From the IMG/VR virus record IMGVR_UViG_3300023112_000071, positions 1-30,238 of that record: a stretch of DNA of 30,238 bases; one strand, given 5' to 3'. Below the pieces are notes generated by a model. The model searched no databases, had not been told where the DNA came from, and was given only the letters and a program-made list of their open reading frames with translations. Each line of letters begins with the position of its first letter. Position 1 is the first letter of the stretch. The DNA comes from a virus. Of the stretch, positions 1 through 30,238 are shown one piece after another. Position numbers and translations under genes: made by a program.

Positions 1-46
1 AGCCGCTTTTGGCTTTGCAGCCGCTTTTGGCTTTGCAGCCGCTTTC
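1..46. repeat. 18-bp tandem repeat coding for AAAKPK
   Basis: The unit AGCCGCTTTTGGCTTTGC occurs at 1-18 and 19-36, and a third copy begins at 37 and diverges after about 9 bases. It lies in frame inside the H1-like gene, so copy number can change without frameshift. The array may continue left of the window. Confidence 0.85.
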
Positions 47-63
47 GTACTTTTTGTAGGCAT
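1..63 (-). CDS. Histone H1-like Ala/Lys/Pro-repeat protein (N-terminal fragment)
   Basis: Only the first 21 codons are in the window; the gene runs off the left edge. The ATG at 63-61 follows a strong ribosome binding site (AAGGAGGG on the minus strand, 76-69) at good spacing. The peptide starts MPTKSTK and then repeats the hexapeptide AAAKPK, encoded by an 18-bp tandem DNA repeat (1-18, 19-36, and a third partial copy). Lysine/alanine/proline repeats of this kind are typical of bacterial histone H1-like and other nucleic-acid-binding tails. A DNA-binding role is inferred from composition only. The rest of the protein is unseen, so it could instead be a basic tail on another domain. Confidence 0.6.
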   Translation of the reverse strand, partial: MPTKSTKAAAKPKAAAKPKAA

Positions 64-329
64 GATCGCCCTCCTTCTTCCGAGGTCAGTAACAAACTAC
101 GTTACCGGGTAGGTCAACCCATTCATCAGGCTGACCCTCTCTATATATCATCCATCATACAAACATTGAAACCGATTTAACGGAAAAAACTACACTTGGC
201 CAAAACACCCTTCAAACCAGGATTTTCGGAGGCACTTTTTTTAACTTTTTTTCCAGAACACACTTGGCCAGGAATCAGAACGGGGCAAAAGGCACGAACA
301 AAGGGAGTTTTCACTAACTCCCAATAAGA
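64..329. other. Non-coding leader between holin-like and H1-like genes
   Basis: No convincing gene was found on either strand. The minus-strand leader of the H1-like gene contains nested inverted repeats: GGTCAG 84-89 pairs with CTGACC 131-136 and encloses TAAC/GTTA (90-93/101-104) and GGGT/ACCC (107-110/117-120). Two copies of ACACTTGGCCA (192-202 and 260-270) are followed by A- or T-rich tracts. These could be regulatory or promoter elements, but no standard -35/-10 pair stands out. Confidence 0.4.
303..322 (-). terminator. Small hairpin after the holin-like gene, possible terminator
   Basis: GGGAGTT (303-309) and AACTCCC (316-322) form a perfect 7-bp stem with a 6-nt loop, 7 nt past the holin-like stop. 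On the minus strand it is followed by TTTGTT, a poor U tract, so termination may be weak. Confidence 0.35.
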
Positions 330-566
330 TTACCTAGAAGAAACGTTTTTATCAACTTTAGTATCTGCCAGCTCTTTTACTGGATTCGAACCGTCAACTG
401 CCTTTCCATCAACATATGCTTGGCCAAAAATATAACTAATTAAGATAGCACTAGATGCTGTAAGGGCTTGTTCTAGCGTAAATTCTTGAGAAAAATATTG
501 TCCAAGAATTGGTCCGATGGAACCAACGACTGCCAGCCAGAATTTTCTAGATTTAAGTTTGTCCAT
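330..566 (-). CDS. Small holin-like membrane protein
   Basis: This 78-aa protein has two predicted hydrophobic segments (about residues 10-23 and 34-51), a basic start (MDKLKSRKFW) and a charged, polar C-terminus. The layout KSRKFW-hydrophobic-turn-hydrophobic-FGQAYVDGK resembles small phage holins of Gram-positive and other phages that form membrane pores and time lysis. The ATG at 566 has a GAGGTG ribosome binding site. A short hairpin follows the stop. No endolysin gene lies next to it in the window; one may lie to the left. The holin assignment rests on size, topology and motif resemblance, not on a catalytic signature. Confidence 0.6.
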   Translation of the reverse strand: MDKLKSRKFWLAVVGSIGPILGQYFSQEFTLEQALTASSAILISYIFGQAYVDGKAVDGSNPVKELADTKVDKNVSSR

Positions 567-865
567 TATGCACCTCGTTTTATGTTTTTTAGCATTGTTT
601 TAGAGGTAATTGCAAATTTGTCGAGTTGAGTTTCCGAATTAAAAAAAAGAATAAAAAAATTTCTTTATTAAGGAGAAATTTTCGTCATGTTTGGCGGCGT
701 TTTTTTTCGTTTTATTATTTTGTTGTTTTGTTGTTTTGTTTGTTGGGTGGTTTTTGAAGTTTTTTTAATTTTTTTTAATTTTGGAGTCAGATAAAAGGGG
801 TTTTGTCACCAAGGTAATAGGGCGGGAATGGTTCCCCCTTTAATCACAATAAATGACAGGTCATA
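567..865. other. AT-rich divergent intergenic region
   Basis: This stretch separates the minus-strand holin-like gene from plus-strand genes. It is extremely T-rich on the plus strand, with TTGTTTTG-type short tandem repeats near 720-741 and a doubled TTTTTTAATT at 761-780. It probably carries divergent promoters. A weak minus-strand candidate is TTGCAA (615-610) with TAAAAA (591-586). A small hairpin GGGAA-TGG-TTCCC lies at 824-836. It also contains a possible 35-codon gene, listed separately. Confidence 0.35.
687..794 (+). CDS. Possible 35-aa hydrophobic membrane peptide
   Basis: An ATG at 687 follows AAGGAG (670-675) at about 11 nt and opens a 35-codon frame ending at TAA 792-794. The peptide starts MFGGVFFRF and is almost entirely Phe/Val/Ile/Leu/Cys, so it would form one membrane segment like small toxins or holin-like peptides. 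The hydrophobicity partly reflects the T-rich DNA, since TTT codes for Phe, so chance is a real alternative. It lies on the same strand as the next gene and about 70 bp upstream, so the two could share a transcript. No family was recognised. Confidence 0.3.
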   Translation: MFGGVFFRFIILLFCCFVCWVVFEVFLIFFNFGVR

Positions 866-1315
866 ATGCAATTGCTCAATCAAATTGAACCCACTTTACT
901 AGGACTCTATACAAATGAGTCATTCAACTTAATCAAAACAGTTATCCCGCATTGGTCTTATGAGGAGAACAACAATCCAGATCAAACGGACAACCAAACC
1001 TATTTACTCTCCCCAGACTTCTTGACACCTATACCAATACGGTCATTGTTCGGATGGACAATTGAGTCATTCGACAATGCACTTATCGAAGTATGCAGGA
1101 CCATTGTTGAAACACAACACGGTGATAACTGTCATTGGATAATACCTAATCCAGACTTCAACACATGGTATCCAGAAGAACTTAATGAACTACGCCAGCT
1201 CCTATCTGTTGGCGGCACCGGGATAGTCATACCAGACTGGATGGATGCCTTTGTCCTTAATGGGATTTTGAATAGGATCGGGTGGAGGCTGCAACGGTTG
1301 TTTGAACTACCCTAG
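866..1315 (+). CDS. Orphan plus-strand protein, unknown function
   Basis: This 149-aa protein is the only sizeable plus-strand gene. Its composition is protein-like: rich in Trp, Pro, Asn and Leu, with a C-terminal WYPEELNELRQLL helix, a GGTGIVIPDW turn and a final hydrophobic/basic helix (LNRIGWRLQRLF). No signal peptide or membrane segment is evident. The ATG at 866 has only a weak ribosome binding site (AGGT 8 nt upstream). It converges on the YkgJ-like gene and diverges from the holin-like gene. A host-interaction or accessory (moron-type) gene is possible, but that is inferred from isolation and strand only. No family was recognised. Confidence 0.5.
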   Translation: MQLLNQIEPTLLGLYTNESFNLIKTVIPHWSYEENNNPDQTDNQTYLLSPDFLTPIPIRSLFGWTIESFDNALIEVCRTIVETQHGDNCHWIIPNPDFNTWYPEELNELRQLLSVGGTGIVIPDWMDAFVLNGILNRIGWRLQRLFELP

Positions 1316-1495
1316 CCCCTGCCTCTATACAGGCCCGTGTGTTTAAGTCTTGGGTATCTACCAGAAAAACAAGCAAGGCTACTAGGCCATAGTTTATGGC
1401 TCGCTGCAAGCCCCGCGCATCTATATATTAATATACAGGATTTGTTATGGGTTTTTATATATACCATGCCCCATATCGAACTAGGGGGGTTAAAA
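1316..1495. other. Convergent intergenic region
   Basis: This lies between the ends of the plus-strand orphan gene and the YkgJ-like gene. A perfect inverted repeat GCCATA-GTT-TATGGC sits at 1386-1400 without a following T tract. AT-rich palindromic sequence lies around 1431-1437 and 1457-1464. No clear bidirectional terminator or gene is seen. Confidence 0.3.
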
Positions 1496-1966
1496 TTAGT
1501 TGGACAGACTCAAAGTTGCAAGCGACTTGAACTTCTGGATCATCATAGCATCACCTATAATCTCACGGCCCACACTGCTATCATTAAGACCACCGTATGG
1601 GACGCACATCATTGCCCAGTTCATACCAGTCAAAGTCTTCTCCATCGCATCCCATAAAGGATTTTTGAATGCCCCTTCCCATACTTCGCAACACATCAGC
1701 ACCTTGACCCCTGATGTCACCATCTCGCGAGTCGGTGGATACATCAAGATGCCTAACTTATCAGGTCTGTGCTCATCTGTACCCCGCCCCCTCAGCCACT
1801 CGCACTCAAAGTCGGAACATCCCTTTGGCTTCTTTGGTGTGTCGTAGATAGAGCAGCAACCCACGCCTTCACGCTGGTATGGACAACGAGTCTCAACCGG
1901 CTTTTGAATCTCGTTGATTCGCATAACCGTACAACAGGAACCACAGCTACCGCAGTCCCGACTCAC
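1496..1966 (-). CDS. YkgJ-like cysteine-cluster protein
   Basis: This 156-aa protein has an N-terminal cysteine cluster: CGSCGSCC near residues 5-12, then RCPY, GCCSIY and GCSDFECEW by about residue 56. The pattern matches the YkgJ/UPF0153 family, proposed to bind zinc or iron-sulfur clusters; its exact reaction is unknown. The C-terminal half lacks cysteine clusters and is unrecognised. It begins at a GTG (1966-1964) whose GTGA overlaps the stop of the upstream adhesin-like gene, so translation is probably coupled. It is the last gene of the left tail operon. Position suggests virion maturation, protein modification or a late accessory role; this is inference. Confidence 0.7.
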   Translation of the reverse strand: MSRDCGSCGSCCTVMRINEIQKPVETRCPYQREGVGCCSIYDTPKKPKGCSDFECEWLRGRGTDEHRPDKLGILMYPPTREMVTSGVKVLMCCEVWEGAFKNPLWDAMEKTLTGMNWAMMCVPYGGLNDSSVGREIIGDAMMIQKFKSLATLSLSN

Positions 1967-4266
1967 CCTATGACCTTGCCCGGACTAAATGCCACGCCCT
2001 CAATCTGCATAGACCAAATGTCAATGTCGTGATTTGTGACCATATGAAGTTTCATAATGAACATATCACCTTCATATAGATCCGATATATCAAAATCATA
2101 TGACGTTAAATCTGGCTTATTAATTGTCGTGCTCAATGTATTCGTTACATTCAGTGCCGCGACACTATTGTATGCGGTCGTATCAGCAACCGTTCGAGCT
2201 ACCGGTGTCACTCCGCCGGTAGAATCTGCAACCTTAACACCGGCAACCGGCTGCTTGATTAGACAGCAAGCTAGGTCAATACCCGTCTGCGCTGCATCAT
2301 GACTGAAAGTGACGTTAAATCGAATCGGGAAAGCAGTACACAATCCACCCGGCACATTGAACTGAAAGTTGATAAAGTCATTCTGCGTGTCCATCCGACC
2401 CTTTTTGACCTTATGATTCCACCCAGTCAAAGAGGATGATGTGATACCCGTACCCACAGGCACCGTATAGTCTTTCGCTCCAGCACCCTCGCCCCACATA
2501 TTACCAGCACCGAATAAAGTCTGTCGCCACATCGCTAGACCTTGGGCGAGTTGCTGACCTTTATCATTCACGCCGAACTGTGACGGAACTAGCTTTAACT
2601 GCTCGAACTCTGGATTAGTTGTCGGTGACGAACCTACGCGAACTCTCGCCCAGTGCCCTTCGATTAAATTGAATGTGCTGGGAACCCAAGTCGTATTTCC
2701 ATCAATTCCTAGCCTTAGATCCTCTACTTGATCTGCTCGGAGAAATACAGCTTTACCATAGCGATATTGATTTGATTTCTGTACTGCTTGAACGCCAACT
2801 TCAACCCATGCTGAACCGTCGTATATCTCAAAGATATACTCGCCACCAACGCCAGCCGTGGTCTGCGTGATTTGCGCGGTCCAATGCTTTAGCGTTGTTC
2901 CTGTAGAGTCTATTCGATTCGTGCACCACATTATCGTTTCACCAACCGCTGCTGGTGATGTCTGAAATGTGAACGTCGATCCGTCTTTACTCGAAGCCGC
3001 AACCGACTTATCAACAAACCCCGCCGGAACCGCTGTAGCAGTGGTGAATACGGTATTACTGGTTCCATATGCGGAACCCTCACCCACATACAGGCCGTTC
3101 CCCTTCTCGGGGTGACCTACAACGCTATCTGCTCCCCATAACTGGAAGCTTGTAGTATCAAACGCATCCTGCGACGTGAAGAAAGTCCAAGCATGATCAG
3201 AATCATTCCATGTTGACGGGACGCTAAACTTTCTATCCATCTGCGCAGTGATTCTTAGCAAACCACCAACACCCGTTAAGGCAGGGTCGACTAACACATT
3301 GAACGCGGTCGCTTGGATTTTTCCACCATACGCCTCGACTGTTGCTGTGTTACCGCTGACTCTGATCCCATTGGTACAGGTAAAGAAGTTCAAGCTGATT
3401 AGAACTGCTGTTCCTGCTGTAGCAATCACACCGGTTGTGACATCGCTGGAGCCAATGTTGAAATCGAGAGCTTGTAGTCGACCTGCCGTGCATCGGGCTC
3501 CAGCCGCAAGTACCGCTCCCGGCGGTATATGGACAGCCTGAACCGCAAGAATACCCGCAGTTACTTCTAGCATCGAATCCGCTGTACCAGATGCCTGTCG
3601 AAGCTCAAGTCCAATCAGCTTGCCGCTGCTAACTAGTATCCCACGACCTGAACCACCTGCACCGATAAACTTAATGAACCGGACACCGCAGATATTTCCG
3701 CCACCGATAGCACACTCAATTGCTCCAACTGCATCTGTCGGCATTGTCAGTGTAATATTTGCGAGGGCAGTATCCACCCCCATCGTCACGCGGACTCCCG
3801 TAGCTGCTGAGCCCGTGATAGAAGTAACTTCATACCCGCCGATCCCGATCACAGTTACACCGGCAGGGATAGTCAGCCCTGACTCAGCATAAGTCCCCGG
3901 ATGCACTTGGATGGAATCACCGCTTGTCGCTACTGCGATGGCAGCACCAATCGTTAAGAACGGTAAATCAAACCTATCTGATAAACCAGTACCATCGTTG
4001 CCATTAACGGCATCTACATATACTGAATTGCCAACATCAATATTTGTACCACCTCCACCTCCACCACCTAACTCTATCCAAGCTGGACCAGTCTCATTGG
4101 TAAGAGCGTAAAAGGTATAGGGTGCTGCCGCACCAACTCTAGCTACTCCACCAATATCACCGGCCGCATAACTAGCCGCATCTCTAAGGATTGTGCTAGC
4201 GTACTCCCATTTAACAATGATATGAAGCCCATCTGTGGTGCCTTGTTCGCCGTGTAATGCACTCAT
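1963..4266 (-). CDS. Tail spike / receptor-binding protein with beta-helix region
   Basis: This 767-aa protein has a short N-terminal attachment region, a Gly-rich linker (residues about 68-74), then VYVDAVNGNDGTG...PFLTIGAAIAVA...IQVHPGTYAESGLTIPAGVTVIG. That segment is the usual entry into a DUF1565/pectate-lyase-like right-handed beta-helix, found in phage tail spikes and host-recognition fibres. Repeating beta-strand-like segments continue to about residue 340. The C-terminal 400 residues look like further beta-rich modules, possibly trimerisation or binding domains. The ATG overlaps the preceding gene's stop (ATGA). No depolymerase catalytic residues can be assigned by eye, so enzymatic activity is uncertain. 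Confidence 0.7.
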   Translation of the reverse strand: MSALHGEQGTTDGLHIIVKWEYASTILRDAASYAAGDIGGVARVGAAAPYTFYALTNETGPAWIELGGGGGGGTNIDVGNSVYVDAVNGNDGTGLSDRFDLPFLTIGAAIAVATSGDSIQVHPGTYAESGLTIPAGVTVIGIGGYEVTSITGSAATGVRVTMGVDTALANITLTMPTDAVGAIECAIGGGNICGVRFIKFIGAGGSGRGILVSSGKLIGLELRQASGTADSMLEVTAGILAVQAVHIPPGAVLAAGARCTAGRLQALDFNIGSSDVTTGVIATAGTAVLISLNFFTCTNGIRVSGNTATVEAYGGKIQATAFNVLVDPALTGVGGLLRITAQMDRKFSVPSTWNDSDHAWTFFTSQDAFDTTSFQLWGADSVVGHPEKGNGLYVGEGSAYGTSNTVFTTATAVPAGFVDKSVAASSKDGSTFTFQTSPAAVGETIMWCTNRIDSTGTTLKHWTAQITQTTAGVGGEYIFEIYDGSAWVEVGVQAVQKSNQYRYGKAVFLRADQVEDLRLGIDGNTTWVPSTFNLIEGHWARVRVGSSPTTNPEFEQLKLVPSQFGVNDKGQQLAQGLAMWRQTLFGAGNMWGEGAGAKDYTVPVGTGITSSSLTGWNHKVKKGRMDTQNDFINFQFNVPGGLCTAFPIRFNVTFSHDAAQTGIDLACCLIKQPVAGVKVADSTGGVTPVARTVADTTAYNSVAALNVTNTLSTTINKPDLTSYDFDISDLYEGDMFIMKLHMVTNHDIDIWSMQIEGVAFSPGKVIG

Positions 4267-4601
4267 GGACCCGTCACCAATAATATGCCATTGCTATTGA
4301 CCATCCAGCCATTGCTGGATGTAAGTGGTTGCTGTGCAGTAAATGTTGACCCATTAGTAGAATATAGGACTTGTCCTACAGATGTTGCCGGTATTGAGCC
4401 GCCACCAGCATAGTTGGCATCTCCATAATTCTTGGTAACGAAATCTTGCAGAGCAACCGGATCTGCACCCTGCGCCTGTGTAAGTGCGGAAGCATTGTCT
4501 TCTACTAGCAACTTGCCAGTAGTATGACGTAGCACTACACCAGATGGACCACCAAGGCCCAGAGTACCCATAACACCGGATAAGCCACTAAAAAATCCCA
4601 T
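4263..4601 (-). CDS. Short tail-fibre-like protein, paralogue of the next upstream gene
   Basis: This 112-aa protein starts MGFF..L.G.M and contains GPSG, a Gly/Asn turn and a VTKNYGDANYAGG segment. The same order (MGFF, GPSG, DDAVTKLYAD) occurs in the N-terminus of the 272-aa protein encoded just upstream, so the two are partial duplicates. TKxYxD segments are common in phage fibre proteins. The C-terminus (ATSVGQVLYSTNGSTFTAQQ) is typical of collagen-free tail-fibre repeats. The ATG follows AGGTGG at short spacing. It likely forms a short fibre or an adaptor beside the spike. Confidence 0.55.
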   Translation of the reverse strand: MGFFSGLSGVMGTLGLGGPSGVVLRHTTGKLLVEDNASALTQAQGADPVALQDFVTKNYGDANYAGGGSIPATSVGQVLYSTNGSTFTAQQPLTSSNGWMVNSNGILLVTGP

Positions 4602-4608
4602 TTACCAC

Positions 4609-5427
4609 CTACGCGTTAGGCACACTGTAAAATACTGTAGCCACCCCTACACCCGATGTTGCTGAAATGGTTGCCCTGACAGCCGCAGCACTAACACCCC
4701 AGCTCGTATCTTGTTCTTTAACGTAAGTATTCCCAAATTGAGCAACATTATCGGTTGTAGCCTGTACTAAATCTACAGTTCCACCTGCAATACCAAGAGA
4801 AATTGTTGCCCCAGCATTGTATGGTGTCGTAACGTCTACCCATGCTTGGGTAACTCTCGCATTTGCTGGGACACTGGAGCTACTGTCTACTGTGGCAGTT
4901 CCCAATGCAAACCGGATAATCCTATCCGCGCCCGTAACTGAACCCACATCACCAACTTTAAGCCAAGATGTGCCGTCATCATCCCAAATATAAATACTAT
5001 CTGCATCAAACTCAATGGATCCACCCGTTAGTGAGTCTGTTACTGCAATTGTTCGTCCTTCCACTGCCGAAAGTATCGACATCGTACCAGAGGCACTACC
5101 ATCATCGTAAAGCACATCCCCAATAGCTGCACCTGTACCCGGTGTAGTTACAACAACAAATCCCCGAACTCCAGTATTAGTTGGTAACGATGCGGAAGTA
5201 TCTGCTTGTCTAGCAACAATAAGAGGCTTCTCAAGTGTATCCGCATACAGTTTAGTAACTGCATCATCATCTGCCGTTGGAGTCGCTACTTGGAAGCGGG
5301 CAAACGCAGTGTCGTCACTATTTCTAGACTGAAATACTCCCGCATTATTTTTTACTCTTGGTCCCGATGGCCCATCTACTTGAAAGTAGCTGTTCATCGT
5401 GCCGACTAAATTTTTGAAAAATCCCAC
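4609..5427 (-). CDS. Tail-fibre-like protein
   Basis: This 272-aa protein has an N-terminal module shared with its shorter downstream neighbour (MGFFKNLVGTM, DGPSGPRV, DDAVTKLYAD, residues 1-65). A middle module (about 85-165) has GDVLYDDG, GRTIAVTD and IYIWDDDGTSWLKVGD, typical of phage fibre segments. The C-terminal beta-rich domain (about 180-272) resembles the C-terminus of the 174-aa protein upstream: P..ARVTQAWVDV, ATISLGIAGG and a closing VATVFYSV strand. It starts at GTG 5427 with AGGAG six bases upstream. The role in host binding or fibre assembly is inferred from modules and position. Confidence 0.6.
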   Translation of the reverse strand: MGFFKNLVGTMNSYFQVDGPSGPRVKNNAGVFQSRNSDDTAFARFQVATPTADDDAVTKLYADTLEKPLIVARQADTSASLPTNTGVRGFVVVTTPGTGAAIGDVLYDDGSASGTMSILSAVEGRTIAVTDSLTGGSIEFDADSIYIWDDDGTSWLKVGDVGSVTGADRIIRFALGTATVDSSSSVPANARVTQAWVDVTTPYNAGATISLGIAGGTVDLVQATTDNVAQFGNTYVKEQDTSWGVSAAAVRATISATSGVGVATVFYSVPNA

Positions 5428-5445
5428 AACTAGCTCCTAAATACT

Positions 5446-5970
5446 TTAACGTTTGATGACCAAAAGGACGTACCCAGTTCCCATAATGGACGAACCCGGT
5501 GAAATATACAAGTTCAATGTTTCTGGTGTGGTCGCAATATAATTCTCATCTGTACCATATGTATACGCAGCGGTCGCGTCAATATCTGACGTAGACATAA
5601 CTCCATTTGGCAAAGCAGGTGTGCCTACAGAAATTTGCGCAACTGGATCATCAAACGCAACATTAATTGCAACTTCACAATTCATTACAATATCACCAGT
5701 ATTCAAGCTACCTAATACTTGAGGAGATGAAGATGAAAATGTGAACGGTAAATAAATAACCGTCGTATCGCTGCTACCACCTGTTGATACTGTAGTACCT
5801 ACCTCAATGATAGTGTATACATTTTCTTGTATAATGGCCGTTGTTACAGTTTCAACCAATGCCGTTGTGGTATCAGTAGATTCAACAATTACATTTCTTG
5901 TTGTCCCACTAATGGTTACATCGGTAGCCGGATCGGATACCGTAACAACTCTATAGCAATTATCAGCCAC
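5446..5970 (-). CDS. Virion/tail protein sharing a C-terminal beta domain
   Basis: This 174-aa protein is Thr/Val/Ser-rich and beta-strand-like throughout. Its N-terminal part (residues 1-60) alternates VVTVSDPATDVTISG and VIVESTDTTTALV, suggesting extended fibre strands. The C-terminal part (about 75-174) matches the C-terminus of the neighbouring 272-aa fibre protein in pattern: LNTGDIVMNCEVAINVAFDD, AQISVGTP, and a final GTGYVLLVIKR strand. This suggests a reused binding or oligomerisation domain. GTG start at 5970, one base past the upstream stop, with a weak ribosome binding site, so translational coupling is likely. Confidence 0.5.
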   Translation of the reverse strand: MADNCYRVVTVSDPATDVTISGTTRNVIVESTDTTTALVETVTTAIIQENVYTIIEVGTTVSTGGSSDTTVIYLPFTFSSSSPQVLGSLNTGDIVMNCEVAINVAFDDPVAQISVGTPALPNGVMSTSDIDATAAYTYGTDENYIATTPETLNLYISPGSSIMGTGYVLLVIKR

Positions 5971-5971
5971 G

Positions 5972-6316
5972 TTACTGGGTTACCTGTGGATCAACCACAA
6001 ACTCACCCTCAAGTATCCGGTCAACCGTACCCGATAAGTAAGTAACTTTAAGATCATATACGCCATTTAGAGTTAAACTTGCCGTATCTGATGCACTAAT
6101 CGTTAAAGTCAGCTTACCATTTGTACCATCTACGACAATCCGGCCATTGGTTGTAGAAAGCTCTACCAATATATCTGCTGCATTAACTGTTTCACGCACC
6201 TGCATGTCTGCTGTGGCCCCAGTAATATCAATTACCGCACCGGTAGAATCTTTTAGCACCAAGATACGCGAAAAGGTGGCACCCTGCTCACATTCTAAAT
6301 TTAGACGCGCCGCCAT
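5972..6316 (-). CDS. Ig-like baseplate/tail protein (BppU N-terminal-like)
   Basis: This 114-aa protein starts MAARLNLECEQGATFSRILVLKDSTGAVIDITGATADMQVR. That pattern is widespread in small phage structural proteins and resembles the N-terminal Ig-like domain of BppU-type upper baseplate proteins. Later strands (GRIVVDGTNGKLTLTISASDTASL, YDLKVTYLSG) complete a beta-sandwich. The ATG has a strong GGAGGG site five bases upstream. It opens the left tail operon. The exact position in the virion cannot be told from sequence. Confidence 0.5.
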   Translation of the reverse strand: MAARLNLECEQGATFSRILVLKDSTGAVIDITGATADMQVRETVNAADILVELSTTNGRIVVDGTNGKLTLTISASDTASLTLNGVYDLKVTYLSGTVDRILEGEFVVDPQVTQ

Positions 6317-6354
6317 TTAAGCCCTCCGCTAAACTAACATACCATAGGAAGAGG

Positions 6355-6483
6355 CTAGAAACACCCCGCCTTTGACAATAACAAAATAAACCCACCAAGA
6401 CTTAACAATGATATGCCAAGTGAAACTGACATGGAAATTAATAATCTAGATGACTCTTCTATACTTGGTTTTTTATTTTCCAT
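6355..6483 (-). CDS. 42-aa single-pass membrane peptide coupled to queD
   Basis: The ATG at 6483 shares its A with the queD stop (TGATG), and AAGGGAAG lies upstream, so this is a real candidate rather than an internal frame. The peptide starts MENKKPSIEESSR (charged) and then has a long hydrophobic helix (LLISMSVSLGISLLSLGGFILLL) ending KAGCF. One membrane span with the N-terminus probably cytoplasmic is predicted. Function is unknown. It is the last gene of the modification cassette and sits before the tail operon, so it could belong to either. Confidence 0.5.
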   Translation of the reverse strand: MENKKPSIEESSRLLISMSVSLGISLLSLGGFILLLSKAGCF

Positions 6484-6917
6484 CAATCTTCCCTTATTGA
6501 AAAATCTGCCCAACAATTGGGGGTTTCGTACACCCGTATTGCTGCTGTTTTTACACCATATGGCGTTAATAACTCGTTGCTTTTCATGTACAGATACTCT
6601 GCCATGTTCTCCGCTGTTGGGTTGCTCGGTAATGTATACAATTTCCAATTCTGTTCGTTGCATAGATTAATAATCTCCCCGTCGTTAATATTGACAATTG
6701 TTCCGTGATCCCACTTTTCATCAAGCCACTTACCAAACACGGCTTTGATCACACCAAAATCGATTACCCGTCCAAGCTCATCTAGTCCCATAGAACACGC
6801 GGTCACCTCAACCACATACCTGTGACCATGTAGGTTTCTGCACTTACTCTCATGCAGCATGACCCTGTGTGCGGCATCAAACTCAAGTTTCCTCGTACAA
6901 TACCGCAGTCCACTCAT
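6483..6917 (-). CDS. queD: 6-carboxytetrahydropterin synthase QueD
   Basis: QueD turns dihydroneopterin triphosphate into 6-carboxy-5,6,7,8-tetrahydropterin, the second step to preQ0. In the 144-aa protein the zinc histidines are H17 (FDAAHRV), H30 and H32 (CRNLHGH), with the catalytic Cys26 of the CxxxHGH motif present. Further family motifs are GRVIDFGVIK, DHGTIVN and NPTAENMAEYL, and the C-terminal VYETPNCWA segment holds the conserved Glu. The start is placed at ATG 6917 rather than an upstream ATG at 6932, because it makes an ATGA overlap with the ParB-like stop and has GGAG at good spacing. It is separated from queE, folE and queC by dpdA and two parB-like genes. Confidence 0.92.
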   Translation of the reverse strand: MSGLRYCTRKLEFDAAHRVMLHESKCRNLHGHRYVVEVTACSMGLDELGRVIDFGVIKAVFGKWLDEKWDHGTIVNINDGEIINLCNEQNWKLYTLPSNPTAENMAEYLYMKSNELLTPYGVKTAAIRVYETPNCWADFSIRED

Positions 6918-7606
6918 CGTGCTTTTCTCCAATCTTTAAGCATTGCATTAATAACTACACCAACATCCGTAGTATCTAAAAACTTTGAGTAGGCTTCAAA
7001 TATCTGCAACCACCGCCCATAAACATCCATAGTCACCTTCCCCCGAAGGTTGCCTACCGTAAACATAGCAAATCTATGGTCCACATAAGTCTGTTCTGGC
7101 CGCTTGTGGGATCTGGTGCTACCATCACCCTCTTCTTTGTTGCTGGGTTCTTCTGGTGTCGTTTCTACCGCATCAGCCAACGCACGCAAATCTGATAATG
7201 TAGCAGCATCAAAACCAGTAAGGTTCAGATCGTCAAACTCTGGGTCCACTAAATTATCAAGCTCCTCAATATAATTTGGAAGCATTGACCAATCCCAGTC
7301 ACCATCGCTCTGGTTGTCTCGTATGGCCACCATTCGGGCTTCTTGCTCTGTCCCTTCAAAGTACACCACCGGGATGGTGTCTGGCACCTTTTCGCCCCTA
7401 CCAAGCATCTCCTTTATCACATCAAGGCGCTGGTTTCCCCCAATGACCACCGCCTCCTTGTCTGGGTTTTGCCAAACAAGGAGCGGCTTAAACAGACCAA
7501 ATGCACGCAGGGATTCACGAAGTCTTCTACGCCCCTTTCCGTCAATGGTTCGCGGGTTATCCGCTAATGGTCGTAATTTTTCTACACTTACATAATTAAT
7601 CTGCAT
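6914..7606 (-). CDS. ParB/Srx-fold protein, second tandem paralogue
   Basis: The 230-aa protein has an N-terminal ParB-like domain: NPRTID (about 17-22), FGLFKPLLVW (36-45), the nucleotide-binding-type VIGGNQRL (54-61) and RDNQSDGDWDW (96-106). The C-terminal 50 residues (YVDHRFAMFTVGNLRGKVTMDVYGRWLQIF...) are conserved with the ParB-like gene just upstream, so this is a whole-length duplication. ParB/Srx-fold proteins include CTP-binding partition proteins and nucleases. Phage versions often sit with DNA methylases or hypermodification genes. No partner ParA or parS site is visible. ATG 7606 was chosen over a longer frame to 7657 because GGGGAAG precedes it. It overlaps the upstream gene by 11 bp. 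Confidence 0.8.
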   Translation of the reverse strand: MQINYVSVEKLRPLADNPRTIDGKGRRRLRESLRAFGLFKPLLVWQNPDKEAVVIGGNQRLDVIKEMLGRGEKVPDTIPVVYFEGTEQEARMVAIRDNQSDGDWDWSMLPNYIEELDNLVDPEFDDLNLTGFDAATLSDLRALADAVETTPEEPSNKEEGDGSTRSHKRPEQTYVDHRFAMFTVGNLRGKVTMDVYGRWLQIFEAYSKFLDTTDVGVVINAMLKDWRKAR

Positions 7607-8348
7607 TGATCTTCCCCACTCGTCCATTGATTTCAAGGTCATCCAACATCGCCGCAAAGATTACAGGAATATCCGTTGATCCAAGCCTATCGGAGTACTT
7701 TTCAAAAATCTCTAGCCATTCTCCGTAGTGGTCTACCGTTATCCTCCCCCTCACATTTCCAATAACAAACCGTGCAAACCGCTTCCTAACCTTGTCTTTT
7801 GCTGCCGCCTCTGGGCTTATGCCGGGATCTTGTTCATCCTCCATAAATGGATCTTCATTATCCTCAACACTTGAGTACCTATCAAGATCTGCATCTGATG
7901 ATTCCGCCAGCTCTATCAAATCTTCTAGGTCTTCTTTCCCAAAGCCCATCAATTCTGGATCGAGTTTATTATCTTCGGCCATGTTGGTTAATGAAGACAC
8001 ATATGTAGGCAATTTCTGCCAATCCCAATCACCATCAGACTTATTGTCTCTCAAGGCGATAATTCTGGCTGCTTTTTCTGATCCCTTAAACTGTATTGTC
8101 GGTATTTCTGCTGGAAACTGGTCACCCGCATCTTTCATTGTTCGTAACGCACGGAGCCTCTGATTACCCCCAATTACAACCAGTCTGCCACCCGCATTTT
8201 CCCACACAAGCAATGGCTTAAACAAACCAAACTGCTTGATTGAATTAATCAGCTTATTGATCCCACTTTCATCAATAGAACGAGGGTTATCTTCAAAACC
8301 TGATAATAATGAAATGTTCCTATACTCTATCTCAAGTTCTTGCGTCAC
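7596..8348 (-). CDS. ParB/Srx-fold protein, first tandem paralogue
   Basis: The 250-aa protein carries NPRSID (21-26), FGLFKPLLVW (41-50), VIGGNQRLRAL (58-68) and RDNKSDGDWDW (100-110), matching the ParB-like domain of its downstream paralogue. An acidic, low-complexity linker (about 140-180) follows, then the shared C-terminal domain (RFARFVIGNVRGRITVDHYGEWLEIF). GTG 8348 is preferred because GAGGTG lies five bases upstream; GTG 8363 lacks a site. The gene overlaps dpdA by 17 bp. Context suggests a role in recognising, protecting or cutting modified or unmodified DNA. That is inference; the sequence shows only the fold and duplication. Confidence 0.8.
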   Translation of the reverse strand: MTQELEIEYRNISLLSGFEDNPRSIDESGINKLINSIKQFGLFKPLLVWENAGGRLVVIGGNQRLRALRTMKDAGDQFPAEIPTIQFKGSEKAARIIALRDNKSDGDWDWQKLPTYVSSLTNMAEDNKLDPELMGFGKEDLEDLIELAESSDADLDRYSSVEDNEDPFMEDEQDPGISPEAAAKDKVRKRFARFVIGNVRGRITVDHYGEWLEIFEKYSDRLGSTDIPVIFAAMLDDLEINGRVGKINAD

Positions 8349-9264
8349 CGGACACCTCTGCACACTGTTTTTTAATTAACGTCATTGCATACTCACAGTT
8401 GTCCCTTACAACCTCTGCTAAATATACAGTTATCTGATTTTCTGACTTATCTATACGGACTTCATTCTCGTGTCGTTGTGCAGCAAGCCACGACCAAATT
8501 GAAATTTGCAACATGTCCGCTCGCTGATCGGCACTATCCCTAATAAACGCTGTTGGACGCACTCCATACGGTCTAATCGTATACCCATACTTCATGATTC
8601 GTGGATCTCTTGCTCTAACAAGTCTCCATCTGGAATATTTCAAATCCCAGAACATTAAAGCCCCCCACATATATCCAGCCGCCCATGATGCTGAATCAAT
8701 AGATGCCCACGGATATGCAGAAACAATATCCCAAGTTGTACACCCAAACCCATGTAGTCGGATTCCCAACTCTTTAGCAATTGTATGGCACTCGTTTAAC
8801 CAGTCTAGTGCCTCACAACTCCTGCCCGCCCTTATTGCTGGAACCATCTTCATGGTTTGCGGAACCAGTCCACCAAGGCACATATAGTCATAACCATGCT
8901 TATGATACCTAACTAGCTCTTCTGGATTCGTACCAAAATGGATAACTGGAAGTGGCCGAAGCCCCATCGCTTCCATTTTCAATTGATTCCGTAGGGTAAG
9001 TGCTTGATTGCCAATCTCATCAATATTGGCGTATATATCAATAACATTAGAATGTTTACGCAAAAACCTAGCATATTGCTCAACAGAGATCTCTACATTC
9101 TTATAGGAAGCTGTAAATCCCCCAGAATCAACAAAGACACGGGGTCTGTATGGCATTTCTGCCAACATTCTACTTAAATCCGTTTTCATAAAATGGAAAT
9201 AACTAAAGAGAAAACCTATTTCTTTCTCTTTAGCTGGACCTAACCATTTAGAATACTCATCCAT
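8332..9264 (-). CDS. dpdA: DpdA-type DNA 7-deazaguanine transglycosylase
   Basis: DpdA proteins are relatives of tRNA-guanine transglycosylase (TGT) that exchange guanine in DNA for a 7-deazaguanine such as preQ0. The 310-aa protein keeps TGT-like landmarks: VDSGGF (45-50, base-binding Asp), NIDEIG (80-85), VIHFG (107-111), CLGGLVPQ (129-136), HGFGC (171-175) and SIDSASW (188-194), which holds a candidate nucleophile Asp190. It lacks the C-terminal zinc-binding Cys cluster of bacterial TGT, as expected for DpdA. The C-terminal 100 residues (WRLVRARDPRIMKYGYTIRPYG) look basic and may bind DNA. It overlaps queC by 8 bp and the first parB-like gene by 17 bp, so it is co-translated with the pathway. 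Confidence 0.87.
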   Translation of the reverse strand: MDEYSKWLGPAKEKEIGFLFSYFHFMKTDLSRMLAEMPYRPRVFVDSGGFTASYKNVEISVEQYARFLRKHSNVIDIYANIDEIGNQALTLRNQLKMEAMGLRPLPVIHFGTNPEELVRYHKHGYDYMCLGGLVPQTMKMVPAIRAGRSCEALDWLNECHTIAKELGIRLHGFGCTTWDIVSAYPWASIDSASWAAGYMWGALMFWDLKYSRWRLVRARDPRIMKYGYTIRPYGVRPTAFIRDSADQRADMLQISIWSWLAAQRHENEVRIDKSENQITVYLAEVVRDNCEYAMTLIKKQCAEVSGDART

Positions 9265-9973
9265 TCGTGGAACATCCAGAATCCAATCTAGTCAACAGCG
9301 GATCTGCCACTCCAGCATCATCAAATCCCTTCGCCCGTAAGATGCAAGCATGGCACTTTCCACACGGAGGGACCATACCCTTATAGCAGGTATGCGAATG
9401 GCTCATCGCTTCCATGCACCCATCTAAACCAACCGCCATCTCCACCGTTTCACGTTTTGTTAAATGCATCAATGGCGTATGGATTCTAACTAGCATATCT
9501 GATTCAATACCCCAAATTCCCGCCTGTAATGCCTCTTCCATCCTTGCAATAAAGTCGGCTCGACAATCTGGGTATCCACCATAGTCCTCTTCGCAGACAC
9601 CAGTAATCAAATTTGTATATCCCTTAACTACCGCCCTATTAGCAGCTACAGTTAGGAATAATATATTCCTACAAGGTACAAATGTAGGCTCAATCCCACC
9701 GGGTAACTGCTCCGCATTCTCATATTGTCCCACTTCATGTTCTGGATTAACTAATGGGCTAGTTCCATGAAGCAATCTAGACAATTCTAGTACCTCATGT
9801 TCAACACCGGCATCAGCAGCAATCTTTGTGGCCGCATCTACCTCTACCGCATGTCTCTGACCATAAACAATTGTCAACGCAGACACATTTTTCCACCGCT
9901 TCTGTGCCCAATACAGACAGGTTGTACTGTCCTGCCCTCCACTTAACAACACCAACGCGCCATCCGGTTTCAT
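9257..9973 (-). CDS. queC: 7-cyano-7-deazaguanine (preQ0) synthase QueC
   Basis: QueC converts 7-carboxy-7-deazaguanine to preQ0 using ATP and ammonia. The 238-aa protein has the PP-loop LLSGGQDSTT (9-18), a VYGQRH segment (36-41) and the zinc site C196, C204, C207, C210 (CYKG...CGKCHAC). The length matches stand-alone QueC. There is no fused amidotransferase domain as in the archaeosine-type phage enzymes, which bears on the final base. ATG 9973 has TAGGAG upstream. It follows folE by 8 bp and overlaps dpdA. Confidence 0.93.
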   Translation of the reverse strand: MKPDGALVLLSGGQDSTTCLYWAQKRWKNVSALTIVYGQRHAVEVDAATKIAADAGVEHEVLELSRLLHGTSPLVNPEHEVGQYENAEQLPGGIEPTFVPCRNILFLTVAANRAVVKGYTNLITGVCEEDYGGYPDCRADFIARMEEALQAGIWGIESDMLVRIHTPLMHLTKRETVEMAVGLDGCMEAMSHSHTCYKGMVPPCGKCHACILRAKGFDDAGVADPLLTRLDSGCSTNG

Positions 9974-9981
9974 ACGATCTC

Positions 9982-10566
9982 CTACCTACTTTCACGTTCA
10001 ACAAGAGCCAGAAATTCTGCTCTAGTTTCTGGGTTTTCTCTAAACCTTCCATACATGGCAGAAGTAGTCATCACCACATTGGACTTACGCACTCCTCTCG
10101 TTGTCATGCAATGGTGCTTTGCCTCTACCACTACCGCTACCCCCAATGGATCTAATGTCTCAGAGATCGCATCTGCTATCTGTCTGGTCATCTTTTCCTG
10201 TATCTGTAAACGCTTACTATACAGTTCAACAATCCGAGCTAATTTCGAGATTCCAACAACTTTATCCTTTGGCAAATACCCAACATGAGCCACACCAATG
10301 ATTGGAACCATGTGATGTTCACAATGAGATTGAAAATCAATATTGCTCAACAATATGATTTCATCATAACCATTACTTTCTGAAAAGGTTCTTGATAGAA
10401 TCTCACGCGGGTCTTGATCATACCCCGAAAACCATTCGCCATATGCTTTTACTACCCGCTTTGGAGTATCCAGTAAACCCTCTCTGCTTGGGTCATCCCC
10501 CGCATACCGCAATAATGTCCTAATGGCGTTTTCGGCCTCTTCTTTACTAACTCCATGCTCACTCAC
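9982..10566 (-). CDS. folE: GTP cyclohydrolase I FolE
   Basis: FolE opens GTP to dihydroneopterin triphosphate, the first step of both folate and preQ0 synthesis. The 194-aa protein shows the family landmarks: [12 protein letters not shown] (31-42), the zinc-binding [12 protein letters not shown] (80-91, Cys82 and His84/85), [20 protein letters not shown] (105-124) and the second zinc Cys in HHCMTTRG (151-158). The GTG start at 10566 lies in a GTGA overlap with the queE stop, with GAGGT upstream. Placement among queE and queC shows it feeds the 7-deazaguanine pathway rather than folate. Confidence 0.95.
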
Positions 10567-11255
10567 GGCAACCTCGCGTATTTATGTGTTTGAAATGATA
10601 CTCGCCATCCAACATGCTTCTGGGCCATTTCCATAGCGAAATCAATATTGGACAAGCCCTTACCATCTATATCTTTCGGCTGGAAAAACTTATGCGGAAA
10701 TCCCCACCTATCCTTACAAAACTCATTAATTGCCGAATCTGACCACATTGTTGGAACGATAATCTTTAAGTCTGTCCCATGCCGCAGCTTTATATGCTCC
10801 CACGAAACATCTTTATCTTTGGTGGAAACGTCTGATTTTGGACTCACGGTGATGTGATCAAACAACTCTAAAACTGGGTCATCAATAGTCCCATTGGTTT
10901 CTATTGCAAGCCAAACATCCTCGCCCTTTAGAGCCTTACATAACTCCACACCCGTCTTTTTTCGCAATTGAAGAAGAGGCTCACCACCCGACATGACCAC
11001 CATACAGTGTTCCCATCCCTCACGAAGTTCATTCACCTTCTCTACAATTTCATCTGGTGTTAAAAACTCACCGCTGGCAAAATCTGTGTCGCACCACTGG
11101 GCACACTCACCTCTGCCACTTCCTCGACCGGACTCCAAGCCACTCCACAAGTTGCAACCACTAAAGCGTATAAAAACTGCTGGCTTTCCAGTTTGACTAC
11201 CTTCACCCTGAACTGTTGGGAATATCTCCCTAATCTTTAATTTGCCAACACTCAC
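10563..11255 (-). CDS. queE: 7-carboxy-7-deazaguanine synthase QueE (radical SAM)
   Basis: QueE rearranges 6-carboxytetrahydropterin to 7-carboxy-7-deazaguanine with SAM and a 4Fe-4S cluster. The 230-aa protein begins [13 protein letters not shown], has [10 protein letters not shown] (28-37) with the first cluster Cys34, then a 16-residue insert and CAQWCDTDF (51-59) with Cys51 and Cys55. [12 protein letters not shown] is the SAM-binding GGEP motif, followed by AIETNGT and VSPK. The cluster spacing C-x16-C-x3-C is longer than the common C-x14-C-x2-C of the CNLW-type QueE. GTG 11255 is chosen because it forms a GTGA overlap with the preceding stop and aligns with the family start; the frame is open to 11333. 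Confidence 0.92.
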
Positions 11256-11515
11256 AACTGACCCCCAAGCAATAACACACATGTCATAACCGCGATCACA
11301 CCAACCAGCGCACCAATCACCCATAACTTCCACTGGTATGGCTCATTCTTTGGTGGAGCCAGTATGAGCGCGATTGATACTCCGTTTTTTTCTTCTACTG
11401 CAATCGGGGCAATAACCGTCCACCCATCCGATAATAATAAACTTAATGCTGGATCATCGACAGATCTATCAAGATCTTCCGTTGATATTCTATAAACCCT
11501 ACATCTTTCTCCCAC
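11252..11515 (-). CDS. Small protein with C-terminal membrane anchor
   Basis: This 87-aa protein has a soluble N-terminal part (residues 1-58, with EDLDRSVDDPALSLLLSDGWTVIAPIAVEE) and one strong membrane helix at about 62-84 (WKLWVIGALVGVIAVMTCVLLL). It is a predicted tail-anchored protein with its domain in the cytoplasm. The GTG start at 11515 has GGAGG five bases upstream, a very good site. It overlaps queE by four bases. No family was recognised. Its place at the head of the queE-folE-queC run makes a role beside the modification enzymes possible but unproven. Confidence 0.65.
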   Translation of the reverse strand: MGERCRVYRISTEDLDRSVDDPALSLLLSDGWTVIAPIAVEEKNGVSIALILAPPKNEPYQWKLWVIGALVGVIAVMTCVLLLGGQL

Positions 11516-11542
11516 TGTTCCTCCAAGGACTCTGCGTGGCTA

Positions 11543-11821
11543 TTACCAATTTCGCTTACTTATAACCCCACTTGAACGACATGGGGATAAATCATCCCCA
11601 ATAATCCCTGTGCGAAATAATCCAAGCCACTTAAAGCCGATCCGTCGCTTGTTATGCGGATCTCTTTTCCTCATGCCCTTAATGCACTCCAACTGCTCCT
11701 GCGTCATTTCAGATGGCGCAAGTGCTGTAACTACTGTACCCTGCTCCAAAATACGAAAGGTTTGGGACTTCCCCGGTTCTGGATGAGAAAATCGCATATC
11801 TGATTTTACTTTGAAGTTCAC
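11543..11821 (-). CDS. Small basic protein, unknown function
   Basis: This 92-aa protein is rich in Lys, Arg and Ser, with a GTVVTALAPSEMTQEQLECIKG segment (28-49) and a basic stretch MRKRDPHNKRR after it. No cysteine cluster, signal or membrane segment is present. The GTG start at 11821 is in a GTGA overlap with the preceding gene and has AGGAAG upstream. The basic region would suit nucleic-acid binding, but no family was recognised. Confidence 0.6.
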   Translation of the reverse strand: MNFKVKSDMRFSHPEPGKSQTFRILEQGTVVTALAPSEMTQEQLECIKGMRKRDPHNKRRIGFKWLGLFRTGIIGDDLSPCRSSGVISKRNW

Positions 11822-12087
11822 TTCTCTTCCTGTTGTTCAGACAAACCATTTAGAAAGCCTACAGCCTCCCCTAGAAGTTTATCTACTGTGTCTTGCTTAT
11901 ATTCTTTTGAAAACGACTCCAGCACGTCCACAAATCGCTCCATTTGATCCACTAATCTTGGTGCCTCAACTTCAAACGTATTTGCTATCCTCTCAACTTG
12001 ATTGGCTGTAAATGGTAGAGCTGGTGCAAACCTTATTAGCTTCTCCAGAGTAATTGCGATCTCTTCCATTGGTGATTGTGCAGCCAT
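11818..12087 (-). CDS. Small helical protein, unknown function
   Basis: This 89-aa protein is acidic and almost wholly helical by composition (MEEIAITLEKLIRFA, VERIANTFEVEAPRLVDQMERFVDVL), with a charged EQQEEK end. It may form a helical bundle or coiled coil. The ATG at 12087 shares a base with the preceding stop (TAATG). No family was recognised. Confidence 0.6.
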   Translation of the reverse strand: MAAQSPMEEIAITLEKLIRFAPALPFTANQVERIANTFEVEAPRLVDQMERFVDVLESFSKEYKQDTVDKLLGEAVGFLNGLSEQQEEK

Positions 12088-12401
12088 TATGACAATCCGC
12101 CAGCAAGCATTTTAACCATGTTCTTTATTCGCTCACCGGGAGTCAAATTATTAAACTCATCAGAATCCAAACCGGGAGTCACCCCAACAAAGGCACCAAA
12201 TATTCGAGCCATTAGCTTGCCCGTTCGTCTATTTTCTGCATCCTGTCCTGCCAAATACGCCACTTTAAGAAGGTCTAAAATCTGGGTCCGCTCTTGGTAA
12301 TCAAGTTTAGACAATATCCCATCCATCGTTGGTGTTTGGGTCAACTTCATTGTCTCAATCACCGCCAGCAAATCTCCTGTCCTCTCACCATCACCGCTCA
12401 T
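12087..12401 (-). CDS. Small helical protein, unknown function
   Basis: This 104-aa protein starts MSGDGERTGDLLAV and is mostly helical, with LDYQERTQILDLLKVAYLAGQDAENRRTGKLMARIFGA in the middle and PGERIKNMVKMLAGG at the end. ATG 12401 is preferred over a longer frame to 12437 because GGGGGAGG lies just upstream. It overlaps the TGT-like gene by 11 bp. No family was recognised. Confidence 0.6.
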   Translation of the reverse strand: MSGDGERTGDLLAVIETMKLTQTPTMDGILSKLDYQERTQILDLLKVAYLAGQDAENRRTGKLMARIFGAFVGVTPGLDSDEFNNLTPGERIKNMVKMLAGGLS

Positions 12402-13029
12402 CACGCCTCCCCCATAAATGACCTTGCATTGTTGCATTTTTCATCCGCTCCGCTGGCCTTTTATCCATATGGAAAAACCTTGAAACGCCAGAACCATCAA
12501 AACTATGTGCTCCCGCATCCTGACACTGGCGGATTCGCTTATTAGAATTAACTCTGCCCACATGGTAATAACAGTCCCTATCACGAGACATTTCACCCCA
12601 CATACGCATTGAATTAATCTTAAATTCCGTTGTTCCTCCCAAGAATATACCAATTCTGCTTCCAAGATATGGCTCCACATCATATGGATTCATATTATCT
12701 TGAACAGCAATTAGAAGTAATTTGATATGGGTTAGTTTATCTAACCACTTGAGACTAAAATCTAGTGATCTAGAACCCTCACCTACCACATCTGGAAGCA
12801 CCACCCAATCTGCACCGTCACCCATGCGGTCTATACCGTGCTGATATGCTGATTCATCAAATAGTATTCCTTGCTTATAGCAGGTCCAAGCACCACTATC
12901 CATAGCATATGGCGTGTCTGGCTGCGATAGCTTCGATGACCTATGCGCCGGAACCAACATGCGCCAACCCATATCGACAACTGGCTTACGCCGCTTCGCT
13001 GAACCTATATAGGAGGTATACCCTATCAT
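12391..13029 (-). CDS. Compact TGT/DpdA-like protein
   Basis: This 212-aa protein has the same ordered landmarks as the DpdA in this window, but in a shorter form: MDSGAW (43-48) for VDSGGF, LPDVVG (78-83), AVQDN (108-112), FLGGTTEFK (129-137) for the LGG loop, HVGRVNS (156-162) and SFDGSG (176-181) with a candidate Asp178. This supports a TGT-like TIM-barrel. Related short phage proteins are often named DpdA-family or queuine tRNA-ribosyltransferase-like. It may be a second base exchanger, a non-catalytic partner of DpdA, or act on another nucleobase. The ATG lies in an ATGA overlap with the 288-aa gene, without a clear ribosome binding site. Confidence 0.7.
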   Translation of the reverse strand: MIGYTSYIGSAKRRKPVVDMGWRMLVPAHRSSKLSQPDTPYAMDSGAWTCYKQGILFDESAYQHGIDRMGDGADWVVLPDVVGEGSRSLDFSLKWLDKLTHIKLLLIAVQDNMNPYDVEPYLGSRIGIFLGGTTEFKINSMRMWGEMSRDRDCYYHVGRVNSNKRIRQCQDAGAHSFDGSGVSRFFHMDKRPAERMKNATMQGHLWGRRDER

Positions 13030-13892
13030 GAAGCACTTTTTGAATACTTTACCGCTGCATTAACAACCCCCCACGCCAATTCACATGGGTTTGCTCCAAA
13101 ATAAACATTATCCGAATACTCTTGGCCCATCGCCAAAATCATGTATTCCCACGTTGGTTTTCCACCCAACTTTTTTACTTTGGATTGAAACGTATCAATC
13201 ATGCTTTCCAGCTGACCATTAGCAGAAATATCAAATCTAGAAATAATGCCAGATTCTTCAATTATTGTCTCGCTCCCAAAGTCATTAATACATACTACTG
13301 GAGGACAATTTCTATCTGAATTATCGGTATGCGTTAATACTCCAAAGACCGCTAACCCCTCCTCATCCAGACCACTAACAATAGTCCACGGCTCCTCCTT
13401 CGCTGATAAGTCGGGCTTTGGTGTAGGGAAGGTGAGTAATTGCTGTTGCTTGGTAAACCCAATGGTCACTTTAGAACCAAGAGATTCACAAAGCACACCG
13501 GCACTATCAATATTAACTTCAAATAACCTAATTCTAAATACTACAGAAGCCGCGCCGGGAACAGCATTATAGACCACTGTTCTCACACAAGCCCTGCCAT
13601 CAAACAATTGCAACAACGCATCAGACTGTTTTAATGAAACAAATAAGTCCTCTGCTGAAGGGTTCACCCTTACGGATGTTTTAAGTTGTTCATCTCCATC
13701 CTCTGTACGCAAGTACATCGCTAACGCACCGGGAATAAGTTTATCTACTACCTTTGCATCCAAATCTGACGCAAGCATAAATGCCAAATCTAGATCAAAC
13801 AGCAACTCGTTGTCCGCTGTCCCATCGCGCCTAATTCCTATTTTATTAATGAATCCCGCTGCCTCATTGGTGGCTTTCGTTAAATCAAGCAT
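13026..13892 (-). CDS. Unknown 288-aa protein next to the TGT-like gene
   Basis: The protein starts MLDLTKATNEAAGFINKIGIRRDG, has LLFDLDLAFMLASDLDAKVVDKLIPGALAM (about 30-60), a mixed alpha/beta middle and a C-terminal FGANPCELAWGVVNAAVKY. No membrane segment, cysteine cluster or nucleotide-binding loop is evident. The ATG at 13892 is preferred over the adjacent GTG because AGGAGG lies at ideal spacing. It is translationally coupled to the TGT-like gene and follows the primase-helicase by 42 bp. It may belong to replication or to modification; no family was recognised. Confidence 0.7.
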   Translation of the reverse strand: MLDLTKATNEAAGFINKIGIRRDGTADNELLFDLDLAFMLASDLDAKVVDKLIPGALAMYLRTEDGDEQLKTSVRVNPSAEDLFVSLKQSDALLQLFDGRACVRTVVYNAVPGAASVVFRIRLFEVNIDSAGVLCESLGSKVTIGFTKQQQLLTFPTPKPDLSAKEEPWTIVSGLDEEGLAVFGVLTHTDNSDRNCPPVVCINDFGSETIIEESGIISRFDISANGQLESMIDTFQSKVKKLGGKPTWEYMILAMGQEYSDNVYFGANPCELAWGVVNAAVKYSKSAS

Positions 13893-13937
13893 CACGCCTC
13901 CTAGTCTACTTATCTAAAAACCCTAAAAGTTACAGCC

Positions 13938-15926
13938 CTACCCCGGCACAATCGGTCGTAGCCCCGCCCGTCCACTCGGAGTTTCATCCCAAGTGTCTGC
14001 AAATATACAGGCAAGGGGATCGAATGGCATAATAACATGGGCACCGGGCGACCCAAATTCGCTTCTAACCTTGTCAACATAAACCTTTGCAGCAGGGAAG
14101 CCCCTTTCTGCTCTTGGTGCTTGTCTTTCTACAACTAATCCAACATGTGCATCTTGCTCAATAGCACTAGCACCCTTTAAGTCCGATATTTTAACTCTTC
14201 GCTGTTGGCTTGCAAATGTTCGATTCGGATGACAAACCAATATTATTGTCACCCCATCATTAACAGCAATCAGCGCAAGATCTCTTACTACCTCTTCGAT
14301 TACTTGGCGTTCATTATCGCCAGCTCCCCTTGTTAAAAATCCAAGGTGGTCAATAAGCGCAACCTTTACATTATGCCGCCGCACAGAGTACCTAATTGCA
14401 TCAATAACCTGATCTCTAGTCGTTTCCCCATAATGGTCCATTATGTAAATTGGTAGCTGACCAAGCTCATATAACGCTTCACGCCTATCCTCTGGCGTAG
14501 CCTTCATAAAGTCACCACCCATCTGGGCACGCAGTAATTTTTGGACTGTACCTATTGGCCTTTGCTCAAAAGACGTAAGCATCACCGGAATGTGCAGCAT
14601 CGACTGCTCTCGGCACACCCATGTGGCCCAAGTTGTTTTACCATGTCCAGTCTCACCAGTAACAACCCACAAACCCGGTCGCATCCCGCCAATTACACGG
14701 TCTAACTTCTCTGAACCAAGCGTTCTGCCAATTAGATCTTCCGGGGAATTAATAAGTCGTTCAATATCTTCCCGGTAATCATCTACTTTGCGTAAGGATA
14801 CCCCACATAACGATGTTGCTAAATCCAAACACCGAATCACCTCTTCTATGTCAACGCCCTCTGATAGACATTCACCGGGATCATTGAATGGAAGGTCTGC
14901 CAAAGCACATCTATATGTACCAAGTTTTCCAGCCAACTTTAATGCGCCTGATCGTCCAGCATCATCATCATCGTATACTATAGTAAAATGCTTATATGGC
15001 TCTAACTTATCTAGCCACTCATCCGGCCAATTAGCAGCAGCCCCAGACGTACCACTTACAACATTTGTATCAAAGCCATAATGGTGCATCGCAATAACAT
15101 CAAGCTCCCCCTCTGTAACAATAATGTCTGACTTATGGTCGGCAGACAACAGGTGAGCACCATACAACGGGAGAGGACGGCCCGCACACACCCGGTACGC
15201 CTTCTTGACGGTCCCTGACCCCCCACACCGGCCACAATCCCCCCTGACCCCATTACAGGCGCATGAGGTGGGTGTTCTACGGAACCTCACATTAACAATT
15301 CGGCCAATGTCATCACGCAGTGGGATCGATACCCATTGTTCTACAACGTTACCACTACTATTCCTAATTAGGAGCGCACCTAAACCAAACTCTCGAATCA
15401 CTTGCTCATCAAATCGTCTAATATTTACTAGATAGTCTAATGTTGCCTTTCCTTCCGGCAAAAACAAGTTCTCCATACATGTATTTGGGAGATCATCTGT
15501 CCATCGAAATGGTCCAGTATCTGGCCTGACTTTCTTTATTGGTTCTGGCTTCTTTTTAGAAATTACTTGCGAGACACCAAGCACTGATGGAGAACGCGAT
15601 CCATTAATTGGACTACATAGACCCATTCTATATGCATGGTCACGCACTCCCTGTTTCTCTTGCTTTGAAGTCTCTTTTATCTTTTTCCCGCATATTTTTA
15701 AGGAAACAAGATCTGCCAAATCACCACTAGTATTACACTTCCAACAACGCCAGCCCTTGCCATTGCTCGATAATCCAACCGGCCCACGACTATCCCCATC
15801 ACTGCGCTCTGACGCACCACAGGACAAGCATGGACTATACGAACGCATACGCTTTGATTCCATGCCCAACTGCTTTGCAGAATCGGAAACCTTATGTTCA
15901 CCTATTTCTGATAACCACGAACTCAT
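13938..15926 (-). CDS. T7 gp4-like primase-helicase
   Basis: This 662-aa bifunctional enzyme makes RNA primers and unwinds DNA at the phage fork. The N-terminal zinc-binding domain has C33, C36, C61, C64. A TOPRIM primase domain follows with TEGELDVIA (271-279) and YDDDDAGR (318-325). The RecA/DnaB-type helicase has Walker A GETGHGKTT (424-432), Walker B ALIDHLGF (523-530) and VCHPNR (564-569). An extra DnaJ-like cysteine block, CAC...CGRCGGSG (222-238), sits before TOPRIM. The ATG makes an ATGA overlap with the upstream gene and has GAGG. Length is somewhat above T7 gp4 (566 aa). Confidence 0.93.
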   Translation of the reverse strand: MSSWLSEIGEHKVSDSAKQLGMESKRMRSYSPCLSCGASERSDGDSRGPVGLSSNGKGWRCWKCNTSGDLADLVSLKICGKKIKETSKQEKQGVRDHAYRMGLCSPINGSRSPSVLGVSQVISKKKPEPIKKVRPDTGPFRWTDDLPNTCMENLFLPEGKATLDYLVNIRRFDEQVIREFGLGALLIRNSSGNVVEQWVSIPLRDDIGRIVNVRFRRTPTSCACNGVRGDCGRCGGSGTVKKAYRVCAGRPLPLYGAHLLSADHKSDIIVTEGELDVIAMHHYGFDTNVVSGTSGAAANWPDEWLDKLEPYKHFTIVYDDDDAGRSGALKLAGKLGTYRCALADLPFNDPGECLSEGVDIEEVIRCLDLATSLCGVSLRKVDDYREDIERLINSPEDLIGRTLGSEKLDRVIGGMRPGLWVVTGETGHGKTTWATWVCREQSMLHIPVMLTSFEQRPIGTVQKLLRAQMGGDFMKATPEDRREALYELGQLPIYIMDHYGETTRDQVIDAIRYSVRRHNVKVALIDHLGFLTRGAGDNERQVIEEVVRDLALIAVNDGVTIILVCHPNRTFASQQRRVKISDLKGASAIEQDAHVGLVVERQAPRAERGFPAAKVYVDKVRSEFGSPGAHVIMPFDPLACIFADTWDETPSGRAGLRPIVPG

Positions 15927-16279
15927 TGATTGCCTCTAATAAGGCGGAATGGCCCATAGTTATCCTTCTCACCTTCCTCAAGATCTAAAAGCCAATTATG
16001 TGCCGCCTCAACCCGGCTCGCCAACTTACCAATACGAAGTAAATTAGTTAGGTCCAGATACAGTCGTCGCTGATCATTTGCTCCCCGCCAATACTTCGGG
16101 CCAGCATCTGTACTTTCAAACGCATACTTGATTAATACAATAAGATCTTCCTCTGTATACCCATCCTTCATTCTACTCAAAATTAAGGACTTACGATCTT
16201 TTGTTAATCTACATAAATGTGGTCGTTTCTGTCTGCTTTTCCATTCATTAAACACTCGCTCTATTTTCTGCTCGTCCAT
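15923..16279 (-). CDS. Replication-organiser-like protein (possible helicase loader)
   Basis: This 118-aa protein is helical and basic. The C-terminal pattern YTEEDLIVLIKYAFES...YWRGANDQRRLYLDLTNLLR resembles the conserved C-terminal region of phage replisome organisers and DnaD-like loaders (YT.EDL...I......G.ND....Y.DL..LLR). It lies directly before the primase-helicase with an ATGA overlap, which suits recruiting or loading it. ATG 16279 has AAGGAA upstream and overlaps the RuvC-like gene by 32 bp. Assignment is by motif and position. Confidence 0.5.
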   Translation of the reverse strand: MDEQKIERVFNEWKSRQKRPHLCRLTKDRKSLILSRMKDGYTEEDLIVLIKYAFESTDAGPKYWRGANDQRRLYLDLTNLLRIGKLASRVEAAHNWLLDLEEGEKDNYGPFRLIRGNQ

Positions 16280-16832
16280 CTATTCCTTCCTTCATAATCC
16301 TAGACCATTCTGCAATTCCCGCCGCGTCTGTAATGTGGTCTGGACTGCCAAGTGATTTAGCCAACTCCGCTAATCCCCTCACACGCTTTGGTATCATCAA
16401 TAACGATGCATTCTTCACATCATTACGCTTCGTATTTCGTTTTAATCCCAATACCACCTGCCTCCAATCAGCAGCAGCAACCCACGCAGCATTAATGTGT
16501 AATTTCTGCTCTAGTGGAGAAACAACCGATCCAGCACCTTTCGCCAATTCTATCGTTGTCCTCGCATTTCTGCCTAGATAAAAATCTTCACACGCAAGCG
16601 ATGATTCGGAGATCCCCAACATGGCTATTAAGCCACAAAGCTGAAACCCGATTTCTGAAAACCTAGATACAATTATGGTCGTAGGACTACCACCACGATA
16701 AATCATAATCAGCTTTCTAACTCGCTTCTTGTTGCGAGTGACTGGCTTCCAGTACGCAGTCGCAACAGCCATCTGTTTATTTAGGATAACCGCTGCGCCT
16801 TCTGAACCGGGATCTATACCAATATGATACAT
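16248..16832 (-). CDS. RuvC-like Holliday junction resolvase
   Basis: RuvC-type nucleases cut four-way junctions in replicated or recombining DNA. The 194-aa protein opens with HIGIDPGSEGAAV (Asp7), has ACEDFYLG (Glu82), and ends the active site with DHITDAAGIAEW (Asp165, His166, Asp169). These are the acidic metal ligands in family order. ATG 16832 is chosen because AGGAGG lies at ideal spacing; a longer frame reaches 16853. That binding site sits in a small hairpin, listed separately, which may control translation. Confidence 0.85.
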   Translation of the reverse strand: MYHIGIDPGSEGAAVILNKQMAVATAYWKPVTRNKKRVRKLIMIYRGGSPTTIIVSRFSEIGFQLCGLIAMLGISESSLACEDFYLGRNARTTIELAKGAGSVVSPLEQKLHINAAWVAAADWRQVVLGLKRNTKRNDVKNASLLMIPKRVRGLAELAKSLGSPDHITDAAGIAEWSRIMKEGIDGRAENRASV

Positions 16833-16834
16833 TA

Positions 16835-16852
16835 TGTTCCTCCTGCGGAACA
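16835..16852 (-). promoter_or_regulatory. Hairpin covering the ruvC-like ribosome binding site
   Basis: On the minus strand TGTTCC (16852-16847) pairs perfectly with GGAACA (16840-16835) around a 6-nt loop. The AGGAGG site (16844-16839) is partly in the loop and partly in the stem, so folding could reduce ribosome access. Chance is possible because the stem is only 6 bp. Confidence 0.4.
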
Positions 16853-16871
16853 CAGTATCAAGAAATCAATT

Positions 16872-16907
16872 AGTTCGGGAGCCGCAATATTCTTTGGCCC
16901 CCGAACT
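16872..16907 (-). terminator. Strong hairpin between SSB-like and ruvC-like genes
   Basis: The minus-strand RNA forms a 12-bp stem (16907-16896 with 16883-16872) with a 12-nt loop, closing AGTTCGGG with CCCGAACT. The one non-Watson-Crick position is a G-U pair on the minus strand but an A-C mismatch on the plus strand, which supports function in the minus-strand transcript. It lies 8 bp past the SSB-like stop. The following tract (AATTGATTTCTTG) is only moderately U-rich, so it may be a terminator, attenuator or RNA-stabilising element. Confidence 0.6.
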
Positions 16908-16915
16908 GACTTGGA

Positions 16916-17494
16916 CTAGAACGGTATATCCTCGTAGTCATTAGACTTATTTGTTGATCGCGCTGGAGTAGGCTGTCCCGCTCGTGGATTCTTACTGCGC
17001 CAGCTTAAATACCCCTCCCAGTGCGACTCTGCCTTTTCAACAAGACTCTTCTGATCGGCATTTAGTTTCTTCGACCCTTTCTTACCATAGTCGGACGAGT
17101 CATATCGGTTCACACGCCTATTGGTGTACTCACCGTTCTTTTCTAGCTTGACAGCTACCGTAACCGCACCCGCCATCATTACCTGTTCCAGTTCATCTTG
17201 GATCTCTGGATCGAAAGGTTCACGCCAACTAGTCGCCAATGCGTATCGGGCAATTCGCCAAACTGCTTTTTCATTCAAGAAAAAGGTATCAGTAAGAATA
17301 TTCCCCTCATCACCGTTGCCCTCAAGATCTTCAATACAAACAAAGCGAATGGATACAACTGGCTTGGAGTTAATCACGAAATATTCGTGCCCCACCGCCA
17401 GAACGACTTTGCGCCCCGGCCCCACTTGCTCAATCCTATCTGATTGTGTTGTTTGAGTTGTATCTTCAAACTCATTTAACTCAATACGAGCCAT
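16916..17494 (-). CDS. Single-stranded DNA-binding-like protein
   Basis: This 192-aa protein has a beta-rich core (about 25-125, with VLAVGHEYFVINSK and VTVAVKLEKNGEYTNRRVNRY) and a low-complexity tail ending DYEDIPF. An acidic tip with PF is the protein-interaction tail of SSBs. Phage DUF669-type proteins that sit beside a Sak4-like ATPase have the same design. It coats single strands during replication and annealing. The ATG is in a TAATG overlap with the ATPase and has GGGAGG upstream. A strong hairpin follows the gene. Confidence 0.75.
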   Translation of the reverse strand: MARIELNEFEDTTQTTQSDRIEQVGPGRKVVLAVGHEYFVINSKPVVSIRFVCIEDLEGNGDEGNILTDTFFLNEKAVWRIARYALATSWREPFDPEIQDELEQVMMAGAVTVAVKLEKNGEYTNRRVNRYDSSDYGKKGSKKLNADQKSLVEKAESHWEGYLSWRSKNPRAGQPTPARSTNKSNDYEDIPF

Positions 17495-18264
17495 TATCTT
17501 CCTCCCGCAGCTTTCTTGCTACTCTTTGATTGTTTGCCATTTACGGATGACTCCGAAAGTTGCGATTTCTTCCAGATCGAAACCCAATCTGAAATATTCG
17601 CATCTAAAACACCATTAATTGGTGAGCAGGGCTTAACCATATATCGGCTTGGACCCTCGACCATCACCTTTCTAACAACGATTTTCTTATCATCATCTTC
17701 TACTTCACGTTTGAACAAAAGACCGACAACATTAAAGTTTGCAGCCATCATACTTGGTAACTTCTTACTCTGAACCAAAGGAAACACGCGCATTTCACCC
17801 GTTGCATCATTTAATTCATGGTTTACAAGACTGGTAGCCACAACATGGTAAGGCAAATCCCGCAGACACCGTAAAAATCGACGCATACGGTCACCCAGCA
17901 CACCCCAATCCGGCAACGACATCTTTCGGTCACCGCCACCCTTGTTGGCAAGAATGTCATCAATCATTATCTGCTGCACTTCTGTAATGCCGTCGATAAC
18001 GATTGTCTCCACATGATCTGGCAATTCACCATTCATTGCAGAAAGTAGGAAGTCCCTACATTCGTTAGCTGTCGTACAATACGCAACTAACGCATCTGGA
18101 TTAGACTGCTTTACTGACTGCATTCCATTGCGCTCTGTTAGCATAATGACAGGGTTTGGAGCAGTAACAGAGCAAAATGTCTTCCCCGCCCCACTCTCGC
18201 CCATAATGAGCAGTTTCAAGTGCGCCTCTAACTCTTCCGAGCCAGCCTTTATTAAATTTACCAT
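17494..18264 (-). CDS. Sak4-like RecA-fold ATPase
   Basis: The 256-aa protein has an N-terminal Walker A (GESGAGKTF, 22-30), a Walker B (TIVIDGITEV, 87-96) and VVATSLVNHE (141-150), as in AAA_24/Sak4 phage ATPases related to the RecA core. These promote strand annealing or invasion together with a phage SSB. The C-terminal tail (about 232-256) is Ser/Lys-rich. The ATG has AGGAGG upstream and overlaps the nuclease gene by 7 bp. With the nuclease, SSB, helicase and resolvase it forms a recombination module. Confidence 0.8.
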   Translation of the reverse strand: MVNLIKAGSEELEAHLKLLIMGESGAGKTFCSVTAPNPVIMLTERNGMQSVKQSNPDALVAYCTTANECRDFLLSAMNGELPDHVETIVIDGITEVQQIMIDDILANKGGGDRKMSLPDWGVLGDRMRRFLRCLRDLPYHVVATSLVNHELNDATGEMRVFPLVQSKKLPSMMAANFNVVGLLFKREVEDDDKKIVVRKVMVEGPSRYMVKPCSPINGVLDANISDWVSIWKKSQLSESSVNGKQSKSSKKAAGGR

Positions 18265-19574
18265 CCGAGCTTCCTCCTAGATTCTTCTTTCTCATTTCTT
18301 CCTATGATCTCCCCATCAATTTCGACGGGAAGATCCTTATCAACAACATCATCTAACCAACGAACACCATCACCAATCGCATAGGAGTCACGAATCTCCT
18401 TACTGTCTTGGAAACATGGTGCCTTAAACTTACAACTGCCACCGGGAAGCCTACAAATAGGGACTCGTGGATGCGTCGTATAAATCGAACTGGATTCTTT
18501 CAGCTTGGCCGCCTCTCGCTTTAGCTTCGCTAACTTTGAGGCAACACCGTATATCTCTTCCATATACTGCTTGTATATATCACTCTGTAACGTAAGCCAC
18601 TCTGTAAGATAAAGACCTTCATCTACATGAGCCTCGCGGGAAGCAATATACTCTATGTAATCATCTGGGTCTACACCATGCATAAGACAGTAATTTTTGA
18701 ATCGCCAGCTTGGTACGCGAGCATTATGAGCCACTGACAGCTTTCCGCTCTTTAATACCTTTGGATCTCGCTGCGGCTGTGACGATGCGACCTCGTACAT
18801 AAATCCAGATACCTTTTGGTCTTGATTTATACCCTCAATATTTCCCTCCCTGATATTATGGGCAAGAAGCCAACAATAACCGGGAAGCTGCGGGTCATAT
18901 AGCGCATTCCTTAAATACCCCTCTGGCGCAGAGGAAAATTTATGGTCCACCGCCCACACCGTACCGCTCTTTCTATGTGCAATTATCGCATCAAGTCTGC
19001 CCACTTGGTAATATGGCCACCGAACAGACACTACGTCATCACCGTAAGCCTCACCAGCACGGGCCTCGCGCAAACCATCATCTGTTCTGACCAAATACCC
19101 CTGTGGCCTAAACGGTCTACCTGTAGTTGGGTTGACAATCGGAGCCGCCAATGGCGTTTCCACCCCAATAACCCTAAACAACTTATAAGGGTCCAAACCT
19201 CGCTTGACTATCCACCCTTCAACCGCACGCTTCAAAGTTTCAACTTCCTTTTCCCAATCGCTTTCATCAAGAAAACCATCAAAAACAGCAATAGCTGTGG
19301 CAGAAGAAAACTTATCGACCTCATCAAACAATAGAGATTCAGGCACAGATGAATCATGCTCCATCCAATACCGATAAACAGCCTCCATCACACTGTGCCA
19401 AGCGGTTCCAAGCCGTAACACAGAGGCTGTTGATAAAGGCTTCAGATTCTCACTGTAACCAAAAAAGTGTCTTCGCGGACAAGCCGCACTTTGACGCTCT
19501 GAATTAGTAAAAACAAACGACTTATCAGGTAATCCGATAATCCGCTCTTCATATCGCGGTATCACAATTCTCAT
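18258..19574 (-). CDS. Cas4/RecB-like PD-(D/E)XK nuclease with Fe-S cysteines
   Basis: The 438-aa protein has ACPRRHFFGY (31-40, Cys32), GTAWHSVMEAV (56-66, His60), GRLDAIIAH (192-200, Asp195), VWAVDHKFS (206-214, Asp210 and Lys212) and PQLPGY (228-233). These are the RecB-family nuclease motifs. Cys32 with C374, C381 and C387 fits the split four-cysteine iron-sulfur site of Cas4/AddB-type enzymes. It probably resects DNA ends for the Sak4/SSB pair. The ATG has AGAGGG upstream. No adjacent CRISPR genes exist, so a CRISPR role is not supported. Confidence 0.85.
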   Translation of the reverse strand: MRIVIPRYEERIIGLPDKSFVFTNSERQSAACPRRHFFGYSENLKPLSTASVLRLGTAWHSVMEAVYRYWMEHDSSVPESLLFDEVDKFSSATAIAVFDGFLDESDWEKEVETLKRAVEGWIVKRGLDPYKLFRVIGVETPLAAPIVNPTTGRPFRPQGYLVRTDDGLREARAGEAYGDDVVSVRWPYYQVGRLDAIIAHRKSGTVWAVDHKFSSAPEGYLRNALYDPQLPGYCWLLAHNIREGNIEGINQDQKVSGFMYEVASSQPQRDPKVLKSGKLSVAHNARVPSWRFKNYCLMHGVDPDDYIEYIASREAHVDEGLYLTEWLTLQSDIYKQYMEEIYGVASKLAKLKREAAKLKESSSIYTTHPRVPICRLPGGSCKFKAPCFQDSKEIRDSYAIGDGVRWLDDVVDKDLPVEIDGEIIGRNEKEESRRKLGW

Positions 19575-19624
19575 TTTTTCCCTCTGGCTTGATATTCACC
19601 ATATATATCAAACCAAACATGGTT

Positions 19625-19645
19625 ATGTAACCCCTATGGTTACAT
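19625..19645 (-). repeat. Perfect 8-bp inverted repeat over the helicase stop codon
   Basis: ATGTAACC (19625-19632) and GGTTACAT (19638-19645) flank a 5-nt spacer. The helicase TAA (19642-19640) is inside the arm. A second short palindrome, GGTTATGTAACC (19621-19632), overlaps it. It could be an RNA hairpin, weak terminator or protein-binding site upstream of the nuclease gene. Confidence 0.45.
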
Positions 19646-21247
19646 CCCGGTCATATTTTGGCCCTGCCTATCCCTCTCTTTTCTAAACACCTCTATTGCC
19701 TTATCTGGATCGATCGGCTCCCCGTTATAAAAGCACTTGCCATACTCCTTCCTGTATGCTGCCGCTCTTATCATCCATTGCCGCTCAAATTCTGACGTGT
19801 CTACAAAATCAAATACAATTGGATCTCTTCCAGACTTCCTCAACGTCCTACCAACACGCTGCTTCGCTGTACCGGTATGTCTCCCGGCTGACGTATTAAT
19901 CGCACAATCAATTGCTGGTAAATCTAAACCCTCATCTGCCAATTGAGTTGCAACTATTACCGATGCGCGTTTCTCGCGAATATCCTTCAATAGTTTCGCT
20001 CGTGTATATTTATCATAATCGGAGGTTACACCAACTGCATCTATGTTTTCCCATCGCAGCTTTGTCACTAAACTCGTAACCGCAGCCTTTCTCGGCACCA
20101 ACACCAAGGTTGTCCTACCATCATCAGTTGCAGACTTGACCAGTCTCCGTATGATCTCCATCCGTCCCGCATCTAATGACATCTCACTTACAGCCTTGGT
20201 ATAATTAAGTTTACCCATTTGCATATCTGCAACTTGCGGTATTTGTGACTTACATGGTTTACATCTAGATCCACCAGTCTGATGTTTCGATCTTGTTGTG
20301 GGTCGCCATTTGAGACACGCAGGGCACAGCACTGTAACGGGGTAGCAGTCCTCTGGGACAACCCACCCAGTCCAAACTGGAACAATAAGCGGCCTATGAA
20401 GGTAACCATTCTTAATAAGGTAATCCGTATCAACACTGTAGATAGTGTCACCCATTGTCAATTTGAGTAGGAATGAGAGTCCATCATTTCGATACGGTGT
20501 AGCCGTAAGCCCCCATCTAAACCTTGCCTTAATATTATTCAGTACCGAAGCCCATGTTCGCGCAGGGATATGATGACACTCATCAGTGAGCACTGCACCA
20601 ACACTAGCCAAAAATGCCTCTGCCTTTGGTCCAGCAGAATTAAGCGTCTGTATCATTGCAACCGCTGTTTCACCTACATTAAGAGGGGATAAGTCGCTCT
20701 TCTTTGTCCCAGATATTACCCTCGGCCATTCTCTACTCATTCGATGTATTCGATGCTTCCACTGTTCTAATATGTCTTCCGTATGCACAATAACTAATCC
20801 CGGCTCACCCGTCGTTAGCAATGCCGCTGCTCCCAGCTCTGTCTTACCTGCACCGCAAGGCATCTGTACAACTCCCTGCACACGCTCATGCATCGCACGC
20901 AAACCATCAAGCTGATATGGCCGCAACGAAACATCATAATCCTCCAAGGGTATCTTTCCCCTAGATCTAGATACTACATCACGAGTCAAAAACTTCGGAT
21001 CAGCACCGTGTTCGGTTAATGCTACACGGACCCTATTAATCGCCCCTCTTGGAACATATAACCATCCCTCCCTATGCCTATAAAATCTTAAAAACTGCGG
21101 AGTGCTTTTAATATACCTATTCTGACGCTTACGTTTTTCATACTCTGGATTAACAAATGTAAACATATTTTCTATAGCTTTGCATAGACGCGGCGAAAGC
21201 TCTGCAACACATAAACTTATCTCTGCACCAATACGCACCCTAATCAT
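19640..21247 (-). CDS. SF2 DEAD/DECH-box helicase with zinc insertion
   Basis: This 535-aa ATP-dependent helicase resembles XPB/UvsW-type phage enzymes used in recombination and fork restart. Motifs are RPYQLDGLRAM (Q-like), MPCGAGKTE (Walker A, about 129-137), LTDECHH (motif II), LTATPYR (motif III), VATQLADEGLDLP (V) and QRVGRTLR (VI). A zinc-ribbon-like insert, CPAC...CKPC (about 308-332), sits between the two RecA domains. ATG 21247 is preferred to GTG 21259, though both have weak binding sites. The start overlaps the 46-aa gene, suggesting coupling. Confidence 0.85.
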   Translation of the reverse strand: MIRVRIGAEISLCVAELSPRLCKAIENMFTFVNPEYEKRKRQNRYIKSTPQFLRFYRHREGWLYVPRGAINRVRVALTEHGADPKFLTRDVVSRSRGKIPLEDYDVSLRPYQLDGLRAMHERVQGVVQMPCGAGKTELGAAALLTTGEPGLVIVHTEDILEQWKHRIHRMSREWPRVISGTKKSDLSPLNVGETAVAMIQTLNSAGPKAEAFLASVGAVLTDECHHIPARTWASVLNNIKARFRWGLTATPYRNDGLSFLLKLTMGDTIYSVDTDYLIKNGYLHRPLIVPVWTGWVVPEDCYPVTVLCPACLKWRPTTRSKHQTGGSRCKPCKSQIPQVADMQMGKLNYTKAVSEMSLDAGRMEIIRRLVKSATDDGRTTLVLVPRKAAVTSLVTKLRWENIDAVGVTSDYDKYTRAKLLKDIREKRASVIVATQLADEGLDLPAIDCAINTSAGRHTGTAKQRVGRTLRKSGRDPIVFDFVDTSEFERQWMIRAAAYRKEYGKCFYNGEPIDPDKAIEVFRKERDRQGQNMTGM

Positions 21248-21380
21248 GACCAACACCAAGCAAAAGGCGACGAACCCGTGAAGGAACGTCGCCAGAAGGA
21301 AGAAAGTAGTGCTGAACGCCCGATGAATCCACTTTTACGCAGTACGGTATCTCAACAATATGTATATAGCAGTTATTCAC
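21240..21380 (-). CDS. 46-aa small protein ahead of the helicase
   Basis: An open frame starts at GTG 21380 and ends at TAG 21242-21240, overlapping the helicase ATG by 8 bp. GAGGG lies about 10 bases before the start. The peptide reads MNNCYIHIVEIPYCVKV, then VQHYFLPSGDVPSRVRRLLLG, with plausible strand-turn-helix alternation and balanced composition. It fills an otherwise empty gap in a tightly packed operon, which supports it. A perfect 7-bp inverted repeat (GGCGACG 21266-21272 and CGTCGCC 21287-21293) lies within it. No family was recognised. Confidence 0.5.
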   Translation of the reverse strand: MNNCYIHIVEIPYCVKVDSSGVQHYFLPSGDVPSRVRRLLLGVGHD

Positions 21381-21395
21381 AAAAATAGCATCCCT

Positions 21396-21677
21396 CTACC
21401 CATCAGACACTTTTGTTAACGACGTAAAATGCTCATATGCTGCTGGCCCATTATCCATCCAGACACGTGCTGCATGTTCACTATCAATAAGTTTGCACAG
21501 CCATAAAGCACGCCATTCTTTATCATTATGTAACATCTGAAAAGCTAAAACATGCACACCGTCCAAATCCAACGTTTTGAGCAATTCATCACTTGGCCCA
21601 CGATTTCGTCCAATTGAGTCTTGTGCCAAAGCATAAAATTCCGGCGTAGTTGCCACGCGAACCATCGTATTATTCAT
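21396..21677 (-). CDS. Small protein, unknown function
   Basis: This 93-aa protein has mixed helices (TTPEFYALAQDSIG, LDLDGVHVLAFQMLHNDKEWRALWLCKLID) and an aromatic-rich C-terminal part (VWMDNGPAAYEHFTSL). No membrane or cysteine motif is seen. The ATG at 21677 has AGGAG upstream, 23 bp below a TATAAT box, so it may head the helicase transcript. No family was recognised. Confidence 0.65.
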   Translation of the reverse strand: MNNTMVRVATTPEFYALAQDSIGRNRGPSDELLKTLDLDGVHVLAFQMLHNDKEWRALWLCKLIDSEHAARVWMDNGPAAYEHFTSLTKVSDG

Positions 21678-21699
21678 AACGCTTTCTCCTGTGTTGTAA

Positions 21700-21728
21700 A
21701 TTATACTTTGTAAGACGGACTTTCCATA
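21700..21728 (-). promoter_or_regulatory. Candidate sigma70-type promoter before the 93-aa gene
   Basis: A perfect TATAAT lies at 21705-21700 on the minus strand, about 22 bp before the ATG at 21677. The -35 region about 17 bp upstream (TATGGA) is poor. It lies in the 125-bp gap after the WGR-like gene, one of the few gaps in this operon. Confidence 0.4.
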
Positions 21729-21802
21729 TTTTGTCCCAATGAAATCGCGACCGTATTAAGTAAACGATTACGAGTTTTTGTTGCCCTTTAAGGGGAAAAA
21801 TA

Positions 21803-22360
21803 TCATTTGGTTGGGAGGTCTTTTCCATCACGATTATATTTTAATTTACCAATAGTATAAAATTCTTTATTTCGACACATAATCCAAAAACACATTTCTT
21901 TATCCATAAAGACTTTCACTTCATCGGCCCGCATTGTTTTGGTTAGATCGTATTTAATTGGTATGGTCACATATGATCTAACACTAATCAGTTGGGCTAT
22001 TTCCATAATATCAACTGGATACATTGTTGTATTTCCAGCATCCTCTTTCAGATTATATTCTTCAACCTTACTATATCCTGCTTTATCATAAGCATAGCCC
22101 TTCTTTAGTTTTGACCTACATTTATGTAAGGCTTTATCCAAAGTGCTCTGATACGTCACCGGACGAGCGTGGTCCATCGGGCCATATGATATTAAGCATT
22201 TCCCAGCTTCCATGTTCACTGGCGTGATCTGCCAAAATTTCATACTTTGGCCAGATAGATTTTTCAGATTTGGACCATAATAAACTAGTCGTAGAATCCA
22301 ATCTTTTGGGTGTACGCCCCGCTTTATGTCTTCCACTGTGACCCGTTGTTGGTGTTGCAT
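21803..22360 (-). CDS. WGR-like domain protein
   Basis: The 185-aa protein has LRLVYYGPNLKNLSGQSM, KFWQI, LISYGPMDHARPVTYQ and STLDKALHKCRSKLKKGY (about 23-88). This order fits a divergent WGR domain, with YGP in place of WGR. WGR domains bind nucleic acids in PARPs and in bacterial and phage proteins. The C-terminal half (100-185) is unrecognised. The ATG at 22360 has GAGGAG upstream, and an in-frame TAA precedes it, so the start is firm. The long winged-helix-like frame upstream runs 227 bp into this gene. Confidence 0.6.
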   Translation of the reverse strand: MQHQQRVTVEDIKRGVHPKDWILRLVYYGPNLKNLSGQSMKFWQITPVNMEAGKCLISYGPMDHARPVTYQSTLDKALHKCRSKLKKGYAYDKAGYSKVEEYNLKEDAGNTTMYPVDIMEIAQLISVRSYVTIPIKYDLTKTMRADEVKVFMDKEMCFWIMCRNKEFYTIGKLKYNRDGKDLPTK

Positions 22361-23372
22361 GGCTTAACTCCTCACCACACATATCTAAATCACCACTTAA
22401 ACTGCAATGACCCCCTGTATGTTTTTCCACCATATTTGGGTTTATCAAATTGTACCCAAACCACTCATCCTCTGAATCTGCTACATCAATCTGTAGCACT
22501 CGCCCATATGCGGCATTGACCTCCGCTATAAGGCACATGGCAAGCTGCCCACTAGGGCTTTTAATGGATTCACCGGGCCTATAAAGTCCATATCTAAACC
22601 GGGGGGGTATTTTGGACATTCTATCAAGCCAAGAGCGTCGCCGCCTAGCGTCTGGACTGGATTTTTTCTCATCCATTTTGATCATAAATGAGAACAACTC
22701 GCCCATTTGCTCTTTTCTACCTTTCGCTGCCCATCCCTTACGTCGCCAAGGGCTACGGTTGGTTTCGTCCCTTGGTTTTCTTTTCGATCTTGGGGGGCTA
22801 CAGGGGGAAGAATTTTTATCTAAATCTACATTAGGATTATTAAGTTTATCATTTACTATTCGCACAATAGAGGATTCAATTTTTTGGTTTTCTGGAACAC
22901 ATGAAATACCTATATATCTACCAGACCTCTGTAGCCATTCTGATATTGACTGTATTGCCGAGTATAACTTACTAAAAAGAAACACATGAGTTCCCCAACG
23001 CCGACCACCACTTGGCCATCGCGGTTCATACCCAATACGTTCAAGTGTTTTGCCAATCTTCGCCCTTGCCGAAAGCTCACGCCAACCAAGCAACACTCGC
23101 AACTCTAGCCATGCATTTCTGGCTGTCTGTGGGCTTGTTTCAGCGACCTTGGCAATATATGAGGGCGATAGCTCAATACATCTATCAAGTGGCAAGCAAG
23201 GGGCATTTAGGGGCACATGGGACAACAGTTTATAAATAATAACTTTGCCAGCCCGTACTAGGTTTGGTTTCTTTTGCTCGTTTGCTTTTATCCAATCAGC
23301 TACCGCCGTCTTCCGGCTTCGCATACTTCTGGCAGTGTCTCCAAATTCCGTAGTAGGAACACTGTCCATCAT
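22134..23372 (-). CDS. Winged-helix-like replication or regulatory protein with a suspicious C-terminus
   Basis: The 412-codon frame has an N-terminal helix-turn-helix-like region (about 40-100: LSPSYIAKVAETSPQTARNAWLELRVLLGW), a WGTHVFLF strand, then a basic Ser/Pro/Arg linker (190-260) and a folded-looking region to about residue 330. It sits first after a good promoter, as phage replication initiators and early regulators often do. The last ~75 residues overlap the WGR-like gene and do not look protein-like. A one-base change in the C5 run at 22411-22415 would end the protein before the WGR-like start. The start is ATG 23372 or 23369, with GAGGT upstream. Confidence 0.6.
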   Translation of the reverse strand: MMDSVPTTEFGDTARSMRSRKTAVADWIKANEQKKPNLVRAGKVIIYKLLSHVPLNAPCLPLDRCIELSPSYIAKVAETSPQTARNAWLELRVLLGWRELSARAKIGKTLERIGYEPRWPSGGRRWGTHVFLFSKLYSAIQSISEWLQRSGRYIGISCVPENQKIESSIVRIVNDKLNNPNVDLDKNSSPCSPPRSKRKPRDETNRSPWRRKGWAAKGRKEQMGELFSFMIKMDEKKSSPDARRRRSWLDRMSKIPPRFRYGLYRPGESIKSPSGQLAMCLIAEVNAAYGRVLQIDVADSEDEWFGYNLINPNMVEKHTGGHCSLSGDLDMCGEELSHATPTTGHSGRHKAGRTPKRLDSTTSLLWSKSEKSIWPKYEILADHASEHGSWEMLNIIWPDGPRSSGDVSEHFG

Positions 23373-23400
23373 GCGCGGCTGACCTCAAATCTATTTTCTC

Positions 23401-23429
23401 ACTATATCAGGCACACCTAAAAACAACAA
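23401..23429 (-). promoter_or_regulatory. Extended -10 promoter of the replication operon
   Basis: On the minus strand TTGTTG (23429-23424), a 17-bp spacer and TATAGT (23406-23401) form a sigma70-type promoter, and TGA just before the -10 gives the extended -10 motif. The leader to the ATG at 23372 would be about 20 nt. It separates the structural genes from the replication region. Confidence 0.5.
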
Positions 23430-23443
23430 CGCAGCTTTAATTA

Positions 23444-23899
23444 CTATGGTTCTGGCTGGGTTTTCTGGCTATCGCTCCCACCACCCACAAAGCTGGATAC
23501 GGTATGTATGTCAGTTAGTCTAATCCCAAGAAATGCCGCCACTATAAACAGCATGATCATAATTGTCTGTGGGGTCACCAAGGATCTAAACCACTTCTGC
23601 CTTTCAATATTCGCCTTCGCCTCTAATTCTTCCCGGCGTTGTCTATATTGACGGGCTTCATGGGCATACTCATCATCTCGTTTTTCTTTATCCCGCATTA
23701 TATCGATCATCTTATTTTGAGTGCAGGTTAACGCCTCAAATCGTTCTTTTGATCGTGTCTCTTGAAACTCTAACGTCGTACCAATTTTACTCATATCGAC
23801 CTTTAGGCTTCCAACATCAGTTTTAAGTGATGTTATATCGCCATCAAGTGCTTCGATACGTTTGGAGTTATCGACAATCATGCGTTCAAGTTCTTTCAC
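23444..23899 (-). CDS. Coiled-coil protein with C-terminal membrane segment
   Basis: This 151-aa protein has heptad-like repeats (about 1-45 and 60-105: RIEALDGDITSLKTDVGSLK, DEYAHEARQYRQRREELEAK), then one membrane helix (about 111-128, IMIMLFIVAAFLGI) and a short polar tail (GGGSDSQKTQPEP). The design resembles XhlA/haemolysin-type lysis accessories but is longer, and could also be a tail or membrane-anchoring protein. GTG 23899 has GAGG at eight bases. It is the last gene before the replication promoter. Confidence 0.6.
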   Translation of the reverse strand: MKELERMIVDNSKRIEALDGDITSLKTDVGSLKVDMSKIGTTLEFQETRSKERFEALTCTQNKMIDIMRDKEKRDDEYAHEARQYRQRREELEAKANIERQKWFRSLVTPQTIMIMLFIVAAFLGIRLTDIHTVSSFVGGGSDSQKTQPEP

Positions 23900-23914
23900 C
23901 TAGTATGCCTCAAA

Positions 23915-24286
23915 TTACCTAGAATTGGAATGTTTCAACGCTTGACGTTTTCTGACTCGTGCTGCTCTCCGAAGCCGCCTTGCAGCAACCTTTGCGTTAC
24001 CATTTTCTAATGCCCGGTGCGCACGCGCCTCAATTTTATCAGGATCTAAAATAAATGCTTTATATAGTGCCTTAGCAATTTCATCAAACACCATATCATC
24101 TGCATTTTCAGCCAGCTCACCTATAGGACCGGGAAGTAATAAACTTAATGGAACCAGAGCATCAAGTGTTGTAGACAATATTTCGATTGCTTCTTCTTCA
24201 TCGATCTTCGCATCATCCATTAATTCTGACACCGCAGAAACCGCAACCTCTTCAACCTCGCGTTTTATATCATCACTAATACTCAT
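23915..24286 (-). CDS. Small helical protein with basic tail, unknown function
   Basis: This 123-aa protein has an acidic helical N-terminus (SISDDIKREVEEVAVSAVSELMDDAKIDEEEA), a hydrophobic centre (LDALVPLSLLLPGPIGEL, about 42-59) and a strongly basic C-terminus (AARRLRRAARVRKRQALKH). Acidic-hydrophobic-basic layout suggests membrane or nucleic-acid contact. ATG 24286 is preferred to the adjacent ATG 24289 because GGGAG is then five bases away. It lies between the DNA-binding and coiled-coil genes. No family was recognised. Confidence 0.6.
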   Translation of the reverse strand: MSISDDIKREVEEVAVSAVSELMDDAKIDEEEAIEILSTTLDALVPLSLLLPGPIGELAENADDMVFDEIAKALYKAFILDPDKIEARAHRALENGNAKVAARRLRRAARVRKRQALKHSNSR

Positions 24287-24297
24287 CATTACTCCCT

Positions 24298-25086
24298 TTA
24301 TAATACCGCTATAGTCTCACCATCATTTAATATCGAATGTTTATCCTTCAATTGATTAGCAGTTACAAGCGCACCCAAGATTGCCATTATCTCCTGTGAA
24401 TCTTCGTACATGGCCTCCAACAAGTCAGTACCTTGCAGCTTCGCCTGACGGACCCTTACAGACTCTACAAGGATGGCACTATTATTTGAAATGGCGGCTG
24501 GTTCCGACATCTCATCGCGCACCTTTAGTAGTGCGGGGAGATCACGCATTGTACATTTAATCTCTCCAGCCGCAATACGCCTAGCAAGCAAACCGAGAGC
24601 ACCATCTACTAACTGAAGATGCTGTTGCTTAATCTTCTTTTTCCTACGCTCTTCATCAGCAGTTGTCTTATCTGGCATAACTGCCTTGCTGACCTCATCA
24701 GCAACAGACATTGGAACTGGTGTATCTGGCAGGAATGGAGCAGCTAATCGACCCTCAACTTCGACTATTTCACGCAGTTTATAAATCTTATAATACTTCG
24801 CGCGGTAAATCGCGGCAGCAGTCATATCTGGCAATGAAACCTTATCGACTCTGGCTTGCCAACTCCATCGTTTTTTCCACTGACGCATCAGACCATCAGA
24901 TCTTTGGATCGCCCTAGAAGCAGCACGCGCACTGCGTCTACCCGGCTCCTGCATTGTCCAAAGGAGAAAGCACCTATAGGCCAAATCCGGCTCACCCTTC
25001 AACTGATTGATTGGTGCGTCAACTTTCTTAATATTCGCAGGTCTACCTGCACGCCTAACAGAATTTCTTTTGGTTTTAGCGGCCAT
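24298..25086 (-). CDS. Helix-turn-helix DNA-binding protein, possible small terminase subunit
   Basis: The 262-aa protein has a basic start, then LAYRCFLLWTMQEPGRRSARAASRAIQRSDGLMRQWKKRWSWQARV (35-80). The pattern of an aromatic helix, RS...A.A and W.KRW.W..RV is a common HTH in phage small terminase subunits, which mark packaging sites. Charged helical segments follow (EERRKKKIKQQHLQLVDGALGLLARR). No large terminase gene follows it, so packaging assignment is tentative; a regulator is the alternative. The ATG at 25086 has a weak GGAA site. Confidence 0.5.
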   Translation of the reverse strand: MAAKTKRNSVRRAGRPANIKKVDAPINQLKGEPDLAYRCFLLWTMQEPGRRSARAASRAIQRSDGLMRQWKKRWSWQARVDKVSLPDMTAAAIYRAKYYKIYKLREIVEVEGRLAAPFLPDTPVPMSVADEVSKAVMPDKTTADEERRKKKIKQQHLQLVDGALGLLARRIAAGEIKCTMRDLPALLKVRDEMSEPAAISNNSAILVESVRVRQAKLQGTDLLEAMYEDSQEIMAILGALVTANQLKDKHSILNDGETIAVL

Positions 25087-25087
25087 G

Positions 25088-25507
25088 TTATTTCCAATAC
25101 TTTGTATAGGTTAACGATCTATCTTCACGCACATATAAAATACGCAATAAGAGTTCACCACCACGCCTATTTGAATACTGCTTTGTGGTAACACCATCAA
25201 TAATAACATCCTCAACATCAACTTGAGGAACTGTATATAGCTGAACTCGTATATATCCATCACGTTCGCGTATATTCGATATTAAACCGATATTTGCTGA
25301 TTTAATTATATCGGCCCATAAGGGGAGCAAATTATCATAACCCTCTACTTCCTCGTTAAAGCCATCGACTTCGGATAACTCTAATGCATTGATTTGCGAG
25401 TGGTAATCTTCATGCAAGTTAGACTTAATGTCAGACTGGATCGATAAAGACAATTCATTTAATAATGAAACGCTTACTCCGTGTCTATCAAAGGTTAAAT
25501 GCGACAT
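25088..25507 (-). CDS. Virion-associated protein, unknown function
   Basis: This 139-aa protein starts MSHLTFDRHGVSVSLLNELSLSIQSDI. The N-terminal half is helical and acidic (ALELSEVDGFNEEVEGYDNLL); the C-terminal half has strands (YIRVQLYTVPQVDVEDVIIDG, ELLLRILYV). ATG 25507 is chosen over a frame to 25537 because it starts 2 bp after the upstream stop and AGGAG lies 12 bases away. It follows the two large tail proteins, so a tail role is inferred. Confidence 0.6.
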   Translation of the reverse strand: MSHLTFDRHGVSVSLLNELSLSIQSDIKSNLHEDYHSQINALELSEVDGFNEEVEGYDNLLPLWADIIKSANIGLISNIRERDGYIRVQLYTVPQVDVEDVIIDGVTTKQYSNRRGGELLLRILYVREDRSLTYTKYWK

Positions 25508-25508
25508 T

Positions 25509-27263
25509 TCAATTCGTGCTCCTGCTAGACACCGCAACTAAATCATAGAGTATCCACATTCGCAAACCCAAAACAGCTTTCCCCGGTTCTATGGATATTT
25601 TTTCTACAGTGGCGGATATTGGATCTTTGGTAATTGTTTCATCATATAAAATTACGTTATCGCCTAACGCTAATTGCAAATATACAGCGGCAAACGCATC
25701 AAATTCAGCATAATAAGATGGAAGTGTGTAATGTTGGACGTACCAATCAATTACATGATTCGCTTGCCAATCGGCGGTTATAGAATCTGGAGCACCAAGC
25801 AATGATGCTGTTGATGGTATTACTTTACTTTCAAGCATATCCATTTCACGAGTACCGGCCTGATTCGCACTTAATGCACATAATGTACTATTAGACGCAT
25901 CTCTAGTAATCAGCCCTCTATGCGTATCTGTCATGGCATCATAATCAAAATTAATCGTAAAACGGTTCTTCAACTCTTCTTTTGCTGTTTCGGTAATGGC
26001 TGTACGCCGCTTAATTAATGGATACTGGCCAACCCGTAGTTCCATCACAGGTTCAACCCGCCTATCATAATAAACAGGCCCATACCCCCCATCCTGCCAC
26101 GCCATTGACACCATCGGGTATGACTTACAAAGCACATCCTCAATATACTTTATCGCCGTTGCGGAATTTGTATTTCCAGAACCATTTAATAAAACCGATG
26201 GTATTAGTGCAATAGCTTGCTTCGACATTGCACGGCTAAACATATCTTCATTGATATTGGCCAAGCCAAGCGTAGACCACTCTACGCACAAATAACGTAT
26301 AACCTCAATAAGCGTAATCTCTGTCCCATCAGGAGATTCACCACCATCAATAGATGCCGGAACATATACGGTATCGCTATCTTCCCAAACTCCAGTACCA
26401 CCTGTTACAAAATTGTACTGGAAGAATGATACGTTTTGTGTTTCACCAAGTGAAATATTATAGGGATAACCGGCATCGCCGGGATTCTTCTCTTCCCCAT
26501 TAACATACGCATTCTTTTGAAAATGCTGCCCTAATGGTGAGTGGAAGCCGACAAATGCTAAATCATTACCAAGTGATGGCGGGAGATTATACACTCGTAC
26601 ACACGGAACCGTTGATACGTTATTGATCGCCATTGGTATTCTGTACCCCAGATTGTTTTCTGGCATATCTGGCCAATCTTCGGTAGTTAGGCGCACTACT
26701 GGTATTTGAAGATCATCAATATCTTTTGGATCAACAATCTCCAAATCTATCATTTCATCTTCACCGCCGAACCTAACCCCGCCATTCATGTCGCCTTTTA
26801 AGATTACCCATCGATCTTCCCACCACTGGCCATCCACTTGCAGTGAAATTTCACCATAACCAGCCAGAAACCTTCTAGACGTTAGTATTGAATAAACATC
26901 AATATCAAGCTGCGACACATTCAATGTAAAAGATCTCGCAGACGAGGAACCGCCCCCCATGCTTACAACATTCTGAATGGCAGGTGCCTTAACTAGTAAT
27001 GGTTTATAAACGACAGTTTCTTCATTCCCAGGAACCGATGATGAGAGTTTTTTACGGCTTGATATTGCCTTTGTTGAAACATTTATAGTTTCACCATTAC
27101 CAAAAACAAGTTCAACACATAAACATACAGACTCCATCATCGGGTCTAGTTTTAATACGTTTTTCCAGAAAGTAGAATTTCTTGGTTGATGATAAGTAAG
27201 GCTTTTACGCCACTTTTGAGTAGACCAATAAGAATAAATGCGTGTTTGTGGTTCCCATACCAT
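25509..27263 (-). CDS. Large tail/baseplate protein, unknown role
   Basis: The 584-aa protein is mixed with many beta-like segments: SARSFTLNVSQLDIDVYSIL and FLAGYGEISLQVDGQWWEDRWVILKGDMNGGVRFGGEDEMIDLEI (about 105-175), YGPVYYDRRVEPVM (about 390-403) and TVEKISIEPGKAVLGLRMWI near the end. The early segment resembles distal-tail or hub proteins of siphovirus-like phages. No hydrolase motif was recognised. The ATG shares a base with the stop of the larger upstream gene (TAATG), so the two are made together. Confidence 0.6.
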   Translation of the reverse strand: MVWEPQTRIYSYWSTQKWRKSLTYHQPRNSTFWKNVLKLDPMMESVCLCVELVFGNGETINVSTKAISSRKKLSSSVPGNEETVVYKPLLVKAPAIQNVVSMGGGSSSARSFTLNVSQLDIDVYSILTSRRFLAGYGEISLQVDGQWWEDRWVILKGDMNGGVRFGGEDEMIDLEIVDPKDIDDLQIPVVRLTTEDWPDMPENNLGYRIPMAINNVSTVPCVRVYNLPPSLGNDLAFVGFHSPLGQHFQKNAYVNGEEKNPGDAGYPYNISLGETQNVSFFQYNFVTGGTGVWEDSDTVYVPASIDGGESPDGTEITLIEVIRYLCVEWSTLGLANINEDMFSRAMSKQAIALIPSVLLNGSGNTNSATAIKYIEDVLCKSYPMVSMAWQDGGYGPVYYDRRVEPVMELRVGQYPLIKRRTAITETAKEELKNRFTINFDYDAMTDTHRGLITRDASNSTLCALSANQAGTREMDMLESKVIPSTASLLGAPDSITADWQANHVIDWYVQHYTLPSYYAEFDAFAAVYLQLALGDNVILYDETITKDPISATVEKISIEPGKAVLGLRMWILYDLVAVSSRSTN

Positions 27264-30238
27264 TACACTTCTTCCTCAAGCGTAATGGCCATATCGCCAG
27301 CCTGTTTCCAAATATCTATATCCGCAGCTGGTGAATTAGATTTCGTTTGCTCATACCATCCGGCATTATCTAATTGGGAGCCACTAGTAATTCGTCCAAG
27401 GATCACATTGTTTGGATTAGAATATGGTGCATAGCGAGTCGCGACCGCAGGAGATTCATCCAAGACCAACACAACTGGTTTAACTTCATACTGGGCATGA
27501 CTACGAAGTAGTTGACGTAGCGTATCTCGCTGCTCCTGACTCACATCACCAACAAGCCTGCCGGTGATTGTACGTTGTGGTGGCCCTTCTGGGTAGGCCC
27601 ACGACAGACCACCTTTAGTTTTATAGTTTGTAATATTTGGTTGTTCATTGCTTGTGGTGGTCCATTCTAGTGGAACCTCAAGCTCCTCACGAGCACCAAC
27701 TACAATAGTTCCAACTCCAAGTGCTTGATTGGTCGCATTACCCAATTCCCTATCACCAGTAATTTCGATATATCTACTACGCTGTACCGAATCACCTCGG
27801 TATACCCATCTACCAGAAAATACTGTTAACGCACTTAATGTACCTAATAAAGTAATATCAAAGTCGGTATCTAGAATTAGGTGATATTCAGTAGATGATA
27901 TTTTTATACATTCAGTAATATTTGCAGTCTGTGTAAATGGTGCTGGTGGAGAACCAAAACTCCCCGCTAAATTAACATAAAACGGTTTACCTTCACTTGT
28001 GTTCCATTCAGCATTTTCTGGCATATAACCCGGTCCACCCCCCAGTCGCACAACGACCTTATTTGGAGATTCCATACTTAATATATCTGGTGAAAACACT
28101 CTAGAGATATAGGTCTGGTGAGTCGCCACAACCGTTGTCCAAGTTACTTTATCATCGGATACGCGTATTCCAACATTGCCAATATTTGAATTAAAAGCTG
28201 CAATGCAATTCCAATTAAATCTTTTCATTGTATTATCTGGATCAGCTACAAGAACTACCTTAAACGTATCAGTTGATGATCTTGTTAGATCTAACTCTGA
28301 TCGATATTGTAATCGCGGAGATGGCAAGGTAAGGTTTTCTGCACCATATTGGTATTTGGTAAGACCATTAAAATTGTCTCCAGAAAAGCCAGAAGCACCA
28401 CCCCATCTAGCACTAATGGCATACCCCATATTAATCGGGTTTCCTGTTATCAGTCGACCCCGCAAATGTTGAGGCCAATCGGTATCAATATTATACGCTC
28501 GAAACTGGCTTAAAGCACTATTCTTGATTTTACCTGTATTACCACCACGCTCCTCAGACTTGAATATATTAATAGATCGCCAGTTTGATCTCCTATCCAT
28601 ATGAGGAATAAGAGCGGGACTATTAGCAAGGTGTCCAAAACGCAGTATTTGTACAATTGAACCAACCGGTACTTCGGTTACTGTAAATGGGCCTACACGT
28701 TGCCATTCGCGAGTTGAAGCATCATCATAACCACCACCGGTCTTTAGAGATAACATTACTTGGGTTTCTAAAGATGGAGCAAGAAAAGTACCAACATTAA
28801 CAGATGCAATGCTTAACCGTATACGATTAAACGTTGCCATATTTGCATTTATTAGCGATGCCTCTATTGGAGTTGAACCAGCATTAACATCAATTAAAGC
28901 AATACCATTGTTTGCTATAACAACCCGCAGGTAGATAGCTTGTTTTAAACCAGAAGTATGATCTGATGCATTTATATCAAAAAATATACCTGCATCATAA
29001 CTTGTCAATACATCCTCATATCCATACTCTGTCTTTACTTCCGCCTCAATAACAACCCCGCCCTGCTGGTCGGTGGTCGGCATCCATGTTGGTTGGGTAT
29101 CAGATGGTGGCGTAGTGGACCATGTCGTATCATCAAGCTCATTGATATAGAATTGCCCAAAAAATGCAGGATTATCTGAAAGCCGCTGTCTCCACGAATT
29201 ATAATTACTAGATACTTGACTAACTGTTCTCGTCCAAGGAGAACCGGGAGACACATTGCCTCCAGCACCCGCAACAACTCCAAATGGAATCTGCCACGCT
29301 ACAATAGGTAATGGGTAAGGACTAGACTCCGTATACATATTAGGAGAACTCTCTACCCGGTATTCCGTATAATTTGCAATCGGAGACATATCCCAACCAC
29401 CCAGTCGGAAATAGATCGTTCTATTATTTGCTGTAAACAATGATGGATCATCGGTGGCATCTAGGGCACCCGCGAAAAACGATAAATATTTATGGCAATT
29501 AATCAGGTTCATATAGCAGGGAACAAACCTTATCGTTCCCTGTGAGCCAGTAAGATAGTTATTGCTAGTCCAATCAGTTAATGGAGTATTTGGATTAATG
29601 CGCCATAAAACAAATTCCCAACCGGTACGATGCCATTCAGTATTAACGCTTGGGACTATATAATAACACAATATCATCCAGTAATAATCTTGGCCTCGTA
29701 CAGCGGCAATATGAGCTTTTGTTAATGCCGATGGAACACCAGTACCCCTAGTTAGATTAGCATTTACAAATGCACCTATACCTGTCGCAATTCCAGTCTG
29801 TAGCTGTTGTAGAGCATCCATCCAATGCAATAAAAATGTACCAGAGTCATCCCGAAGTCCAGCCATCGTAAACACATGCTGGTCTATGCTGTCGCCATTC
29901 TCTGCGATTGCTGGTGTCATAGCATCTGGTGGCTCAATCCACGAAGCACCACCATCAGCAGATACGATATCTCTAAAATAGTTCGTAGTAGTGCCCGCTA
30001 TCAAATCTATCCAAGCAAGACGAAGATAATCGCCACTACTATCCATCTTTAAGGATTCATAGTTTACTGGAAAAGTATCTAAATACTTTGAGGCAACATC
30101 AGCTGATAGCAGTTCCCATTTTACGCCATCTTCCGACCACCATATATTAATATCATTACGATCGGTTCGGCTCATCATTCGTAGTGTGCCATCACCCATA
30201 GCACAAACTTTGAATACATCTAATGTATAGCCAATACC
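27263..30238 (-). CDS. Giant tail protein with Asp-box (BNR) motifs, 5' end outside the window
   Basis: The frame is open to the window edge, giving 991 visible residues; the ATG at 30199 is internal because 13 coding codons precede it. Asp-box-like turns typical of sialidase/BNR propellers occur: WSEDGVKW, SADGGASW and SDDKVTW (S-x-D-x-G-x-x-W type). They suggest a beta-propeller that may bind or act on surface glycans. The C-terminus (VSQEQRDTLRQLLRSHAQYEVKPVVLVLDESP) looks like a tail-attachment region. It is probably a minor tail protein or host-recognition protein; sialidase catalysis cannot be claimed. Confidence 0.65.
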   Translation of the reverse strand, partial: GIGYTLDVFKVCAMGDGTLRMMSRTDRNDINIWWSEDGVKWELLSADVASKYLDTFPVNYESLKMDSSGDYLRLAWIDLIAGTTTNYFRDIVSADGGASWIEPPDAMTPAIAENGDSIDQHVFTMAGLRDDSGTFLLHWMDALQQLQTGIATGIGAFVNANLTRGTGVPSALTKAHIAAVRGQDYYWMILCYYIVPSVNTEWHRTGWEFVLWRINPNTPLTDWTSNNYLTGSQGTIRFVPCYMNLINCHKYLSFFAGALDATDDPSLFTANNRTIYFRLGGWDMSPIANYTEYRVESSPNMYTESSPYPLPIVAWQIPFGVVAGAGGNVSPGSPWTRTVSQVSSNYNSWRQRLSDNPAFFGQFYINELDDTTWSTTPPSDTQPTWMPTTDQQGGVVIEAEVKTEYGYEDVLTSYDAGIFFDINASDHTSGLKQAIYLRVVIANNGIALIDVNAGSTPIEASLINANMATFNRIRLSIASVNVGTFLAPSLETQVMLSLKTGGGYDDASTREWQRVGPFTVTEVPVGSIVQILRFGHLANSPALIPHMDRRSNWRSINIFKSEERGGNTGKIKNSALSQFRAYNIDTDWPQHLRGRLITGNPINMGYAISARWGGASGFSGDNFNGLTKYQYGAENLTLPSPRLQYRSELDLTRSSTDTFKVVLVADPDNTMKRFNWNCIAAFNSNIGNVGIRVSDDKVTWTTVVATHQTYISRVFSPDILSMESPNKVVVRLGGGPGYMPENAEWNTSEGKPFYVNLAGSFGSPPAPFTQTANITECIKISSTEYHLILDTDFDITLLGTLSALTVFSGRWVYRGDSVQRSRYIEITGDRELGNATNQALGVGTIVVGAREELEVPLEWTTTSNEQPNITNYKTKGGLSWAYPEGPPQRTITGRLVGDVSQEQRDTLRQLLRSHAQYEVKPVVLVLDESPAVATRYAPYSNPNNVILGRITSGSQLDNAGWYEQTKSNSPAADIDIWKQAGDMAITLEEEV

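Follow-up and report, generated by a model that had tools for sequence, protein, structure and literature searches.

A compact, putative 7-deazaguanine DNA transglycosylase family in phages that mostly lack a detectable canonical DpdA

The closest described relatives of the system analysed here are the tRNA-guanine transglycosylases (TGTs), which are dimers, and the phage proteins of the DpdA type, for which DpdA3 and DpdA4 were reportedly defined in a 2023 paper. A resemblance to TGT is already recorded in the annotations of a few actinophages. In phage CAjan, DpdA is credited with both the GA and the GGC context (cited in PMC8306585). Phage homologues of the transporter YhhQ have been described as present without correlation to any phage group (Hutinet et al., PMC6884629).

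The window, i.e., the whole stretch of DNA analysed here (30,238 bases, virus record IMGVR_UViG_3300023112_000071), encodes a canonical DpdA and, 3.1 kb away, a second protein (P0001) that is 98 amino acids shorter, much as the initial annotation had estimated when it described a compact TGT-like protein paired with a 288-aa protein. The relevant genes are as follows:

6483..6932, minus strand: QueD, 6-carboxytetrahydropterin synthase (PF01242 above cut-off; TIGR03367 E 7e-23, just below cut-off)
8332..9264, minus strand: canonical phage DpdA, 310 aa (phrog_887 E 2.1e-40; catalytic motifs in alignment A4)
9257..9973, minus strand: QueC, preQ0 synthase (TIGR00364 above cut-off)
9982..10566, minus strand: FolE, GTP cyclohydrolase I (TIGR00063 above cut-off)
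10563..11333, minus strand: QueE, 7-carboxy-7-deazaguanine synthase (TIGR04508 E 2.6e-42, below curated cut-off), whose true start is probably downstream of the listed GTG
12087..12437, minus strand: 116-aa gene next downstream of P0001, with no assigned function (100% identical in contigs L005/L006)
12391..13029, minus strand: P0001, putative compact DpdA/TGT-like transglycosylase, 212 aa (phrog_15826 E 1.3e-32)
13026..13892, minus strand: P0002, 288-aa protein, function not assigned (ORF with ATG start)

Since QueE, FolE, QueC and QueD are all encoded in the window, the preQ0 pathway is complete. Downstream of P0001, the genes follow in the order QueE, FolE, QueC, DpdA, two ParB-like genes and QueD. 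A ParB-like gene abuts canonical DpdA in three unrelated phages (window 6914-8363; L011:9263-9856; L042:10926-11543), and the two tandem copies of the window resemble the ParB-like N-termini of phage DNA methyltransferases; a ParB-like protein is a possible DpdA partner. Both ORFs of the annotated pair exist and share a start/stop overlap, ATGA (TCAT at 13026-13029 of the plus strand). A strong AGGAGG Shine-Dalgarno motif stands just 5' of the P0002 ATG (an in-frame GTG at 13895 would yield 289 instead of 288 aa) and P0001 has none, an arrangement that fits the translational coupling proposed for the two genes.

P0001 carries the DSGAW (residues 44-48), LGG (130-132), HVGR (156-159) and SFDGSG (176-181) landmarks in DpdA order, as first noticed, and its key residues are D44 (DSG), P79-D80, Q110-D111, G131-G132, H156-G-R-V-N161 and D178-G179. 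Among 86 relatives of P0001, D44, D80, Q110, G131-G132, H156, R159, N161, R165 and D178 are 96-100% conserved, so that the aspartates on which the TGT-like assignment depended are retained across homologues. Together with a dN/dS of 0.043 against the near-identical contig L006, this conservation identifies P0001 as a real gene. Its AlphaFold2 model, built from an input alignment of 63 IMG/VR relatives (pLDDT 91.2, pTM 0.89), forms a small (beta/alpha)8 barrel that is complete, its eight strands alternating with helices, as expected from the initial annotation. Foldseek comparison of this model with the PDB returned TGTs at all of ranks 1-16 (E 3.5e-5 to 2e-4), and the BFVD structure matches include phage queuine tRNA-ribosyltransferases. 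VIA-align superposed P0001 and TGT with a Z of 15.6 and an rmsd of 3.0 over 204 residues, and gave the same Z for pyruvate kinase barrels, which VIA does not separate from TGT. Therefore, the fold of P0001 is not decisive alone, and the residue pattern is. In the model, D44 follows strand 3, D80 strand 4, Q110-D111 strand 5, G131-G132 strand 6 and HVGRVN strand 7, with D178 within strand 8, and all of these positions are close to invariant. We take D102, D156, Q203, G229-G230 and the nucleophile D280 of Zymomonas mobilis TGT, matched by order, to be the counterparts of these residues. Judged from the model and the residue conservation, P0001 combines the fold of the TGT superfamily with its conserved catalytic core, the fold match not being exclusive to TGT.

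Sequence profiles place the protein less readily. P0001 itself matched phrog_15826 and no Pfam TGT, NCBIfam or DpdA profile, PDB sequence searches with P0001 or A1 gave nothing credible, and none of nine compact family members matched PF01702, the Pfam TGT family. No cysteine is conserved among 64 compact sequences; the family therefore lacks the TGT zinc site. Aligned with hhalign, the compact profile and canonical DpdA have DSGA in register (E 4.7e-5, probability 68%), with a shallow DpdA alignment of five sequences, and the DpdA profile phrog_887 weakly matches compact ORFs in some relatives of P0001.

The P0001 family corresponds to PHROG 15826, labelled "unknown function", and its profile recovers at least 522 stretches in IMG/VR, along with 58 loci in genomes of bacteria or archaea. 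Relatives found by tblastn occur in phages of Erythrobacter, Vibrio, Escherichia, Synechococcus, Mycobacterium, Arthrobacter and Rhodococcus, several of them already annotated as "DpdA-like tRNA-guanine transglycosylase". A Que gene lies in the flank of the compact gene in 28 of 76 non-redundant viral contigs, a 37% linkage that was measured among the 80 loci nearest to P0001 and should not be read as a family-wide rate. QueC accounts for most of it (24 contigs, within 500 bp of the compact gene in 22), and QueD (four contigs), QueE (three) and FolE (one) also adjoin compact genes; Pfam confirms these Que identities. At nine further non-redundant loci (L007, L009, L010, L154, L155, L156, L158, L038 and L059), mostly of actinobacterial phages and genomes, a YhhQ/Vut_1-like queuosine-precursor transporter that scores below the NCBIfam and above the Pfam Vut_1 cut-off is encoded at most 500 bp from the compact gene. 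These belong to phages of Mycobacterium, Arthrobacter and Rhodococcus, to Nocardia and Streptacidiphilus, to one Chloroflexia and one Saccharibacteria MAG and to the viral contigs L038 and L059. The YhhQ-like transporter thus appears to correlate with the compact family. Nearby supply genes are missing from roughly 60% of the viral contigs and, with four exceptions, from the 58 genome loci, as judged from profile searches of 8-kb flanks, where absence from the flank does not equal absence from the genome. A quick FastTree phylogeny served solely to see whether the labels turn up repeatedly; in it, both the Que and the transporter label require at least four changes, as forced by starred branches. 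The compact family hence shows the genomic link to 7-deazaguanine synthesis or uptake genes that serves to recognise the functional DpdA class.

Canonical DpdA rarely accompanies the compact gene. A phrog_887 search of 50 whole records with a compact gene detected a clear DpdA only in R29Z, Sonali and the contig of L042 (in the IMG/VR subset, one of 44 whole contigs); PHROG 7068 pointed to the same three records, and no DpdA2 or CP220-type protein was found among 25 compact-bearing records searched. As canonical DpdA is nearly always absent, the compact protein is usually the sole candidate inserter, and in a few phages a second one. Both enzymes are intact in four unrelated phages, i.e., that of the window, Sonali, R29Z and contig L042, with their genes 1.2-3.1 kb apart and never adjacent.

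The Seuratviruses SHIN8 (Japan; L012:6648-7240) and phiG7 (China; L160:2001-2593) encode DpdA along with a compact gene split into two overlapping ORFs. The split falls at a TGGGGC run in SHIN8, and the phiG7 ORFs have the same lengths; either a shared frameshift mutation or a programmed frameshift may explain this reading of the two sequences.

The only relative of P0002 is in the sister contig L005 (88% identical). No family or homologue was found in PHROGs, Pfam, NCBIfam, PADLOC, PDB sequences or phages at E up to 10, in line with its initial description as a protein of no recognised family. The pairing with P0001 holds in this phage lineage and does not extend further, P0002 being absent from all other compact loci searched and from the 50 whole records with a compact gene. 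P0002 is a lineage-specific operon neighbour, not a conserved partner of the compact family. Its AlphaFold2 model is unusable (pLDDT 33). Compared with the sister contig, dN/dS is 0.015 over residues 1-155 and 0.209 over the remainder, which suggests two domains under different selection. P0002 was also considered as a positional analogue of the sliding-clamp-like protein encoded by the gene before the compact one in R29Z and SHIN8, an idea with no support at the sequence level.

Fold, conserved residues and gene context jointly support the compact TGT-like identity, and we consider it probable that P0001 is a 7-deazaguanine DNA transglycosylase, a compact enzyme of the DpdA type that usually works alone. 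It would be a minimal guanine transglycosylase, reduced to the TIM barrel itself and with no recognisable zinc site of the TGT kind. By analogy with TGT, the nucleophilic D178 (D280-like) would cut the guanine-sugar bond through a covalent intermediate, and D44/D80 and Q110 would bind the base. The base that the protein is predicted to install is a 7-deazaguanine, for example preQ0, and it would most probably enter phage DNA once this has been replicated. Most relatives seem to be the sole transglycosylase of their phage, with base supplied by phage QueC (with or without QueD/E/FolE), by a YhhQ-like importer or presumably by the host. Mycobacterium phage Orion, which has DpdA without the pathway and no modification (PMC6884629, PMC8306585), counts against this reading. 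In the window phage, P0001 would draw on the same phage-made preQ0 as the canonical DpdA beside it and most simply serve other sequence contexts; that it acts on a distinct target context is a tentative proposal, which we rate somewhat below an even chance. Since DpdA is credited with both GA and GGC in CAjan, two motifs do not by themselves call for a second enzyme, which makes retention of the compact gene in the window phage informative.

Among other explanations, P0001 might insert a 7-deazaguanine different from that of DpdA, so that one genome would contain two modified bases. Two transglycosylase folds in one preQ0 operon, with differing pockets (compact QD versus DpdA H.G/N), speak for it, but no QueF, ArcS or Gat-QueC tailoring gene was recognised in the window ORFs scanned. 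A single base, preQ0, is therefore predicted, and a second one is unlikely. RNA, i.e., phage or host tRNA, as the target is distinctly unlikely: although the closest solved structures are tRNA-guanine transglycosylases and preQ0 is a tRNA precursor, P0001 has 212 residues against the 360-380 of TGT and no conserved cysteine for a zinc subdomain, its gene is surrounded by DNA replication, recombination and DNA methylase genes, and characterised phage homologues act on DNA (PMC6884629).

The initial annotation had also raised a heteromeric enzyme, in which P0001 would be the accessory subunit of DpdA, as in the eukaryotic QTRT1/QTRT2 TGT. The dimeric state of TGTs would accommodate such an assembly, as would the phages that encode both proteins (window, Sonali, R29Z and L042, with SHIN8 and phiG7 combining DpdA and the split compact gene). 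However, nearly all records tested have the compact protein and no detectable DpdA, the compact protein has kept its catalytic residues, unlike a dead subunit, and the two genes are never neighbours where they coexist. This disfavours the heteromer, which we regard as quite improbable. Even further from the evidence, and highly improbable, is a different small TIM-barrel enzyme, epimerase- or phosphodiesterase-like and unrelated to base exchange. Epimerases, triosephosphate isomerase and pyruvate kinase do figure among the structure matches, but the top Foldseek rank goes to TGT, whose motif order and strand-end positions P0001 also matches, and on many branches QueC, QueD, QueE, FolE or queuosine-precursor transporters accompany the gene.

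Judged by the literature consulted, what appears to be new is that these proteins make up a single widespread compact family, tied to QueC or a precursor transporter and mostly found without DpdA; it may overlap with DpdA3 and DpdA4. A broader reading, possible but held with less than even confidence, is that of a broad, hitherto undescribed subfamily of DNA transglycosylases of ~200 aa, smaller than any others of this type, which are the sole 7-deazaguanine inserters in many phages, obtain the base from QueC, an importer or the host, and in some phages serve a second set of contexts beside DpdA. If P0001 is indeed a DNA transglycosylase, a function could be assigned to PHROG 15826, which is present in hundreds of phages and prophages, and QueC-bearing phages without canonical DpdA would gain a candidate inserter, which may bear on how phages disguise their DNA. 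The family may also indicate the minimum size of such an enzyme and would offer a minimal TGT scaffold to study or engineer DNA base exchange. Two-enzyme phages allow a direct test of whether the transglycosylases divide sequence contexts.

Compared with known systems, P0001 shares its fold and the order of catalytic residues with bacterial and archaeal TGTs (PF01702), and differs in having no zinc site, no tRNA-binding parts and no PF01702 match. DpdA2 of Vibrio phage nt-1 (464 aa) has a TGT-like fold, and its model R9TGF0 is among the BFVD matches of P0001, but it is more than twice as long, and the compact profile found no match in nt-1. Campylobacter phage CP220 encodes a 258-aa hypothetical protein, CPT_0056 (L101:2676-3452), which matches the compact profile only marginally (E 0.006) and has a motif string like that of the compact family (PDALGD, VQGN, HLLG); with SLDTSNP added, these TGT-like motifs suggest that it may be the missing guanine transglycosylase of CP220 and perhaps corresponds to DpdA3. 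The BFVD entry A0A0F7L9Z1, a 499-aa protein of an uncultured marine virus, joins a compact domain (39% identical over 211 columns) to ~290 further residues, and the other half of this natural fusion could reveal a partner of the compact domain. Canonical phage DpdA (9g/CAjan type; PHROG 887/7068) has in common with P0001 the TGT-type barrel, the DSG motif, the catalytic aspartate in the last strand and the preQ0 neighbourhood; it is ~100 aa longer, has a histidine in place of the conserved Gln-Asp of the compact family and is alignable by sequence in its first part only, P0001 giving no match to the PHROG 887/7068 profiles. The "DpdA-like tRNA-guanine transglycosylases" of Mycobacterium cluster P, Arthrobacter and Rhodococcus phages belong to the same compact family (25-31% identical) and, with no que genes except in Sonali, have the YhhQ-like transporter next door.
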